Made by a program: the position numbers and the translations under genes
In this document: in pieces, positions 1-64,000 of the stretch
Numbering within the stretch: position 1 is the stretch's first letter
How the letters are laid out: each line of letters begins with the position of its first letter
The notes under the pieces: model-generated
Seen by the model: the letters and a program-made list of their open reading frames with translations, nothing else
Database searches by the model: none
What the model was told of the DNA's origin: nothing
Assembly: GCF_023195915.1 (NCBI RefSeq)
Contig: NZ_JALPRP010000001.1
Location: forward strand, 1,364,001 to 1,428,000
Direction: 5' to 3'
Origin: Methanoculleus sp. 7T
GTDB taxonomy: Archaea; Halobacteriota; Methanomicrobia; Methanomicrobiales; Methanoculleaceae
Length of the DNA stretch: 64,000 bases

Positions 1-606
1 GAGTCTGCAGACCCGCAGGTGATGAACCTCTGCATCAACAAGGGTTTTTCGGCCCACAATTTCGATCTCTTCCATTCGAGGATGCAGGGTATGGGCGTGC
101 AGACCAAGCCGCTCCTCCTCGTCAAGCCGCCGTTCCTCACCGAGGCCGAGGCGGTACGCGACGTCCTGCAGACCGTTTCGTACTGCGTATCCCGCGGGAT
201 CGACTACGTCGACCTTGAGGTGACGACGGTCGAGAAGAACACCGTCGTGCACGAACTCTGGAAGAACAACCTCTACCGCCCGCCGTGGCTCTGGAGCCTC
301 ATCGATCTCCTGCAACAGTCCAAGGAGCGGTTCGGGGACCGTGCCCATGTCTACGTCAGCCCCTGGACCTACTCGGTCGAGTCCCTCGACTGGGCTAGGA
401 ACTGCGGGGAGTGCGACGCCGAGTTCGTCAAGGCGATCGAACGTTACAACTGCCACTTCGATACGGCGGAGTTCGAGGGGCTGGACTGTTCGTGCCGGGA
501 CGACGGGTGGAAGGAGGCCGTTGCGGCAGAGGACCCCAGGACGATCCCGGAGAGGATCCGCGAGCAGCTTGCGTATGTGCGAAACGCGAGGCTCTCGGCG
601 GAATAA
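1..606 (+). CDS. Archaeosine biosynthesis radical SAM protein RaSEA, 3' part
   Basis: The reading frame is open from base 1 and ends at TAA 604-606, so about 201 C-terminal residues are present and the start lies outside the window. RaSEA is a radical SAM enzyme (TIGR01210/COG1244 group) that works with ArcS to convert the lysine-preQ0 intermediate at position 15 of archaeal tRNA to archaeosine. Recognition rests on the order CINKGF, then LLVKPPFLTEAEA, then NTVVHELW followed by RPPWLWSL, and a cysteine-rich tail (CGECDAEF, CSCRDD). The radical SAM CxxxCxxC cluster would be upstream of the window. A queuosine-type transporter is encoded at 38762-39517, which fits use of the same base family. 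The family call is confident. ATG and GTG codons at 19-24 are internal. Confidence 0.85.
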   Translation, partial: ESADPQVMNLCINKGFSAHNFDLFHSRMQGMGVQTKPLLLVKPPFLTEAEAVRDVLQTVSYCVSRGIDYVDLEVTTVEKNTVVHELWKNNLYRPPWLWSLIDLLQQSKERFGDRAHVYVSPWTYSVESLDWARNCGECDAEFVKAIERYNCHFDTAEFEGLDCSCRDDGWKEAVAAEDPRTIPERIREQLAYVRNARLSAE

Positions 607-1070
607 GCGTTTTTCTGCATTGTACGGGAGAGGGAGGGCGGGTTTCGCCCCGGATCCCGATCCCGCCTCCATTGTGAACAAGCAAGGGACTCGGTCGGTG
701 AGGCCCGGGCGCCGGGTGTGTGCTTTCCCACGAAAACCACGGTTAAACTAGAATAGGAGTCCTCTTCATCCAATCACCGAACGCGGCATTCTGCCGGTAT
801 CGTCACGGAGGAGGGGGCTCCCCGTCCGGCCTCCGGCCTCTGACCTCCTCACTCGCACCTCCGGTGCTCAAACTCTTGTCCCATGGCCAGTCGCACTCGA
901 AACTCGAAGAACTTCGATGAGGTTTCCCCATCCCCACAGGCGGGTACCCGTACGTTCCTCCTCAAAGCCCTCGCCCCCCGGAGAGTGTGAAAAAAGATTG
1001 ATACTCTCCTCCGTTGAGAGTGCCGGTAATTGAGAATCGTTGCACTAGGGTAGAGGCGGTCGGGCCCGCC
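607..1070. other. Intergenic region without a supported gene
   Basis: This 464-base stretch separates the RaSEA gene from the converging polysaccharide operon. A GC-rich tract at 628-665 could help end transcription of the upstream gene. No reading frame here has an archaeal ribosome site or recognisable protein content, and I saw no tRNA or CRISPR pattern. Confidence 0.5.
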
Positions 1071-3218
1071 CTACAACCCGACCGTGCCGATGTCGATCTC
1101 CTTGGGCATCCCGGTATCGATCGACTCCCACGCGAGGAACGTCGCAAGCGTCGTCGCGACGCTGCCGGCGAAGTCCGGCTCTTCTCCCTTCACGAACGCC
1201 AGGAGTTCCTCGGGAAACCCCTTCTCCTGGGCGAGCCACCGCCTCTCCCGCGTCGCCTTCCCGCCCTTCCTGAGTTCGAGGTCGCGGAAATCGGTGATCC
1301 TCCCGACAGCGTTGTCGCAGAAGACCTCGACGGTCTCTTTCGGGTAAGAGCGGTCGCCGAGCGTCGTGTAGGTGACGGTGCCGAGCGACCCGTCGTCGAA
1401 CGTCAGGGTCGCCTGGAAGTTATCGTACTTCCGGAGGGTGCCGATCGGTTCGATCGCCCGGGCATAGACCTGGACCGGCCGTGCCCCGGTGATATACTGC
1501 ATAAAGTCGATGAAGTGACAGCACTCCGAGATCAGCATCCCGCCGCCCTGCTCGTCGTCGTGCACCCAGTGCTCGGGCGGGATCTGCCCGGCGTTGACGC
1601 GGTAGTGCAGGATCGCAGGCGTAGCGCGGTTCCCGAAGAACTCCTTCATCCTCCGCGCGAGGGGTGAGTAGCGCCGGTTGAACCCGACCATCAGCCGCTG
1701 CCCGGACTCATGCCACGCCTCGACGATCCTCCGGAGCTCGTCGGTATCGGTCGCAAGCGGCTTCTCCACGAAGACATCCTTTCCGGCACGCAACGCATCG
1801 ATCGCCATCGGTGCATGAAGGTCGTTTCTGGTCGCGATCATCACCGCATCGATATCTGGGTCCTCAAGGATCTTCCGATAATCGGTGGTGCAGTAGGAGA
1901 ACCCGTACTTCTTCGCGACCGAGTGCGCCGAAAGCCCGGTCGCGGTCGCAAGCCCCGCAAGGTTCACGGGGAGCCCAGGCAGGTGGGGATAGAGGGCGCT
2001 CTGGGCGTGGACCCCTGCACCGATGCACCCAAGCGTCCTCGCCCCGGCCGACTCCTTCCGCTTCCGCGACTCCGGTTCCGAGAGGTAGGTGACGGTGCCG
2101 GCGGCGCCGGACCCGTTCGGGCTGTACTTGAGGAGAACCCCGATATACCGCTCTTTTCCGGTGTTGATGAGGTTGTAAGCCTCCGGTGCGTTCTCAAGCG
2201 GGAAGGTGTGGGTGATCAAGCGGTCGAGGTCGATCTTCTTCTGCCGCACCAGTTCGAGGAACGCCTCCATGTTCCTCCGCTCCGTCCACCGGACGTAGAT
2301 CGGATAATCGATTCCTCTCTCTTCGTAGTTCCGATCATACCGGCCGGGGCCGTAGGACCGGGAGACGACGACCTCCGCCTCCTTCTCGTAGAAGATATCC
2401 CGGGGCACGTTCATGCCCACGTTTCCGACGACCACGACCCTGCCTTTATCTCTGACCAAGCGGCCGGCGGCCTCGATGGGGGCGCTCGACCGTGTGGCCG
2501 CGGTGATGACGACCGCGTCCGCCCCGAACGGCGAGAAGGCCTTCATCCTCTCGGCAAGGCCGTCGTAGTTCGAGACGACGTCGGCGCCGAGATCCGCGGC
2601 GAGCGCCAGTTTCTCCCGGTCGATATCGATCCCGATGACCCGGCACCCGGCGGCTTTGAGGATCTGCACGGCAAGAAGCCCGATCAGCCCGAGCCCGATC
2701 ACCGCGACGCTCTCGCCCACCGTGACCTTTGCGTTCCGAACACCGTGCATCGCGATCGACCCGACGGTCGTGAACGCCGCCTCCCTGAAACCGACGCCGT
2801 CGGGGATCTTGACGCAGAGGTTCTTCGGCACGGAGACGTATTCGGCATGCACCGCATACCCGGCTCCGGCGCAGGCGACGCGGTCGCCGACCTCGAAGTC
2901 GTCGGCCCCGGTCGTCACCACAGTGCCTGCACAACTGTAGCCGAGCGGCTCCGGTTTTGCGAGGCGGCTCATCGCCTGCTGATACGCTGAGAGAGGGCCG
3001 TCGGTACCCACCTTCTGGAGAACCTTCTTTACGTCCTCGGGGCGTGCCTTCGCCTTGCCGACGAGCGACTGCCCTGCGAGGTTGATCAGCGACGACTCGG
3101 TGCCGGCGCTGATGAGGGAGTAGGCGTTCTCGACGACGACCCCCCTCGTTACGGTGGGAACGGGGACGTCCTCCACCTGGATAGACCCTGATTGCAGGTC
3201 GAGTAATACTTGTTTCAT
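1071..3218 (-). CDS. Bi-domain oxidoreductase: zinc-type alcohol dehydrogenase fused to Gfo/Idh/MocA
   Basis: The protein has 715 residues. Residues 1-360 are a medium-chain dehydrogenase: GYSCAGTV, then GDRVACAGAGYAVHAEY, and a Rossmann nucleotide site VIGLGLIGLLAVQ. From about residue 395 a second Rossmann domain begins (TLGCIGAGVHAQ), with the EKPLATD motif typical of the Gfo/Idh/MocA family. This fixed fusion is usual for a family found in surface-polysaccharide clusters, where it probably oxidises or epimerises a sugar, but its substrate is not established. The ATG overlaps the TGA of the upstream toroid gene by four bases (ATGA), and GGGGGA lies just upstream as a ribosome site, so the two are translated together. 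It is the last gene of the operon. Confidence 0.85.
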   Translation of the reverse strand: MKQVLLDLQSGSIQVEDVPVPTVTRGVVVENAYSLISAGTESSLINLAGQSLVGKAKARPEDVKKVLQKVGTDGPLSAYQQAMSRLAKPEPLGYSCAGTVVTTGADDFEVGDRVACAGAGYAVHAEYVSVPKNLCVKIPDGVGFREAAFTTVGSIAMHGVRNAKVTVGESVAVIGLGLIGLLAVQILKAAGCRVIGIDIDREKLALAADLGADVVSNYDGLAERMKAFSPFGADAVVITAATRSSAPIEAAGRLVRDKGRVVVVGNVGMNVPRDIFYEKEAEVVVSRSYGPGRYDRNYEERGIDYPIYVRWTERRNMEAFLELVRQKKIDLDRLITHTFPLENAPEAYNLINTGKERYIGVLLKYSPNGSGAAGTVTYLSEPESRKRKESAGARTLGCIGAGVHAQSALYPHLPGLPVNLAGLATATGLSAHSVAKKYGFSYCTTDYRKILEDPDIDAVMIATRNDLHAPMAIDALRAGKDVFVEKPLATDTDELRRIVEAWHESGQRLMVGFNRRYSPLARRMKEFFGNRATPAILHYRVNAGQIPPEHWVHDDEQGGGMLISECCHFIDFMQYITGARPVQVYARAIEPIGTLRKYDNFQATLTFDDGSLGTVTYTTLGDRSYPKETVEVFCDNAVGRITDFRDLELRKGGKATRERRWLAQEKGFPEELLAFVKGEEPDFAGSVATTLATFLAWESIDTGMPKEIDIGTVGL

Positions 3219-4405
3219 TGTTTATTCCCCCATATCTGAGATTGGCTGAGGCAATCGAGCACTTCCGACGTCATGAAGAGGTCGGGAAAGTTCTTCGACG
3301 GCTCCACGGTCGACGTCCGGATCCCGAGCAGCCGGCAGAGGGCCTCAAAGGACCGTGTCTCCGCAGTCTCGGCATACCGTCTGCGGGCGATCTGCCGGTA
3401 GACGGCGTAGCCGAACCGGAACGCCCGGTGCCGCAGGGGATACTCCCCAAGCGACGCCGTCCTCACGGCCGTGAAGGCGGACGGGAGCAGGTCGCTCCAG
3501 GCGCCCGGTTCCCACCGGGGTGCAAGCCCGTCCACATTCTGCTCAAGCCAGCCAAGGCAGAGATCGGCGTGTTCCCGGTAGCGGTCGTCCGTCCGGGCCG
3601 CATAGACGAAGGAGGCGTGGGCGAACGCATACGCTCCCGAGAGGTAATACGCGAAGGAGAGGCCGCTCTTTGACCAGTCAAACCGCCCGTCCGGGCGCTG
3701 GGCCGCGGCGAGCCACCTCGCGCCTTTCGCGAGGCTTTCGTCGATCCGGTCGTCTGAAAGCACGTCGTTCGTCTTCGCGAGGTAGTATATTGTCACTCCC
3801 TGGTAGTGCACGCAGGGGAGTTTGAAGACGTACGGGTAGGTTCCCTTATCGACGGCGTAGGGGTAGACGCCGCACTTACACTGGTGCCGGACGATGTTCT
3901 CCGCCGCCCGCAGGGCAGCCGCGCGAGCGTCCCGGTCGTCGTATCGCTCCGCATACCGGGCGAGGAACGCCCCGCAGGAGGCGTCGACGTTCAGGTGGTC
4001 GGCGGTGTACTGCGCCGACTTCAAGAAGTAGCCCGGGCGCTTCTCGGAGGCGAGGACAAAGTCTCGGGCCTTCGAGAGCGCCTCCTCGTGGGGATGCCGG
4101 TCCGCCGCCTCCAGCAGTGCGTCGCCGATAAAAGCGGTGATCAGGGCCGAAGGCTGGTTGTAGTTGACGTGGACCTCGTTCCAGGACCCGTCTTGGTTCT
4201 GGCATCCAACGACGTAATTCAAGATCGGGTCCACGAGCGGGTCGCCGCCTGCACGGAACATGGCCTTCGCAACCTCGGCGTGCACCCGATTCCGGACAAT
4301 CCCGAAGACCGGGTCGCGGATGTATGCGGTCTCGCCGTCGACGACCGCCATCCCCCGGACCGTCTCGGTGACCCGGGCGACCAGCGACGTCAGGCGCTCG
4401 TCCAT
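3215..4405 (-). CDS. Alpha/alpha-toroid protein of a polysaccharide operon, function unknown
   Basis: The protein has 396 residues, with no signal peptide and no membrane helix. Repeated helical segments carry QNQDGSW, RPDGRFDW and similar QxxDGxxxW motifs, spaced as in terpene-cyclase-like and glycan-acting alpha/alpha toroids. I cannot see the DxDD or other catalytic signature that would make it a terpene cyclase. Its place between a GT4 glycosyltransferase and the bi-domain oxidoreductase suggests work on a surface glycan; homologues of the bi-domain protein often sit beside uronate lyase or heparinase-type toroids. The start overlaps the end of the upstream GT4 gene by 16 bases, so coupled translation is likely. 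A product name beyond the fold is not justified. Confidence 0.65.
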   Translation of the reverse strand: MDERLTSLVARVTETVRGMAVVDGETAYIRDPVFGIVRNRVHAEVAKAMFRAGGDPLVDPILNYVVGCQNQDGSWNEVHVNYNQPSALITAFIGDALLEAADRHPHEEALSKARDFVLASEKRPGYFLKSAQYTADHLNVDASCGAFLARYAERYDDRDARAAALRAAENIVRHQCKCGVYPYAVDKGTYPYVFKLPCVHYQGVTIYYLAKTNDVLSDDRIDESLAKGARWLAAAQRPDGRFDWSKSGLSFAYYLSGAYAFAHASFVYAARTDDRYREHADLCLGWLEQNVDGLAPRWEPGAWSDLLPSAFTAVRTASLGEYPLRHRAFRFGYAVYRQIARRRYAETAETRSFEALCRLLGIRTSTVEPSKNFPDLFMTSEVLDCLSQSQIWGNKQ

Positions 4406-5598
4406 GTCATCCTCTCGATGTGCTGCTTCAGTTTGAGGGCGACCGCTCTCCGGTCGTAGTGCTCTGCGACGTACTCCCGCCCCCGCCGTCCCATCTCCTC
4501 CATCCTCCCGGGGTCGTCGAGGAGCGCCGAGAGCGTCGCGGCGATCGCCTCCGGGGTGTTCTCGGCGATGACCCCGGCGCCCGACTCTTTCGCAAGATGG
4601 GCGATCTCGCCGTTACCGCAGCCGACGAAGGGTATCCCGCACGCCATGTACTCGTAGGCCTTGGTGGGCGCAGCATACTCAAGGGTCTTTAACTGTTTCA
4701 GCGGCGCCATCCCCACCAGCGACTCCGAGAGCAGCTGCGGGATCTCCTCACGGGGGAGAGTGCCCGTAAAGATGACCGTGTCGGTCAGGCTCTCGGCTTT
4801 CACCATCCGTTCGAGGTGCTCTCTTGTGTCGCCGTCGCCGGCGATGAGGAACTTCAGGTTGTAGGTGCCGTTCATCGACTTGACGGCGAGGGCTACCTTC
4901 TCTAAGTCCTGTGCGTGCCCGACGTTGCCGGCGTAGACGATCTGCCGCTTCTTCCCGTTGTTTGCAGGGCGAAAGAAGTCGGTGTTGACACCGTTCGGCA
5001 TGATGTCCATCGGCGCCGTGACCTTATACCGCGACGAGATCCTCCGCCCGAGTTCTTCTGTCGTGACGCCGACAAGGTCGGCCCGAGCAAGGCACATCTG
5101 CTCGAACCTCCGGCTCATCTTCTCGAAGATGCTCCCCTCCCGAAGAAATCCGAGGCTTATCGATGCGTCTATCCAGAGGTCGCGGATATCGAGGATCCAC
5201 TTCACCTTCGACGTCCGTTTCAGGACGTAGCCCGGAAGCCCGGTGAAGAGAGGGGGTGCCGACGTGACGACCACATCGAACCGGCTTCCGGCTGAAAGGA
5301 GCCAGAGTGCGGCGTGGAGCGGGAAGAGGAGGTAATATGCCATCCTGCTTGCAAACCCCGGATCTCCGGAGCCCGGCTGCCATGTCCAGAGTCTTACAAC
5401 CCGGACACCGTCGACCTCCTGTGTCTCCGACCGTTTCCAGGTACGCGGGAACGAGCCGGTGGGAAACGTAGGATGGGGCGCAAGCACGGTCACGTCGATG
5501 CCCAGTTCTGCAAGGTGTACGGCGGTGTCATAGATACGCGATGCGTTTCCTGATTTTTCTGGTGGAAAGTGTTGAGATATGATACATACCCGTTTCAT
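4390..5598 (-). CDS. Glycosyltransferase family 4 (WbuB-like)
   Basis: The 402-residue GT-B protein transfers an activated sugar to a growing surface glycan on the cytoplasmic side of the membrane. The N-terminal domain opens with ISQHFPPEKSGNASRI, the typical start of WbuB-like GT4 enzymes. The C-terminal domain has VYAGNVGHAQDLE and the donor site KAYEYMACGIPFV, followed by the E residues that bind the nucleotide sugar. GAGGAG lies four bases before ATG 5598, which fixes the start. It overlaps the downstream toroid gene by 16 bases and is separated from wecC by 70 bases. Donor and acceptor cannot be told from sequence; the wecB/wecC neighbours suggest an N-acetylmannosaminuronic acid-containing glycan. 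Confidence 0.88.
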   Translation of the reverse strand: MKRVCIISQHFPPEKSGNASRIYDTAVHLAELGIDVTVLAPHPTFPTGSFPRTWKRSETQEVDGVRVVRLWTWQPGSGDPGFASRMAYYLLFPLHAALWLLSAGSRFDVVVTSAPPLFTGLPGYVLKRTSKVKWILDIRDLWIDASISLGFLREGSIFEKMSRRFEQMCLARADLVGVTTEELGRRISSRYKVTAPMDIMPNGVNTDFFRPANNGKKRQIVYAGNVGHAQDLEKVALAVKSMNGTYNLKFLIAGDGDTREHLERMVKAESLTDTVIFTGTLPREEIPQLLSESLVGMAPLKQLKTLEYAAPTKAYEYMACGIPFVGCGNGEIAHLAKESGAGVIAENTPEAIAATLSALLDDPGRMEEMGRRGREYVAEHYDRRAVALKLKQHIERMTWTSA

Positions 5599-5668
5599 GC
5601 AACTCCTCGGATTGTCTGGATGCGTATCGAGCCCTCCTGTTCACAAGCCCGTATACTGGGGTGAGGGG

Positions 5669-7042
5669 TTAGAGGAAGCCCTCTCGCCCGTTTGGAGAAA
5701 GCAGGGGAATGGACGGCGGAGATGGTGATGTGATCGACCGAGCCGCGTCTGCGGAATACAGACCCGCCGAGGACACGCCCTCGGCGAGCGGCGTCGGCTG
5801 CACCGATGAACCGTCGCCCAGCACGCGGACGACAAACCCGTGGCCGGCCCACTCCTCATGGTCAAGGACGTTCCGGGCATCGATGACAAGTTTCGTTCTC
5901 ATCCGGAGCCCTGCCGGATCGATCGTGTGGAAACAGTCATGATCGGTGAGTACGACGATGCAGTCGCTCCCGGTCGCCGCATCGGCCATATCAGTGAGGG
6001 GATACGGGAACTCGCTCACGTAAGGGTCGTGGCACCTGACGGCATACCCTTCGTTCTCGGCGAGCTGGATGAATTTGAAGGCCGGGCTCTCCCGGGTATC
6101 GCCGATGTTGCCCTTGTAGGCAACGCCGAAGATGCTGATTGTCGGGTCTCTGATGCCGGAAAGCAGGTTGCGAGCGACGTGGAGCACGTAGTTCGGCATG
6201 GAGTCGTTGACCTCCCGCGCCGTGGAGACCATCCTGCACCTTGTGGAGTTCTCGGTCAGGAACCACGGGTCGATGGCGATGCAGTGCCCCCCCACCCCCG
6301 GCCCCGGGTTGAGGATGGAGACCCGGGGGTGCTTGTTTGCGAGGGTGATGGCCTCCCAGACGTTGACTGCGCACTCCTCCGCGAGTTGTGCGAACTCGTT
6401 TGCGAGCGCGATGTTCACGTCGCGGCAGGTGTTCTCCATCAACTTGACGAACTCCGCCGTTCGCGTGTCGGTCTGGTATATCTGCCCCCGGACGAAGGTC
6501 TGGTAGATGGAGGTCGCCCGGTCGGTGGAATCTCGGTCGTAGCCGCCGATGATGCGGCTGTTGCACACCATCTCTTTTAGGGTTCGCCCCGGGATTGCAC
6601 GCTCGGGGCAGTGGGCATATAAGAAGTCCCCGACAGCAACGCCGCTCTTCTCAAGCCTTGGAATGACGACCCGTTCGCTCGTTCCGGGGGGGACGGTCGA
6701 CTCGAGGATGACCAGGTTTCCCTCACCCAGATGGCGGGCGATCGTATCGGCCGCTTTCTTGACGTACGAGAGGTCGGAGACCTTGGTTGCCGGGTCCAAG
6801 GGTGTCGGGACGGCGACCAAGAATACATCCGCAGCCTCGGGTTCGGTCTCTGCGACGAACCGCTCTTTTGCCCGGAGATAAAGGTCTTCGATGCCCGGCT
6901 CCTTGAACGGAAGGCTTCCATGGTTCAAACAATCTACCACGCTCTGCTTTACGTCGACGCCCACAACCTCCGCCCCGTGGGCGGCAAACAGGAGCGCAGT
7001 CGGTAATCCGATGTATCCTAATCCCAGTACACAGATCTTCAT
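5669..7042 (-). CDS. wecC: UDP-N-acetyl-D-mannosaminuronic acid dehydrogenase (WecC)
   Basis: This NAD-dependent enzyme oxidises UDP-ManNAc at C6 twice to give UDP-ManNAcA. Visible are the NAD site GLGYIGLPTALLFA (residues 7-20), catalytic Lys200 in FVKLMEN, and the catalytic cysteine Cys254 in GPGVGGHCIAIDP. Substrate (UDP-ManNAc versus another UDP sugar) is inferred from the adjacent UDP-GlcNAc 2-epimerase gene. The family normally ends near residue 410; here the frame runs on for about 45 residues rich in Ser and Pro with no family likeness. That tail may be translated former non-coding sequence after loss of the original stop. It follows wecB by 21 bases in the same operon. Confidence 0.9.
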   Translation of the reverse strand: MKICVLGLGYIGLPTALLFAAHGAEVVGVDVKQSVVDCLNHGSLPFKEPGIEDLYLRAKERFVAETEPEAADVFLVAVPTPLDPATKVSDLSYVKKAADTIARHLGEGNLVILESTVPPGTSERVVIPRLEKSGVAVGDFLYAHCPERAIPGRTLKEMVCNSRIIGGYDRDSTDRATSIYQTFVRGQIYQTDTRTAEFVKLMENTCRDVNIALANEFAQLAEECAVNVWEAITLANKHPRVSILNPGPGVGGHCIAIDPWFLTENSTRCRMVSTAREVNDSMPNYVLHVARNLLSGIRDPTISIFGVAYKGNIGDTRESPAFKFIQLAENEGYAVRCHDPYVSEFPYPLTDMADAATGSDCIVVLTDHDCFHTIDPAGLRMRTKLVIDARNVLDHEEWAGHGFVVRVLGDGSSVQPTPLAEGVSSAGLYSADAARSITSPSPPSIPLLSPNGREGFL

Positions 7043-7063
7043 GCTATCTTCCTTGTGCAGTCA

Positions 7064-8140
7064 TTAAGACCGTGCGGCAGCACATACCATCACGATCATT
7101 TTTCCGGCGATTCCATCCCCGTAGGGGTTCTTCCAGTCGCATTTCCAGGTCGTTGCCGAGCGGACCCCTTCGATAATCCTCCTTGAGTCGGCACCGACCA
7201 GGATGTTCGAGCCGACGGAGAGCGTCTCAGGCCGCTCCGTATCATAGCGCATCGTCGCGCAAGGAACGCCGAGGACACAGGTCTCCTCTTGGACACCGCC
7301 GGAATCGGTCAGCACGAGTTTCGCCTGCGACTCAAGTTGCAGGAACTCTAAAAACCCGAAAGGTTTGGTGAGGTTTAACCCGTCGACCCCGATGCCGAGC
7401 TCCTTGATCCGCTTCTCGGTCCTCGGGTGGACCGGGAAGACCACCGGCAGGGAGAACTCCTTCTGCACCCCCTCGATCCCCTTCAGGATCTCCTTGAGCC
7501 GTGCCCGGTTGTCGACGTTCTCCTGCCGATGAGCGGTGACGAGGAAGTACTCACGGGGCTCGAGGTCGAGGTCTCGCAGGACGTTGCCCTTCTTCCTTGA
7601 GATCTCGAGGTTCTGATAGATCGCATCGACGACGGTGTTGCCGGTCACGCAGATCTTCTTGTCTGCGATGCCTTCCGCGAGGAGATTCTCCCGTGCGCTC
7701 TCCGTCGGAGCAAAGAGATAATCAGACATGTGATCCGTGAGCACCCGGTTGATCTCCTCCGGCATCCAGCGATTGAAACTCCTGAGGCCCGCTTCGACGT
7801 GGCCCACCCGTATGTGGAGTTTCGAAGCCGCGAGAGCCCCGGCCATGACGGTATTCGTGTCCCCCTGCACCAAGACGATCTCGGGGGACTCCTTCACCAG
7901 GACGTCCTCGACGCCGGTCATGATCTTCGCCGTCTGGCCGGCATGGGTTCCTGAACCCACATCGAGGTTGTAGTCCGGGTCGGGCAGTTCAAGTTCCTCA
8001 AAGAAGAGCCGGTCCATCTCGTAGGAATAGTGCTGTCCTGAATGGAGGATAAAGTAGTCAAGACCCCTCCGCTCGCACTCCCTGATGACAGGAGACATCT
8101 TGATGATCTCCGGCCGTGTGCCGAGTAGTATGCCGATCAT
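7064..8140 (-). CDS. wecB: UDP-N-acetylglucosamine 2-epimerase, non-hydrolysing (WecB)
   Basis: The enzyme interconverts UDP-GlcNAc and UDP-ManNAc and feeds the WecC dehydrogenase encoded next. Family motifs are GTRPEIIKMSPV at the N-terminus, HVEAGLRSF in the middle and DSGGVQEE near the C-terminal nucleotide site. I chose ATG 8140 (358 residues): GAGGAGG lies seven bases upstream. The longer frame beginning at GTG 8155 runs through that ribosome site and overlaps the end of the upstream glycosyltransferase. Spacing to the upstream gene is 11 bases, so the two are co-transcribed. Length and motifs are complete. Confidence 0.93.
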   Translation of the reverse strand: MIGILLGTRPEIIKMSPVIRECERRGLDYFILHSGQHYSYEMDRLFFEELELPDPDYNLDVGSGTHAGQTAKIMTGVEDVLVKESPEIVLVQGDTNTVMAGALAASKLHIRVGHVEAGLRSFNRWMPEEINRVLTDHMSDYLFAPTESARENLLAEGIADKKICVTGNTVVDAIYQNLEISRKKGNVLRDLDLEPREYFLVTAHRQENVDNRARLKEILKGIEGVQKEFSLPVVFPVHPRTEKRIKELGIGVDGLNLTKPFGFLEFLQLESQAKLVLTDSGGVQEETCVLGVPCATMRYDTERPETLSVGSNILVGADSRRIIEGVRSATTWKCDWKNPYGDGIAGKMIVMVCAAARS

Positions 8141-8151
8141 AGTGTCCCTCC

Positions 8152-9306
8152 TCACTCCCGCATTCGTGCGATGAGGGCGAGTACCATGCCCATGATGAGG
8201 GCGACGGTTCCCGGGATCAGGAAGAGCGATGCAAGCACGCCCTGCTCGACCGAGATGAGGCCGGTCTCGTTGAATCCCTGAAGGGACTGGAGCAGGAGAA
8301 AGATCCCGGCGATCATCGCGACAAGACCGGGCAGACCGATGTGGAGGAGAGGCTTTCTCTCCACAGTGAGCCAGAATACCGATCCGAGCACCTCTAATCC
8401 GTGAGATACGGGGTTCTTTGTGGATGTATCAAAATCACCATATTTGCAGTTAATCGGCGTCTCCCCGATACGCAGGTGTTTCTCCTGCGCGATCCTGAGC
8501 ATCTCCGATTCTGTTGAAAAGTCATCTTTCTTCAGCATGTTCAGCATTGATTTCATGGTCTTGCTGTTCAGTGCCCGGAAACCGCATTGCGAGTCTGTGA
8601 TCGAACTGCCGTTGCTGGAGGCGATGTCGAGCACCGCCCGGCCGAATCTCCGGTACAGAGGCATCTGGTCAAAGGTCCGAAACCCGATGACGAGATCGGC
8701 GGTATCGGAGAGAATCGGCTCAATCAGAAGAGGTATCTCTTCAGGGTTGTGCTGGCCGTCCCCATCCATAAAGACCAGACAGTCGTAGTCGTGATCGACT
8801 GCGTACTGAAGGGCGCTCTTTATTCCCCGCCCTTTTCCCATCCGGGCTCCGTGTGAGATAATTGTCGCTCCGGCATCCCGGGCGACCTTCACGGTGTTGT
8901 CCGTACACCCATCGTCTATCACCAGGACCTCGTCGGCATACAACCGTGCCATCAAGACTACCGAGCCGATTGCAACCTCCTCGTTGAAACAGGGGATCGC
9001 CGCAAGCGTTCTCATCTTATTCGGCCTGCGGGACGGGGTGACGGCAGCATCGGCGATCTCGCTCACCGTCCGCCGGTATCCCGAGGTCCCCGGCGTCCGC
9101 AGAGGGTTGATCTGCTCCTGAACCTCACAGTGGAGGGCAGGGATATCCATTGGGCTCTCTTGACCAAGTTTCCGGGGTATACATCGCTCGATCCATCTCT
9201 CTCTTTCTGCATCTAGGTACTGTGGTAATAGCACAGCTGTCTCTTCGGCGAACCCTCCCTCTACGTGAGCGGGCGGTCTCGCCTGAACCGAATCCTTGTC
9301 GTACAT
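8152..9306 (-). CDS. Glycosyltransferase family 2, DPM1/DPG-like, with C-terminal membrane helices
   Basis: This 384-residue GT-A enzyme is of the dolichol-phosphate sugar synthase-like group. An N-terminal leader of about 95 residues without family likeness precedes the catalytic domain, which opens with AAIPCFNEEVAIGSV. It then has DEVLVIDDGCTDNT and the metal site FMDGDGQHNPEEI. Two hydrophobic helices at the C-terminus would anchor it in the membrane. ATG 9306 is preferred to an upstream ATG at 9375, because GAGGGG lies seven bases before it and a TATA box lies at 9349-9358, placing 9375 before the transcript. It is the first gene of the polysaccharide operon and probably loads a lipid carrier or starts the glycan; donor unknown. 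Confidence 0.85.
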   Translation of the reverse strand: MYDKDSVQARPPAHVEGGFAEETAVLLPQYLDAERERWIERCIPRKLGQESPMDIPALHCEVQEQINPLRTPGTSGYRRTVSEIADAAVTPSRRPNKMRTLAAIPCFNEEVAIGSVVLMARLYADEVLVIDDGCTDNTVKVARDAGATIISHGARMGKGRGIKSALQYAVDHDYDCLVFMDGDGQHNPEEIPLLIEPILSDTADLVIGFRTFDQMPLYRRFGRAVLDIASSNGSSITDSQCGFRALNSKTMKSMLNMLKKDDFSTESEMLRIAQEKHLRIGETPINCKYGDFDTSTKNPVSHGLEVLGSVFWLTVERKPLLHIGLPGLVAMIAGIFLLLQSLQGFNETGLISVEQGVLASLFLIPGTVALIMGMVLALIARMRE

Positions 9307-9348
9307 CCACTTTCCCCTCTTGACGTACTGAAACGGGACTGTGCTGGG

Positions 9349-9358
9349 ATATATTAAT
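9349..9358 (-). promoter_or_regulatory. TATA box of the polysaccharide operon
   Basis: On the minus strand the AT-rich element ATTAATATAT sits about 45 bases before the chosen ATG at 9306. It predicts a transcript start near 9328 and a short leader that contains the GAGGGG ribosome site. The sequence around it is strongly AT-rich against a GC-rich background. Confidence 0.6.
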
Positions 9359-9563
9359 AGGTTATTATTAAACAATATAAGTTAACATTTTTGTCCAAGT
9401 AATTAAATTTAGTTGTTGAGGCCCCCTCCAAAACTCGTTCGACCTAGATAAATGTTCCTAATGGGGAGAGGAGGCCTAGCCTCTCTCATTCTCGGATGGC
9501 ATGGTATCCGGTCGCTACGATCCCGACTCCATCGGGTTTTATCGTGCCTCCCTAACCGGAACG

Positions 9564-9657
9564 CTTAAATACTGAGTCTCCGTGTGAGGAGCGGAAAAAT
9601 AGAATTACTCTGCCGCACCGCCTTTGGAAGATCCGTCGCTTGCGGTTGGATCCTTTT
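9564..9657 (+). ncRNA. Possible small RNA: TATA box, hairpin and T-run in an intergenic gap
   Basis: CTTAAATA at 9564-9571 matches an archaeal TATA box on the plus strand, although both flanking genes are on the minus strand. A transcript would begin near 9595. A small inverted repeat (GATCC at 9630-9634, GGATC at 9648-9652) followed by TTTT could end it, giving an RNA of about 60 bases. No reading frame of note lies in this interval. The hairpin is short, so this is a weak proposal; it could also be the antisense side of the truA 3' region or chance. Confidence 0.25.
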
Positions 9658-9775
9658 AAACCAACGATAGCGAAAAGGACCCGTTCCCCGATCGTCTCCG
9701 CCCTTCTAGGGCCCCATCCGAAAGTATTATATCTCGATCATACCCGGTCGCCGGCACCGGGCCTTCGACGACCCC
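9658..9775. other. Rest of the gap between truA and the polysaccharide operon
   Basis: This stretch holds no supported gene. Part of the 9359-9775 gap is covered by the small-RNA proposal at 9564-9657; the remainder, including 9359-9563, shows no ribosome site with a plausible frame and no recognisable RNA. Confidence 0.4.
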
Positions 9776-10579
9776 TCATGCCGGCTGCTTCTTCGCCGGT
9801 GCAAGGAGTGCGGATACCTCTGCCATGAGGGTGTGGTGGCGGCGGCGGTCGGTCAAGTACCGCCGGCTCTTCTCGTCGATCGGGAGCGGGACAAAGGGGA
9901 CTTCGTAGCCGATATCCCAGAGGACCAACCCCTCGGGCGGAGCCGCAGGAAGTCTCTGCTCCGCCGGTTCCGTGAGGAGCCGGGCGATCTCTTCGGTGTC
10001 TGCCTCGCCCCTTCCCACCCGCTCAAGCGCCGTCGCCATGCATCTGACCATGTTCCAGAGGAAACTCTCTCCGGTCACCTCAAAGACGGCGAACGGCCCG
10101 TCCTCGAAGACCCGTGCATCAAGCACCCTTCTTTCGGGGTTCCGGTCGCCGACACGGGCGAACGACGAGAAGTCGTGCCGGCCGACGAACTCCTGCGCCG
10201 CTTCATGCATGGCGACGGCGTCGCCCGGGATCGGGCAGAAGTAGTAGCGGTAGGTCCTCGATACGGCACTGTAGCGCGGGTGAAACCCTTCCGGCGCCTC
10301 GGCCCACGCCGTGCACCAGATGTCCTCCGGGAGGACGTGGTTCAGGGCCTGGACGGCCCGGTCCGGCATTTCGGTCCGGAACGAGCAGACTTGGTCCCGG
10401 GCATGCACCCCGCGATCGGTGCGGCCGGCGGTGACGAACCGGGCCTCCCGCCAGTCCCCGAAGAGGTGCAGGCGCCTGCAGGCCGCGATGAACTCGCCCT
10501 CCACGGTGCGAAGCCCCGGCTGCATCTGCGAGCCGAAGAAGCGGTCTCCGAAGTACGAGAAGCGAAACGTCAGATTCAT
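9776..10579 (-). CDS. truA: tRNA pseudouridine synthase A (TruA family)
   Basis: TruA converts uridine to pseudouridine in the anticodon arm of tRNA. The 267-residue protein has the catalytic aspartate in [13 protein letters not shown], the upstream segment [18 protein letters not shown], and the later SRTYRYYF and WNMVRCMA motifs of the family. Length is normal. Its ATG overlaps the stop of the PHP gene by four bases, so the two are probably one transcript. In archaea this family member is the Pus3-like enzyme; exact target positions (38/39 or others) cannot be read from sequence. Confidence 0.93.
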
Positions 10580-11241
10580 CGGTGTACCGTTCGCTGTATC
10601 CTGCGGAGAGCCCCTTTGATGGACTGGCGGGTGTAGGTGTGCAGCGGGGTCATCCTCCCTCCGGCCATCGTCCGCCCTTCCCGGATCGCAGCAAGGATGG
10701 AGGGCACGTCAGGCTCGGCGGTGATATACGTGACCCCGAACCCGACGTAGCGTGCGTTGTGAGCGTCGCTTCCGGCAACTCCGGGCTTCCCGAACCTTCG
10801 CGCGATGACCGCGGCCTTCCGGTTCGCCGACCCGGTGATGTAGCGGCTGTTGAAGACCTCCACCGCATCCACCGCCCCGATACTGGCGGCGAGTTTCCTC
10901 CCGACGCCGTGGCGCCAGCGGTGATAGGGGTGCGGGAGGATCAGGAGTGCGCCCCGGGCACGGGCCAGAGCGACGGTCTCGAGGAAGTCGAGCCCTGCCG
11001 GCAGGGGATCCGTGACCCCGAGAGCGAGCAGGTGGCCCTGCCTCGTCGATATCTCGGTGCCCGGGATCACCGTCACGGAGGTCTCGCACTCCAGGGCGTA
11101 GCGGGCGCCGTCCACCGTGTCGTGATCGGTGATCGCGATGGCATCGAGGCCGACCGCCTCGGCCCTGCGCAAAATCTCCTCGACCCCGCTCTCCCCGTCT
11201 TTGGAGAACCTGGTATGGACATGCAGATCGCACCGCAACAT
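10576..11241 (-). CDS. PHP-domain metal-dependent phosphoesterase
   Basis: The 221-residue protein begins with the PHP signature [12 protein letters not shown] and continues with [25 protein letters not shown] and [10 protein letters not shown]. These are the histidine and aspartate clusters that bind two or three metal ions in this phosphoesterase fold. A basic C-terminal tail ([17 protein letters not shown]) might contact nucleic acid, but that is only suggestive. PHP proteins of this size hydrolyse nucleotide or sugar phosphates, and some act on 3'-5' bisphosphonucleotides. It is transcribed ahead of truA with an ATGA overlap and diverges from the DHPS-like gene. A specific substrate is not claimed. 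Confidence 0.82.
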
Positions 11242-11284
11242 GAGATCAGATTATTTGTCACCCGCTGAATAATAATTGAGACGT

Positions 11285-12709
11285 ATGCATATTCTCCTGC
11301 CGACCGGATCGGCAACGGTCGAGATCGTGAAGGCGGCGGCTGCGCGGGCGAGCGACCGCCATCGGATTGACGTGGTGGTCACCGGCGATGTCGCATCGTT
11401 CCTTGCCCCCGGTGACCTCCGGAGGCTGCTCGCAGGCCGCGGCTACGATATGGCGATCGTCTCCGGGATGTGCACCGCGTCCTTTGCCGACGTCGAGCGC
11501 GATACCGGCGTCCCGATCTACCGGGGGCCGCGGCATGCGGCCGACCTTCCGATGGTGCTCTCGGTGCTGGACCGAGTCCGGCTCTCAAAGACCATCCCTG
11601 CCGATGAGTACCTCGCAGAAACACGCCGCGAGGAGGCCTGCCGTCAGGTGGCGCTCCGGGAAGAAGCGGCGGACTTCGATTTCATCATCCGCGGCAGAAA
11701 GATCGGCGGAGGGGCGCGGATGAAGGTGCTCGCGGAGATCATGGACGCCCACAAGCGCGACGACCTCGTCGGTGAGGTCGAGCGGTTCTTTGCCGACGGG
11801 GCCGACATCGTGGACCTGGGGTTCGGTTTCGATGCGACCCCTGAGGATGTGAAGCGGTGCTTCTCGGCACTCGCGGATATCGAAGGGCCTCTTGCGGTCG
11901 ATACCCAAGACCCCCTCCTCATCGCGGCGGCGCTCTCCCGTGCCGACCTGGTCCTCTCTCTCCATGAGGGGAACATCCCCGCCGTCGGGAAGGCGGTCGC
12001 TGACGCCGGGGCCGCTGCGGTCGTGGTGCCGGGGGAGCGGACCCTCTTTGAAAACCTCAACGCGGCAAGAGAGGCCGGGATCTGCTGCCTGATCGCCGAC
12101 CCTCTCCTCCAGCCGGTGGGGTCCGGGCTTGCAGGTTCGCTTGCCCGGTTCCCCGAGATTCCTTACCCGCTCTTCTTCGGGGCCGGAAACGTCGTGGAGC
12201 TGCTGGATGCCGATTCTCCCGGAGCGAATGCGTTGCTTGCCGGGCTGGCGCACGAGGTCGGCGCCGCCGTCGTCTTCACAAGCGAGCACAGCGACAAGAC
12301 CCAAGGATCGGTGGCCGAGATGCGGCGGGCAACCGAGATGATGGCGCTGATGACCGATCGCCCGTACCCCAAAGACCTCGGACTCGACCTCCTGACATTA
12401 AAAGAGAAACGGCGGCGGCGCGAACCCCCACTGGAGTACGAGAGCGTCATGGAGGCCCGCCCCATGCCGGATGAGATCACCTATGACCCCCTCGGGTGCA
12501 TCCGTATCGGTATCGAGGGCGACCTGATCGTAGCGGTGCACCGGGGCCGCGCCGTGCGGGGAAGGCGCTGGGAGGATGTCTTTTATACGCTGCTCGAGAA
12601 CGGCAGCCTCTCTCGCCTCGACCACGCCGCGTACCTCGGAAAAGAACTTTTTAAGGCGGAACTTGCCGTCCGGCTGAAGAGGAGTTTCGAACAGGATGGG
12701 CCGTTCTGA
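11285..12709 (+). CDS. Dihydropteroate synthase-like protein (TIGR00284 family)
   Basis: The 474-residue protein has three parts: an N-terminal alpha/beta domain beginning MHILLPTGSATVEIVKAAA, a central DHPS-like TIM barrel, and a C-terminal domain with EYESVMEARP. The family is known from methanogens and is related to dihydropteroate synthase, so a link to tetrahydromethanopterin-type pterin synthesis is likely. The reaction has not been shown from sequence, and the family is longer than classical DHPS. I prefer ATG 11285; an in-frame TTG at 11276 is the alternative. It diverges from the PHP gene across 43 bases, so both promoters must lie in that AT-rich gap. Confidence 0.75.
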   Translation: MHILLPTGSATVEIVKAAAARASDRHRIDVVVTGDVASFLAPGDLRRLLAGRGYDMAIVSGMCTASFADVERDTGVPIYRGPRHAADLPMVLSVLDRVRLSKTIPADEYLAETRREEACRQVALREEAADFDFIIRGRKIGGGARMKVLAEIMDAHKRDDLVGEVERFFADGADIVDLGFGFDATPEDVKRCFSALADIEGPLAVDTQDPLLIAAALSRADLVLSLHEGNIPAVGKAVADAGAAAVVVPGERTLFENLNAAREAGICCLIADPLLQPVGSGLAGSLARFPEIPYPLFFGAGNVVELLDADSPGANALLAGLAHEVGAAVVFTSEHSDKTQGSVAEMRRATEMMALMTDRPYPKDLGLDLLTLKEKRRRREPPLEYESVMEARPMPDEITYDPLGCIRIGIEGDLIVAVHRGRAVRGRRWEDVFYTLLENGSLSRLDHAAYLGKELFKAELAVRLKRSFEQDGPF

Positions 12710-12955
12710 AGGCCTCGATCTCTTACTTTTTACGACAGATACGGTGGACTCCGTTTGGGGATTCAGGCCGCCCGTAAAATAACAACTATTATATATTAAT
12801 TGATTTATTTTACCCCCGCGACAGCGGCGAGCGGCGCCGAACCGTTTTAGGGCGTATGGCCCGTCACGCAGACCGCCGGAGATTAGGGGCGCGTTTGAAA
12901 TTTACCGTCGATAATCCTGCCGCTTCCCTGTCATGTGCATATGTGGTGAAATACT

Positions 12956-13855
12956 ATGAGAAGAAATCCTCTTCTATTCGGGCTCGCAGCAGCCCTAGCC
13001 GCCGGCCTCATCGCTCTGCCGGCCCTAGCGGCGATGATCGACGTCGATATTCGAGGCGGTTCGTATCACCCCGCCTCGTTGACGATCGAAGGCAACACTA
13101 CGGTGACGTGGACGAATCACGACTCGGTAAGCCATACCGTCACCAGCACGGGAGGGCTCTTCGACTCCGGGCCGATAGAACGGAACCAGACGTTCAACCA
13201 CACCTTCACCGATACGGGGACCTACCCCTACGGCTGTACGCTCAACGCCTCAAAGCAGCGGACGCCCATGCAGGGCGTCATCATCGTCGTACCGGAGGGC
13301 ATGATGGTCGTTCCGGGCGGCAACGCAACTCCCGGGGAGGAGCCGGGGAATGTGACGCTCGCCGACGTGATCGCCCGGAATGAGAACCTGACCGCCTTCA
13401 CGGAGGCCGTCGGGAAAGCCGGCCTCGCACAGACGGTGCTCGCCGCCGGCGGGCCGTATACGGTCTTCGCTCCGAACGATGCCGCCTTTGAGGCCCTCGG
13501 CAACGAGACCCTTGCAGGGGTCTTCAACGATACGGAGATGCTCGACACACTGCTCATGCATCACATCGTGGAGGGGAACTACACCGCCGAAGACCTGATG
13601 GCTGAGGTGAACGCTACCGGGAACGAGACGGTGCTCTCGACGCTCACCGGGGACACCCTCGTCGTCGGCACGGCCGACGGCAGCCTCACGATAGGGAACG
13701 CCACGATCGTCGTCTCCGACATCACGGCCGGGAACGGCATCGTCCATATCATCGATACGGTTCTTGTACCGCCTGGAAGCGGGATCGGCGAGGCTCCGGA
13801 GAACGCGACCCCGGTAGAGAACCGGACCCCGGCTGCCGAGCGTGTCATTCCCTGA
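12956..13855 (+). CDS. Secreted cupredoxin-like and fasciclin (FAS1) fusion protein
   Basis: The 299-residue protein has a signal peptide (basic MRRNP, hydrophobic core to LPALAA near residue 26). A cupredoxin-like domain follows to about residue 110, and a FAS1 domain from about 140 to 275 shows YTVFAPNDAAFEAL, the LLMHHIVEGNY motif and IVHIIDTVLVPP. Many N-x-S/T sequons suggest N-glycosylation. The copper site is odd: the first His (SHTV), Cys (YGC) and Met (PMQG) are present, but the second His expected after CTL is Asn, a CAC to AAC change, with extra residues before the Met. Copper binding is therefore doubtful. GGTGA lies just before ATG 12956. An AT-rich promoter-like stretch at about 12780-12810 would give a leader near 150 bases. 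Function is likely extracellular adhesion or electron transfer; not known. Confidence 0.78.
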   Translation: MRRNPLLFGLAAALAAGLIALPALAAMIDVDIRGGSYHPASLTIEGNTTVTWTNHDSVSHTVTSTGGLFDSGPIERNQTFNHTFTDTGTYPYGCTLNASKQRTPMQGVIIVVPEGMMVVPGGNATPGEEPGNVTLADVIARNENLTAFTEAVGKAGLAQTVLAAGGPYTVFAPNDAAFEALGNETLAGVFNDTEMLDTLLMHHIVEGNYTAEDLMAEVNATGNETVLSTLTGDTLVVGTADGSLTIGNATIVVSDITAGNGIVHIIDTVLVPPGSGIGEAPENATPVENRTPAAERVIP

Positions 13856-13943
13856 CGGGACCCCCTTTTTTCCCGGAGCTCCGGCCGGGCATGCATGCCG
13901 AACGCGAGGGCTTATGTTTACTTCTTCCCTAGTATTCAGTAGA

Positions 13944-14315
13944 ATGGCTATACGTGGGATCAGCAGGGATCTGCTTGCGATGCTCTTCGAACTCGGCAAG
14001 GAACATCACCCGAACGAGTTCGTTGCGGTGCTGCGGGAGCGGGACGGCATCATCCGGGACCTCGACCTGGTGCCCGGCACCATCGTCCGAGAAGAGAGCG
14101 CCTCGTTCTTCATCGATATGCTCCCGCTGGATATCCACCAAGCCGGCAGCGCCCATAGCCACCCGAACGGCGTCCTCTCGCCGTCGTCGGCTGATCTCAG
14201 GTTCTTCCCCACGGTGGGCCGGTATCACATCATCGTCGGGTATCCCTACGGGGAGAGGGACTGGCGGTGCTTCCGGGCGGACGGGAGCCCCACGCGCCTT
14301 GAGGTGGTCGAGTGA
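13944..14315 (+). CDS. JAMM/MPN+ domain metalloprotease-like protein
   Basis: This 123-residue single-domain protein carries a complete JAMM zinc site: Glu25 in NEFVAVL, then HSHP at 71-74, six residues, and S-x-x-D ending at Asp84. Archaeal JAMM proteins of this size can cleave ubiquitin-like SAMP proteins from targets or trim C-termini; which applies here is unknown. ATG 13944 is chosen because the longer frame before it lacks family likeness and passes through the intergenic region. Its stop overlaps the GTG start of the next gene (GTGA), so it is translationally coupled to FAD synthase. Confidence 0.82.
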   Translation: MAIRGISRDLLAMLFELGKEHHPNEFVAVLRERDGIIRDLDLVPGTIVREESASFFIDMLPLDIHQAGSAHSHPNGVLSPSSADLRFFPTVGRYHIIVGYPYGERDWRCFRADGSPTRLEVVE

Positions 14316-14755
14316 TCCGCGTGGTCGCGACGGGGACGTTCGATATCCTCCATCCCGGACACCTCTACTATCTGGAAGAGTCCCGGAAACTCGGCGACGA
14401 GCTCTCCGTGATCGTGGCGCGGGACGCGAACGTGAAGCATAAACCGAGACCGATCCTCCCCGAGGATCAGCGGCTCCGGATGGTCCGGGCGTTAAAACCG
14501 GTCGACCATGCGGTCCTCGGCGACCTTCACGATATGTTCAGGCCGATTGCGGAGATCGACCCTGATATCATCACGCTCGGGTTCAACCAGCACTTCGACG
14601 AGGATGCCCTCCGGCGGAGCCTCCGGGACCGGGGGCTCGACGCGACCGTCGTCCGGATATCTGGGTATCCCGGCCCGCTTGCCAGTTCGTCGAAGATTGT
14701 CGAGCATATCCTGAACACCCGGGGCCCCGCCCGTCCTGCCGGCGAGGGGGAGTGA
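14312..14755 (+). CDS. ribL: Archaeal FAD synthase (RibL-type nucleotidyltransferase)
   Basis: RibL transfers an AMP group to FMN to make FAD. The 147-residue protein has the nucleotidyltransferase signature ATGTFDILHPGH at residues 6-17, with the HxGH His14 and His17 that bind the nucleotide phosphates. RISGYPGPLASSSKIVEHI near the C-terminus corresponds to the family's substrate-binding end. The start is GTG 14312, sharing bases with the preceding TGA. The closest relatives also include glycerol-3-phosphate cytidylyltransferases; the length and archaeal setting favour FAD synthase. Confidence 0.85.
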   Translation: MIRVVATGTFDILHPGHLYYLEESRKLGDELSVIVARDANVKHKPRPILPEDQRLRMVRALKPVDHAVLGDLHDMFRPIAEIDPDIITLGFNQHFDEDALRRSLRDRGLDATVVRISGYPGPLASSSKIVEHILNTRGPARPAGEGE

Positions 14756-14777
14756 CCCCGGGCCGGAACGGCGATCT

Positions 14778-15458
14778 ATGCGGCAGACCGATGTGTGGGG
14801 TGATACCGGTCTCGACGAGCAGCCCGGCTGGCTGAAGGTCTCGGTTCCGTTCCTGCTCTGCGGGATCTTTCTTGCTGCTGTAGGTCTCTTTCTTCCGACT
14901 GAGCAGTGGCTCCTGCTCTTCGGCATGATGGTCGCCTACATCGTCCCGCCGCTTGGGCGGGAGACGATCATCCCGGCCAGCATCCTTCTCGGCATTCCCT
15001 GGTGGCTGATCGCGTTCACCCTTGCGTTTTTGGATTTTGCCGGCGGGCTCTTCATGGCCTGGAACTTTCCGCTGGTCTTGCGCATCCCCTACGTCGGTCC
15101 TTGGATCCGGCAGTTCGTGGCGGCCGGCAGAACCTACCTGGACCGGCGGCCCTGGCTTGAACGGCTCTACTTCGTCGGTCTCATCATCTTCGTGAGCATC
15201 CCCTTCGACGGGTCGGGGAGCATCGTCGGCTCCATCGTCGGGAGGATGCTTGGGATGACGAAGGCGGAGGTCCTCGCCTGCATCACCATCGGGGGTGTCA
15301 TCGGCAGTTTCGCCATCGCCCTCGGTGTCGATTACATCGCGAACCTTATCCCGGCGGAGGCCGGGCTCTGGGTTTCGCTTGTTGTCTTCCTCCTGATCGG
15401 CGCCGCACTGTTCGTGATGTATCGAAGTTACTCGCGGAGGCGGGAAGCGAACGCCTGA
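14778..15458 (+). CDS. Small multidrug export-family membrane protein (COG2426)
   Basis: The 226-residue protein has five or six hydrophobic segments, with polar loops such as PPLGRETIIP and VSIPFDGSGSIVGSIVGRMLG that mark the COG2426/PF06695 family. The family name is historic; transport of drugs has not been shown for most members. It ends with a basic stretch (RSYSRRREANA) that should be cytoplasmic. The gene follows ribL by 22 bases and may share its transcript. No ligand can be assigned. Confidence 0.75.
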   Translation: MRQTDVWGDTGLDEQPGWLKVSVPFLLCGIFLAAVGLFLPTEQWLLLFGMMVAYIVPPLGRETIIPASILLGIPWWLIAFTLAFLDFAGGLFMAWNFPLVLRIPYVGPWIRQFVAAGRTYLDRRPWLERLYFVGLIIFVSIPFDGSGSIVGSIVGRMLGMTKAEVLACITIGGVIGSFAIALGVDYIANLIPAEAGLWVSLVVFLLIGAALFVMYRSYSRRREANA

Positions 15459-15685
15459 CCGACTCGCTTGGGACTTGAGAAGGTTTTTGGGCATTTTTTG
15501 GTGCGGTCCGTCTTTTCGAGCCTGAGATGCTGCAACGCAAAGGAAAAGGATATTATATGCCCTAGTGGATTGATCAACCTAACCGGTCCGGGTCCCTCCG
15601 AACCGGACCTCCGGAAAGCGGCGGCGTACACCCTTTTCCGGAACAGTTGAGGCAGCGGCTCAAGCATGCCTCGGGACGATAAGGA

Positions 15686-17281
15686 ATGGAACCGCACACG
15701 GTGAATAGTTCCCCGGCCGGAGAACCGATACGGCGACACGGCGGCGATCAGGACTGCCCGGGAGGGAGGAATGCCGCCTCAGACGTTACTGCCGCGATGC
15801 TGCGGCAGGCGGTTGAGACCTCGCTCGCCGGGGTCTGCATCGCCGATCGGCAGGGGCGTATTGTCTTTGCCAACGAGGCGCTGCTTGCCATGTGGGGTTA
15901 CGACCTCGAGGATATAGCCGGAATGCCCACGGACTTCCTCTGGCTCTCGCGGAGGGGGGAGCCGGACTGCGTCGACTGCGCTCCCCCTGCCGGGCGGTGG
16001 AGTGGGACGATGGTTGCTCGGCGGAAAGATTCGTCGCTCTTTGATGTCCGGGTCTCGGCCGGCACGATCCATGATCCAAAGACCGCCGATACCTGGTCCC
16101 TCCTCTCATGCCTCGAAGTCCCCATGCAGTGGAAGGCAGAGGATACGCCCGGTCACCGTCGCACCCTCGAGCGGGCCATCGCGACGATGCCCGCACGTTT
16201 CGCGGACCCTGCGCGGATCGATGCGGCCATCGACGACTCGCTTGAAGACCTCGGCCGAGCGTGCGGGGCGTGCCGGACCTACCTCTCGTTGTTCAACGAC
16301 CCCAGAACGCTCCTCGGCACGACGCACGAGTGGTGCATGCCGGAGCAGAAACCTCGCCGGGGGGAGTTTCAGAAGTTTCTCACGAGCGATCTCCCGTGGT
16401 GGGCCGTGCGGATCCTTGAAGGAGAGACCGTGCTCGTGGACGGTACATCCCGGGAAGGGCGTCCTCCCCGGCAGGAGCGCGAGTTCCTGAAGTGGCACGG
16501 CATCACCGCAACGTTGATGATCCCGCTCCGGCTGGAGGCGAGAGTCGTCGGCTTTGTCGGGTTCGACCAAGACGCCGAGGATGCCCGGTTTGCGGACGAG
16601 GATGTCGCGCTCTTGCATGCGGGCGTTCATATCATCGCAACCGCACTCGAACGGAAGCAGTCCGAGTGCATCTTCAGAGAATCGGAAAACCTCTATCAGA
16701 TCGTCCTTGACGCCATCACCGACGCCGTCATCGTCGTCGATATCAGGCTCCGCCTCCTTCTCGCGAACGATGCGTTCATCGCCTGGTGCGAGGAACTCGG
16801 ATTGGAGACGAACGTCGTCGGGAAAGACCTCTTTGCCGTCCTGCCGTTTCTCCCGGCGGCGGCGAGGCAGCAGTATGAGCGGGTCGTACGGACCGGGCGA
16901 CCGCTGACATCGGAGCGGTCGTTCAAGATCGGCGACCGGACCATAACTATTCGGGAGGTGCGGATCCCAATCTTCGAGCACGGCGAGGTCACCCGGGTCA
17001 TCACCGTCGCCCGGGACATCACCGACCAGAGGCAGGTTGAAGACCTGAAATCAAAAGCATACACTCAGATCGAGCGGAACATGGAGCAGTTTGCCCTGCT
17101 CGCCGACCATATCCGAAACCCGCTCCAGGCGATCATGGGGCGCGCCGAACTGATCGACGACGCCGAGGCGACGGAGAAGATCCGGCAGCAGGTCCAGCGA
17201 ATCAACGCGATCATCGACCAGCTCGACGAGCGATGGGCGGAGTCGCGAAAACTCTCCACGTTCTGGCGAAGATACTCCTGA
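15686..17281 (+). CDS. PAS-GAF-PAS sensor protein with HisKA-like end and no ATPase domain
   Basis: This 531-residue soluble protein starts with a PAS domain (about 40-150: GVCIADRQGRIVFANEALL). A GAF domain follows (about 175-325, with MIPLRLEARVVGFVGFD), then a second PAS domain (about 335-455: AVIVVDIRLRLLLANDAF, ending VARDITDQ). The last 70 residues resemble a dimerisation/phosphoacceptor segment, with His in LADHIRNPLQAIMGRAE. The frame then stops, and no HATPase N, G1 or G2 boxes follow, so it cannot phosphorylate itself as written. It may act as a sensor that pairs with another kinase. The start has AAGGA immediately upstream. No response regulator lies beside it. Confidence 0.8.
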   Translation: MEPHTVNSSPAGEPIRRHGGDQDCPGGRNAASDVTAAMLRQAVETSLAGVCIADRQGRIVFANEALLAMWGYDLEDIAGMPTDFLWLSRRGEPDCVDCAPPAGRWSGTMVARRKDSSLFDVRVSAGTIHDPKTADTWSLLSCLEVPMQWKAEDTPGHRRTLERAIATMPARFADPARIDAAIDDSLEDLGRACGACRTYLSLFNDPRTLLGTTHEWCMPEQKPRRGEFQKFLTSDLPWWAVRILEGETVLVDGTSREGRPPRQEREFLKWHGITATLMIPLRLEARVVGFVGFDQDAEDARFADEDVALLHAGVHIIATALERKQSECIFRESENLYQIVLDAITDAVIVVDIRLRLLLANDAFIAWCEELGLETNVVGKDLFAVLPFLPAAARQQYERVVRTGRPLTSERSFKIGDRTITIREVRIPIFEHGEVTRVITVARDITDQRQVEDLKSKAYTQIERNMEQFALLADHIRNPLQAIMGRAELIDDAEATEKIRQQVQRINAIIDQLDERWAESRKLSTFWRRYS

Positions 17282-17313
17282 GGGCATCCAAGAGGAACTT
17301 GCCGTCGCCGCCC

Positions 17314-17997
17314 CTACCCTGCCTCCCCGATCGAGCCCCAGACCCGGTTCCGCTCAAGAATAACCCAGTATCGCCGGAGTTCGGCTTCGGCCGCCCGGTG
17401 GTCGGGGAAATGGTCGCCGACGAGAAGCCAGAAACGCTTCGAGTGATTCAGCTCCCGGAGGTGGGCCGCCTCGTGGATGACGATATACTCCCGCAGCGGT
17501 TCGGGGAGGGCCGCGACGCGAAGGTTGATGTTCAGGTTGCCGAGCGTAGAGCAGCTCCCCCACTTGGTCTTCTGCAGTTTCACCGCGATGCGCCTCGGCT
17601 CCCGGCCTGCAAGGTCCGGGTAGGCCTTCAGGCGGCTGGAAACCTCATCTTTCAGCATCCGGGCAAGGTTTCTCCGGAGGGCGGGAACGGAAGGGCAGAC
17701 GACATCCCCGGAAGCCTCGTCGACCGCAAACCGGGCGCCCGGAATCAGACGGTAGAACCGTCCGTGCAGGAGGAGCAGGTCCTCCCTCCCGCGCCCCTCG
17801 GCGGCAAGCCTGTCGAGTTCCTCACGCCGTCCCTCGATCCAGGCCGCGTTGCGCTTCAGGAACCCACCAACGTCGAACGACGGGGGGGCGACCACCCGCA
17901 GGGTTCCGTCGGGCCGCACCTGGAGCCGGGCGGATCTTACTGCCTTTCGGACGACGGTCGCATCGGGCGGAACCCTGCCCTCTCCTCCCCGGTTCAT
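17314..17997 (-). CDS. YgjP-like zinc metallopeptidase (DUF45)
   Basis: The protein shows the family's KWGSCS segment and the zinc motif HEAAH followed by LRELNHSKRFW; the two His of HExxH and the later His are metal ligands. N-terminal residues such as RSARLQVRPDGTLRVVAPP are also typical. Activity of this family is not well defined; some members are annotated as SprT/M48-like peptidases. ATG 17997 gives 227 residues; a longer frame to 18069 exists, but residues before 17997 look non-coding. The gene converges with the sensor gene at 17281 and diverges from the MerR-like gene. Confidence 0.78.
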   Translation of the reverse strand: MNRGGEGRVPPDATVVRKAVRSARLQVRPDGTLRVVAPPSFDVGGFLKRNAAWIEGRREELDRLAAEGRGREDLLLLHGRFYRLIPGARFAVDEASGDVVCPSVPALRRNLARMLKDEVSSRLKAYPDLAGREPRRIAVKLQKTKWGSCSTLGNLNINLRVAALPEPLREYIVIHEAAHLRELNHSKRFWLLVGDHFPDHRAAEAELRRYWVILERNRVWGSIGEAG

Positions 17998-18117
17998 ATA
18001 TCTGTAATGGGGACGGCGGTGAGAAAAACCCCGTGATCCGGCACGCACGTATACCTGATGGCAACACAAAGTACGGTAAGGTTCCCGCTCATGGGGGCGG
18101 GCGCACCAGGTGGCGGC

Positions 18118-18717
18118 ATGAACGAGAAAGAACTCAAGATCGGCGACATAGCGCGCCTGACCGGGATATCCGAGCAGGATGTCAGGACGCTCGTCCAGAC
18201 CTACGACAGCCTCTTTACCTACCGGACCATTGGGCCTGTCAAACTCTTCCCCGAGAGGGCGGTCAGGATCGTCCGTGAACTCATAGAACTCTCAGAGAAG
18301 GGCCTTACGCCCGAAGATATCGCCGAAGAGGTCCGTTCCGGCGGCAAGTCCGTCGCACCGGAAGAGCCGGCGGGAGAGATCGGCCGGGTCGGCACTCCGC
18401 TCCCGCCCGAGGTGGCGATCGACTTTCGGGTGATGCAGGATACGCTCGCCATGCACGAGCGCAGAATCGCGCGCCTGACCGCCGAACTCGAGCAGGAACG
18501 GGAACTGAGGAGAGAGGAGGCCGGCCGACTCGGGCAGGCCCTCGAAGACCTGCGGGAGCAGGTTGAAAGGCAGCGGGAGCAACTCGCGATCGTTGCAGAG
18601 TGGGTGGACTACTTTGATCTGCAGATGGATGAGGCCACCCGTCCGGCCCTTGAGCGCGTCCTGCGGGCATTTGGGAAGACCAACGGCCCCGGAAAATCGG
18701 CCGGCCGCACCGGCTGA
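18118..18717 (+). CDS. MerR-like helix-turn-helix protein with long coiled coil
   Basis: Residues 6-70 resemble a MerR-type winged helix: LKIGDIARLTGISEQDVRTL, then TYRTIGPVKLFPERAVRIV. After a linker, about residues 105-175 are heptad-like and charged (ELEQERELRREEAGRLGQAL), consistent with a coiled coil for dimerisation. No metal-binding cysteines are present, so it is not a classic metal sensor; DNA targets are unknown. I chose ATG 18118, which has AGGTGG eight bases upstream and gives 199 residues. ATG 18058 in the same frame is possible but adds 20 residues of low likeness. Confidence 0.65.
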   Translation: MNEKELKIGDIARLTGISEQDVRTLVQTYDSLFTYRTIGPVKLFPERAVRIVRELIELSEKGLTPEDIAEEVRSGGKSVAPEEPAGEIGRVGTPLPPEVAIDFRVMQDTLAMHERRIARLTAELEQERELRREEAGRLGQALEDLREQVERQREQLAIVAEWVDYFDLQMDEATRPALERVLRAFGKTNGPGKSAGRTG

Positions 18718-18832
18718 CGGGTGACGTGTGCATGCACACCGGCGATCTCCGATCCGAGATCGCCGGAAATTTGCTGAGACTATAGAGTATTGGTAGCAAA
18801 ATATAGTACATAATGAAATAATATTAGCAAAA

Positions 18833-18840
18833 TTTAAATA
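18833..18840 (+). promoter_or_regulatory. TATA box of the small membrane-protein gene
   Basis: TTTAAATA lies 25 bases before the GTG at 18865, in an AT-rich island (18785-18842). It predicts a transcript beginning at or very near the start codon, so the message would be leaderless. This also argues against the other-frame ATG at 18858. Confidence 0.55.
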
Positions 18841-18864
18841 CGATCCCTGCCATCAGCATGCGAG

Positions 18865-19161
18865 GTGATCGAGATCTCGCAGCAAAAATTGGCCACAGCA
18901 TTGACCGCCGCCATTCAAGTCCTGGTCGTTGCCGGATTGGTGGCCTGCATCGTCGTCGGACCCCAAGACCGGCCGTCTCCCATAGTTTCGCCGTCCGGCG
19001 AGACCCGGCATGCGGATTACCGGCCCGAGAGCACCTCGCCGGCCGCATACCCAATCGTCGGCCACCAGCCGGAGATCCTTCCGGGCATCGGGGCGATCGG
19101 CCGCCCCGGAACGACTATCGCCTCTTTTCCGGCGCATGCCGGTCTCTCTAGGTCATCATGA
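18865..19161 (+). CDS. Small hypothetical protein with one N-terminal membrane helix
   Basis: The 98-residue frame starts at GTG 18865 directly after a good TATA box. Residues 9-31 (LATALTAAIQVLVVAGLVAC and on) form a strong membrane helix or uncleaved signal anchor. The rest is Pro- and Ser-rich, suggesting an extracellular tail. No family is recognised. It overlaps the end of the converging DUF61 gene by 14 bases. A frame from ATG 18858 also exists but is basic and low-likeness. Existence rests on promoter position and hydrophobic helix only. Confidence 0.4.
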   Translation: MIEISQQKLATALTAAIQVLVVAGLVACIVVGPQDRPSPIVSPSGETRHADYRPESTSPAAYPIVGHQPEILPGIGAIGRPGTTIASFPAHAGLSRSS

Positions 19162-19579
19162 TCTGCATGGCCGTCGGGTACTTATTCACGATGGCATAGA
19201 CGAGGGGTTTAGCGATCCAGAGCCTTCTTCCCTGCATTCTCCGGAGAGGGCTGATCTCTTCCAAGCGCTGGAGGGCCTGCACCGCGGCCTCATCCGCGAG
19301 GAAGAAACTTCCCGGGACCGTGGAATCAAAGTAGAAGAGGATCGGAAGCCGGAGGCGTCTCTGCAGTTCTCCCGGGAGGGCCTGCTCCAGCCTGAGGAGG
19401 ACGCCTCGGTCGAAGTAGTGCTCGCTCCCGCCCTTTGTGACGGACGATGGGCGTTCCTCTCGCAGGAGTTGGGAGAGGCGTTTTCGCTCCGCAACTACGC
19501 CGTCGTTGATCTTGCCGATCTCAAGCCGCATCCATCTGAGGAGGGTCGTCTCGTCGCCTGCTGATGGTCGCTCTGGCAT
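19148..19579 (-). CDS. DUF61 (UPF0216) family protein
   Basis: This 143-residue protein matches the conserved archaeal UPF0216 family in length and in segments LRWMRLEIGKINDGVV and GSFFLADEAAVQAL. The family is found almost only in archaea and has no assigned reaction. AGGAGA two bases before ATG 19579 fixes the start, and a TATA box (ATATATATC region, 19640-19649) lies about 65 bases upstream. No membrane segments or metal motifs are visible. Confidence 0.78.
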   Translation of the reverse strand: MPERPSAGDETTLLRWMRLEIGKINDGVVAERKRLSQLLREERPSSVTKGGSEHYFDRGVLLRLEQALPGELQRRLRLPILFYFDSTVPGSFFLADEAAVQALQRLEEISPLRRMQGRRLWIAKPLVYAIVNKYPTAMQIMMT

Positions 19580-19807
19580 GTATTCTCCTATGATGATCTG
19601 TCCCTAGGGTCAGGGTGTACAAACCAGTCTCTGCCATGGGATATATATCTGGCCCTAAGGAAGCCCATCGATGACGGCGGATATCTGGGCGTTTTTCCCG
19701 GGACGCCGACATAACTGCGCCCTTCTCCAGCATCGCAACCCCCTCATTCTCCGGGGGAAAGTATATCAACTCCTGCCTCCAATTCGGCGCTTCTTGTGGG
19801 ATCCTTC

Positions 19808-20818
19808 ATGGAACATGATTCAGCGCATCACCAAGAGATCCGGCGGCACGCCCGCCTCCGGAGGGTGCTCGCCTGCGCCTTGCTGCTAGCCGGCACGACC
19901 GCCCTCCTCCTGGCCGCTCCGGTCGGCGCCACCGGCGCACTTGAGGACCGGCAGGAGTATAACCCGGACCTCGCGGAGGTTATCGGCGAGGTCAACGAGT
20001 CCGAACTCCGAAACACGACGTATGCCCTGCAGGGGATCCCGACCCGGACGTTCGGGTCGGGCGGGAACCGGGAGGCGGGCGAGTACCTCTTCGCGAGGCT
20101 TGCCGATATCCCCGGGCTCGAGGTGGAGTTCCAAGGAGGCGAACTCAACAACATCATCGCCACGCTCCCCGGGAGCGGCAACGCCTCCGGCGAGGTTGTT
20201 ATGGTGGGGGCGCACTTCGACAGCACGTCGTCGGATCCTGCCCGTGCGCCGGGGGCAACCGATAACGGGTGCGGCGTCGCCATCGTTCTGGAACTTGCCC
20301 GGGTGATGAGCCGGCACTCGTTCGACCGGACGGTGCAGTTCGCGTTCTGGAACGCCGAAGAGAACGGGCGATACGGCAGCGCCGAATACGCGGCGAGTAC
20401 GTCGGTCCCGCTTGTCCTCTACCTCAACTACGACTCGGCATGCTACGACCCGGAGAACCGTTCGGTCCTCGACATCGTCTACGACGAACGCTCCGCTGAT
20501 ATCGCGGCGCTCATGGCGGACCACAACACCCTCTACGCCACGAACTTCACCCTGACCCGGAACAACCACACCTGCGCCTCTGACCACACCCCCTTCCAAG
20601 CCCACGGGTTTCCGGCCGTGACGACGCATTCCGAGGAGCACGGTCCGGCCCATACCCCGGACGATACCATCGACTACGTATCGTTCGACTATGCAACGAG
20701 GAACGCTCAACTCGGCCTCTCGGTGCTGGCCGAGGTGGCCGGGCTCCGGGACGACGGAGAGGATTCCCCTGCCTCACATCAAGGTTACCCGGATTCGGAA
20801 GTTAACAATACCAATTAG
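19808..20818 (+). CDS. Secreted M28-family zinc aminopeptidase
   Basis: A positively charged N-terminus is followed by a hydrophobic signal segment (VLACALLLAGTTALLLAA) ending near VGATGA. The mature part has the M28 di-zinc residues: GAHFDST, GATDNGCG, NAEENGRYGSAEY, LNYDSA and HTPDDT. Several N-x-S/T sequons fit a glycosylated extracellular enzyme that removes N-terminal residues from peptides. I list ATG 19808 (336 residues). GTG 19796 in the same frame is an alternative, since GTATATC at 19761-19767 predicts a transcript start near 19790. A few C-terminal residues are polar and unstructured. Confidence 0.85.
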   Translation: MEHDSAHHQEIRRHARLRRVLACALLLAGTTALLLAAPVGATGALEDRQEYNPDLAEVIGEVNESELRNTTYALQGIPTRTFGSGGNREAGEYLFARLADIPGLEVEFQGGELNNIIATLPGSGNASGEVVMVGAHFDSTSSDPARAPGATDNGCGVAIVLELARVMSRHSFDRTVQFAFWNAEENGRYGSAEYAASTSVPLVLYLNYDSACYDPENRSVLDIVYDERSADIAALMADHNTLYATNFTLTRNNHTCASDHTPFQAHGFPAVTTHSEEHGPAHTPDDTIDYVSFDYATRNAQLGLSVLAEVAGLRDDGEDSPASHQGYPDSEVNNTN

Positions 20819-20856
20819 TAAATATATTTACGTTGACCGGCCCACCTACAGGGTGA

Positions 20857-21723
20857 ATGATCACGTCAATCGGGCATGACGGGATAGACTGGAACGAGGT
20901 CTGGCGCTCCCGGATGGAGACGAGTACCGCCCTGAAACGGAACAAAGGATGCTCCGACTTCTGGGACAATCGCGAGAGAGCGAAGGAACGCTCGGCTTCC
21001 TCTGCCGGGGACGATTGCGAACGGGTCCGCTGGGTAACCTCTTCTCTCCCGGTCACCCCGGAGACCCGTGTCCTCGATATCGGGGCCGGTGCGGGTGCGA
21101 TCGCGATCCCTCTCTCCCGGTATGCGGCCGCGGTGACCGCGGTCGAACCGGCTCGGGCGATGCGGGAATTTCTGGAGCAAGCGGTCGCGGAGGCAGGGAT
21201 CGGCAACATCACCGTCGTAGGTAGGCGCTGGGAGGAGACCGACCCGGAACGCGACCTCGACCCTCCGTACGACGTCGTCTTTGCGTCGTTCTCGCTCGGC
21301 ATGCCCGACCTAAAGGAAGCGATAGAGAAGATGAACGGAGTCTGCTCGGGAACCGTCGCCGTCTTCCATTTCGCCGGGCTGCCCTACTGGGAGCAGGTCA
21401 TGCTCGAGACCTGGCCGCGCCTTCACGGGGTGCCGTATTCGCCGGGGCCGAAGGCGGACGTCATATTCAATCTCTTGTATCGGATGGGCATCTACCCTGA
21501 GGTCTCGTTCTCCTCGTATGAGCACAGGCTCGTGGTCCCGGATCTCGATGCCGGAGTGGATGCGCTCAGGGGGAGACTCCTCGTCGAGACCCCGAAGCAG
21601 GAGGCCGTCCTCCGTGAGTATCTTACCGCCCGCCTTGTCCGTGATGACGGGGGCCTCGTGCTCAGACATCGGGTGCACCGTGCCTGCCTCAGGTGGGAGC
21701 CGCACCGTTCGGAAGGCGCGTGA
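20857..21723 (+). CDS. Class I SAM-dependent methyltransferase
   Basis: The 288-residue protein has motif I as VLDIGAGAGAIAIPLSR, the acidic end of strand 2 in AVEPA, and YDVVFASFSL as motif IV. A family-specific N-terminus, GIDWNEVWRSRM with CSDFWDNRERAKER, recurs in methanogen methyltransferases of unknown substrate. TAAATATATTTA at 20819-20830 is a TATA-containing palindrome and predicts a leader of only a few bases before ATG 20857. It follows the M28 gene by 38 bases but has its own promoter. A decayed relative of its N-terminus appears at 40939-41181. Confidence 0.82.
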   Translation: MITSIGHDGIDWNEVWRSRMETSTALKRNKGCSDFWDNRERAKERSASSAGDDCERVRWVTSSLPVTPETRVLDIGAGAGAIAIPLSRYAAAVTAVEPARAMREFLEQAVAEAGIGNITVVGRRWEETDPERDLDPPYDVVFASFSLGMPDLKEAIEKMNGVCSGTVAVFHFAGLPYWEQVMLETWPRLHGVPYSPGPKADVIFNLLYRMGIYPEVSFSSYEHRLVVPDLDAGVDALRGRLLVETPKQEAVLREYLTARLVRDDGGLVLRHRVHRACLRWEPHRSEGA

Positions 21724-21960
21724 ACCCGCTCCCGGATGCGTGCCGCACAAAAACCACCTGAGCCGATTTTCTGGCACAGGCGGATGGGTATCGCCGGTAT
21801 TATCTATCGCGCAGTGCGGAACGGGTGCGTTCCTGAGGCTGCCCGTATTCTCCGGTCAGGCGGTTGAAGCCGGCCGCCGCCTCCAGCGCGGCGCAAGGCT
21901 CTCCTCACCCGCCGAAAAACCCAGTCCTTCGATCGTACCGAGTATGGCGGGTAGAGTACG

Positions 21961-21969
21961 CTTTTATAC
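21961..21969 (+). promoter_or_regulatory. TATA box of the glutamine synthetase-like gene
   Basis: CTTTTATAC lies 25-33 bases before ATG 21994, the usual archaeal spacing for a leaderless transcript. No ribosome site precedes the ATG, in agreement. Confidence 0.6.
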
Positions 21970-21993
21970 GGTCGAGACCAACGTTAAAAAAAT

Positions 21994-23499
21994 ATGAGAG
22001 ATTCTGAGATCCTGATGAACCCCAACGATCTGGTCCGTTTTCTCAAAAAGGAGCCATCGGAGTTTACCAAGGAGGATATCATCTGGTTCTGCGAGGAGAA
22101 CGGAATTGAGATGATCAACTTCCGCTACGCTGCCGAAGACGGCAAGCTCAAGACCCTCAACTTCGTCATCTCCTCAAAGGAGCACCTCGACACCATCCTC
22201 TCCGACGGCGAACGCGTCGACGGCAGCAACCTCTTCTCGTTCATCGAAGCCGGGAGCAGCGACCTCTACGTTATCCCGCGCTACAGGACGGCGTTCGTGA
22301 ACCCCTTTGCCGACGTGCCGACGCTCGAGTTCCTCTGCTCCTTCTACGACAGCGACGGGAAGCCGCTTGAGAGTTCCCCCGAGTACGTGCTCCGCAAGGC
22401 GGACGAGGAGTTCACCCGCCGGACCGGGTGCACCTTCAAGACCCTCGGCGAACTCGAATACTACGTCATCAGTCCGCGGGAGGATCTCTACCCCGGCCGC
22501 GACCAGAAGGGCTACCACTCGGCCGACCCCTTCGTCAAGTTCGCGGGCCTGCGGGACGAGGCGATGCGGCTGATCGCTCGGGCCGGCGGCAAGATCAAGT
22601 ACGGCCATTCTGAGGTCGGGTGCTTCTGCAACAGCGACACCTACTACGAGCAGCACGAGATCGAGTTCCTGCCGATGCGGGTAGAGCAGGCGGTCGAGCA
22701 GTTGATCATCGCCAAATGGATCCTGCGGATGCTCGGCAACCAGTACGGCGTCGAGATCAGTTTCGCCCCGAAGATCACCGTCGGGAAGGCCGGAAGCGGC
22801 ATGCACTTCCATATGCTTGTCGAGAAGGACGGCCGGAATCTGATGGTCGAGGACGGCAAGTTGAGCCCGCTCGCCCGGAAGATGATCGCCGGAATCCTTG
22901 ACGCCGCCGACGCCCTGACGGCCTTTGGGAACAGCATCCCGACCTCGTACCTCCGCCTCGTTCCCCACCAGGAGGCGCCGACGACGATCTGCTGGGGCGA
23001 CCGCAACCGTTCGGTCGTGGTCCGCGTCCCCCTCGGCTGGATCGGCGCCGACGGCATGACCCATGATGCCAACCCCAACGGGAACCGCCGCCGGGAAGAG
23101 CGGCCGTCGAAGCAGACGTTCGAATACCGGGTCGCCGACGGTTCCGCAGACCCCTACCTGACGGTCGCCGGCCTAGTCGTGGCGTCGCTGCGCGGGATCA
23201 CCATGCCCGGCGCGCTCGACGCGGCCGAACGGCTCTACGTCAGCGGGAACATCTTCCGGCCCGAGTTTAAGGAGCGTCTCGCAGGGTTCAACCAGCTTCC
23301 CGCCTCATGTGTCGAGTCCGCCGAGGCGCTCGAGGCGAAGCGGGCGATCTTCGAGGAGAACGGGATCTTCCCGGCGGGCATGATCGAGAGCAGGATCTCA
23401 ACCCTGAAGGCCTTCAATGACCGGGGCTTAAGCGAGAAACTCTACGGCAACAACGATGCGATCCGGGAACTGGTCGAAGAGTTCCTCCATGTGGCGTGA
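21994..23499 (+). CDS. Divergent glutamine synthetase-family protein
   Basis: The 501-residue protein keeps the GS fold in order: beta-grasp with RVDGSNLFSF and SSDLYVIPRYRT, then GELEYYVISP, the metal Glu in HEIEFLP, GSGMHFH (ammonium/ATP His region), RLVPHQEAP, NRSVVVRVP and YRVADGSADPYL. It is longer than GSI near 445 residues and departs from the usual GPGQHEI and KPxxGDNGSG patterns. True glutamine synthetase activity is therefore uncertain; it may be a gamma-glutamyl ligase of another amine. It has its own TATA box and stands alone with no nitrogen-regulation gene beside it. The protein ends normally. Confidence 0.8.
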   Translation: MRDSEILMNPNDLVRFLKKEPSEFTKEDIIWFCEENGIEMINFRYAAEDGKLKTLNFVISSKEHLDTILSDGERVDGSNLFSFIEAGSSDLYVIPRYRTAFVNPFADVPTLEFLCSFYDSDGKPLESSPEYVLRKADEEFTRRTGCTFKTLGELEYYVISPREDLYPGRDQKGYHSADPFVKFAGLRDEAMRLIARAGGKIKYGHSEVGCFCNSDTYYEQHEIEFLPMRVEQAVEQLIIAKWILRMLGNQYGVEISFAPKITVGKAGSGMHFHMLVEKDGRNLMVEDGKLSPLARKMIAGILDAADALTAFGNSIPTSYLRLVPHQEAPTTICWGDRNRSVVVRVPLGWIGADGMTHDANPNGNRRREERPSKQTFEYRVADGSADPYLTVAGLVVASLRGITMPGALDAAERLYVSGNIFRPEFKERLAGFNQLPASCVESAEALEAKRAIFEENGIFPAGMIESRISTLKAFNDRGLSEKLYGNNDAIRELVEEFLHVA

Positions 23500-23863
23500 G
23501 AGCCGGATAGACCGGCTTTTGCAGAATACTTTTTTTCAACGGCCCGTGCCGGCCGGATTTTCCCGTGTGTCGCTTGGGCGGGCATGACGGGGTTTATTCG
23601 GGCTTGCATTAGAGTATCGCCGCAGACGAGGCCCTCTGTATCTCTGCTTCCTTTTTCCTTTCCCGGCCCCTGTACGGGCATACTGGGGCTCCGGTCGCTG
23701 GGGGTTGCGGCAGGGGCAAGTTATTATTAGGAGGGAATTCAGTAGAGGTGGCTCTCCGGAATGGGATGGGGTTCTCTGCGGGAGAGGAGACGGCCTCTCT
23801 GGGTAGTGAGGGGCCGTGCAGAACCGCGAGGGCCCCCCCGGTCCGGATGAAGGAGGTATTCGT
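23500..23863. other. Intergenic region with a promoter-like element
   Basis: No supported gene is seen. AAGTTATTATTAGG at about 23718-23731 could be a TATA box for the next gene; it would give a leader of roughly 110 bases. Frames through this stretch lack ribosome sites and coding character. Confidence 0.45.
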
Positions 23864-24175
23864 ATGCGAGGAGAAGCAAAGAAGAGCATGTCCGGGGAAC
23901 AGGGGCCGGTCACGTTTACGTGTTACCGGATCACCCCGGGTGAGGAGGGTGCGCCCGGAGAGGATATGAACGCCTACAGCGTCGTGGTGCTGCTGCCGGA
24001 CGGGGAGTTCAAGCATCAGGTCGTCTGGGCACGGGCCCCCGAGGATGTAGGCGACGCGATCCGGGTTCCGCACGGTTCAAGGGTGATCATGACCGAGATG
24101 ACGAACGCGCTCGTCTGGGACAGCGGGCCGGTAGAGGCCGAGGAAGTGGCTCCGGAGGCTGCACCGACCCCCTGA
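23864..24175 (+). CDS. Small hypothetical soluble protein
   Basis: This 103-residue frame is chosen because a perfect AAGGAGGT ribosome site lies six bases before ATG 23864. After a charged start, residues from about 15 to 90 look like a small beta-rich domain (VTFTCYRITPGEEG, YSVVVLLPDGEFKHQVVW, VPHGSRVIMTEMT). The end is acidic and Ala/Pro-rich. It has no signal peptide, membrane helix or metal motif, and I recognise no family. It converges with the flavoprotein gene across 88 bases. Confidence 0.65.
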   Translation: MRGEAKKSMSGEQGPVTFTCYRITPGEEGAPGEDMNAYSVVVLLPDGEFKHQVVWARAPEDVGDAIRVPHGSRVIMTEMTNALVWDSGPVEAEEVAPEAAPTP

Positions 24176-24263
24176 ACCCTTTTTCGGCCGTCTCACCCCG
24201 CTCCGGGGGCCGGGCCGGGATACTCGTACGTGTACCGGGCGCGAGGGGCACTGCAGGAGGGGG

Positions 24264-24998
24264 TTATGATCTCCGGTTCGCCGTGATGGCTCCGTCCATG
24301 AAGGCGTTCGCGTTCACGAGGAAGGTATCGATGTAATCCGGTGCCGGGATCAGGGGCTCTTCAAGGCGTTGGGCGGTCTTCGGCGAGATCCGTCCCTCTC
24401 TGACGACCTCTGCGCCGGCCAGCCGCAGCAGGTCCCGATAGGCGTCGACGAACGGTCTCAACTCTTCGTCCTGGAGCAGGCTCCCCGCTCCCCGATAGAT
24501 CTCGCCGACGAACCCCGTATGGTAGTTCCTCGCCATCCTCCTGGTGAGGAGACGGAGCACCTGAAAGTGGCTCTGTTCGGGGAACCCGCAGTTTGCGATC
24601 ATGACAAATTTCGGGGCAGGTTTTCTCCCCCGGGCATGGCGGACCTCGCCGTTTGTATCCTTCTCGAAGTGGGGGTCGCCGGCCGGCAGGAGGCGGTCGA
24701 TGAAGTTCTTCATGAGTCCTGAGACGTTGTCGTTGTGGAGCGGCGTGGCAAATACTGCCACGTCGGCGGAGAGGTACTTTTCCAGCAGATCTTCCATCTC
24801 GTCTGCCTGGATACAGGCTCCGGGGGTCTTCAACCAGCAGGAGAAGCAGCCCAGGCAGTGCCCGATCTTTTTTCCGGCGAGAAAGACGTTCTCGACCTCC
24901 GCCCCCGCGCCCTCTGCCCCGGCGAGGAACGCCTCGACCATGACGTGCGTGTTGCTCTGCTCCCCACGGGGGCTCCCGTTAAAGGCTATAATTTTCAC
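24264..24998 (-). CDS. Iron-sulfur flavoprotein (flavodoxin-like NADPH-dependent reductase family)
   Basis: The 244-residue protein begins with the FMN phosphate loop FNGSPRGEQSNT and has a compact cysteine motif, HCLGCFSCWLKTPGAC. This motif in Isf-type proteins binds a 4Fe-4S cluster beside FMN. ATPLHNDNVSGLMKNFIDR and IANCGFPEQSHF are other family positions. Such proteins in methanogens move electrons from ferredoxin or reduce oxygen and peroxide; the partner here is unknown. The cysteine spacing C-x2-C-x2-C-x6-C should be compared with Isf before calling the cluster. It is monocistronic, converging with the small gene at 23864. Confidence 0.82.
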   Translation of the reverse strand: MKIIAFNGSPRGEQSNTHVMVEAFLAGAEGAGAEVENVFLAGKKIGHCLGCFSCWLKTPGACIQADEMEDLLEKYLSADVAVFATPLHNDNVSGLMKNFIDRLLPAGDPHFEKDTNGEVRHARGRKPAPKFVMIANCGFPEQSHFQVLRLLTRRMARNYHTGFVGEIYRGAGSLLQDEELRPFVDAYRDLLRLAGAEVVREGRISPKTAQRLEEPLIPAPDYIDTFLVNANAFMDGAITANRRS

Positions 24999-25164
24999 GG
25001 GACATCCCTCTGCGATAGAGTCCTTAAAGATATTGGGGTGGGATGAGACACGGGCGGATAAAGGTACTGGCCGGGTCCGACACTTCTGTTCCGGGACGGC
25101 CCTGAGGAACCCCGGCCGGATCTCCTGGTCCCTCTTTCCGGGAGCACGTGCAGCCCTCGCACAC

Positions 25165-25175
25165 CATTAAATATC
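25165..25175 (+). promoter_or_regulatory. TATA box of the SnoaL-like gene
   Basis: CATTAAATATC lies about 55-65 bases before ATG 25230. It predicts a transcript start near 25197 and a leader of about 30 bases holding GAGGGATAGG as ribosome site. Confidence 0.5.
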
Positions 25176-25229
25176 CCGATGGACTCTGGTGAGTCCGAAC
25201 GTATACGGCGTTCTACTGAGGGATAGGAT

Positions 25230-25616
25230 ATGGTTGCTGACGAAGTGAAGAAGGCCATCGATACAAATAACGAGAGATTCTCTGAAGGATTCCTGAAAGG
25301 GGATGCCTCGATAACGGCATCTGTCTTTGCCGAGAATGCTGTAGTCTTCCCTCCAGACGCTCCCATGGTCGAGGGCAGAGGGGCGATCGAGGAGTTCTGG
25401 AGAGCGGTCATGGCGTCGGGCGTGAAGGGAGTAGAGTTAACCACGATCGAGCTCTCCGGGAGCGGCGATTATCTGCACGAGAGGGGAACGGGTATTATCA
25501 GGGTCCGTCCCCCAGGTGGAACGCCTGCCGAGCAGAAGATTAAGTTCGTTGTCGTGTGGAAGCATACAGCGGATGGCTGGAAGAATATGTGGGACATCTG
25601 GAATACCTCTCCTTGA
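25230..25616 (+). CDS. SnoaL-like/ketosteroid isomerase-fold protein (DUF4440 type)
   Basis: The 128-residue protein has the cone-fold pattern of NTF2-like proteins: helix with NNERFSEGFLKGDAS, SVFAENAVVFPPDAP, then GRGAIEEFWRAVMASG. It closes with the strand KFVVVWKHTADGWKNMWDIW. Members of this superfamily range from isomerases to binding proteins, so no reaction is proposed. A gap and its own promoter separate it from the divergent flavoprotein gene. No signal peptide is visible. Confidence 0.75.
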   Translation: MVADEVKKAIDTNNERFSEGFLKGDASITASVFAENAVVFPPDAPMVEGRGAIEEFWRAVMASGVKGVELTTIELSGSGDYLHERGTGIIRVRPPGGTPAEQKIKFVVVWKHTADGWKNMWDIWNTSP

Positions 25617-25907
25617 CACGAGGGATTTTCGAGTTTTATACGGTTTGTTGCGGTATTGCCGATGAATAATAACCGGGATTAGGGCCGAAAAACCCGGGAT
25701 GCCCCGGTTACCGGGGGTCTCCCTCCCCCTTCAGAAGATATGCGACGTTCCGAAGCGCGATCGAAGGGGGTGTGTGAGCGCAAGCCTTTCCATGTGCGAT
25801 TATGCAGAGCGGCAACAAAATGCCGGAACACTATAACTATCCCCCATGCGGCCCGCCCGTGCAGAGGTTATATGTGTGAGTGCGTCCCTCGTGCCCGGGG
25901 TGATTGG

Positions 25908-26600
25908 ATGGCAGATGTTACCCAGCAGGTGGCGAATGTTACCAAGTACAGTGCGGTCAACCTGATGGCTGATGCCGGGGTGGACGCGAGGCAATGGAAC
26001 CGGATGCCGGATGACGTTACGATCAGAAAGACAGCAGCGGCGATCGAGGCGCGGGGCGTCAGGGTACTCCTTGCGGAGACGGCCGAGGATGCGCTCCGGG
26101 CCGTCGTCGACCTGCTTCCCGAAGGCGCTGAGGTCATGAACGGGACCTCAACGACTCTGAACGAGATCGGGTTTGACCGGGTGCTCAAGGAGAACCGGAA
26201 GGGCTGGCGGGACTATCATGCGATCGTTACGGCCGAGAACGATGAGAAGAAGCGGCATGCCCTTCGCCGTAAAAGCGTGGCCGCCGACTATTTCCTCTCC
26301 GGCGTTCAGGCGATCGCCGAGTCGGGCGAGGTCGTCGGGTGCGATAAGACCGGGAGCCGGATGGGGGCGTGGCCCCACGCGGCGGCCCACCTCGTCCTTG
26401 TCTCCGGTGCGAACAAGATCGTGCCTACCCTCGATGATGCGCTCCGGCGGTGCCGGGAGTACGCTCTGCCGCTCGAGAACCAGCGTGCCCAGCGCGTCTA
26501 CGGCACCGGGAGCGAAATCGGGAAGTACGTGATCCTCGCCAGAGAGGTCGAGGAGGGGAGGATTACTCTGGTCCTAATCCGGGAGCGGCTCGGCTACTGA
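25908..26600 (+). CDS. LUD-domain protein (LutC/YkgG-like)
   Basis: The 230-residue protein consists of one LUD domain: AAAIEARGVRVLLAETAEDAL, MNGTSTTLNEIGFDRVL, KSVAADYFLSGVQAIAESGE, and VLVSGANKIVPTLDDA. In bacteria LutC works with LutA and LutB in lactate oxidation, but neither partner is encoded here, so it probably acts in another oxidoreductase context. ATG 25908 is preferred: GGGGTGATT lies just before it, and TTATATG at 25868-25874 would start the transcript near 25897. An upstream frame extension to 25740 lacks likeness and contains this promoter. Confidence 0.8.
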   Translation: MADVTQQVANVTKYSAVNLMADAGVDARQWNRMPDDVTIRKTAAAIEARGVRVLLAETAEDALRAVVDLLPEGAEVMNGTSTTLNEIGFDRVLKENRKGWRDYHAIVTAENDEKKRHALRRKSVAADYFLSGVQAIAESGEVVGCDKTGSRMGAWPHAAAHLVLVSGANKIVPTLDDALRRCREYALPLENQRAQRVYGTGSEIGKYVILAREVEEGRITLVLIRERLGY

Positions 26601-26871
26601 GCCGGGCGGCCCTGTGCGTTCAGCCGCCGGGTGTGCGACCTTTGAGGCAAACGGCATCCCTGCGACGGGATTATCTCCTCCCCCCTTTCTGAAGTGCGGG
26701 TTTGATTATGATCGCGACGCCCGCCCGGCGTGTCTCGGCGTTGCGGAGACCCTGCCGTTCCCCGGTCTGACCCTGCGGCGGGGGTGCGGATGTGGCTATG
26801 GCGACGCACCGCATCCTTTTCCCCATCCGGCCGTGTAGTATTATCCGATCTGCCATGCCACTTCCTAGTGC

Positions 26872-27696
26872 ATGGAGATTGTAGATATTCTCAACACTAC
26901 TACTGTCCCGCTCTCTGAGATTACGCTTGAGCAGGTCGTCCTCGCCGTGATCGTCGCCGTGATCGGGTGGATCGTTGTGAGGGTGCTCATCTCCGCCTTC
27001 ACAAAGGCGCTCTCCCGGGTGTCGCACCTGCCCGAACTGGTCATCGAGTTCCTTGTCCGCTTCCTCTCGGTTCTGCTCTACGTGATCCTCGTCCTCGTTG
27101 TCCTCGCGACGCTCGGGGTCGATGTCTCCTCCGTGGTGCTCGGGCTCTCGGCGGTGATAGGGCTTATCCTCGGCTTCGGCCTCCAAGACACCATCACTAA
27201 CCTCGCCGCCGGGGTCTGGGTGGCGGCTCTCCGTCCCATCGACAAGGGCGAGTTCGTCGAGATCAACGGCATCTCCGGGACGGTCGCATCCGTCGGCATC
27301 ATGGCGACCGAGCTCGTGAAGGCCGACAACACCTACATCACCATCCCAAACTCCCTCGTCTGGGGGAGCCCGGTTATCAATTCCAGCCGGATGGATACCC
27401 GTCGTGTCGAGGTCAAGGTCGGGATCGCCTACGACAGCGACCTTGACCTGGCAATCAGAGTCGCCACCGACCTGATGGCAGCCAACGAAGCGGTCCTTCC
27501 GTCGCCAAAGCCGGCGGTCGTCTTCAGCGAGCTGGGCGACTCTTCGGTGAACCTCTCCCTGCGAGCATGGACGGAGACGCCAGACTACTGGCGGGTGCGA
27601 GGGGACCTGACCCGCGACATACTCCGAGCATTCCGTGAGAACGGGGTTGAGATCCCCTTCCCGCAGGTGGATGTCCACCTTGACAGGACTCAATAG
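26872..27696 (+). CDS. Small-conductance mechanosensitive channel (MscS family)
   Basis: The 274-residue protein has three membrane helices: about 20-45, 58-82 and 90-120. The third, pore-lining helix is Gly/Ala-rich (VIGLILGFGLQDTITNLAAG), as in MscS. The beta domain begins at PIDKGEFVEINGISGTV and is followed by IPNSLVWGSPVIN, then an alpha/beta C-terminal domain. It would open under membrane tension to release solutes on osmotic downshift. It is monocistronic, and ATG 26872 gives a normal MscS length. Confidence 0.92.
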   Translation: MEIVDILNTTTVPLSEITLEQVVLAVIVAVIGWIVVRVLISAFTKALSRVSHLPELVIEFLVRFLSVLLYVILVLVVLATLGVDVSSVVLGLSAVIGLILGFGLQDTITNLAAGVWVAALRPIDKGEFVEINGISGTVASVGIMATELVKADNTYITIPNSLVWGSPVINSSRMDTRRVEVKVGIAYDSDLDLAIRVATDLMAANEAVLPSPKPAVVFSELGDSSVNLSLRAWTETPDYWRVRGDLTRDILRAFRENGVEIPFPQVDVHLDRTQ

Positions 27697-28106
27697 ACCC
27701 CTTTTTTGTGGAATCGTGTCCTGGGTCCTCTCGGTCCGGTGGGACCGCTATGGGCAATCGTCCCCGTGGTTTAAGGGCTCTCCCCCCACGCAGGGTTTCT
27801 GGCGGTCCCTGTTCCCCGGAAACCGCAGAGATGTGTTCCCGGTATGGGTTGCCTGTCACCGGAATGTCCTCTGACCCGGTCCATTCCTGCCCGCTTTGTG
27901 AGATGACGGGCCGGAATCAGGTAGCGGCGACTTGGACACTAAATCTGGGCTGGAATAGCCCCTGGGCGCCGCCGGTGCGAGGGGCAAAAGTCTCGTATTT
28001 GTCTTCTTCAGAAAACTAATCAGGCAACTCCTGTGAACAAAAGGCTCAATAATATCTTTTAGATTAACATTAAGTATTACTTAAATTGATTTTTTTAAAA
28101 GAAGGG
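27697..28106. other. Intergenic region without a supported gene
   Basis: About 400 bases lie between mscS and the small membrane protein. GC-rich sequence to about 28000 changes to AT-rich sequence (28035-28105) ahead of the next promoter. Frames here lack start signals and family likeness. No RNA gene was recognised. Confidence 0.45.
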
Positions 28107-28116
28107 TATTTATAAC
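28107..28116 (+). promoter_or_regulatory. TATA box of the duplicated membrane-protein gene
   Basis: TATTTATAAC sits about 35-43 bases before the GTG at 28150 and predicts a transcript start near 28135. The leader then contains GGAGGT at 28138-28143, which selects the GTG over any upstream codon. Confidence 0.6.
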
Positions 28117-28149
28117 AAAACGGTGCAAAAGTGTAGCGGAGGTAGAATT

Positions 28150-28491
28150 GTGGCAATAACTGCGATAATGAACATAATCGGTGGACTGGTGTTGTGTGCA
28201 GGAATTATAGGGGCCCTGCCCGTTCTCGGCGGCTTCCTTGAGAAGGCAGGCAAGTTCCTGGGCAGTTTCCAGGTCATCATAGGAATCATCATGATGGTCC
28301 TCGGTCTGCTGGGGATCTTCTCACTGCAGGGTATAGTTGCCTTCCTGGTGGGGGTCATCCTCCTGACCGGTGCGTTCCACGTGATCCCGGGCCTCGGTGT
28401 GTACCTCGAGAAGTTCGGTACATGGCTCGGCGGCTTCCAGACAATCGTCGGTGTCATCGCGATCATCATCGGTATCCTGGGGCTTCTCTGA
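28150..28491 (+). CDS. Small membrane protein with an internal tandem duplication
   Basis: This 113-residue protein is nearly all hydrophobic, with four predicted helices. It is an internal duplication: FLEKAGKFLGSFQVIIGI in the first half recurs as YLEKFGTWLGGFQTIVGV in the second, each followed by a Gly/Ile/Leu-rich helix ending LGLLG or LGLL. Between the halves is GIFSLQGIVAFLVGVILL. The start is GTG 28150, supported by GGAGGT six bases upstream. No family name is claimed; a structural or channel-like role is possible. An 8-bp hairpin follows at 28533. Confidence 0.75.
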   Translation: MAITAIMNIIGGLVLCAGIIGALPVLGGFLEKAGKFLGSFQVIIGIIMMVLGLLGIFSLQGIVAFLVGVILLTGAFHVIPGLGVYLEKFGTWLGGFQTIVGVIAIIIGILGLL

Positions 28492-28532
28492 ACGGCTCCA
28501 CCTTCAGGGATGAAGGGGGCAGAGCGGGAATT

Positions 28533-28553
28533 CCCCGGACTGAAAGTCCGGGG
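28533..28553 (+). terminator. 8-bp GC hairpin, possible terminator or mobile-element remnant
   Basis: CCCCGGAC and GTCCGGGG pair perfectly around TGAAA. It lies 42 bases after the membrane-protein gene and is followed within 10 bases by A-rich then pyrimidine-rich sequence. It could end that transcript. Similar GC hairpins occur at ends of IS200/IS605 elements, but no transposase is near. Confidence 0.45.
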
Positions 28554-28721
28554 TGAACGCAAAACCGTCCTTCTTTCCTTCTTTCAAGATCTTAACAGTC
28601 TTTGACGCTATTTTCGCTATGAACCAGGAGGATTTCCGGGCTTGAATGGGCTGGAGACGGTACACGCTCGTGGATATTCAGTGCTCGGCTCCGGCTAGGT
28701 CACCAGGAGGACTCTCCTTGC

Positions 28722-30191
28722 TCATCCAGCATGTTCAAAGTCGATGAAACCCCTGTACGGGTCCGTCGCCGTCAGGCGGACACACACCCTCTGGCCTACC
28801 CGGAGTCCCTCCTCGCCGAACACGACCTTCCCTTCGGCCGGCAGGTCGATCAGCCGGACGTAGGTCCCCTTCTCCGAGGCTCCGGTGACGAGCGCCTCGA
28901 ACGTATCACCGATCCTCTCCCGGAGCAGGACTGCGGCCGCCGCCTTCCGGACGAAGCGCTCGACCTTCTGGGAGGCTTTCTCCCGGTCGGTCAGCCGGAG
29001 GGCGAGTTCGTCGAGTTCGGAGGGCGTGTAGGGAGGATAACGCTCCCCATCGACGACGGATTTTACCAGCCGCTGGATGATGAGGTCGACGTAGCGCCGG
29101 TTCGGAGCGGTGCCGTGGGTGTAGTCGGTGACGGCGAGGGCGAAGTGGCCGACCGGCACGTCCCCGGGCCGGAACGCCACATACTCCCCCGCCCCCATGA
29201 GTTTCACCACGGTCAGGGAGAGGTCGGGGAAGCGATCGGGATCGGCCGCCTTCTGCCGGATGAGGAACCGTGTGAGCGCTTCCGCGTCCGGCTCGGCAGG
29301 CAGCGCCTCGCCGCGCTCCGCCGCCTCCCTGACGATCCCCTCCCAGTTCTTCGGCTTCCGGACGACCCGGTGGATCATGGGGAGGCCGGCCGCCTCCAAG
29401 AACGCCGTCACGCTGCCGTTCGCCGCGACCATGAACTCTTCTATCAGGCATCGCGCGAGGTTCTGCTGCTGGATGACGAGACCCGTGACCCGGCCGTCCG
29501 CCACGACCGGTTCGGCCTCGATTGTCTCGAGGGCGAGCGCCCCCTGCTCTGTCCGGCGCTTCTTCATGCGCATAGCAGCCTCATGCTGGAGGAGGATCTG
29601 CTCCGCGAGTCCCGGTGTCTCCCGAACCGCCCGGGGGACGGGGCCGGTCCCTTCCAGCCAGTCGCCGACCTCCTCGTAGACAAGTTTCGCCCGGTTGGTG
29701 ACGATTGCCCGATAAATGTCGCCGGGCCTCGTGCTCCCGTCCGGGAGGACGGTATACTCGATGACGACCGCCATACGGTCATGACCGGGCAAGAGCGAGG
29801 TGAGGCCCGCCGAGAGGCGGTCGGGCAGCATCGGGAAGGTCTCGACGCCGGTGTAGACCGAGGTTCCGTTGTGGGCGGCATGCCGGTCGGTCTCCGATTC
29901 CTTCGGGACGTAGAGGTCGACGTCGGCGATCGCGACTCTGACCAGGATCTCCCCACCGGGAGCGCTTTCGCAGACCTCGATCTGGTCGAGGTCCTGTGAG
30001 TCGTGGTTATCGATCGACGACCAGAGGAGCGACCGGGGGTCGTGGGGGTCGTCGAGGGTATCCGGGAAGACTTTCGGGGCGAGGGCGCCGACCTCCCGGA
30101 GGACGGGCCGCGGGAATTCGGGGATAAAACCGTAATGCTCCATCGCCGCCCACGCGATGGCGTTCAGGTCGACGGGCTGCTGGTTCTGCAT
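28722..30191 (-). CDS. RNB-domain exoribonuclease (RNase II/R family)
   Basis: The 489-residue protein has the RNB catalytic domain: DNHDSQDLDQIEV carries the metal-binding aspartates, followed by VRVAIADVDLYV and the segment TDYTHGTAPNRRYVDLIIQR. A short N-terminal part and a C-terminal S1/OB-like domain (DTFEALVTGASEKGTYVRL) complete it. These enzymes degrade RNA 3' to 5'. RNB enzymes are common in bacteria and patchy in archaea, so transfer into the Methanomicrobiales is possible. It is shorter than RNase R. It diverges from the phosphate transporter gene. Confidence 0.88.
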   Translation of the reverse strand: MQNQQPVDLNAIAWAAMEHYGFIPEFPRPVLREVGALAPKVFPDTLDDPHDPRSLLWSSIDNHDSQDLDQIEVCESAPGGEILVRVAIADVDLYVPKESETDRHAAHNGTSVYTGVETFPMLPDRLSAGLTSLLPGHDRMAVVIEYTVLPDGSTRPGDIYRAIVTNRAKLVYEEVGDWLEGTGPVPRAVRETPGLAEQILLQHEAAMRMKKRRTEQGALALETIEAEPVVADGRVTGLVIQQQNLARCLIEEFMVAANGSVTAFLEAAGLPMIHRVVRKPKNWEGIVREAAERGEALPAEPDAEALTRFLIRQKAADPDRFPDLSLTVVKLMGAGEYVAFRPGDVPVGHFALAVTDYTHGTAPNRRYVDLIIQRLVKSVVDGERYPPYTPSELDELALRLTDREKASQKVERFVRKAAAAVLLRERIGDTFEALVTGASEKGTYVRLIDLPAEGKVVFGEEGLRVGQRVCVRLTATDPYRGFIDFEHAG

Positions 30192-30432
30192 CTTCGTGAG
30201 AGATCTGTTTCAGAGTATAAATGAGGTTGGAAATATCTCCATCCGGTTATTCTACCCTGATCGAGTCTATTTATGATTGACAGGGTGTTCATCTATCGCG
30301 CGATCGAAAGGTGCCGTTCCCTCTCCTGGGAAAATACGGGCAGTGCGGCCTCGTCTGACATACCTGCTCACTCCTTTGAAAATATGGGGTAATCTCTGCC
30401 TGTATTCACATCTGAATATCTGCACCTTTATG

Positions 30433-30440
30433 TTTTATAC
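30433..30440 (+). promoter_or_regulatory. TATA box of the PiT transporter gene
   Basis: TTTTATAC lies 50-57 bases before ATG 30490 and predicts a transcript start near 30463 with a leader of about 27 bases. The surrounding 30192-30489 gap also holds the promoter of the divergent ribonuclease gene; no other feature was seen there. Confidence 0.5.
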
Positions 30441-30489
30441 CTGAAATCGCTATACCTTCCAGGAGCAGCAGTATACATCGGGTAATCAG

Positions 30490-31521
30490 ATGCCTGACGT
30501 TATCTTGATCCTCACCGTGGGCATTATTATCATCGCGCTTTTCTTCGACTTCACCAACGGTTTTCACGATTCGGCAAATTCCATATCGACCGTTGTCTCG
30601 ACGAAGGTTCTCTCCCCGAGGAACGCCGTGATGTTTGCCGCATCCTTCAATTTTATCGCGACCTTCGGATTTGGTGTCGCAGTTGCAAGTACCATCAGCA
30701 AGATAATCAAACTCGATTACGTCGAAACTTCGATCATCCCCTTTATCGTCCTCTGCGGTCTTATCGGGGCGATCACTTGGAACATCATAACATGGTATTC
30801 CGGTCTGCCGACATCATCATCGCATGCGCTCATCGGAGGATTGATGGGCGGGGGCATAGCCGCGGGCGGTGTTGCTGCAATTAAAATCTCGACCATCGAG
30901 TTCATTGTTCTCTTCATGGTTCTGTCTCCTATCGTCGGGCTTGTCATCGGCTTACTGTTTATGGTTATGGTGCTTCGGGTTTCCCGGGGCGCCCAGCGAC
31001 CAGTAGCCGAACGATACTTCAGGCGTCTCCAGCTCTTATCAGCAGCAGGATACAGTTTCAGCCACGGGACCAACGATGCGCAGAAAACTATGGGGATCAT
31101 TACCCCACTCCTCTTTTCTATCGGCTACTTCGGGGCGGGCGTTGACCCAAACCATCTGCCGGTCCCGCTTTGGGTGATCCTGATCGCACATACTGCGATC
31201 GCGCTCGGGACGCTCTTTGGGGGATGGCGGATCGTGAAGACGATGGGCTATGGGATCACAAGGCTCCGGCCGGTTCATGGATTCGCAGCGGAGACGGCCG
31301 GCGCCGCAACGATAATCGGGGCTTCCATTGCGGGGATCCCCGTGAGCACGACGCATATCATATCTTCTTCCATCATGGGCGTCGGCGTCACCAAGGGGAC
31401 GAAATTCGTGAAGTGGGGCGTTGCGCGCCGGATAGTCGCGGCATGGATCCTCACGATACCGATCAGCGCGCTGATTGGGTATCTGGTATTCCTGGCACTT
31501 CACCTAGTACAATTGGTCTGA
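30490..31521 (+). CDS. Inorganic phosphate transporter, PiT family
   Basis: The 343-residue protein carries the duplicated PiT signatures: FFDFTNGFHDSANSISTVVST near the N-terminus and SFSHGTNDAQKTMGII in the second half. The loops SSSHALIGGLMGGG and STTHIISSSIMGVG are also duplicated. About ten membrane helices are expected. PiT proteins bring in phosphate, or metal phosphate, with H+ or Na+. A DUF47 regulator often accompanies pit in prokaryotes, but none is here. Start and length are typical. Confidence 0.95.
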   Translation: MPDVILILTVGIIIIALFFDFTNGFHDSANSISTVVSTKVLSPRNAVMFAASFNFIATFGFGVAVASTISKIIKLDYVETSIIPFIVLCGLIGAITWNIITWYSGLPTSSSHALIGGLMGGGIAAGGVAAIKISTIEFIVLFMVLSPIVGLVIGLLFMVMVLRVSRGAQRPVAERYFRRLQLLSAAGYSFSHGTNDAQKTMGIITPLLFSIGYFGAGVDPNHLPVPLWVILIAHTAIALGTLFGGWRIVKTMGYGITRLRPVHGFAAETAGAATIIGASIAGIPVSTTHIISSSIMGVGVTKGTKFVKWGVARRIVAAWILTIPISALIGYLVFLALHLVQLV

Positions 31522-31803
31522 AGTCGCGAGGACGATTGATCGTTGCAATAACGGCAGTGATTGTAGGGTTCCAACAGAGAGGCGTGAGCCCGCTCCGTTC
31601 AACACATTTCACCTAGGGTTTGTCTACGCTCCCCACGAAGCCCGGATATAGCCAAGGTATAAATAGCGCGAAGGCACGTATCCCGCGTCCATCGCGCCTC
31701 ATGGGATTCAGGCTACCGTTCGTACAATTCGAGAGAATGCCGAATGGCAGCGCGATCCCGGCGGTTATTGGCATCGTCACGCAAGATTATCGAGGGCTGA
31801 CCG

Positions 31804-33555
31804 ATGATCGCCACATATGCCCTGAGAGTCGTATGCGTCTCCGCCCTTGCTCTCATCCTCTTTCTGGGTGGGGTTGCGGAGGGATCAGCCGTTGGTCCGG
31901 CGGCTGACAATGAGACGATGAGCAATCAATCCCGCTCCGTTCATCAGTTAGATTACGAGACTTCTGAAGAACCCCCTCCTCAGTCTAGTCTCTCCCTCTC
32001 TCCGAGTGTCGCAACGATGACCGTCGGCGACGCACCCCTGCAGTTCACGGCGACATACAACAATGCGGACTATTCCGGGGATGTTACCGAGTACTGCATC
32101 TGGTCCAGCAGCAACGAATCTGTCGGAACCATGAAGAAAGGGATATTTACCCCCATGGCTCCCGGCTATGCAGAAGTTAACGCCATTTATCGTCCGGATA
32201 TAGAACCCGGGACGCAGGCGGTTACGGCAACCGCATCGGTTACCGTCAATCCGCCGGCACGCAGGCTCACGACCATTACCGTACAACCCCCGTTTATCGC
32301 CCTTGATGTCGGCGAGACACGGAGGCTTGAAGCGACCTGCCTCGACGAGAACGACAACCCGCTTACGGATATTGCCGTTTCCTGGGAGAGCAGCGATGAT
32401 GCGGTTGCAACAGTCGATCCGGACGGCAACGTCGCCGGCGTTTCCGAGGGGTCGGCAGAGATTACCGCTTCTGCGGATGGGGTATCCGAATTCGCGGCCG
32501 TTCAGGTCAACCGCTCCCCTAGGGTGCCGACGACGATCAAGGTCTCTCCGCTGGAGACCAGCGTCGGCGTCGGAGGGACTCTGCAGCTGAACGCGACCTG
32601 CTTCGACCAGTACGGGGAGGTTATGCCCGGTGTTGTGGTGACGTGGTCGAGCAGCGATCCTGCGGTCGGATCCGTGGATTCCGCCGGGCTCTTCGATGCT
32701 CGTGCGGTAGGCACGACAGCCGTGACCGCATCGGCCGACGAGGCACAGGGATCGGCAACAATCAACGTGACCGAACCGCCCCTCAACGTGACCGAACCGG
32801 AGCCTGCATCCATTGTGGTCTCCCCATCGTCGACAACCCTCGGCGTCGGCGATACCATGCAGTTAGAGGCCACAGTCTACGGCCGGGATGGCCGCGAACT
32901 CTCCGGTCCCCCCGTATCCTGGACGTCGGGGAACGGGTCGGTGGGGACGATCGACGATAGTGGTGTCTTTACCGCGGGCGCAGAGGGGGAGAGCGTCGTG
33001 ACCGCCCGTGTTGCCGGAGTCGAGGGAACAGCGGTTATACGGGTCTCCCCCCGCGAACCCCCGGCCCCCCTCGCACGTATTGTGGTCTCGCCCGAGACCG
33101 TGACACTTGGAATCGGGGCGACCCACCAGTTTACTGCAACCTGCTACGACCGGAACGACCGGGTGGTGGAAGGCGTCGACGTGACGTGGGCAAGCAGCGA
33201 TGAGAGGATCGGTGTCGTGGATGCTGACGGTCTGTTCACCGCGAATAATACTACAGGTAATGCCACGGTCACCGCATCCGCCGAGGGCGTCGTCGGATCG
33301 GCGTCTGTGACGGTCGACGGAGGTACAATCGACCCGGTCCTGTTGTTGATCCTGGCCACGGTTGCGGGGGCAACCGCCTCGTATGCCATCCGGAGGTACC
33401 TGAAGGGGCGTCCACGCACCCGTGGCCAGAGGCATCTTCCTGTGCGCGTCGAGGTGCAGGGTGGTGTGGAAACCGCAAAAACGGCATCCGGACCGAGACT
33501 CGACGTGAATGTAGATGTCACCGGGGGTATCCTGAAAGGGGATGAAGAACGATGA
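31804..33555 (+). CDS. Surface protein with about five Ig-like repeats and a C-terminal anchor
   Basis: The 583-residue protein begins with a signal peptide (VVCVSALALILFLGGVAEGSA). About five Ig-like (BIG_2 type) repeats of roughly 85-90 residues follow, each with VSPxxxTLGVGDTxQLxAT and later TWSSSDxxVGTVD. A single membrane helix (PVLLLILATVAGATASYAI, about residue 515) is followed by a basic cytoplasmic tail near 50 residues. Sequons are abundant. GAGGG lies eight bases before ATG 31804. A TATA box (TATAAATA, 31659-31666) predicts a leader of about 115 bases. Its stop overlaps the next gene's ATG, so the tail and the unknown protein may work together. Confidence 0.85.
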   Translation: MIATYALRVVCVSALALILFLGGVAEGSAVGPAADNETMSNQSRSVHQLDYETSEEPPPQSSLSLSPSVATMTVGDAPLQFTATYNNADYSGDVTEYCIWSSSNESVGTMKKGIFTPMAPGYAEVNAIYRPDIEPGTQAVTATASVTVNPPARRLTTITVQPPFIALDVGETRRLEATCLDENDNPLTDIAVSWESSDDAVATVDPDGNVAGVSEGSAEITASADGVSEFAAVQVNRSPRVPTTIKVSPLETSVGVGGTLQLNATCFDQYGEVMPGVVVTWSSSDPAVGSVDSAGLFDARAVGTTAVTASADEAQGSATINVTEPPLNVTEPEPASIVVSPSSTTLGVGDTMQLEATVYGRDGRELSGPPVSWTSGNGSVGTIDDSGVFTAGAEGESVVTARVAGVEGTAVIRVSPREPPAPLARIVVSPETVTLGIGATHQFTATCYDRNDRVVEGVDVTWASSDERIGVVDADGLFTANNTTGNATVTASAEGVVGSASVTVDGGTIDPVLLLILATVAGATASYAIRRYLKGRPRTRGQRHLPVRVEVQGGVETAKTASGPRLDVNVDVTGGILKGDEER

Positions 33556-34163
33556 CGCAGGAAGCACTGCGGTGTAAAGGCCTTGAAGAGGCCCTGTTTG
33601 ACCATGAACTCGAGATGAATCTGACCGCTGCGATGGAGAAAAAAGCGGTGAAGGACTTCTCGGAGGCTGAAGGCTATAAGGAGTACGCGAAAGGGTCCGG
33701 CCAGACGGCTGAAGCTGCCAGGAAATCTGTGGTACGGAAGATTGCACAGACACTGACGGCTTATCTTGCGGAAGGCCTGATACAGGTGACCGTCGAGGAG
33801 ATGATGAAAGAGGATGAGTGCAGGGATGCGGTTCGGAAGAAGAAAGAGACGGCCGTTATCGCGAAATTCAGCAGAGATCTTCCCCCTTTCCGGGCCTATG
33901 TGGATGTGACGACGAAATGCGGGTGCATGGAGCTCACGAACATTCGCTACCTTTTTGAGGTACAGCCCAATGTCACCGTTCAGGATGCGAAGATCATGCT
34001 GCAGGACGACCAAGTGAAGAGCGTCTCGTTCGGCACGCTCGTCGCGAATCTCACGCTTAATCTCCTCCTTGGGGGTCAAAGCCTGAAGATCTGCTCCATC
34101 AAGGGAACCGTGGAGATGCCCGGGGCCATCAGTTTGGGATCAGGGAGCGTGAGCGGAGCGTAA
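33552..34163 (+). CDS. Unknown cytoplasmic protein coupled to the Ig-repeat surface gene
   Basis: This 203-residue protein has no signal or membrane helix. The first 95 residues are helical and charged (DHELEMNLTAAMEKKAVKDF, KIAQTLTAYLAEGLIQVTVE). The second part is beta-rich with CGCMELTNIRYLF and a Gly/Ser-rich end. Its ATG overlaps the preceding stop (ATGA), so it is made with the surface protein. A coiled-coil or membrane-associated scaffold that contacts the surface protein's basic tail is one possibility. I recognise no family and make no functional call. Confidence 0.7.
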   Translation: MTQEALRCKGLEEALFDHELEMNLTAAMEKKAVKDFSEAEGYKEYAKGSGQTAEAARKSVVRKIAQTLTAYLAEGLIQVTVEEMMKEDECRDAVRKKKETAVIAKFSRDLPPFRAYVDVTTKCGCMELTNIRYLFEVQPNVTVQDAKIMLQDDQVKSVSFGTLVANLTLNLLLGGQSLKICSIKGTVEMPGAISLGSGSVSGA

Positions 34164-34565
34164 CGCGGCTCTATCCGGAAAGGGCGAAGGTTTCACCTAA
34201 TGGAATATAGGGTAACATCCGGGACAATACATCTCCGGAAAATCAGACCTCCGTGCTCCTTCGATAAAACCGGCGGGAGTAGAAGAGTGCAACTCAGTGG
34301 ACGCCGGGGCGCCCCGGGTATGCCTTGCTCGGGCCCTGCCGTTCACGAGAGTTAAGCCGATCGATTAACATTCGTCGTCGCAAGTGTTTTAACTATCGAG
34401 TGCGATGACGTCCTCGAACGTTTCAGTAATTTCCTATCACAGCAATCCGGGAATTCTTTTCAATATCGGCCGCTCATGGACCGAACAGAGTCGGTTCAGT
34501 CATGTCCATTTCTGGCCGGCTATCCGTGGATCGGACAGCAGGCCGCAGTAAGATGAGGTGGAGTT
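34164..34565. other. Intergenic region upstream of the papain-like protease gene
   Basis: This 402-base stretch has no supported gene. TTTTAACTATC near 34387 could be a weak promoter. GAGGTGGAG at 34554-34562 is the ribosome site of the protease gene. No repeats were seen. Confidence 0.4.
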
Positions 34566-35489
34566 ATGTTGGGCTTCTACAAAAAGGCGTTCGATCGAAA
34601 GACCGGAGAGCAGTACGGCACAGGGTGGCTGCCGCCGTATCCGGATCTTCGGGACTACACAGAGAGGGATGCGGATATCCCGAAGATGGCCGGAAAACTG
34701 GGTATTACGTCCGGTCTGAAAGTTGAGTCGTTACCCTCCAGCGTGGACCTCAGGGAGTGGTTCTCACCCGTTGAGGACCAGTTGAACCTTGGATCCTGTA
34801 CGGCGCATGCGGCCGTCGGTATCGTCGAGTACTTCCAGAACCGGGCTTTTGACAAGTATATTAACGGATCGCGCCTGTATGTCTACAAAATGACCCGCAA
34901 CCTGATGGGGGTCACGGGAGACACGGGGGCATGGCTCCGGAACACGATGGGCGCTCTGGCGCTGTGCGGGGTGCCCCCCGAGAGATACTGGCCGTATACG
35001 GACAGCGCATCCGAATTCGACCTGGATCCGTCGCCGTTTTTGTGTTCGGTTGCAGCGAAATACGGGGCGGTCGATTACTTCTGCCATGACCCTCTGGGAG
35101 CCAATATGCCCGCCGGAGAGGTATTGTTCAGCGTTAAAAAATACCTGGCTGCCGGGATTCCCTCCATGTTCGGATTCTATGGGTTTCCCTCCTTTACGGC
35201 GGCGGATGTGAAGGGGGGCATCCCGATCCCTTGCTCCGGAGAGCGGGCGGAGTGGGGGCATGCCATCGTTGCAGCCGGGTACGATGATGCCATGGAGATT
35301 AAAAACTCTCGGTGCGGCAAAGTGACAAAAGGAGCGCTCCTCATCCGCAACTCGTGGGGAGAAGGTTGGGGAGCAGAGGGCTACGGATGGCTTCCCTACG
35401 ACTACATCCGCCACGGCCTTGCCACGGACTTCTGGTCCCTGATAAAGATGGACTGGATCGATACGGATAAGTTTGGAATTGAGGTTTGA
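34566..35489 (+). CDS. Papain-like (C1A) cysteine protease, no signal peptide
   Basis: The 307-residue protein has the full papain set: oxyanion Gln72 and catalytic Cys78 in DQLNLGSCTAHA, His232 in EWGHAIVAAGYDD, and Asn262 in LIRNSWGEGWG. The N-terminus (residues 1-60) contains WLPPYPDLRDYTERD, a pattern of cytoplasmic C1A homologues, and no signal peptide is visible. GAGGTGGAG precedes ATG 34566. It converges on a chagasin-like inhibitor gene only 19 bases beyond its stop. Substrate is unknown; with no export signal it probably acts inside the cell or is released by lysis. Transfer from bacteria is possible. Confidence 0.9.
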   Translation: MLGFYKKAFDRKTGEQYGTGWLPPYPDLRDYTERDADIPKMAGKLGITSGLKVESLPSSVDLREWFSPVEDQLNLGSCTAHAAVGIVEYFQNRAFDKYINGSRLYVYKMTRNLMGVTGDTGAWLRNTMGALALCGVPPERYWPYTDSASEFDLDPSPFLCSVAAKYGAVDYFCHDPLGANMPAGEVLFSVKKYLAAGIPSMFGFYGFPSFTAADVKGGIPIPCSGERAEWGHAIVAAGYDDAMEIKNSRCGKVTKGALLIRNSWGEGWGAEGYGWLPYDYIRHGLATDFWSLIKMDWIDTDKFGIEV

Positions 35490-35508
35490 ATTCGAGTTCC
35501 TTCCGCGG

Positions 35509-35823
35509 TTACCTGAGTTCGGCGACGAAAAACCATTCCAATTCTGTCTTTTTTTCCGGGCCTGCGTCCCATGGCCGCCTATAAACCCCGGTTATCTTTT
35601 GTTTCCCGCCCCTCACCGTTCTGAAGAGCCATGAGCGACGCCCGCCCGACCCGAGCGCCTTGCTTTTCATGCTGTATTTACTTTCGATCAGCTCAAGCCC
35701 GTCGGTGGCATCGATTGCCCACGAATACCCGGCCGCCGGGTTCTCGGCGAGTTCAAGTTTCACCTCCTCGCCGACGCTTATGGTATACGTTCTTCCACGG
35801 TCGTCTTCATCTAACAGCAGCAT
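35509..35823 (-). CDS. Chagasin-family cysteine protease inhibitor (I42)
   Basis: The 104-residue protein keeps the three loops that chagasin inserts into papain-like active sites: NPAAGYSW at 28-35 (usual NPTTGYxW), GSGG at 58-61 and RRPW at 82-85. Archaeal and bacterial I42 members inhibit C1A enzymes. ATG 35823 begins the recognisable domain; the frame extends further upstream but that part lacks likeness. No signal peptide is seen, matching its likely target, the signal-less papain-like protease encoded convergently at 34566-35489. The pairing is inference from motifs and position. Confidence 0.85.
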   Translation of the reverse strand: MLLLDEDDRGRTYTISVGEEVKLELAENPAAGYSWAIDATDGLELIESKYSMKSKALGSGGRRSWLFRTVRGGKQKITGVYRRPWDAGPEKKTELEWFFVAELR

Positions 35824-36183
35824 GTGAATGCACCCTGTCTCCCGGATCTTTCGCTTCTTGAACGCGTTGGAGTAGTCGCCGGATCCATTTATTCTTACCC
35901 ACGGGGCGACGCCGTCGCAACGCCGGGGGCCGCCCCCTCCTTTTAGGGGCCGTTCCGGTGGACTTGTCACGGTTCCCCCGTGGGAGGAGTCCTACGAGCG
36001 GCATATCAGGGACGACGAGGTGCGAGGTGGCCGTCTCTCACAGCCTACTGCAGGCGATCCGTCCCCCGTTGGGGGCGGCAGGGGAGTACCGGTTCGGCTG
36101 GTCCGGTGGAGGTCACGCGCCCGGAGCATCACCAGCGCTGCCGCCGGAATCAGGGAAAAAAAGGGACCGAACCTCCCCGGCAA
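35824..36183. other. Intergenic region without a supported gene
   Basis: This stretch lies between the inhibitor gene and the PFL gene stop. AATAAATGG-like sequence near 35885 (minus strand) may be the inhibitor gene's promoter. The rest is GC-rich, with no frame that has a start signal or known domain. Confidence 0.4.
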
Positions 36184-37548
36184 TCAGTTCTTAAAACTGT
36201 GAACCGGTGCGGGAATCCGTCCGCCGCGGTTTATGAAGTCAGCACAGCCGAATCTGTTTATCCTCTGGACCGGTGCGTGCCCTAGCAGTCCGCCGAACTC
36301 GACGGTGTCGCCGACATCCTTTCCTATCACCGGGATCAGCCTAACGGCGGTCGTCTTCTGGTTGATCATCCCGATTGCGGCCTCGTCCGCGATGATACCG
36401 GATATCGTCGAAGCGGGTGTGTCGCCCGGAATTGCGATCATATCGAGGCCGACCGAGCATACGCTGGTCATCGCCTCGAGTTTTTCAAGAGTGAGGGCAC
36501 CGCGGTTCACCGCATCGATCATCCCCTGGTCCTCGCTGACCGGAATGAATGCACCCGAAAGTCCACCGACAAAGGAACTCGCCATAATCCCTCCCTTCTT
36601 CACCTGGTCGTTTAAGAGAGCAAGAGCGGCCGTCGTCCCCGGTGCACCGGCCGACTCGAGCCCCATTGCCTCGAGAATCCCAGCGACACTATCCCCGACG
36701 GAGGGTGTGGGAGCAAGAGAGAGATCCACGATCCCGAACGGAATCCCGAGTCTCTCCGACGCCTCCTGGGCGACGAGCTGCCCTGCGCGGGTGACCTTGA
36801 AGGCCGTCCTCTTGACCGTCTCGCAGAGGACCTCGAAGTTCTCTCCCCGGACACCCTCGAGTGCATGCTTGATGACGCCCGGGCCGCTTACGCCCACGTT
36901 GATGACCGCATCCGCCTCGGAGACGCCGTGAAAAGCCCCGGCCATGAACGGGTTGTCGTCGGGGGCATTGCAGAGGACGACCAGTTTCGCACAGCCGAGG
37001 GAGTTATTCTCCTTCGTCGCCTCGGCCGTCTCCCGTACAATCTCCCCCATCAGTTTTATGGCGTCCATGTTGATCCCGGTCTTCGTCGAGCCGACATTTA
37101 CCGAGCTGCAGACCCTCTCGGTCGAGGCGAGAGCCGCCGGGATTGAGCGAATGAGGTTTTCATCGGTCTGGGTCATTCCCTTTGAGACGATGGCCGAGTA
37201 TCCCCCGAGGAAGTTGACCCCCGTATCCCTTGCGGCCCGATCAAGCGTCTTTGCAACCTCTACAAAATCCTCCGGGGACCTGCAGGCCCGCCCGCCGACG
37301 AGTGCGATAGGGGTTACGGATATTCTCTTGTTTACGATCGGAATCCCGTACTCGAGTTCAATCTCTCTCCCGGTCGAGACGAGGTTCTTTGCCAGCCGGG
37401 TGATTTTATCGTATATATTCCTGTTTAAGGTATCGAGATTGGCGTCGCAGCAGTCAAGAAGGCTGATGCCGAGCGTGATGGTTCTCACATCGAGCATCTC
37501 CTGCTCGATCATCTTGTTCGTCTCGTTTACCTCGAGAATAGTGATCAT
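36184..37548 (-). CDS. PFL family protein (UPF0210/DUF711)
   Basis: The 454-residue protein matches the DUF711 family: [17 protein letters not shown] near the N-terminus, [14 protein letters not shown], and [33 protein letters not shown] lies near the C-terminus. Structures in the family resemble glycyl-radical enzymes but lack a known reaction. GAGGG before ATG 37548 supports the listed start; an ATG 12 codons later is nearer the usual family start. It follows an ACT-domain gene with only nine bases between them, an arrangement common to bacteria and archaea, so the two are functionally linked. Confidence 0.85.
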
Positions 37549-37557
37549 AAGAGACCC

Positions 37558-37830
37558 TCAGATACGGTGCATTTTCGTAAAGATATCTTCCCGCTGACAC
37601 CGGATTTTAACGCCGATCCCATCGCCGAGGTCTTCGAGTTCGGTCACCATCTCGGCATACGGTTTTGTTGATCCGCTGGTATCGACGACCATCATCATAT
37701 TGAAGTATCCCTGCACGATCGTCTGCGAGATATCCTCGACATTGACCCGGTTTCCGGCAAGATACGTGCAGATCTTCGCGATAATTCCCACTGTATCCTT
37801 TCCGACGACGGTAATGATTGTCTTGCTCAT
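37558..37830 (-). CDS. ACT-domain protein (UPF0237)
   Basis: This 90-residue protein is a single ACT domain: TIITVVGKDTVGIIAKICTYL, then VEDISQTIVQGYFNMMMVVD. ACT domains bind small effectors, often amino acids, and dimerise. ATG 37830, with GGGAGAG just upstream, is preferred; the frame runs to 38007 without likeness. It is the upstream partner of the PFL gene, so it may regulate that protein. Ligand unknown. Confidence 0.88.
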   Translation of the reverse strand: MSKTIITVVGKDTVGIIAKICTYLAGNRVNVEDISQTIVQGYFNMMMVVDTSGSTKPYAEMVTELEDLGDGIGVKIRCQREDIFTKMHRI

Positions 37831-38022
37831 GCTCTCTCCCGTTCTTGTATGGTATTGGCTCTCCCCAGGCATTAATGCGATTAAAACGATATCGGGAGGG
37901 ATCATGGGTATCCTTCCAAAAAGGGGAGGGGGCGATAGCAATTTATTCAAACCAGCTGCTATTCCCTGCAATCCTGCTTGCGAAAACCCGACAATCCGTT
38001 CCTGCACATCACGTGCAGCGTC

Positions 38023-38427
38023 TCAGGGCGCAGGGGCGGGGACCACGAGGAACGTGGCGTACCCGTCGCTGGTGTTCCTCGTCACGTGACCCTTGCCTGA
38101 GATATCCTCCAGCAGGACCAGATCCCCGGGACCGAACCGCCTGACCGTCCCGTCCGTCGTCTCCATCTCCACCTCGCCCGACAGGAGGGCGAGGAACTGC
38201 CGGGTGGGGGCCGGGTGCAGTTCGCCGATCCAGCCGGGCTCGAACGTATAAAAGCGGTACTTCGACGCGGGCCCATCCTCGGAGACGTAGAACGGGGCGG
38301 CAGGCGGCGCTGCACGCACGAGGCTCTGTTCGACCGTCACGACATCAAAGTGAGAGTCACCCTGCGAGTCCGTGTAGATTCGGTGATACGTCAGCCGGGT
38401 GAGGTTTGGGGAGGATGTTTTCGTCAT
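38023..38427 (-). CDS. Cupin-domain protein
   Basis: The 134-residue protein shows the two cupin motifs in degenerate form: ELHPAPTRQFLALLSGEVEM, with metal ligand candidates His and Glu, and FGPGDLVLLEDISGKGHVTR, with a candidate His. The fold can bind a metal or a small ligand; activity cannot be inferred. GAGGGAAG lies just before ATG 38427. It has about 190 bases between it and the ACT gene, and may have its own transcript. Confidence 0.78.
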   Translation of the reverse strand: MTKTSSPNLTRLTYHRIYTDSQGDSHFDVVTVEQSLVRAAPPAAPFYVSEDGPASKYRFYTFEPGWIGELHPAPTRQFLALLSGEVEMETTDGTVRRFGPGDLVLLEDISGKGHVTRNTSDGYATFLVVPAPAP

Positions 38428-38761
38428 AGCTTCCCTCGACGCAATTTGCGGGTCGGGACGACCTTCCCGACAGGACTACAAGACCGGCCAGGGAAGAATA
38501 AACGTTACGACGGATCCCCGGTCCAGGATATTGGTCGCCATGTTCTGATTGCGGTCCATGGATGACCTGGATGAGAGTTAAACTGTCAATGTCGTCCGGC
38601 GAGTGCCTTTTTTAGTTCAATACTATCTATCCTCGGAAAGAGGCGCAATTATCAATGAACTCCGTATCCATACCCGGAACCGCTCCTTGCGCGTTGAACG
38701 CCGGTTGCATGCGGAGCATGGAAAAGGTTAAGCCCCACTCCTGTATCTCTACCTTCCAAGT
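38428..38761. other. Intergenic region upstream of the queuosine-type transporter gene
   Basis: These 334 bases separate two divergent genes. AAGGTTAAG near 38724-38732 could be a TATA-like element about 30 bases before ATG 38762. I saw no preQ1-like riboswitch pattern, and no gene. Confidence 0.4.
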
Positions 38762-39517
38762 ATGCCGGATGGGATCCTGGTCTGGGTTTACTGGCTGATC
38801 GGGCTCTCCCTTGTCACCTACCTCTCGGTCTATATTGTGCGACGATATCGCGAATACGCCTTTGCCGCCCTCACCGGTTTCTTCATTATATACCTCGGGG
38901 CCTCGCAGATCCTCGCCACTCGTATAATCGTCTTTGACCTGGGCCTGGTTACCTTCTTTGCCCCTGCCTCCGTCTTCGTCTACCCCTTCACCGCACAGGT
39001 GATCGATATGATCAACGAGGTCTACGGTGCGAGGATGACGTATGTGGCGATCCTGATCGCTTTCGTCACCCAGATACTCCTGATGATCTTCCTCGCCATC
39101 GGAAACACCCTCACCCCCGCCCCCTTTTTCGGCTATGAGGAGGCCTGGCAGAACATCTTTGCTCTCTCCCTGCGGATCACGGCAGCAAGCTGGATGGCGT
39201 TTCTGATCGCCGCCAATCTGGACGCCTATATCTTTGCCGGTCTGAAACGGAGGTTTCTGCGGCGGGAGGAGGCCTTCTCCGGCAATGCGCTCGTAAACCC
39301 ATACGTCTGGCTCCGTTCCAGTGCGAGCGACGCGATAAACCTCACACTCGACTCCCTTATCTTCGTGACATTGGCCTTCTCCGGGGTGGCTCCGTTGCTG
39401 CCGCTGATCATCGGCCAGATCGTTGCTAAAAACATCATCGGTTTTCTGGATAACCCCTGGTTCGTCTGGTACAAGAGCATGCTGCGGAAAGAAGAGACCG
39501 GAAGGGAGATTGCTTAG
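38762..39517 (+). CDS. Queuosine/archaeosine precursor transporter (VUT, COG1738 family)
   Basis: The 251-residue protein has six or seven membrane helices and the family signature around GLVTFFAPASVFVYPFTAQV, VIDMINEVYGARMTY, NLDAYIF and WLRSSASDAINLTLDS. COG1738 proteins take up queuine or preQ precursors. Archaea make archaeosine from preQ0, so preQ0 salvage is the likely role. The RaSEA gene at 1-606 supports archaeosine use in this organism. No ribosome site precedes the ATG, suggesting a leaderless message. Confidence 0.86.
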   Translation: MPDGILVWVYWLIGLSLVTYLSVYIVRRYREYAFAALTGFFIIYLGASQILATRIIVFDLGLVTFFAPASVFVYPFTAQVIDMINEVYGARMTYVAILIAFVTQILLMIFLAIGNTLTPAPFFGYEEAWQNIFALSLRITAASWMAFLIAANLDAYIFAGLKRRFLRREEAFSGNALVNPYVWLRSSASDAINLTLDSLIFVTLAFSGVAPLLPLIIGQIVAKNIIGFLDNPWFVWYKSMLRKEETGREIA

Positions 39518-39560
39518 GGCGTCATTCGATCATCGATATCGTGCAGGGTCGAGGGAACCT

Positions 39561-39567
39561 CTATATA
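39561..39567 (+). promoter_or_regulatory. TATA box of the monooxygenase-fold gene
   Basis: CTATATA lies 63-69 bases before ATG 39630 and predicts a transcript start near 39592. The roughly 38-base leader includes GAGGGG as ribosome site. Confidence 0.5.
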
Positions 39568-39629
39568 CCCATGGTTATACACAGGCTCGCTCGGGAATAC
39601 CTACCGTCGACGTGTCTGAGGGGGTTGTT

Positions 39630-39917
39630 ATGTTCGTCAATATCGTTGAGTTTCCGCCGATCAAGAAAGGAAAAGACGCTGAATTTAAGGAATGGTTTAA
39701 GGAGTCAAACGCGGCCTTTATGAAATATGACGGGTTTATTTCACGAAGACTCTTAGTCTCGGATAAGGGATCGTACGCAGCGATCGTCGAGCACCGGAGT
39801 AAGGACACGTTCATGAAGATGCATACGAGCAAGGAGCACGAGGTTCTACGTGCGAAAGGCGATCTCCTGATGGACGGGAACCCGAAACCACACTTCTACG
39901 ACGTTGTCGACCTGTAA
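39630..39917 (+). CDS. Antibiotic biosynthesis monooxygenase (ABM)-fold protein
   Basis: The 95-residue protein resembles the dimeric alpha+beta barrel ABM family: MFVNIVEFPPIKKGKDAEFK, then YDGFISRRLLVSDKGSYAAIVEH, and ending HFYDVVDL. These small proteins can be heme- or quinone-acting oxygenases or binding proteins; in an anaerobe an oxygenase role is unlikely. ATG 39630, with GAGGGG upstream, is preferred to longer frames that run into the transporter gene. It is monocistronic. Confidence 0.75.
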   Translation: MFVNIVEFPPIKKGKDAEFKEWFKESNAAFMKYDGFISRRLLVSDKGSYAAIVEHRSKDTFMKMHTSKEHEVLRAKGDLLMDGNPKPHFYDVVDL

Positions 39918-40361
39918 CTTGGGGAAAGGCGTCTGTGGTAGTCTAACAACGCGATACTAGATGTGAGGGTTGTAAGATTTACGGATGCCCGTTACCCCAA
40001 ATAACAGTGCGAGAGGGGGGATTTGAGCCTCTTTGAAACGAGGCTGCGGGTACAGGATGATCGGTCATAAGAGATCTTGTTTCCCCGCGTGGATTGATCA
40101 CACATTCCTGCCGGTTATGGTCTCTCCCCATCGCCGCGTATGGGCCGATGTGGCGTTCAGGTATGGAATGCACATCTATGTTGATCCCACACATGAACAC
40201 TTGAAATACATCCTTAATCCCGCGCACGACAACGGCGCCTGTGAGGACGAGCAGATCGCCTGTGTGGTCGAGCGCACCGTTTCCGACAACCTTCATCCCT
40301 CCCGAGATCCCACTAAGGTATCATCAGAGGGGCCCTCTGCCCCTCGGGTTCCGGGAACAGT
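39918..40361. other. Intergenic region before the shikimate kinase homologue
   Basis: No supported gene is present in these 444 bases. A stretch on the minus strand at 40004-40030 resembles the T-arm and acceptor end of a tRNA, but it is too broken to call. Frames here show no start signals or domains. Confidence 0.4.
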
Positions 40362-40862
40362 ATGCATCACCACAAAAACATCATCCTCATCGGCATGCCC
40401 GGTGCAGGGAAGAGCACCGTGGGCGTCATCCTTGCAAAATCCCTCGGTGTGCAGTTCATCGATACGGATATCCTGATACAGGAGCGGACCGGGAAGATGC
40501 TCCAGGCGATCCTCGACGAAGACGGACCTGATGCGTTCAAGCGGGTCGAGGAAGAGACGATCCTCTCCCTTCATCCCCGCCGTGCGGTGGTCGCGACGGG
40601 CGGCAGCGTGGTGTGCAGCAGGAATGCGATGGCACACCTGAAGTCGGCAGGGGTGGTCGTATACCTGGAGATCTCATATGCGGAGATGGAAAAGAGGCTC
40701 AAGAACATCACGACCAGGGGGATGGTCCTCCTTCCGGGCCAGAGTCTCCGCGGGATGTACGACGAGCGTGTCCCGCTCTACGAGAAGTATGCCGATCTCA
40801 CCATTGGGTGTTCGGGTGAGAGGTTTGAGTCTGTGGTCGGAAACGTGATCGAAGCGTTGTGA
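40362..40862 (+). CDS. Bacterial-type shikimate kinase homologue (AroK fold)
   Basis: The 166-residue P-loop kinase has IGMPGAGKSTVG at 10-21, DTD at 34-36, Arg61 in FKRVEEE, GGS at 80-82 where shikimate kinases have GGG, and the lid and Arg in YDERVPLYEKYAD. These match AroK residues that bind ATP and shikimate except for the third Gly. Most archaea use a GHMP-type shikimate kinase instead, so this is probably a transferred gene or a kinase of another small alcohol. No other aro gene is near. It sits at the left edge of an accessory block. Confidence 0.82.
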   Translation: MHHHKNIILIGMPGAGKSTVGVILAKSLGVQFIDTDILIQERTGKMLQAILDEDGPDAFKRVEEETILSLHPRRAVVATGGSVVCSRNAMAHLKSAGVVVYLEISYAEMEKRLKNITTRGMVLLPGQSLRGMYDERVPLYEKYADLTIGCSGERFESVVGNVIEAL

Positions 40863-40938
40863 GGGGTTCGGGTCCCTGCTACCGGGAATGGAGGAGTCTC
40901 ATTCACTACGATCCTCTGCAGCTAGGAACCGTCCTTCC

Positions 40939-41181
40939 TCATCCTCGGCGAAGCGTACCGTGAACATCTCCCTTCATGCACGCCAAAATCCGAATAGGGT
41001 TTCTGCAGGAGCGTTCCCCGAAATGACGTGCCGTCGCTCTCTTCTCGCCGCGGGTGGCCCGCTGGTAGGCGGCAGCGCTCCTATCCCCGACGGCGGCAGG
41101 ATCGCAGTCTTTCTCAAAACGGTCGGGCGAACTCGCGTAGATTGCACTCCGGAGTTCGTTCCAGTCGATGACTCGGTGCAT
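40939..41181 (-). pseudogene. Remnant of a SAM-dependent methyltransferase N-terminus
   Basis: The 80-codon frame begins at ATG 41181 with AGAGGG upstream. It reads MHRVIDWNELRSAIYA, then EKDCDPAAVGDRSAAAYQR, resembling the N-terminus GIDWNEVWRSRM and FWDNRERAKER of the methyltransferase at 20857-21723. The SAM-binding motif I that should follow is absent, and the frame ends in unrelated sequence. It is best read as a truncated gene that kept its start region. The likeness is short, so chance cannot be excluded. Confidence 0.45.
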
Positions 41182-41329
41182 GGGTCCCTCTTTGGGGTAT
41201 AAGCACTCTCGCCCAAGTGGCCCGGACACGACCGGAATACCTGGACTTGAGGGCCGTTCACCGAGAACGGCCCCCTGTATGCTTCGATCTAAAAAGTGAT
41301 TCCGGTGGAACGACGAAAAAAAGAGGTGA

Positions 41330-41339
41330 CTATATATGG
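41330..41339 (+). promoter_or_regulatory. TATA box of the TPR-TIR/SLOG operon
   Basis: CTATATATGG lies about 30 bases before ATG 41368 and predicts a transcript start near 41360. A purine-rich stretch with AAAAAAAGAGG directly upstream could serve as the TFB recognition element. One promoter for both genes is likely, since only four bases separate them. Confidence 0.6.
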
Positions 41340-41367
41340 TGCCTGTTCCAACGGAAGGGTGATTGGA

Positions 41368-43506
41368 ATGGGTCTTTTCTGGGGGTCCACAGAAGATTGG
41401 ATTGTCAAAGGGAACGAACACCTTCAAAACGGTGATTATGGCGAGGCGGTGAACTGCTTCAGCCGGGCGGCCGATAAGTCCCCCGATTCAGCAATCCCCT
41501 GGTACTGCCTTGCCTTCTCGTTCCTGCACGGCAACGGGGATCTGAACGCTGCTACGGAGTACATCGACTATGCCCTTCACCTCGACCCGTACGATACCGA
41601 TGCCCTGAATCTCAAGGCGCTGATCCTGGTTAACCAGGGCGATTACGGGGGTGCGCTGGCGTATTATGACGGTGCACTCCGGGTCGATGCGGATAATCGG
41701 GATGCATGGTTTGGAAAGGGGCTGGTTCTCAGCCATCTTGAGATGTATGATGAAGCACTGAAGTCTTTTGATGCCGCACTCAGCATCGACCCCAATACGG
41801 AAGGAGCGTGGGTCTGGAAAGGGAAAGCTCTCCTCTGCCTGGAGAGGCAGGAAAAGGCGCTGGAATGCCTGAATAACGCCCTTCTCCTCAACAGGGACGA
41901 CTGGGAGGCCTGGGAGTGTAAAGGAGAGATTCTCATGGTTCTGGAGGATTATGCCGGGGCCGTCGAGGCGTTCGATCAGGCTGTCGCACTGAACGACGGT
42001 GCGGAAAATTCCTGGCTCCAGAGAGGGAGAGCGCAGATCGAGACCGGGGATATGACTGGCGCTGCGGCAAGCCTCGACCGCGCGTTCTCCCTGGACCCGG
42101 GGAATGCGGAGGTGTGGTGGTTGCGGGGCATCATGCATGTGGAACTCTCCCACTACGACGAGGCCCTGGCCTGTTATGACCGCGCCCTTGTCATCGATCC
42201 CGAACATCCCGAGTATCTGTACCGGAAAGGGGTCGCCCTGCAGCTCGCGGGCCGGGCCTATGAATCTCTGGAATATTTCGATAAAGCCCTGCGGATCGAA
42301 CCGGATAATCCGGAGTTCATCACAAAAAAGGGCATAGCCCTGGAAGATCTGAACAGATATGAGGAGGCTCTGGCATGTTTTGAAGCCGCCCTCGCAGATA
42401 ATCCGGATCTCATTGAGGCGATCCTTTTCAAGGGAGTTGCCCTCGCCGGCCTGAACCGCTACGAGGAAGCGCTCCAGTGCATGGGTGAGGTCCGCGGGAA
42501 GATCGGCGATGTCCCGGAAGCGCATGCCGCCTTTCTGGCAGTGGAGGGGCTCTGCTATGCAGAGATGAACAACCCGGTCGAAGCCCAGAGCCGCTTCAGC
42601 CACGCCCTGATCAAATGTCCGGGAAATCCCGAAATCCTCGGGTTGAAGGGATTCGGCCTTGCGATGCTCAACCTCCCCGGAGAGGCGATCCCAGCCTGCG
42701 ACGAGGCGCTTGCAGCCGACCCGGAGAGTGAACTCGCCCTCGCGGGGAAGGCCCTCTCGCTTGTCTACCAGGGGCACGCAATCGACGGCTTTGCGCTCTT
42801 CGAGAAGGCGCTCTCGAAAAAAACTGATTCCTATCTCCTCTGGGGAAAAGCTCTCGCTCTCCTGATGCTCGGGAGGCAGCAGGAGGCCCTGCCCCTCTGT
42901 GACCGGGCGGTAGCGGCTGACCCCCACGACTCGCACGCGTGGTCCACGAAAGGCCTCTGCTACCTGAGCCTAAAGCGCCCCGACCTTGCGCGCGACTGTT
43001 GCAGGAAGGCGCTGGAGATCAACCCGTACAACAGGGACGCAAAGAAGTTCCTTGCGAGGGTCGACGGAGCAACCGCAGAGGCTGCCCCTCCTGCGAGGAC
43101 CGGAGCTGGCAAAGAGGTTTTCATCAGCCACTCCTCAAAAGATAAGGAGGTCGCTGACCTTCTTTGCTCTAAACTTGAAGCTGCAGGCCTCGGCTGCTGG
43201 ATCGCACCGCGCGATATCCTTCCCGGCCAGGATTACCATGAGGAGATCATTGATGCCATCGAGACCTGCCCGGCCATGGTGGTGATCTGCTCGTCGAGCT
43301 CCATCACCTCCCGGCACGTGAACGGGGAGGTGAAACGGGCCTTCGATAGGGATACGCTCATCATCCCACTCATGGTCGAAGAAACGGAACTCTCCAAGGC
43401 GATGCAGTACTGCATCAGCGACGCGCAGTGGATTGGCGCCTTCAATGGCATAGATGCGCGGATTGTTGAGACGATCAAAAGAGCGGTCATCGCCGGCAGA
43501 AGGTAA
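41368..43506 (+). CDS. TPR-repeat protein with C-terminal TIR domain
   Basis: From ATG 41368 (AAGGGTGATT upstream; 712 residues) about sixteen TPR-like 34-residue repeats fill residues 8-570, with NxxxAWxxKGxxLxxLExYEEALxxFDxAL patterns. A TIR domain spans about 582-700: EVFISHSSKDKEVADLL, GCWIAPRDILPGQDY, VVICSSSSITSRHV, and candidate catalytic Glu654 in NGEVKRAF. Many prokaryotic TIR domains cleave NAD to cyclic ADP-ribose products during phage defence. The TPR array would be the sensor or oligomerising part. The next gene starts four bases after the stop and encodes a SLOG domain, a fold known to bind NAD-derived signals, with membrane helices. No signal peptide or helix is in this protein. 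Confidence 0.88.
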   Translation: MGLFWGSTEDWIVKGNEHLQNGDYGEAVNCFSRAADKSPDSAIPWYCLAFSFLHGNGDLNAATEYIDYALHLDPYDTDALNLKALILVNQGDYGGALAYYDGALRVDADNRDAWFGKGLVLSHLEMYDEALKSFDAALSIDPNTEGAWVWKGKALLCLERQEKALECLNNALLLNRDDWEAWECKGEILMVLEDYAGAVEAFDQAVALNDGAENSWLQRGRAQIETGDMTGAAASLDRAFSLDPGNAEVWWLRGIMHVELSHYDEALACYDRALVIDPEHPEYLYRKGVALQLAGRAYESLEYFDKALRIEPDNPEFITKKGIALEDLNRYEEALACFEAALADNPDLIEAILFKGVALAGLNRYEEALQCMGEVRGKIGDVPEAHAAFLAVEGLCYAEMNNPVEAQSRFSHALIKCPGNPEILGLKGFGLAMLNLPGEAIPACDEALAADPESELALAGKALSLVYQGHAIDGFALFEKALSKKTDSYLLWGKALALLMLGRQQEALPLCDRAVAADPHDSHAWSTKGLCYLSLKRPDLARDCCRKALEINPYNRDAKKFLARVDGATAEAAPPARTGAGKEVFISHSSKDKEVADLLCSKLEAAGLGCWIAPRDILPGQDYHEEIIDAIETCPAMVVICSSSSITSRHVNGEVKRAFDRDTLIIPLMVEETELSKAMQYCISDAQWIGAFNGIDARIVETIKRAVIAGRR

Positions 43507-43510
43507 CCGG

Positions 43511-45112
43511 ATGATCACGGAAGCGCCACAAAAACCTATACCCGCCGAGATCCGGATCGGCGTCACGGGTCACCGCAACGTCACCGCACGGCCTGAGATA
43601 CTCCGGGAGATCCGTGCCGTCCTCGCGGAGATCGACGGCATCCTTGAAGACACTCCGCACCGCTACCACGTCATCTCGCCGCTTGCCGAGGGCGCCGACC
43701 GCATCGTTGCACAGGTTGTCCTCGGGTGGGAGGGTCCGGCGCTCCCACCGGCCCTCGACGTGATCCTCCCCTTTGCGGAGGAAGAGTATCTCCGGGATTT
43801 CAGGACCTCCGCTTCCCGGGACGAGTTTGCGGCCCTTCTCGGGAGAGCAGCCTCGAAGGTCGTCCTCCCCGCACGCGAAACGCGGGAGGAGGGGTACGAA
43901 GAGGCGGGGCATGCCGTCGTGGATCGCTGTGATCTGCTCATTGCACTCTGGGACGGGAAGCCGGGCGGCGGGCGTGGTGGAACCTCCGAGATCGTTGGTT
44001 ACGCCCGCGAAACTGGGAGAGCCTATGTTCACATAAATCCGGATGGCGGAACCGCCGGCGGGTCGGGAACCGATGCATTCTTCGGAGGCCTTCGTCACTT
44101 AAATTCCCTGAACCGGGAGGAGACGCCGAGAGGGACGGGGGGCGAGATGCGTCGGTTGAGCGAGGCGCTCAGGAAAGGCTGCGAAAACCATGGATTGCCT
44201 GCCGGCCTGATAGCGCCTTTTGAAGAGGATATAATTCCTGCCTTCGTCCGGATTGATCAACTGGCGATCCTATACCAGAAACGGCACCTCAATGCCGGGG
44301 CCTTAATAGCGCTCCTTGCGACGCTGGCGGTAGCGACGGTCACGGTTCAGGTATTGTTCCTCCCAGACCACCCGGAAGTGCTCTGGCTTGAGTTCCTTGA
44401 GATGGCCGCAGTAATCGGGATCATCTCCGTGTCCAGGCACGGCGAGTGGCACAGGAGGTGGATCGACTACAGGATCATCGCTGAGCAACTCAGGGCGTAC
44501 CCGTTCCTCGTCCTTGCGGGGATGACCCCAGTGGGGGGAAGCGAAGACAGCCTCCGGGATCATGACTCCGACGACTGGACGGGAACGGTGATCGCCGCAT
44601 TCTGGAAACGGCCTCTGTCCCTGCCAGAGCACATTGAGGTGGGAACCAGAGCGATCTTTAACTTCATTGCCGGGGAGTACCTTGAAGACCAGGTCAGATT
44701 CTATAAAAAAGCAACCCTCCGCCACGAATCAAAGGATAAAAAACTTGAAATAGCCGGTATCAGCCTGTTCGGGGTCACCATGCTTGCTTCCGCCCTCCAT
44801 GCCCTGGGGGTCGGTCATGGTCCTGTGCATGAGGCGGCTTTCCAGTTCCCAGCATTCCTCACTGTCTTCGCCATCGTGCTTCCTGCACTCGGGGGTGCTC
44901 TGGCGACGATACAGGTACAGAGGGAGTACCGCAAAAACGCCCTTCGTTATGATGCGATTGCCCGAAGACTCACCGTGCTGATCAGGCGTATGCGGGCGAG
45001 CCGGACCCCTGAGGCCGCCGGGGAGACCCTGAAGGAGGCGTATGCGCTCATCACCAGCGAGAACCAGGACTGGCGGGTGACCCTGATCGTGCGGCAGCTC
45101 CACCCGGTTTAG
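43511..45112 (+). CDS. SLOG-domain protein with four C-terminal membrane helices (SLATT-like effector)
   Basis: The 533-residue protein has a Rossmann-like SLOG domain at about 13-180: IRIGVTGHRN, then ISPLAEGADRIVAQ, DVILPFAEEEYL, and the LIALWDGKPGGGRGGTSEIV loop that would hold a nucleotide. A linker to 250 is followed by helices at about 260-282, 290-307, 413-432 and 445-466, with WIDYRIIAEQLRAYPF between pairs. The TM pattern and RIIAEQLR segment resemble SLATT-type two-helix effectors associated with SLOG and SMODS proteins in defence loci. AAGGTAA overlaps the upstream stop as ribosome site. It probably opens the membrane when its SLOG domain binds the TIR product. That is inference. 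Confidence 0.82.
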   Translation: MITEAPQKPIPAEIRIGVTGHRNVTARPEILREIRAVLAEIDGILEDTPHRYHVISPLAEGADRIVAQVVLGWEGPALPPALDVILPFAEEEYLRDFRTSASRDEFAALLGRAASKVVLPARETREEGYEEAGHAVVDRCDLLIALWDGKPGGGRGGTSEIVGYARETGRAYVHINPDGGTAGGSGTDAFFGGLRHLNSLNREETPRGTGGEMRRLSEALRKGCENHGLPAGLIAPFEEDIIPAFVRIDQLAILYQKRHLNAGALIALLATLAVATVTVQVLFLPDHPEVLWLEFLEMAAVIGIISVSRHGEWHRRWIDYRIIAEQLRAYPFLVLAGMTPVGGSEDSLRDHDSDDWTGTVIAAFWKRPLSLPEHIEVGTRAIFNFIAGEYLEDQVRFYKKATLRHESKDKKLEIAGISLFGVTMLASALHALGVGHGPVHEAAFQFPAFLTVFAIVLPALGGALATIQVQREYRKNALRYDAIARRLTVLIRRMRASRTPEAAGETLKEAYALITSENQDWRVTLIVRQLHPV

Positions 45113-45265
45113 GGTGATGGAGGCCTGGGTGAGGACTACGAGTTCATGCTCCGTTACTCCTCCTGTCCCGCGTGACCCGCCGATAGGCAGCGGCACAGAG
45201 TGAAGCAGAATTTTTATGAATTTCTGTCCTCTTTTGTGTAAACCCTCCTGCCAGAGTGATATGGG

Positions 45266-45287
45266 AACCCGGCTTCTTAGCCGGGTT
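45266..45287 (+). terminator. 8-bp hairpin after the TIR/SLOG operon
   Basis: AACCCGGC and GCCGGGTT pair perfectly around TTCTTA. It lies about 150 bases after the SLOG gene stop and just outside the 3' end of the converging transglutaminase-like gene, so it could end both transcripts. A T-rich tract typical of archaeal terminators (ATTTTTATG, TTTTGTG) lies upstream at about 45209-45238. Confidence 0.45.
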
Positions 45288-45297
45288 GCTAGCCCGA

Positions 45298-46329
45298 TTA
45301 CATAAACTTTATCCATCGTCCATTCGGATAAATCGCGACAGTTTCGCCATCGTTCTTGTAATACGGCCCTCCCGGATGTTTGGCCTGCCAGTCTAGGTTA
45401 AGCCAGTGCCGCGTCTGCCCACCTTCGTTGGAGGTCCGGTATGCGATACTCCTACACTTATACCGTTGACAGATATACTTCGCGGCGCTGTCAACGTTAC
45501 TCTTGTCTGGGCCAAGGTAGACCTCTGCGTAGGCATGCCCCGCTCCATCAGTATTCGATGCTAGGATAATCCGGGAAGATCCCCCTATTGCCATCATCGT
45601 GGAAGCCACAAGGATTGCAAAATCGTCGCAGTCCCCTTTCACTCCCAGCTTGACAGTCCTGCTTGCAGGAGAGTAGTAATTGGATCCTTTTGGGTCGTTT
45701 ACATAGGTCCACTGCTTGTAGATTTTATCCCATATATCACATATCTGCGCAATATTGTACTTTCCACCATGCTCTCTGTCAATCAGACTCAGGGCGTAAT
45801 CCCGGGTGGTGGGGTTCGTGTAATCCATTGCTTCGACGACTTTCGAAGCTTGGGTATCCCAGGGTGATGGAACAGGGGTGCGGATAGGTCTTGGTGTTAC
45901 CAGCTGAGTCGGTTTCTGGATAGGCGCAGAGGTGGATTTCGGGATCGCTGTCCCCACTGCGACTACAGATGAAGGAGCAGAGGCTTCCGCCCTACTGATC
46001 GCATCGTCGGCATGGTCAAGCACCTTCATAACTTTCAGCCCGGCCCCTACAACGAAGAGGATGATGAGCCCGGTCACAAGGATAGATCCCCATCTCCCTG
46101 ACCGCGGTGGCGGTTCATACTGCGGATAATTCGGCGCCTCCTCCTCTTCATCGTCTACAGTTTCCGCCGGGTCACCTACGATGGAGTCGTTCAGCTCGTA
46201 CCACTGATCTTCAAGCCAAATATATTCCTGTCCGTCCACCACGCAGTGCGTAGCGTCTTCGAGGTCGTACCATTCCCCGTTAATGCAGATCGTCTCATAC
46301 GATACCACAAAGGGTTCTTTGTTGAACAT
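45298..46329 (-). CDS. Membrane-anchored transglutaminase-like protein
   Basis: The 343-residue protein has an N-terminal region with a repeated WY motif (CINGEWYDLEDATH, then GQEYIWLEDQWYELND). An acidic segment, one membrane helix (about 81-102), a Pro/Thr-rich linker and a transglutaminase-like domain follow. The domain keeps Cys234 in GVKGDCDDFAIL and His265 in GAGHAYAEVY, with an Asp in HWLNLDW completing a triad. The order suggests an N-terminus inside the cell and a catalytic domain outside. Such archaeal proteins may process or cross-link surface proteins. The promoter is a TATA box at 46359-46366. It converges on the defence-like operon; whether it belongs to it is unknown. Confidence 0.82.
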   Translation of the reverse strand: MFNKEPFVVSYETICINGEWYDLEDATHCVVDGQEYIWLEDQWYELNDSIVGDPAETVDDEEEEAPNYPQYEPPPRSGRWGSILVTGLIILFVVGAGLKVMKVLDHADDAISRAEASAPSSVVAVGTAIPKSTSAPIQKPTQLVTPRPIRTPVPSPWDTQASKVVEAMDYTNPTTRDYALSLIDREHGGKYNIAQICDIWDKIYKQWTYVNDPKGSNYYSPASRTVKLGVKGDCDDFAILVASTMMAIGGSSRIILASNTDGAGHAYAEVYLGPDKSNVDSAAKYICQRYKCRSIAYRTSNEGGQTRHWLNLDWQAKHPGGPYYKNDGETVAIYPNGRWIKFM

Positions 46330-46358
46330 ACTCGCTCTAACTGGGAATCAGAGCGCAT

Positions 46359-46366
46359 CTATATAA
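46359..46366 (-). promoter_or_regulatory. TATA box of the transglutaminase-like gene
   Basis: On the minus strand TTATATAG lies about 30-37 bases before ATG 46329 and predicts a nearly leaderless message. The 46330-46706 gap otherwise holds only the palindrome at 46470 and a weak repeat at 46435-46453. Confidence 0.6.
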
Positions 46367-46469
46367 CCGTTTACATTTAAACGCGGTCACCTGTTAACCA
46401 TCTTTGAAAAACCTTGTTACCACCTCTTTACGACCCCTAACACCGAGAGTTAGGATGCCCGAAAGTGTG

Positions 46470-46491
46470 CGCACATGTGGGCACATGTGCG
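46470..46491. repeat. Perfect 22-base palindrome, candidate operator
   Basis: CGCACATGTG and CACATGTGCG form perfect 10-base arms around a 2-base spacer. It lies about 105 bases upstream of the transglutaminase-like TATA box and about 215 bases from the tRNA-Val gene. A dimeric regulator site is the simplest reading, but the distance from the promoter and the lack of a nearby regulator keep this open. A smaller inverted repeat (CCTAAC/GTTAGG) is at 46435-46453. Confidence 0.5.
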
Positions 46492-46706
46492 GACAGGGGA
46501 AAAAACATGGAAATGAGAGAGAACGCGAGAACAAACGCTATCCATCAAATCCGGAAACCGCTCAAGGACACTATCGACCCAGAGAACCACGAGTATTTGA
46601 AATAAATCAGCGTTAATGCGTCTCGATTGGTCGATAAAGCGATATTTGAACCCTTAATGGAAATGCCCAGGATCTGGCCTTAATTTCGCAAAAGGAGGAA
46701 GATTTA

Positions 46707-46780
46707 TGGGCTCGTCGAGATTCGAACTCGAGACCTCCGCCGTGTGAAGGCGACGTCATAACCAGCTAGACCACGAGCCC
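46707..46780 (-). tRNA. tRNA-Val (anticodon CAC)
   Basis: On the minus strand the acceptor stem pairs GGGCTCG at the 5' end with CGAGCCC, followed by discriminator A. The D-arm has TGGTCTAGCTGGTTA. The anticodon loop TTCACAC gives CAC, and the T-arm contains GAGTTCGAATCTC. All four arms pair well. CCA is not encoded. It is adjacent, with two bases between, to tRNA-Gly, and both are probably one transcript. Confidence 0.95.
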
Positions 46781-46782
46781 CA

Positions 46783-46853
46783 TGCATCGACCGGGAATTG
46801 AACCCGGGCTATTGGCTTGGAAGGCCAAAGTCATACCACTAGACCATCGATGC
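46783..46853 (-). tRNA. tRNA-Gly (anticodon TCC)
   Basis: On the minus strand the acceptor stem pairs GCATCGA with TCGATGC, followed by A. The D-arm is TGGTCTAGTGGTATGA, the anticodon loop CTTCCAA gives TCC, and the T-arm is CGGGTTCAATTCCCG. The gene reads Gly in GGA/GGG codons. It lies upstream of tRNA-Val in the same direction, with two bases between. CCA is not encoded. Confidence 0.95.
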
Positions 46854-46928
46854 GAGTGAAATGATATGCTTACATATGTTAACCGTGCTGGATATTAAAT
46901 ATTGGGTGGTAGGGGGTCGCGGTTGGGT

Positions 46929-47810
46929 TCAGTAACCTCTCCGCTGTGCCTCCAGGTCCTCAAGAGCGGCCACCCGCTTCTCAAGCGACGGGTGCGTGGA
47001 GATGAGTTCCATCAGGGTGTTCCCGGAGATGGCCGGGATGATGAAGAAGGCGTTTGCGCCCTCCACTTCCTGTTTCTTCTCGGCCGGGATGTAATCCATC
47101 CGCCCGCTGATCTTTGTAAGCGCCGATATCAGCGCCCTCGGGTTATCAGTCAGGATGGCGCTGCCCCGGTCCGCGGCGAACTCCCGGTAGCGGGAGAGCG
47201 CACGGGTGAGCAGAGTGCTCACGATCCAGACGACGATCGAGGCGATATAGACGAGGATCAGTGCGCCCATGTTGTTGTCGCGGCTGTCGAAGAGCCCGAT
47301 GAAGATCCAGTTGCGCATGATCAGGAAGGCGAGCATCGATATGAAACTCGCCATCGTCAGGGTCAGCATATCCCGGTTCTTCACATGCGATATCTCGTGG
47401 GCGATCACCGCCTCCAGTTCCTCGGGCGTAAGCATCCGCATGATCGAGTCGGTCACCGCCACGACGGCGTGGCTCGGGCCTCTCCCGGTCGCAAACGCGT
47501 TCGGCACCGGGGACGGCATGACCCCGACCGCCGGCTTCGGGAGGCCGGCTCTGGCGGCAAGGCGCTCGATCATCCGGTGCAACTCCGGATACTCATCCTC
47601 TTCAACGATACGGGTGCCGGTACTCCAGAGCACCAGTTTATCGGAGAAGAAATACTGGAGGAACGCCATCGCGGCAGCGGCAAAGAGGAGGAACCCGAAA
47701 CTGAATCCGAGCGCCGCGAGGATGCCCAGAAAGATCAGGTAGACTATGAGGAGCAGAAACGATGTCAGCAGCATCCTCATCGTGAGACCGAAGTCGCGCG
47801 TCCACTTCAT
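46929..47810 (-). CDS. htpX: HtpX-like membrane zinc metalloprotease (M48B)
   Basis: The 293-residue protein has two N-terminal membrane helices (about 10-55), a zinc site in VIAHEISHVKNRD with the third ligand Glu in RYREFAADRGSA, and two more helices between. YPELHRMIERLAARAGLPKP and NAFATGRGP are family positions. HtpX degrades misfolded membrane proteins. TATGTATTAA at about 47840 (minus strand) may be its TATA box; no ribosome site is seen. It diverges from thi4. Confidence 0.92.
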   Translation of the reverse strand: MKWTRDFGLTMRMLLTSFLLLIVYLIFLGILAALGFSFGFLLFAAAAMAFLQYFFSDKLVLWSTGTRIVEEDEYPELHRMIERLAARAGLPKPAVGVMPSPVPNAFATGRGPSHAVVAVTDSIMRMLTPEELEAVIAHEISHVKNRDMLTLTMASFISMLAFLIMRNWIFIGLFDSRDNNMGALILVYIASIVVWIVSTLLTRALSRYREFAADRGSAILTDNPRALISALTKISGRMDYIPAEKKQEVEGANAFFIIPAISGNTLMELISTHPSLEKRVAALEDLEAQRRGY

Positions 47811-47950
47811 GATAGAGTTGTATTGGGGCGGATCCCCCTTAATACATATGCCGGTTTTCCCGGGGTGGGCACTCCTGAACCGGATTCCTGCGTATCCCGC
47901 ACCCCGGAGGAGTGTCCTTATGCGACCGGGGCGATATACCTAGGGATCAG

Positions 47951-48715
47951 ATGACACTCAACGAAGTGACCATCAGCAGGGCTATTCTTGAGGAACAGCA
48001 CCGAGCGCTCATCGACTTCCTTGAGATGGACGTCGCCGTCATCGGCGGCGGCCCATCGGGGCTCGCCTGCGCCGCGCTCCTCGGCGAGAGGGGTGTTTCG
48101 TGCGCACTTATCGAGAAGAAACTCAGCATCGGCGGCGGCATGTGGGGCGGCGGGATGATGTTTCCCCGGATCGTCGTCCAGGAAGAAGCACGGCGGCTCC
48201 TCGACCGGTTCGGGATCGCCTACCGGGAGTTCGAGCCCGGCTACTACGTCGCAAAATCGGTTGAAGCGGTCTCCAAGCTCACCGCAGCGGCCTGTGACGC
48301 CGGTGTCGAGTTCTTCAACCTCACCACCGTCGAGGACGTCATGATCAAGGGCGACGGCAGGGTCGGCGGCCTCGTCATCAACTGGACGCCGGTCGATATG
48401 GCAGGACTGCACGTAGACCCGCTCACCGTGGCCTGCACCTGCACCGTCGATGCGACCGGCCACGACGCCATGATCGCAAGGATGGTCGAGCGGAAGGGCG
48501 GCAGACTCCAGGTGAAGGGCGAGAGTTTCATGTGGGCCGAGCGTGCCGAGTCCCGGATTCTCGACCACACAAAAGAAGTCTTCCCCGGCCTCTTCGTCAC
48601 CGGGATGGCGGCAAACGCCGTCGCCGGAGAGTGCCGCATGGGGCCGATCTTCGGCGGGATGCTCCTCTCCGGAGAGCGGGCGGCGGAACTGGTCGCAGAG
48701 CGGCTGGGCCGATAA
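47951..48715 (+). CDS. thi4: Sulfide-dependent thiazole synthase (archaeal Thi4)
   Basis: Thi4 makes the ADP-thiazole precursor of thiamine from NAD, glycine and sulfide. The 254-residue protein has a dinucleotide fold, VIGGGPSGLACAALL, then IGGGMWGGGMMFPR and TVDATGHDAM. The yeast enzyme sacrifices a Cys in SCMDP; here the matching segment is GLHVDP, with His, as in archaeal enzymes that use free sulfide many times. ATG 47951 has TAGGGATC nearby and is preferred to a longer frame. In older annotation this family was called ribose-1,5-bisphosphate isomerase. It precedes a DUF1917 gene by 43 bases. Confidence 0.92.
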   Translation: MTLNEVTISRAILEEQHRALIDFLEMDVAVIGGGPSGLACAALLGERGVSCALIEKKLSIGGGMWGGGMMFPRIVVQEEARRLLDRFGIAYREFEPGYYVAKSVEAVSKLTAAACDAGVEFFNLTTVEDVMIKGDGRVGGLVINWTPVDMAGLHVDPLTVACTCTVDATGHDAMIARMVERKGGRLQVKGESFMWAERAESRILDHTKEVFPGLFVTGMAANAVAGECRMGPIFGGMLLSGERAAELVAERLGR

Positions 48716-48758
48716 CACTTCAGAATCATTTTTACTCTCCCGACAGTTACCAATAGGT

Positions 48759-49409
48759 ATGGAAGAGATCGATCTGGAGTCCCTGGCCGAGATCGCATAC
48801 GGGATCTTTGAGATCTTCCTCAACCGCGAACTCCGTGCAAAAGGCCAGTACTTGTTCGAACTCGTCGAGCAGGGAACCGATTTTGAAGCCGACGTCGTTG
48901 AGATCTTCGAGCGGTTCAAAGAGGACTACCCGGACCTCGCCGAGGCGCTTCTTGTGCGGTTCGGTGGGATCGGCGGGATATATACATCGATCAAGGCCGA
49001 CGAAGGCGTTCTGCCCTCAAAGACGACCCGCATGTACTGGATCGTTCAGGATGCGCCCGGGCCTTCGGGCCGTGGCCTCGACGATGAGCAGGTAGGAAAA
49101 TGGCTCATCTTCGTTCCCGCGGACGAGGTGGACGAAGCGTGGAGGAAGGTCCGTGACGAGACGGCGAGAGGAATGCTTGGGATATCCGCAAAAGTCAGCA
49201 CCGCCAAACCGAACCCGGACTCACGCGACGAGCGGGCGGTCATCTACGTCTACACCCGGGACTGGGCCGACGAGGCCGACGTGATGCGGGTCCGCGAGCG
49301 GCTCCGCGATCTCGGCTTTACCGAGCGGATCGGCTACAAACGGAATATCGAGACGTACCGCGGCGAGTACAGCGAAGAAGGCAGAAAGGTCACTTATTAC
49401 AGCGCCTGA
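48759..49409 (+). CDS. DUF1917 (BLES03-like) family protein
   Basis: This 216-residue protein has a variable helical N-terminus of about 85 residues and then the conserved domain: TTRMYWIVQDAPG, VGKWLIFVPADEVDEAW, ISAKVSTAKPNP, AVIYVYTRDW and GYKRNIETYRGEYS. The eukaryotic BLES03 structure has an eIF4E-like fold, but the archaeal function is not known. It follows thi4 closely and may share its transcript; a thiamine link is unproven. ATG 48759 is chosen because the frame before it lies within thi4. Confidence 0.8.
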   Translation: MEEIDLESLAEIAYGIFEIFLNRELRAKGQYLFELVEQGTDFEADVVEIFERFKEDYPDLAEALLVRFGGIGGIYTSIKADEGVLPSKTTRMYWIVQDAPGPSGRGLDDEQVGKWLIFVPADEVDEAWRKVRDETARGMLGISAKVSTAKPNPDSRDERAVIYVYTRDWADEADVMRVRERLRDLGFTERIGYKRNIETYRGEYSEEGRKVTYYSA

Positions 49410-49544
49410 TGGGAGACCCTAAGCAGTTCTCCCCTACTCTACCGCCACAACAACATCCAAAAAAGAGTATACCCGGCCCCCGATCCCGCCGCGATCGGGA
49501 GCCTGCACCCTGATATCACACCGCGCGCGAGCGCTCCGGCGACG

Positions 49545-49691
49545 TTACGCCTTCCGTTCCTTGGACTTGGGCCGGAGTTCTTCCGAGCCGCACTTGCGGC
49601 AGCGGGTTGCGCGGATTGCGTTGCGGGCGTTGCATTTCATACAGACCTTTACGTTGAGCAGACGTGCTTCAGCTTCGGGAAATCTTGCCAT
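49545..49691 (-). CDS. rpl40e: Ribosomal protein L40e
   Basis: The 48-residue protein is a small zinc-ribbon with Cys17, Cys20, Cys31 and Cys34 ([19 protein letters not shown]) and a basic end, as in archaeal L40e of the large ribosomal subunit. Length and spacing match. It is the last gene of the minus-strand information-processing operon, 28 bases after the XTP pyrophosphatase gene. Confidence 0.95.
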
Positions 49692-49719
49692 GTTGAAAAC
49701 ACCACTTGTCAGATAGGTA

Positions 49720-50310
49720 CTATTCGTTCTTGGTAATATTAACAGTTCTGTCGGAAGGAGCGCCCCCTCTGCGCTCCTGCGTGATCCATGCACGGAACGC
49801 CTCGAGCGCCCGCGCCCGGTGCGAGATCCGGCTCTTCTCGGCGAGCGGCATCTCGGCGAGTGTGCGCCCCTCGTAGGCGAAGATCGGGTCGTAGCCGAAC
49901 CCGCCCGACCCCCGGGGCGCGACGATCGTCCCGGGCAGGACTCCCCGGAAGATCCGGATCCCGTCTTCTCGGGCAAACGCGACCGCGGTCTCGAAGTGGG
50001 CGCTCCGGTCCTCCACGCCCTCCATGAGTTTTAAGACCCCGGCGTTCCCGATGGTATCCTGAACGTAGGCGGCGTACGGGCCCGGGAACCCCCCGAGGGC
50101 GTCGATGAAGAGGCCGGTGTCGTCGACGATCAGCGGGCGGGCGAGCGCCTCGTAGGCATACGCCGCCTTTCCCCGGGCAATCTCCCCGACGTCGGCGTGG
50201 CGGAACTCCGGGCATTCCAGCGGGACATGTTCGACCTCGAGCACCCCCGTGAAGTATGCGGCCACCTCCCGCGCCTTGTTGGCGTTGCTCGTCACTACCG
50301 CAAGCCTCAC
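49720..50310 (-). CDS. XTP/dITP diphosphatase (RdgB/HAM1 family)
   Basis: This enzyme hydrolyses non-canonical purine triphosphates such as XTP and dITP. The 196-residue protein has [15 protein letters not shown] (N-terminal substrate loop), [19 protein letters not shown] and [21 protein letters not shown], all typical. Length is normal. Its ATG overlaps the stop of the Kae1-Bud32 gene by four bases. The C-terminal 15 residues are specific to this lineage. Confidence 0.93.
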
Positions 50311-51890
50311 AGGTAGCGCCCCCGCAGTTCCACCTCGTGTTCGCGGGAGAGGACCTCGTCCGCTCCGGAAAACGCCTCCGCGTATCCCTTCAGGAAGGCC
50401 CCTTTCAACTCCTCAAAGTTCTCGGTGGTGCTCTCGAGCGTCTGGAAGAAGACGTGGAGGTCGACCCCCCGCGCCTCAACCTCCGACGACGTGGACGCAA
50501 GCCCGAAGTCGATCAGGACGCACTGGCCGTCGCGGACGATCATGTTGCTCGTCGTCAGGTCGCCGTGGACGATCCCGGTCCCGTGCAGACTTCCGACCGC
50601 CTCGCCCGCAAGACGGATGTTCTCCGGTGTCGGGACGTACTTCAGCACCTCGCCTGCGACCCGCTCCATGACGATCGTATCGGCCGTGATGTCCCGGATC
50701 ACCGGGGTCGGGACGCCGGCCCGGCGTGCCGTCGCGATCAGGCGCGCCTCCGCACGGGTCCGCTCCGTGATCAGCCGCCGGTCGAGCGCAGGGTTCCGGT
50801 AGCGCTTGCTTGTCCGGCGCTTGACCACGGCGTCCTCATGGATCTCCACGACCGCCTCCGCACCCCGGGCGACGCCCCCTTCGTGCGGCCCGACGGCGAA
50901 GATCTCGCCGGGTTCGGCCCGCCAGGTAACCTCTACCTCATCCGCCCGGTAGCCGGGCCGGATCTGCGACTCTTCGAGGGGGAGCGTGACCCCGTGTTCC
51001 AGCATGACCTTCCCGGTATAGGCGATCATCGCGCCGTTGTCGCCGAGGAACGTCCGTTCCGGGACGGCGAACGCCGCTCCCCGGTCCTCGCACATCACCC
51101 GAAGCATCTCCTGCAGTCGCCCGTTCGCACCGACCCCGCCGACCAGCAGCACCTCGTCTTTGCCGGCATGCGCGAGCGCCCGCTCGGTCACCTCGACGCA
51201 CATCGCAAACGCGGTCTCCTGCAGGCCGTTGCAGACATCCTCGAGGGGCGCCGTGCTCTCCTGAGCGGCGCTGACGAGCCCGGAGAAGGCGAGATCCATT
51301 CCCTTCACCGTATACGGGAACTCGATGTAGTTCCCCTGCTTGGCGAGTTTCTCGATGATCGGGCCGCCGGGGTGCGGGAGGTCGTGGCTCCGGGCGAACT
51401 TGTCGAGCGCGTTCCCAAGCCCGATATCCAGCGTCTCCCCAAAGATCCGGTAGCGGCCGTTTAAGTAGCCAAGCACCTGTGTGTTGGCGCCGCTCGCGTA
51501 GAGGACGATTGGGTCGGAGAAACCGGTCGCCCACCTGCCGATCTCGACATGCGCCACACAGTGGTTGACACCGACGAGCGGCACGTCGAGCGCGATCGCA
51601 AGCGCTCGTGCAGCGGTCGCCACCGTCCGGAGGGAAGGGCCGAGACCGGGCCCCTGAGAGAAGGCAACCGCCCGGATCCGTTCCGGCTCCGTGAGCACCC
51701 GGGAGACGACTTCCTTCATCATCGACGCGTGGTGCTGCGCGGCCTCACGGGGGTGGATCCCCCCTTTTGGGGGAACGTAGGGCGATGAGTGGAGGGCGAC
51801 CAGGTCCTCTCCGAAGAGAGCGGCGCTGAGGTTCCATGCCGTCCCCTCAAGCCCCAGCACCAGCCCGTCCTCAGGTATCATATCCGACAT
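50307..51890 (-). CDS. Kae1-Bud32 fusion for tRNA t6A synthesis
   Basis: Kae1 transfers threonylcarbamoyl to adenosine 37 of ANN-decoding tRNAs, and Bud32 is the KEOPS kinase/ATPase. Residues 1-325 are Kae1, with metal-binding HCVAHVEIGR and NGYxxx-like GVGANGRLQE. Residues from about 335 are Bud32, with IVHGDLTTSNMIV as catalytic loop and LIDFGLAS as metal site. The fusion is normal for many methanogens. I chose ATG 51890 (527 residues); ATG 51881 is also possible, and neither has a ribosome site. The order after S27ae matches other archaea. Confidence 0.95.
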   Translation of the reverse strand: MSDMIPEDGLVLGLEGTAWNLSAALFGEDLVALHSSPYVPPKGGIHPREAAQHHASMMKEVVSRVLTEPERIRAVAFSQGPGLGPSLRTVATAARALAIALDVPLVGVNHCVAHVEIGRWATGFSDPIVLYASGANTQVLGYLNGRYRIFGETLDIGLGNALDKFARSHDLPHPGGPIIEKLAKQGNYIEFPYTVKGMDLAFSGLVSAAQESTAPLEDVCNGLQETAFAMCVEVTERALAHAGKDEVLLVGGVGANGRLQEMLRVMCEDRGAAFAVPERTFLGDNGAMIAYTGKVMLEHGVTLPLEESQIRPGYRADEVEVTWRAEPGEIFAVGPHEGGVARGAEAVVEIHEDAVVKRRTSKRYRNPALDRRLITERTRAEARLIATARRAGVPTPVIRDITADTIVMERVAGEVLKYVPTPENIRLAGEAVGSLHGTGIVHGDLTTSNMIVRDGQCVLIDFGLASTSSEVEARGVDLHVFFQTLESTTENFEELKGAFLKGYAEAFSGADEVLSREHEVELRGRYL

Positions 51891-52007
51891 AAAACAGGTA
51901 TCGCTCCATAGGAAAAACCCGTCTACGGTCACGGCCTGCAGGTGGGAGCAGGTGAAATGCGGCCGTGACCGTGGCGGTATTTTAGTATCAGAAGGTGAAG
52001 AACCTAC

Positions 52008-52163
52008 TTACTTCCGGAACTCGGTGTAGCCGCACTTGCCGCAGGCCACCCGGTCCTTGTGCTCGGCCATCAGCACGCCGGGGCCGCACCGGGGGCAGTG
52101 CCGTTTCTGCAGGACTACCTTGTCGCCCTTGACTTCGTAGCACTCATGTCTCTTGACTGCCAT
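52008..52163 (-). CDS. rps27ae: Ribosomal protein S27ae
   Basis: The 51-residue protein is too short for most gene callers. It has zinc ligands Cys23, Cys26, Cys41 and Cys44 (HCPRCG and ACGKCG) after a basic, aromatic start [11 protein letters not shown]. This matches archaeal S27ae of the small subunit. It begins three bases after the S24e stop, in the conserved archaeal order S24e-S27ae-Kae1. Confidence 0.95.
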
Positions 52164-52166
52164 GTC

Positions 52167-52460
52167 TTACTCCTCGCTCTCGGCCTTCGGCTCGCCGCGC
52201 TTGAGCAGGTATCCCCGCTCGGTCGACTTCTTGCTCTCCTCGTCGTCGTAGATCCGGGCATGGCCGGTGACTTCCATCTTCCCGAACCGGGTCTTCAGCG
52301 AGTCCAGCACGAGGAGGCTCTCGTTCTTATTCAGCATCGCGGCGAGTTTCTCCTGGATGCTCTTCCGCGAGGGTGTCGGACCGTCAAAGGTGAGGGTAAA
52401 CGCAAGCTCCCTCCGGTTCAGCACCTCGTTCCTCATATCACGGGTAATTTCGAACTCCAT
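52167..52460 (-). CDS. rps24e: Ribosomal protein S24e
   Basis: The 97-residue protein has MEFEITRDMRNEVLNRRE at the start and then TFDGPTPSRKSIQEKLAAML and GHARIYDDEES, matching archaeal S24e. The chosen ATG has AGGGAT four bases upstream and begins the conserved part; the frame runs upstream without likeness. It lies after the DUF359 gene and before S27ae in the same operon. Confidence 0.95.
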   Translation of the reverse strand: MEFEITRDMRNEVLNRRELAFTLTFDGPTPSRKSIQEKLAAMLNKNESLLVLDSLKTRFGKMEVTGHARIYDDEESKKSTERGYLLKRGEPKAESEE

Positions 52461-52536
52461 CGATATCCCTAAAATGTTGTTGGCAGATTTATTTAAACTC
52501 TGGTATGACGCGTCGACGCCGGTCCTGTCGCGGCGT

Positions 52537-53022
52537 TCATTCGCGCACAAACACCTTCAGAATAGACTCCGCCTCCCGCTTCGCCGACGCATCGACGATC
52601 CGGAGGACCACTCCCTCGCCGGGCTGGCCGTAGAGGACGGCGGCCCCGTCCGGCGCGGCGAGGACGAGCGGAATGACCGCAAGATCCTCCTCGCCGTCGA
52701 CGAAGATCACCCCGGGCGGATCCCGGACCGCCCTCTCGATCGCATCCACGAGTTCGTCGGTGATCGTACCGGCGGGGTTTTTCGCCGTCATCCTTCTCGC
52801 CTTGAGCAGGGGTGACCGGGTGCAGGGCGTGCGCATCGTGTAGCCGTCGATGATGGCGATATCGGGGACGATCCCCGCATCAAGGAGGTTGTGGGTCACC
52901 ACATCGCCGACGGCGTAGACCGCCCGGCCTTCGAGCCGGGGGAGGAGTTCCTCAATACCCCGGTAGAGGGTGCCGAACGGTTTCTTGAAGAGATCCCGCT
53001 GCGCCTCGGGAAGTCGGAGCAT
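52537..53022 (-). CDS. GTP-dependent dephospho-CoA kinase (DUF359)
   Basis: The family member from archaea phosphorylates dephospho-CoA with GTP, the last step of CoA synthesis. The 161-residue protein shows GDVVTHNLLDAGIVPDIAIID, KNPAGTITDELVDAI and VDGEEDLAVIPLVLAAPDG, all family-specific. ATG 53022 overlaps the Spt4 stop (TGATG). Its place between Spt4 and S24e is widely conserved in archaea. Confidence 0.92.
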   Translation of the reverse strand: MLRLPEAQRDLFKKPFGTLYRGIEELLPRLEGRAVYAVGDVVTHNLLDAGIVPDIAIIDGYTMRTPCTRSPLLKARRMTAKNPAGTITDELVDAIERAVRDPPGVIFVDGEEDLAVIPLVLAAPDGAAVLYGQPGEGVVLRIVDASAKREAESILKVFVRE

Positions 53023-53222
53023 CAGCGGACCTTCAGTGCGTATCGGCCGGGCAGGGTGATGTTCATCTTCTTTGCGATCTCCGAATGCTCCGGATCGATG
53101 ATCACGAGGTAGCCCGCCCAGTCTTCGCTCAGGTTGGCCGTGCCGCAGATGACGCAGGTCTCTCCTTCGACGACCCGGTGGCACTCGCGGCAGACCCGGA
53201 CAACCTTCTTACGTACGACCAT
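53022..53222 (-). CDS. spt4: Transcription elongation factor Spt4 (RpoE'')
   Basis: The 66-residue zinc-ribbon protein has Cys11, Cys14, Cys23 and Cys26 (CRECHRVVEGETCVICG) and the segment WAGYLVIIDPEHSEIAKKM typical of Spt4. With Spt5 it clamps RNA polymerase during elongation. Its start overlaps the Rpo7 stop (TAATG), and its stop overlaps the kinase start, so all three are translated in series. Confidence 0.95.
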   Translation of the reverse strand: MVVRKKVVRVCRECHRVVEGETCVICGTANLSEDWAGYLVIIDPEHSEIAKKMNITLPGRYALKVR

Positions 53223-53791
53223 TATTCAGTCCCCTTCCCCTTCTCGCGTTCGAGTTCCTCTTCCAGCCAGACCGAGGTCCCGAGGCCCGACTGCCGCATG
53301 GTGAGGCCGATCTTGCTCTCCCGAGGTTCGCGCTCGTTCAGTGAAAGCGCGACGACACGCGCCCGGATACCGTCGCCGACGGCGATATACCGCTTCGAGT
53401 CCTGGCAGATCAGCCTGCCGTTCTTCTCGTCGTAGTTGATATACTCATCCGATATCTGGCTCACGTGGAGCATGGCGTCGATGGGTCCAAGGCTGACGAA
53501 CGCGCCGAAACTCGTCGTCTCCACCACCTCGCCCTCGATCACTTCCTGGAGCGCCAGACGGAGCACCGCCGCCTCGAACCTGACATCGTAGTAGACGGCG
53601 CCGTCCCCCGGGATCAGTTCCCCCTGGCCGATATCGAGAATCTTTGTGACCGCAATGAAGATGCCGATCTCCTTTGCGATGCTGCCTTCCAGCTGCTCCT
53701 GCAGTACATTGAGGATGACCTTCTCCAGGTCCTCCCCGAGGCGGTGGGGCGGAACCCGCACCTTGTCCTCCAGTGTCATCTTGTAGTACAT
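53222..53791 (-). CDS. rpoE1: DNA-directed RNA polymerase subunit Rpo7 (RpoE')
   Basis: Rpo7 forms the RNA polymerase stalk with Rpo4. The 189-residue protein begins YYKMTLEDKVRVPPHRLGED and carries a C-terminal S1 domain, with GEVVETTSFGAFVSLGPIDAM as the signature. The final segment is acidic-basic mixed and varies between species. It follows the PIN-domain gene by eight bases. Assignment is firm. Confidence 0.95.
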   Translation of the reverse strand: MYYKMTLEDKVRVPPHRLGEDLEKVILNVLQEQLEGSIAKEIGIFIAVTKILDIGQGELIPGDGAVYYDVRFEAAVLRLALQEVIEGEVVETTSFGAFVSLGPIDAMLHVSQISDEYINYDEKNGRLICQDSKRYIAVGDGIRARVVALSLNEREPRESKIGLTMRQSGLGTSVWLEEELEREKGKGTE

Positions 53792-53799
53792 GGTCTCAC

Positions 53800-54180
53800 C
53801 TATCCCCTCAACAACTCCAACGTTTTCCGTCTTCGCATCGAAACAACGTCAATTCCCTCTCGAAGGAGAGCGTTCCGGAGTTCCCGGTCGTTCGTCACCA
53901 CGACGCATCCTTCCCGCCGGGCATACTCGATCACCCGGTTATCAACGCCTTCTGCGGTGCTCCCGCTCGGCACGACCGTCGAGCGCCGGGCCATAGCGAG
54001 GCCCACGCGGGCGGCGGCGGCATCGCGGCCCCGGCCGCGGGCGAGCCCAGAGAGTTCGCCGACCACCTCTTCGAGCGTGATCGGCTCGAAGTCCCCGAAG
54101 AGACCCAGAAGTTCACCATACAAGTCAATCCCGAACTGTGCCGGCATCAGCAGGGCATTGGTGTCGAGGAGTATCCTCAC
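53800..54180 (-). CDS. PIN-domain protein (archaeal Fcf1-like, COG1412)
   Basis: The 126-residue protein starts at GTG 54180, which shares bases with the aIF2-gamma stop, and reads [13 protein letters not shown]. Acidic residues of the PIN nuclease site are Asp6 in LLDTN, Glu in TLEEVV and Asp in VVTNDREL. Conserved placement between aIF2-gamma and Rpo7 and the COG1412 pattern suggest rRNA processing like eukaryotic Fcf1. It is not a toxin-type VapC by context. A 137-residue frame starting earlier is a read-through of the upstream end. Confidence 0.85.
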
Positions 54181-55436
54181 TCGACCAGAACACCCATGCC
54201 GATCAGCCGCCATCGCCCGCCGACCTGCCTGCTGATGGCAATCCGTGCGCCGACCTCCGCACAGACCGCCCGCTTCAGTTGGACCTCCACTTGATTCTTC
54301 TTCGTGTTTACGATCACGCCTACGGTGACGGCGGTGCCGACCGAGAGCATCAGCGGCTCTTTATGCTTCAAGGGCTCGATGATCTGCTCGCTGTCCGCGC
54401 CGACCACCCGGTCCATGAGCGTGACGTCGAACTTCAGCCGGTCCCAGACCGGCGGCAGTTTCCCGACGCGTCCGGCCACCTGCCCGGCAAGAGCGTCGCT
54501 CTTCGTCAGTGCCGGGTCGAGTTTCGTCGCGACACCGAGGAGACCCCCGGGCGCCGCCTCGGCCACCTTGACCTTGCCGGCGTTGATGGAGGTGATCTTC
54601 GTCTCGATCGGCTCCCATCTGGTCCGGTTCTCGACTTGAACCTGCCGGCCGGGCCGGATCTCGATATCATCTCCCTCGCGCAGGACGCCGCGAACGAGGG
54701 AGCCCCCGATGACCCCGCCCTTCACGTCGCGCCAGCTGCAGCCTGGCTTGTTGATATCGAACGACCGCGCGATGAGCAGCACCGGGTCGATCTCCGGATC
54801 ACGAGTTGGTTCCGGGATGACCGCATCAAGGGTCTGGATCAGGGCGCCGATATTGATTCCCTTCTGTGCAGAGACAGGGATAATTGGTGCGTTCTCGGCG
54901 ATGGTGCCCTTGATGAACCGTTTGATCTGCTTATAGTGCTCCAGCGCCTCGGCCTGGGTGACGACGTCGATCTTGTTCTGGACGATGACGATCTTCTTGA
55001 TCCCGATCAATTCGAGCGCCATCAGATGCTCCTTGGTCTGCGGCTGCGGGCAGGTTTCGTTTGCAGCAATGACCAGCATCGCCCCATCCATCAGCGCGGA
55101 GCCGGAGAGCATCGTCGCCATCAATGTCTCGTGGCCGGGGGCATCGACGAATGAGACCGTCCGAAACGGAACCGCCTTCGATCCACATTTTGGGCATTCG
55201 GGCTGGGAAGTATACGCCTCCGCTCCATCGCAGTTCTCGCATTTATAAAAAGTCGTATCCGCGTAACCGAGCCGGATGGAGATGCCGCGCTTGATCTCCT
55301 CGCTGTGCCGGTCCGTCCAGGTACCGGTCAGCGCGCTGACCAGGGTGGTCTTGCCGTGATCGACATGACCCACGAGGCCAATATTGACACCGGGAATGAA
55401 TGCATCTCGCAAAAGTTTTCGAACCTCCTTATCCAA
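54177..55436 (-). CDS. eif2g: Translation initiation factor aIF2 subunit gamma
   Basis: This GTPase carries initiator tRNA to the ribosome. The 419-residue protein has GHVDHGKTT (P-loop), a zinc-ribbon insertion ([13 protein letters not shown] to CPKCG), DAPGHE and NKID, then two beta-barrel domains. No ATG starts the frame: TTG 55436 is listed, but a TTG eight codons later, after AAGGAGG, is as good or better given TATA-like sequence at 55440-55447. It leads the operon that runs to rpl40e. Confidence 0.95.
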
Positions 55437-55462
55437 TATATAGTGACACTACTTATACATAA

Positions 55463-55585
55463 TCAGTAGGGGTTACTTCTCCGCTCCTTGTAGGCGTTCT
55501 TATAGCACCTGTAGACGGTCTCCTGTTTGCCGCCCTCTGTGAGGCATACGAAGTATGAAGAATGCCCCCTTAGGTTAGCGAAAAT
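55463..55585 (-). pseudogene. Short coding-looking frame without a start codon
   Basis: A 40-codon open frame between aIF2-gamma and nikR ends at TGA 55463-55465 and reads RGHSSYFVCLTEGG, then ETVYRCYKNAYKERR. Its composition (aromatic, basic, Cys-spaced) looks like real protein, yet it opens after an in-frame TAA with no ATG, GTG or TTG. A TATAAATT lies just before it on this strand. It may be the 3' remnant of a broken gene. I do not recognise the family. Confidence 0.3.
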
Positions 55586-55590
55586 TTATA
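55583..55590 (+). promoter_or_regulatory. TATA box of nikR
   Basis: AATTTATA lies 34-41 bases before ATG 55624 and predicts a transcript start near 55614. Upstream, CATACGAAGTATG (about 55549-55561) is a short inverted repeat resembling half-sites of NikR operators, so self-control by NikR is possible. That likeness is weak. Confidence 0.45.
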
Positions 55591-55623
55591 CCTTATTAAT
55601 AGAGATATGAGTCTGAGCATAGT

Positions 55624-56046
55624 ATGTCAGGTGATACCGAACTTTCACGTATCGGGATCTCTCTACCCAAGAATCTTCTCGATAAATTCGATGAGATCCT
55701 GACCCTCCGGGGGTACTCCTCCCGTTCCGAAGGGATACGGGACTCAATACGGAGTTACATCACCCACTATCAGTGGATCTCCGATGTAAAAGGAGAGCGG
55801 CAGGGCGTCATCACCATGGTCTATGACCATGACCAGCGGGGGCTGCTCCAGACGCTCACCGAGATCCAGCACCAGTATGCCCACATCATCCAGGCATCTC
55901 TTCACTCGCACGTGACCCACAGCAAGTGCCTTGAGGTGATCCTGATCCGCGGGGACGGAGCGGTGCTGAAGGATATCACGGAACGATTGATGGCACAGAA
56001 GGGTGTCGAGGCGGTGAAACTCACCACCATACCGATCGAGGGTTAG
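55624..56046 (+). CDS. nikR: Nickel-responsive transcriptional regulator NikR
   Basis: The 140-residue protein has a ribbon-helix-helix DNA-binding part (RIGISLPKNLLDKFDEILTL, residues 9-28) and an ACT-like nickel domain. The square-planar nickel ligands are all there: His83, His94, His96 and Cys102, with the same spacing as in the E. coli protein. With nickel it represses uptake genes; methanogens need nickel for F430, hydrogenases and CO dehydrogenase. Its 3' end overlaps the converging DUF2098 gene by four bases. Confidence 0.93.
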   Translation: MSGDTELSRIGISLPKNLLDKFDEILTLRGYSSRSEGIRDSIRSYITHYQWISDVKGERQGVITMVYDHDQRGLLQTLTEIQHQYAHIIQASLHSHVTHSKCLEVILIRGDGAVLKDITERLMAQKGVEAVKLTTIPIEG

Positions 56047-56333
56047 CCGCCGCCCTCGCAGCTCTGGTCGATCCCCTTCTCCCAAACCTCTTCCAGCTGC
56101 TCTTTGAGTTCCTTCCTCTTTTCGAGGTAGTCCTCCAAGGAACGATCCTCCCTCTCTACCTTCCCGGCTGTGCGGTCGGCGCCGATGAGTTCATCGACCC
56201 GGTAGTAGAGTCCGGTGCTGTCGAGCTCGGCATACTGCCGGCCGTCGATCACCTCGACCCGCAGGACCTTTCCGGTCGTGCCGGTGCGGGGGTACCGGAC
56301 GACTGCCCCCACTGCTACGTCATCCGTGCTCAT
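56043..56333 (-). CDS. DUF2098 family protein
   Basis: The 96-residue protein shows VGAVVRYPRTGTTGKVLRV and AELDSTGLYYRVDELI, the small beta-barrel pattern of DUF2098, followed by a charged helix (EDYLEKRKELKEQLEEVWEK). The family is limited to methanogens. It diverges from ycaO with 56 bases between them, and this neighbourhood recurs in methanogens as far as I recall; a role in McrA modification is possible but unproven. Confidence 0.8.
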   Translation of the reverse strand: MSTDDVAVGAVVRYPRTGTTGKVLRVEVIDGRQYAELDSTGLYYRVDELIGADRTAGKVEREDRSLEDYLEKRKELKEQLEEVWEKGIDQSCEGGG

Positions 56334-56389
56334 ACATGGTTAGGGTACATCTGCCATCCTATTAAGGTATCACCTCCAAGGGATCTTGA

Positions 56390-57565
56390 ATGGCAATCAC
56401 GATTCGTCCGGTAGAAAAACAGTACTTTGACGGAACGCATCGATACCGATCCCCTGAGGAGACCCGTGCCGCCGTAGAGCCGTTGATGGCGGAGATCGGT
56501 GTTGTGGAACTCGTCGACGTGACTCCTCTGGATCGTCTCGGAATTCCTGTCTTCTCGGCGGTTCGGCCGGGAGCGGCCCGGGGAGCGGTTCGCGTCCACG
56601 CAGGGAAGGGGAAGGAGCCCGTCCACGCTCGGGTCTCGGCGATGATGGAGGCGCTCGAGCGTTACTGCGCCGAGTACCGAGGTGACCGGATGGAGTATGC
56701 GACCTACGAGGAGATCGGCCCGGGACGGGCGGTGCATCCAGAAGACCTGATCCTCCCGCGGAAACTCGAACAAGGGGAGAAGATCCACTGGACGCCGGCA
56801 TGGGATATCCTGAACGATGAAGAGGTCTACGTCCCGAGTAACGCCGTCTATCACCCCTACGACTCCCTCGGTATGACCATGCCCCTCTTCCGGAGCGACT
56901 CGAACGGGCTTGCATCGGGAAACATCATGGAGGAGGCTATCCTGCACGCCCTCTTTGAGGTGATCGAGCGGGACGCGCTCAGCCTCGCCGACCAACAGCG
57001 TGACCTCGGGAGCCGTCTCACCATCGAGAAGGAGTGCGCCGCCCGGCAGGTGCTTGACCGGTTCGAGGAGAACGGTATCGACATCCATCTCTGGCTGCTC
57101 GACGGGAAGACTCGCATCCCCACTGTCGCAGCCGCGGCAGACGACACCGTCACGAAGGACCCGGCGATGATCGTCATCGGGTCCGGGACACACTCCTGCC
57201 CCGAGATCGCAGCGCTCCGTGCCCTGACCGAGGTCGCCCAAAGCCGGGGGAGTTATCTCCAAGGCGGTCGGAACGACCCCAAGCGGGAGATGGTCATCAG
57301 GAAGGCGGGATACGAACGGTTGAAGCGGATCAACCGGATGTGGTTTGCCGACGCGGAGGCCATCGATATCGGAGACGTGCCCGACGCGAGCACCGACCGG
57401 TTCGACCTCGACATCCGGCGGGTGCTCGAGGAGGTCAGCCCCTACACGGATCGGGTCTGCGTCTGCGACCTCTCGCGGACCCCGGTACCGGTGGTGCGGG
57501 TCGTCGTCCCCGGGTTTGAGGTTTCATACATGGACCCGGACCGGAAACGTTCCGCGCAAGGGTAA
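56390..57565 (+). CDS. ycaO: YcaO protein for McrA glycine thioamidation
   Basis: YcaO uses ATP to activate a peptide amide bond; in methanogens it installs thioglycine in the McrA subunit of methyl-coenzyme M reductase. The 391-residue protein has the ATP/Mg residues in SAMMEALERYCAEYRGD, NIMEEAILHALFEVIERDA and AALRALTEVAQSR, and lacks peptide-docking additions. Length fits the McrA-type subgroup. AAGGGATC precedes the ATG. No tfuA is in view; it could be elsewhere in the genome. Substrate is inferred from the lineage. Confidence 0.88.
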   Translation: MAITIRPVEKQYFDGTHRYRSPEETRAAVEPLMAEIGVVELVDVTPLDRLGIPVFSAVRPGAARGAVRVHAGKGKEPVHARVSAMMEALERYCAEYRGDRMEYATYEEIGPGRAVHPEDLILPRKLEQGEKIHWTPAWDILNDEEVYVPSNAVYHPYDSLGMTMPLFRSDSNGLASGNIMEEAILHALFEVIERDALSLADQQRDLGSRLTIEKECAARQVLDRFEENGIDIHLWLLDGKTRIPTVAAAADDTVTKDPAMIVIGSGTHSCPEIAALRALTEVAQSRGSYLQGGRNDPKREMVIRKAGYERLKRINRMWFADAEAIDIGDVPDASTDRFDLDIRRVLEEVSPYTDRVCVCDLSRTPVPVVRVVVPGFEVSYMDPDRKRSAQG

Positions 57566-57878
57566 TGCCGGCGGGGAGCCTTCCCCGTCGGCTGGTTTTC
57601 GTGAGGATTGGTTTGTTTGAGCAAAGCCGCCTGAGTTTCTGTTATACTGGAAGTTCCCACCGGGTATCACGTCGGGGGGTGGCTGGCGGAGGGACGGGAG
57701 TTTGACACCGAAAGTCTTCGCTGTGGGAGACAGGGGGATGCTCCCCCTCTCCGTCAGCCCCTCCTCCCTAGCGCGATATCCGCCACGGTCCAATGTACCG
57801 GGACAACGGGTGGGGAACGACCGCCCCGATGGGCAGAGTTTTCCCCGGCGCCGGGACCGGTATTCACCCATAGGGTGC
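57566..57878. other. Intergenic region between converging genes
   Basis: These 313 bases hold no supported gene. GGGGGATGCTCCCCC at 57734-57748 is a short GC inverted repeat that could terminate a transcript. No SRP or RNase P RNA motif was found in it. Confidence 0.4.
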
Positions 57879-58847
57879 TCAGCAGAACCTGACTTTCTTC
57901 AAAATCTGCACAACCTCTTCCGTGCTCCGGTGCAGGGGCTTCTTTTCGGGCACAAACCGCTTCCCTGCAAGAGCGTCGAATATCGCGGAGATTGCCTTCC
58001 CGTGCGACGGGCCGTAACCCCCTTCGAGCGTCAGCGCGAGGGGCAGGTCCGTGCCGTCGATCAGCATCCCGGCGAGCACGCTGAAGTCCTCCGGCTCAAG
58101 GTTCATGTGCCCGTGCTCGTCGTCGGAGAGGGCGTCCTGGCCGGCGGAGACGATCAGGGCGTCGGGCCGGAATCGGGCGAGCGCCGGGACGAAGACCTCA
58201 CGGAAGACGTGCTGGTAGTCGGCGATGGTGGACCCTGCCGCAAGCGGGGCGTTGAGCGTGTAGCCCCGGCCCGCTCCGGTGCCGATCTCGTCCACCCACC
58301 CGGTCTTCGGGAAACTGTCGGTCTCGTGCACCGAGCAGTAGAGCACCCGGTCGCTCCCGTAAAAGATCGTCTGCGTGCCGTTGCCGTGGTGTAGGTCCCA
58401 GTCGAGGATTGCGACCCGGTCGACCGACTCAAGCGCTTTGGCCGCCGCGACGGCGGCGTTGTTGAAGATGCAGAACCCCATCGCCCGGTCGGGCTCGGCG
58501 TGGTGTCCCGGCGGGCGGACCATGGCGAACGAGTGCTCGCCGTCGAGCGCCCGCGCAACTGCCGCAAAGGTCGATCCGGCGGCATAGGACGCCGCCTCGA
58601 ACGAATGGCAGGTGACGTAGGTATTCGGGTCTAAAAAACAGGTTCCTCGTGCTATCTCTTGCACCCACCGGATGTGTTGCGGACGGTGGACCCGCTCCAG
58701 GTCCCTCTCGGTAGCCCGGAGCGGGGCGCGCCACTTCACGCCGTCGGGGACCCCGGAGAGGGCCGCCCGTAACCGGGAGCCCGACTCGGGGTGAAGTTCC
58801 ATGTCGTGCCTGGCAAAGACGTCACCGTAGATGACTGAACGTCGCAT
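57879..58847 (-). CDS. Histone deacetylase-family protein (AcuC/AphA-like)
   Basis: The 322-residue protein has the zinc-hydrolase residues: RPPGHHAEPDRAMGFCIFNN with the His pair, DWDLHHGNGTQTIFY with Asp and His ligands, and VSAGQDALSDDEHGHM with the last Asp. Members deacetylate lysines or polyamines; substrate specificity cannot be read from sequence. It lies six bases downstream of aglB and probably shares its transcript; whether that is functional or accidental is unclear. Length is typical for prokaryotes. Confidence 0.9.
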   Translation of the reverse strand: MRRSVIYGDVFARHDMELHPESGSRLRAALSGVPDGVKWRAPLRATERDLERVHRPQHIRWVQEIARGTCFLDPNTYVTCHSFEAASYAAGSTFAAVARALDGEHSFAMVRPPGHHAEPDRAMGFCIFNNAAVAAAKALESVDRVAILDWDLHHGNGTQTIFYGSDRVLYCSVHETDSFPKTGWVDEIGTGAGRGYTLNAPLAAGSTIADYQHVFREVFVPALARFRPDALIVSAGQDALSDDEHGHMNLEPEDFSVLAGMLIDGTDLPLALTLEGGYGPSHGKAISAIFDALAGKRFVPEKKPLHRSTEEVVQILKKVRFC

Positions 58848-58853
58848 CCTGCG

Positions 58854-61496
58854 TTAGTTGATAGTGCGTCCCTGCCGGATATCTTCTTCGGTGACGTCGA
58901 ACGTCTGCCCGGTTCCCACAATCCGGTACAATCCGGTCGTTTTAACCTCGCCCGACCATCCAGACGTCGCATACGGGACGACAAACTCGCCGTTCACGCT
59001 CTCCTGGCGGTAGGTGAACGCCCGCCCGGTATTCGTCGTGACCGGCACCTCGATGATCCCGTCGCCCTTGATATGTGCCCCCGGGACGTACTCGAATATC
59101 TTAACGTTTTTCAGGTTGGGCCCGTTTGCGCCGACGTTGAAGTAGTTCTGCGGCGTCTCGTGGACGAGCCGGTAATGCCGGAGCGCCGGCACCCGTTCGA
59201 CCGGGTGAAGGATCGAGTCCGGCTGGAACTGGTGGTACATATTCAGCAGCGTCGCGTGAGACCCTGCCGGTGCGTTCTTGTTATAGGCCTCCACCGCGGC
59301 CGCGGCGGCGGTTGCGTTCATCTCTTCGGCACGGGTGATGACCGGGAGGGAGGCGTTCACTGCGCCCGGGTCCCGATACTCGACATAGAGCACCTTTGAT
59401 GTCGGGTCGGTCATCGAACCGTCGAAGTTGTGGAGGCGGGAGACCATCGTCAGGTAGTACTGCTGGCTCTGGAACGGTACCGACTGGTAACTCGTCGATC
59501 CCGGGCTGGCAGGGAGGAGGAAGGAGGGGATGAATCGTTCCTTGCCCCCCTCGGGGTCGGCCCACGTCACCGGAGCGTGGAACTTCCCGGTGTCGAGTTG
59601 GATATCGGTGACGACGTAGCGGGTGCCGGTGTTGTCGAGGATGCGGTTTGCCTCCTCCTCTGAGGTCGAGACGAAGTAGGTCGCGGAGCCGTTCGGCCCG
59701 GAGACCCCGTGTTGGAAGGGGTTGTTGGTCGGGATCCTCTTCGAGACGAACGTGATCCAGTGGCCGTAGTCCCACCACGACATGACGCCGTAGGAGCCCT
59801 CGGGGTAGGTGAAGGTATCCTTGTCATAGATGGCATAGTAGTCGACGCCGGGGTCGGGGGTATTGGCGCCCATCCATGTCAGCGCTTCCATCCACTGTGA
59901 GTTGATACCGCTGTACTTCGCGGTAGTGCCCGCTGCGAGGTTCATCGCAAAGGAATTCCCCGCGAAGAGGAGCGTGACGGCGACGACCGCGACGACCGCA
60001 CCTACCTTCAGGTAGTCAGGCTGGTCTCTCGCGGGGACTTTCGGTTTCCGGGTAGCCGGGGCTCTCCCCCCCTTCTTTCCCTTCTTTTCCGGCTCTCCTT
60101 TCTTCTCATCGGATCCGGGATCGGAGGAATCCCCGCCGCTTCCCGGCCTGAGAAGGCGTGTGACGTCTTTCCAACCTGCGTTGAGGACCGCCCCTACGAA
60201 TACGCCCGAGAGCAGGGCGATGTTTGCCGCAAGGTAGTACTCGTAGCGGACGTGCGCTGTCGTCGACGCGAGGATGATTGCCGTCCAGATAAGGACGAAG
60301 ACATGGGCCGGGTTCACCTTCTCGCGGTTCCACCAGAGCAGGGCGGCAACCCCCCCGGCCGCGAGTATGAGGCTCCAGTGGAACGTCGCCCAAGCCGCAC
60401 CGTACGACCAGGCCCGCGCCTCCTCAACGGTCGTGGTGACCGGCGCCTCACCGAAGAAGGCGAAGAGGTTCGATATCAGGAGGTTGTAGACGTCAGGCAG
60501 GGCGACGAAGAGCACCGCGACGGCGAGGGCCGCGATGCCTGCGAGCGCGGCAGGGAAGTAGTACTTCGGGCGCTCTTTCAGGAAGACCGAGAGCCCATAG
60601 AGGACCAACGTGCCGGCGATGAGGCCGGCGCTGGTGATGATGTGTCCAACGGTGTATCGGGAGAGGTCGAGGCCGGGGTGCGGGAAGCCGAACGCCGCTG
60701 TCCCGACCATCACCACGCCGAAGGCGACTACGTTTACGAGGACCAAGTAGTCGCTCGACTGGTTCTGGAAGAAGTCCAAGATGAACTGGATCAAGGTGAA
60801 GGCTGCGACGATGAGCGCGAAGAGGATCATCGTCGGCATGTTGAAGTATCCGAGGAGGTAGGCGATACCGGCGAGCGCCGCTGTTATCGCCGGTATCTTC
60901 AGGTTCTCAAGGTTCTTTTTGGAGAGGGGGCTGTTGCGGGCGGCGAGCAGAGCCGCGACGTAGGCGAGGACGAAGATCGTCGAAAAGAGCGTCTCTGCGA
61001 TGTGGTGGTCGACGAACCCGAAGAGGGAACGGTAAGCGTAGTTACCTCCGACGACCGCGATGAGGCCCGCCGCGATGAGGCCGGTCTTCCAGTCTGCGAT
61101 CTTTCGTGCAAGCAGGTAGGTGACCGGCACCATCGCCGCACCCATCAGCGGCGGGACCCACGATGCCACCACCAAGATCTCGGGGCGCGTTGCCGCCCCG
61201 GCGAGGATACAGAGCGCCGATATGATCTGGATGAAGAGCGGTCCCCAGTAGATAACGTCGCCGCTCGGATAGAGCGTCATGGCATCGAACCAGGCGTAGC
61301 CCGGGAAGTTGGCGACGACCTGTTCGACTTGCCGGAGGTTGTACCAGGGGTCGATGCCCAGAAGGTTGACCCCTTCGGGTGTCACCATATCTGCCGCCGG
61401 AATAAAACCCCGCGTCCAGAGCGGAAGCAGGGTGAATAGGACAATAAAACCAATGATGATATACGGTCGGTACTTATCGAGATCCATATGAGCCAT
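58854..61496 (-). CDS. aglB: Archaeal oligosaccharyltransferase AglB (STT3)
   Basis: AglB moves a lipid-linked glycan onto Asn in N-x-S/T sequons on the outer face of the membrane. The 880-residue protein has about 13 membrane helices, the first metal Asp49 in GIDPWYN, and WWDYG at 574-578 in the exported domain. A basic, Lys-rich loop near residues 460-490 is a lineage insertion. AAGGAGGG five bases before ATG 61496 fixes the start. It is transcribed with a glycosyltransferase, an aminotransferase and an acetyltransferase, forming an N-glycan locus. The many sequon-rich secreted proteins in this window are plausible substrates. Confidence 0.95.
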   Translation of the reverse strand: MAHMDLDKYRPYIIIGFIVLFTLLPLWTRGFIPAADMVTPEGVNLLGIDPWYNLRQVEQVVANFPGYAWFDAMTLYPSGDVIYWGPLFIQIISALCILAGAATRPEILVVASWVPPLMGAAMVPVTYLLARKIADWKTGLIAAGLIAVVGGNYAYRSLFGFVDHHIAETLFSTIFVLAYVAALLAARNSPLSKKNLENLKIPAITAALAGIAYLLGYFNMPTMILFALIVAAFTLIQFILDFFQNQSSDYLVLVNVVAFGVVMVGTAAFGFPHPGLDLSRYTVGHIITSAGLIAGTLVLYGLSVFLKERPKYYFPAALAGIAALAVAVLFVALPDVYNLLISNLFAFFGEAPVTTTVEEARAWSYGAAWATFHWSLILAAGGVAALLWWNREKVNPAHVFVLIWTAIILASTTAHVRYEYYLAANIALLSGVFVGAVLNAGWKDVTRLLRPGSGGDSSDPGSDEKKGEPEKKGKKGGRAPATRKPKVPARDQPDYLKVGAVVAVVAVTLLFAGNSFAMNLAAGTTAKYSGINSQWMEALTWMGANTPDPGVDYYAIYDKDTFTYPEGSYGVMSWWDYGHWITFVSKRIPTNNPFQHGVSGPNGSATYFVSTSEEEANRILDNTGTRYVVTDIQLDTGKFHAPVTWADPEGGKERFIPSFLLPASPGSTSYQSVPFQSQQYYLTMVSRLHNFDGSMTDPTSKVLYVEYRDPGAVNASLPVITRAEEMNATAAAAAVEAYNKNAPAGSHATLLNMYHQFQPDSILHPVERVPALRHYRLVHETPQNYFNVGANGPNLKNVKIFEYVPGAHIKGDGIIEVPVTTNTGRAFTYRQESVNGEFVVPYATSGWSGEVKTTGLYRIVGTGQTFDVTEEDIRQGRTIN

Positions 61497-61579
61497 CGGA
61501 CCCTCCTTGTTACGTTTCTGTTGCCCTTTGAACCATTAATAACCTTGGCGTATCTCTAGGGTCGGAAAAATGGAATTTA

Positions 61580-62722
61580 TCAGCGTTTGCCTGTCAGCCG
61601 TTCGAAGATCTTCTCGAATGCCTCGGCCTTCTTCTTCCAACTGTGCTCTTCAATCCCGATCGAGCAGCGCACCGGGTTTCGAACCGATTCATCGACCTTC
61701 CCGACGAACTCTTCCATGCTTCGGTAGACGGCGATGTGATCGCCCCCCATTCGGAGCATATCGGGGATGGGGGTAGAGAGGATCGGTTTCCCGCAGGCCG
61801 AGTACTCGAAGTACTTGTTCGGCAGGGCGATATCGACCCACTGGGGGGGAGAGAGCGGGATGAGGCAGAGGTCCATCGGCGCTACGTAGCCGGGGAGGTC
61901 GCGGTAATCGACGGCGCCGGTGAAGTGTACCTGCCGGCTAACCCCGAGTTGCTCCGCGAGGGCGCGCAGTTCGTCGAGGTAGCCGGTGAAGAGCGAACCG
62001 CCGACGATCAGGAGTTCTGCGTTCTCGTGCTGCGCGAGGATCTTCGGGAACGCCCGGATCACATCGTCGAGGGCGTACCATCGCTCGACTGCCCCCGCAA
62101 ACCCGAGCACGAACGCATCGGGGGCGATCCCGAGGGCCTGGCGCATCGCTCCCCCGTCCATCGGGCGGAAGAGGTCGGTGTTGACGCCGTTCGTGATCAG
62201 TTCCGCATCGTAGCCGTATCCCTTCAGTTTCGCGACGAGCCCGGGCGAAACCGTCGTGACGACGTCGCTGTGATCGAGGTTATAGCGGGTTATGGCGAGG
62301 ACGCCTTCCCGGAGCAGCCACCGCATGGCGGGATTCTTGTAGTAAGCGGCGGCCGAGTCGGGGAACCAGTCTTTCAGGTCGAAGACCACCGGCACGTCGA
62401 ACTTCTTCGCTGCACGGACCATCGCCGTCCCTGCGAGGACGTGGGCGCCGACGACGACGTCGATGTCGTAGTCGCGGATGATATTGCGGATGACCCGGTA
62501 GTGGCAGGGTGCATTCAGGGTGTAATGGAGGAAGGGGCTTGCCACCGCAAACCGTGTCGCCTCGTGGACGTGGAGGCGTGTCTGGCGCTCCTTTCCCCTG
62601 CTGACGTGGAAGTGGGGCACGTGGACCTCATGCCGCGTCGCGAGTTCCTCGAAGATGTTGTGGTGCCTCGATGGGATCGGGTGGTGGATGTAATCCTGGG
62701 TGGAGACGAGCAGTATTTTCAT
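61580..62722 (-). CDS. Glycosyltransferase family 4 of the N-glycan locus
   Basis: The 380-residue GT-B protein opens with MKILLVSTQDYIHHPIPSRH. It has the Rossmann donor domain with GFAGAVERWYALDDVIRAF and the donor-binding LPNKYFEYSACGKPILST. It would add a sugar to the lipid-linked glycan. It lies 83 bases upstream of aglB and 20 bases after the aminotransferase gene. Sugar and linkage unknown. Confidence 0.88.
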   Translation of the reverse strand: MKILLVSTQDYIHHPIPSRHHNIFEELATRHEVHVPHFHVSRGKERQTRLHVHEATRFAVASPFLHYTLNAPCHYRVIRNIIRDYDIDVVVGAHVLAGTAMVRAAKKFDVPVVFDLKDWFPDSAAAYYKNPAMRWLLREGVLAITRYNLDHSDVVTTVSPGLVAKLKGYGYDAELITNGVNTDLFRPMDGGAMRQALGIAPDAFVLGFAGAVERWYALDDVIRAFPKILAQHENAELLIVGGSLFTGYLDELRALAEQLGVSRQVHFTGAVDYRDLPGYVAPMDLCLIPLSPPQWVDIALPNKYFEYSACGKPILSTPIPDMLRMGGDHIAVYRSMEEFVGKVDESVRNPVRCSIGIEEHSWKKKAEAFEKIFERLTGKR

Positions 62723-62742
62723 TTTTATCTGTTAAAACTAGG

Positions 62743-63840
62743 TTATGCGCCGCGGAGCCCCCGGACCGCATCGCAGATGTACGCCAGTTCATCGTCCGTC
62801 ACCGAGGGGTGGACGGGCAGGCTCACGACCGACGCCGCGAGGTCATCGGATACCGGGCATGAGATCTCTCCGAATGCACTCTGATAGACCGGCTGCCGAT
62901 TGACGGGGATGGGGTAGTGGACGGCTGTGCCGATCCCCCGATCCGCAAGAGCGCTCATGAACGCGTCCCTCGTAAGCGAGTAGCCGGAGGGGAGTTTCAC
63001 CACGTACTGGTGGTAGACGTGCCGGACGCCGGGCGCCGCATACGGCGTGACGAGTCCAGTGCCCGCGAGGTGGCGGTCGAGGTAACGGGCGTTACGGATC
63101 CGGCGCTCGTTGAACCCCTCAAGCCGGTCAAGCTGTACGAGGCCGATGGCGGCACCCATGTTCGTCATCCGGTAGTTGTAGCCGACGGCTGAATGAAGGT
63201 ACTTCTTGCTCTGCCCGTGGTTGATGAAGAGCCTGACCCGCTCGGCAAGGGCGTCGTCGTCGGTCGTGACCATGCCCCCTTCCCCGGTGGTCATGTTCTT
63301 CGTCGGGTAGAACGAGAAGCAGCCGATCTCGGCGAGGCTCCCTGCCCGCTTGCCTCGGCACTCCGCGCCGTGCGCCTGGGCCGCGTCCTCGATGAGGATA
63401 AGCCCGTGGTCGTCGCAGACCTCGCGGACGGCACCGACGTCGAACGGCTGCCCGAAGAGGTGGACCCCGATGACCGCCCGGGTGTCGGGCCGGATGAGAG
63501 CCGCGACCGATTCAGGGTCGATGTTGAACGTCGCGGCATCGACGTCTGCAAAGAGAGGAGTCGCTCCGCACATCGAGACGCTTGACGCCGTCGCAAAGAA
63601 CGTGAACGCCGGGACAACCACCGAGTCCCCCGGCCCAACGCCTGCGGCAAGAAGGGCTGCGTGGAGCGCCGCCGTCCCGGAGTTGACGCCGATTGCGTGC
63701 CGGACCCCGCAGTATTCCGCGAAATGGGACTCAAACTCCGTGACGACCGAGCCTTGGGCGAGCATCCCCGACCGCATCACGCGGGCGACGGCCTCGACCT
63801 CCTCCTCCCCGATAAGCGGCCGGGCGATGGGGATCTCCAT
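62743..63840 (-). CDS. DegT/DnrJ/EryC1-family sugar aminotransferase
   Basis: This PLP enzyme adds an amino group to a keto nucleotide sugar. The 365-residue protein has GVNSGTAALHAALLAAG, DAAQAHGAE, the PLP lysine Lys181 in FYPTKNMTTGEGG, and the C-terminal HYPIPVNRQPVY. ATG 63840 is used; GTG two codons earlier overlaps the upstream stop. With the acetyltransferase upstream it resembles WbpE and WbpD, which make UDP-GlcNAc(3NAc)A. That product is consistent with archaeal N-glycans, but other amino sugars are possible. Confidence 0.9.
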   Translation of the reverse strand: MEIPIARPLIGEEEVEAVARVMRSGMLAQGSVVTEFESHFAEYCGVRHAIGVNSGTAALHAALLAAGVGPGDSVVVPAFTFFATASSVSMCGATPLFADVDAATFNIDPESVAALIRPDTRAVIGVHLFGQPFDVGAVREVCDDHGLILIEDAAQAHGAECRGKRAGSLAEIGCFSFYPTKNMTTGEGGMVTTDDDALAERVRLFINHGQSKKYLHSAVGYNYRMTNMGAAIGLVQLDRLEGFNERRIRNARYLDRHLAGTGLVTPYAAPGVRHVYHQYVVKLPSGYSLTRDAFMSALADRGIGTAVHYPIPVNRQPVYQSAFGEISCPVSDDLAASVVSLPVHPSVTDDELAYICDAVRGLRGA

Positions 63841-63842
63841 CG

Positions 63843-64000
63843 TCACCGCCTCGCCTCGGGGGGAAGCGGCCGGAACCGTGCCGGCGCGCCCACCGCAAGC
63901 GTCTCGCGCGGGACGTCCTTCGTCACCACTGCCCCGGCGGCGACGAACGCCCCCTCGCCGATGACAACACCGGGAAGGATCGTCGCGTTCGCACCGATGA
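63843..64000 (-). CDS. Left-handed beta-helix acetyltransferase, 3' part (WbpD/WlbB-like)
   Basis: About 51 C-terminal codons are present; the rest lies past the right edge. The hexapeptide pattern [20 protein letters not shown] is clear, followed by [10 protein letters not shown] and GAPARF, as in sugar N-acetyltransferases. Its stop lies two bases from the next ATG (TGACGATG), so it is translationally coupled to the aminotransferase. It probably acetylates the amino sugar that enzyme makes. Confidence 0.85.

Follow-up and report, generated by a model that had tools for sequence, protein, structure and literature searches.

Inhibitors of family I42 are widespread in bacteria and archaea, where their native targets are mostly unknown. 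Chagasin, a member of this family, spans the active-site cleft of C1A proteases with its loops L2, L4 and L6 and inhibits them reversibly, with Ki values ranging from pM to 100 nM (PMC7863939). Linkage of a protease gene with the gene for its inhibitor is already known in bacteria: staphopain and staphostatin (C47/I57), SpeB and Spi (C10), and the Bacteroides proteins Bfp and Bfi each combine a protease with a cytosolic inhibitor encoded by a linked gene (PMC3462683). A linked prokaryotic pair of a C1A protease and an I42 inhibitor was not found in the literature searched, and the open-access literature searched contained no paper on a methanogen chagasin or on C1-I42 gene linkage. We describe here a locus in a stretch of 64,000 nucleotides from Methanoculleus sp. 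7T (referred to below as the window), in which one predicted C1A protease and one predicted cytosolic I42 inhibitor are encoded by genes that end 19 bases apart, making a clean, small and testable pair.

Results

A papain-like protease gene and a chagasin-family gene converge in the window

The features of the two genes, in window coordinates, are as follows.

34566..35489, + strand: predicted C1A (xylellain-like) cysteine protease, 307 aa (PF00112, 3OIS, fold, catalytic residues)
34779-34781, + strand: codon CAG of Gln72 (oxyanion hole)
34797-34799, + strand: codon TGT of catalytic Cys78
35259-35261, + strand: codon CAT of catalytic His232, invariant in the alignment
35349-35351, + strand: codon AAC of catalytic Asn262, in the motif IRNSWG, where Trp264 is the equivalent of papain Trp177
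35487-35489, + strand: stop codon TGA of the protease gene
35490..35508: gap of 19 bases between the two convergent genes
35509-35511, - strand: stop codon of the inhibitor gene
35509..35823, - strand: predicted chagasin-family (I42) peptidase inhibitor, 104 aa (PF09394, amoebiasin-1, fold)
35569..35580, - strand: loop L6, RRPW, residues 82-85
35641..35652, - strand: loop L4, GSGG, residues 58-61
35725..35742, - strand: loop L2, NPAAGY, residues 28-33

Both genes carry a Shine-Dalgarno-like GGTG 5-7 nt upstream of the ATG, and both ORFs are genuine genes, chance being excluded. Their GC contents (57% for the protease gene and 56% for the inhibitor gene) mark neither as foreign.

The protease matches Pfam Peptidase_C1 with E=4.8e-11 and 43.6 bits against a cut-off of 20.7. 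Among solved structures, xylellain is the closest by sequence (E=2.6e-28) and also the top fold match of the structural model, which has a pLDDT of 81 and low confidence over residues 1-28. Gln72, Cys78, His232 and Asn262 stand in papain order and are conserved without exception in the 18 relatives aligned, in agreement with the full Cys78-His232-Asn262 set of the original prediction. Based on its sequence, we assign the protease to peptidase family C1A, with predicted peptidase activity, and the sequence and modelled fold together place it in the xylellain-like subgroup. No match to the I29 propeptide was detected, and the first 45 residues contain no hydrophobic stretch, which argues that the protein has no signal peptide, as had been proposed. 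Related proteases likewise lack both the signal peptide and an I29-type propeptide; these absences set the subgroup apart but do not exclude it from C1A. The window protease is the sole C1 protease of the source genome. Xylellain is held in check by its own N-terminal segment, and by analogy the window protease may restrain itself in the same way.

The gene on the opposite strand does begin its stop codon 19 bases past that of the protease gene, as first described. Its product matches Pfam Inhibitor_I42 with E=1.3e-20 and 73.9 bits against a cut-off of 27.2 and is related to amoebiasin-1 (5e-12) and chagasin, and its model (mean pLDDT 91.6) resembles EhICP2 and chagasin with TM scores of 0.87 and 0.86, respectively. 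All three loops of the I42 pattern (L2 NPxxGY/F, L4 GxGG, L6 RPW) are present, so that the loops recognized in the original prediction are now joined by the Pfam match and the chagasin fold. We therefore place the protein in family I42 with a predicted chagasin topology, and inhibition of a protease is predicted from this placement. No hydrophobic stretch was found in the inhibitor, even when the ORF was extended back to the preceding stop, which indicates that neither the short nor the extended form has a signal peptide; this part of the earlier description also held.

The L2 loop differs from the usual NPTTGY/F in having alanine at both threonine positions, and it is thus the natural equivalent of chagasin T31A/T32A. 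This chagasin variant retains inhibitory activity, with Ki values from pM to nM, but its effect depends on the enzyme: it acts slightly more tightly on cathepsin L (Ki 1.8 vs 7.3 pM) and 140-fold more weakly on cruzipain (1065 vs 7.6 pM) (PMC2607524). Given this match, the window inhibitor is predicted to be still functional but choosy. Trp264, the expected partner of L6, is kept in the protease.

The source genome holds two I42 genes, the window copy and one with a lipoprotein-type signal (LMAGC box).

L042:6309-6809, - strand: lipoprotein-type I42, of a kind that occurs across the genus

Since this other copy is of the exported lipoprotein type, the window copy is taken to be the cytosolic one. 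The closest relatives of the window I42 are only about 40-45% identical to it, and a tree of I42 proteins, with about 100 alignment columns, is not strong enough for dating the window copy. In a 40-genome set of the family, I42 was present in 26 of 26 good genomes and any C1 protease in only 4. In the genus, therefore, I42 in general shows no tie to C1 proteases, and the short window I42 is an exception. The lipoprotein-type I42 is found genus-wide, yet C1 proteases are missing from most of these genomes; it must accordingly have some other target, perhaps foreign proteases.

The pair lies in an insert that is absent from a sister species

The two genes are part of an insert with the following features.

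31539..36034: insert, about 4.5 kb long, that separates the PiT transporter and DUF711 genes and carries the genes for a Big2 protein, a 203-aa protein, the protease and the inhibitor
31804..33555, + strand: protein with Big_2 repeats and a membrane segment at its C-terminus; 60% identical to its counterpart in G013, which is likewise syntenic with the protease
33552..34163, + strand: 203-aa protein that matches no known family and whose gene overlaps the stop of the Big2 gene; 85% identical to its counterpart in G013, again syntenic with the protease

In the sister species G018 (L311), the genes for the PiT phosphate transporter and the DUF711 protein are convergent and lie 270 bases apart. 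On the left the window aligns to this junction as far as 31538, and on the right the alignment resumes at 36035; 62 bases lie between these points in G018, and the insert is absent there. The PiT-DUF711 junction is empty or filled differently in sister species (L311, L318, L313, L317); because its contents differ between them, it looks like a variable site.

The nearest relative, G013, has counterparts of the Big2, 203-aa and protease genes (60%, 85% and 83% identical, respectively), close to the same DUF711 gene. VOC and GNAT genes occupy the place where the window has the inhibitor, so that this relative carries the protease without an adjacent I42. A lack of co-conservation, which the original prediction had named as grounds for refuting it, is thus seen within the genus, where the protease was found in two sampled genomes (the window's and G013) and the pair in one. 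The Big2 and 203-aa proteins were considered as partners of the protease and rejected, as, among the loci compared, the 203-aa gene adjoins the protease gene in the two sister species only; the 203-aa family was seen at no other of these loci.

At the right edge of the insert, some 70 noncoding bases (35963-36033) are 78-91% conserved in seven other genomes of the genus. This stretch occurs in one or two copies per genome and, in at least four genomes, no more than about 7 kb away from the DUF711 gene; its position in G013 is beyond the Big2-203aa-protease block, on the far side. It had no Rfam match.

G013 also holds a different C1 protease of 378 aa without a signal peptide, together with a cytosolic I42 of 107 aa that is encoded two genes downstream on the same strand.

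L039:5061-7065, - strand: 378-aa C1 protease, 163-aa protein and 107-aa I42 of G013

The 163-aa protein shares the C-terminal segment of the 378-aa protease. The window pair and this arrangement show that two species of one genus have cytosolic C1-I42 linkages formed with different proteases.

Linkage of the protease and I42 genes recurs in distant lineages

The protease subfamily was found in 21 of 393 Halobacteriota genomes, a count that includes a broken copy in G359 (Methanosarcina group; L065), in which several stop codons interrupt the gene and no I42 adjoins it. Six of the 21 carriers have an I42 within 1 kb of the protease, measured as the gap between matched regions; the gaps are 59 bases in the window, 57 in G365, 67 in G404, 253 in G259, 464 in G409 and 759 in G368. 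From the I42 gene number and the genome sizes, 0.03 linked cases would be expected (Poisson P about 1e-12, or 3e-8 with the three Methanosarcina counted once). Among the best 80 matches in other genomes, which are 57-67% identical and come from many phyla, an I42 lies no more than 4 kb away in five cases (three Methanosarcina, a Bipolaricaulota MAG and Desulfonema magnum). Two of these Methanosarcina loci are judged to be the G259 and G368 genomes again, and the linked loci beyond the Halobacteriota set are therefore three (Bipolaricaulota, Desulfonema and a further Methanosarcina). In the tree built from 82 proteases, the linkage label requires seven changes, at least five of which are forced by well-supported branches, and the sister of the window protease has no linked I42. 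Based on these results, we conclude that the linkage of protease and I42 is meaningful, far above chance and recurrent in distant lineages. Phylum-wide co-occurrence of C1 and I42 was 124/150 vs 58/243, figures that are not corrected for kinship.

In all linked cases except the window, the inhibitor gene lies downstream of the protease gene on the same strand; the window alone has the convergent layout. The L6 loop also differs, being W-R-x-W-E-G in the Methanosarcina, Bipolaricaulota and G013 I42s and RRPW in the window. Given that the partner inhibitors are of differing L6 type, repeated recruitment of I42 fits better than inheritance of the two genes as a unit. The long ORF reading of the linked inhibitors of G409 and Desulfonema includes a hydrophobic stretch, and the cell location of these two proteins hinges on the choice of start codon. 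Clustering of neighbours at 160 loci gave no further recurrent neighbour of the protease, and a conserved operon around it was rejected on this ground.

Many carriers of the protease have no detectable I42

No I42 was detected in 26 of 40 other protease-carrying genomes, many of which are MAGs; detection used Pfam and home-made profiles, which divergent copies can escape. These I42-less carriers include the isolates Pelosinus propionicus, Pelotalea chapellei and Sporomusa acidovorans. I42 is likewise absent from an archaeal carrier, G088, that is 94% complete and has an intact protease. The closest orthologue of the window protease, that of G013 (83% identical and syntenic), also stands without an adjacent I42. 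These results indicate that carriage of the protease does not require the inhibitor and that the protease is tolerated without I42 in many cells. In such carriers, the protease would either be restrained in another way, by its N-terminal segment, by its substrate specificity or by another inhibitor, or be harmless. The patchy distribution of the protease agrees with the report that the short C1A proteases of methanogens were often acquired from bacteria (PMC10380794).

More than 300 relatives of the protease were present in IMG/VR contigs (32-53% identity among the best 80; L156-L235), and weakly similar proteases occur in two large phage records, Burkholderia phage FLC9 and LR756511. A phage origin of the pair was rejected, as no I42 was found within 5 kb at 80 viral loci and none in the phage records. 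A plasmid link was also dismissed, the sole plasmid match being a single 30%-identical I42, and so was a defence system, since PADLOC gave no match for the protease, the inhibitor, the 203-aa protein or the Big2 protein.

Discussion

We consider it probable, at roughly 0.6, that the window I42 is an optional cytosolic brake on the neighbouring, mobile papain-like protease. The intact loops, the precedent for the L2 variant and the retained Trp264 point to a brake on the neighbour, and the large share of protease relatives without the inhibitor suggests that this brake is optional rather than an obligatory antidote.

The original prediction had read the two genes as a cytoplasmic protease/antidote pair. 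What is supported of this is that protease and inhibitor are both cytoplasmic and belong to matching families, with a linkage that recurs and a sole C1 target in the cell; an antidote in the strict sense is not supported, given the unpaired 83% orthologue and the 26 of 40 carriers without detectable I42. In an addiction-like pair, the protease would kill the cell unless the inhibitor were present, and the intact active site, the missing signal peptide, the gene linkage and the precedent of bacterial cysteine proteases guarded by cytosolic Spi and staphostatins (PMC3462683) are all in keeping with such a system. However, the syntenic orthologue without an adjacent I42, the I42-less isolates and the nearly complete G088 argue against a toxin-antitoxin reading of such pairs, although inhibitors of other families could be hidden in these carriers. 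The window genes, moreover, are not co-transcribed, and the pair departs from type II toxin-antitoxin systems in that the protease often occurs without I42 and the genes lie on opposite strands and form no operon. We regard a lethal protease with its antidote as improbable here, and the inhibitor is probably not an antidote in the strict sense.

One could also envisage that the genes are chance neighbours in a cargo insert and that the inhibitor, acquired independently, targets foreign or other clan CA proteases instead of its neighbour. The insert site varies between species, G013 has VOC and GNAT genes in the place of the I42, I42 in the genus otherwise occurs without C1 proteases, and P. 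aeruginosa-type ICPs are known that have no obvious C1 targets. Yet independent linkage recurs in distant taxa, the cell offers a single C1 target, and an inhibitor without a signal peptide should not encounter external proteases; chance proximity seems to us rather unlikely, if less so than an addiction-like pair. A chaperone role has been proposed for staphostatin (cited in PMC3462683), and the one-to-one linkage downstream of the protease in other lineages would suit a chaperone, or an inhibitor that keeps the protease as a latent complex freed on stress. In the many carriers without I42, however, the protease must fold independently of it, and the window inhibitor is not co-transcribed with the protease, so that we give this role as little credence as that of an antidote.

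Returning to the optional brake, we infer binding, inhibition and a physiological role of the inhibitor from the folds, catalytic residues, inhibitory loops, absent export signals and tight recurrent linkage given by sequence and structure prediction. The natural target would be the adjoining intracellular protease, whose active-site cleft would be plugged reversibly by three loops in a chagasin-like manner, with NPAAGY over Cys78, GSGG and RRPW along the cleft, and RRPW near Trp264. Separate control of the two genes from opposite strands is possible, as originally suggested; because they are transcribed separately, the ratio of inhibitor to protease would determine how much free protease is present in the cytosol. 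The brake would thus have been added to a mobile protease that is also carried without it.

A broader reading, which we put forward tentatively and at less than even odds, is that prokaryotes repeatedly assemble linked pairs of a mobile, signal-less C1A protease and a signal-less I42, and that a basic job of chagasin-type inhibitors, in both archaea and protozoa, is to control the papain-like proteases in the cytosol of their own cell; the window would then hold such a pair under separate promoters. The scattered linked cases provide further pairs for tests of specificity.

The known systems each share part of this arrangement. Xylellain of Xylella fastidiosa has the same catalytic set and a similar length, with about 27% identity to the window protease in structural alignment, but no chagasin partner of xylellain was found in the literature searched, unlike the window protease with its adjacent I42. 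Chagasin and amoebiasin (ICP, I42), acting on cruzipain or other endogenous C1A proteases, have in common with the window pair the fold, the three loops and a C1A target in the same cell; they differ in L2, which is NPTTGF/Y rather than NPAAGY, and linkage of their genes to those of their targets is not described in the literature searched, whereas the window genes are linked. The intracellular subtilisin Isp1 of Bacillus and its inhibitor IPI (BsuPI) combine an intracellular protease with an Ig-like intracellular inhibitor, in archaea too, but the protease is a serine protease, the inhibitor topology is unlike that of chagasin, and the two genes were reported not to lie close together (PMC3901451). 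In staphopain-staphostatin, SpeB-Spi and Bfp-Bfi, as in the window, the gene of a papain-fold protease adjoins that of an inhibitor, which in those systems guards the cell's own proteins (PMC3462683). Their proteases are exported, however, their genes are co-transcribed and their inhibitor folds are unrelated to I42, whereas the window genes are convergent and lack export signals; the exported protease, co-transcription and lipocalin-like inhibitor that define the staphopain-staphostatin type are all absent. By analogy, the best reading is that the window inhibitor would act on its neighbour as staphostatin does on staphopain, but in a pair built from C1A and I42.
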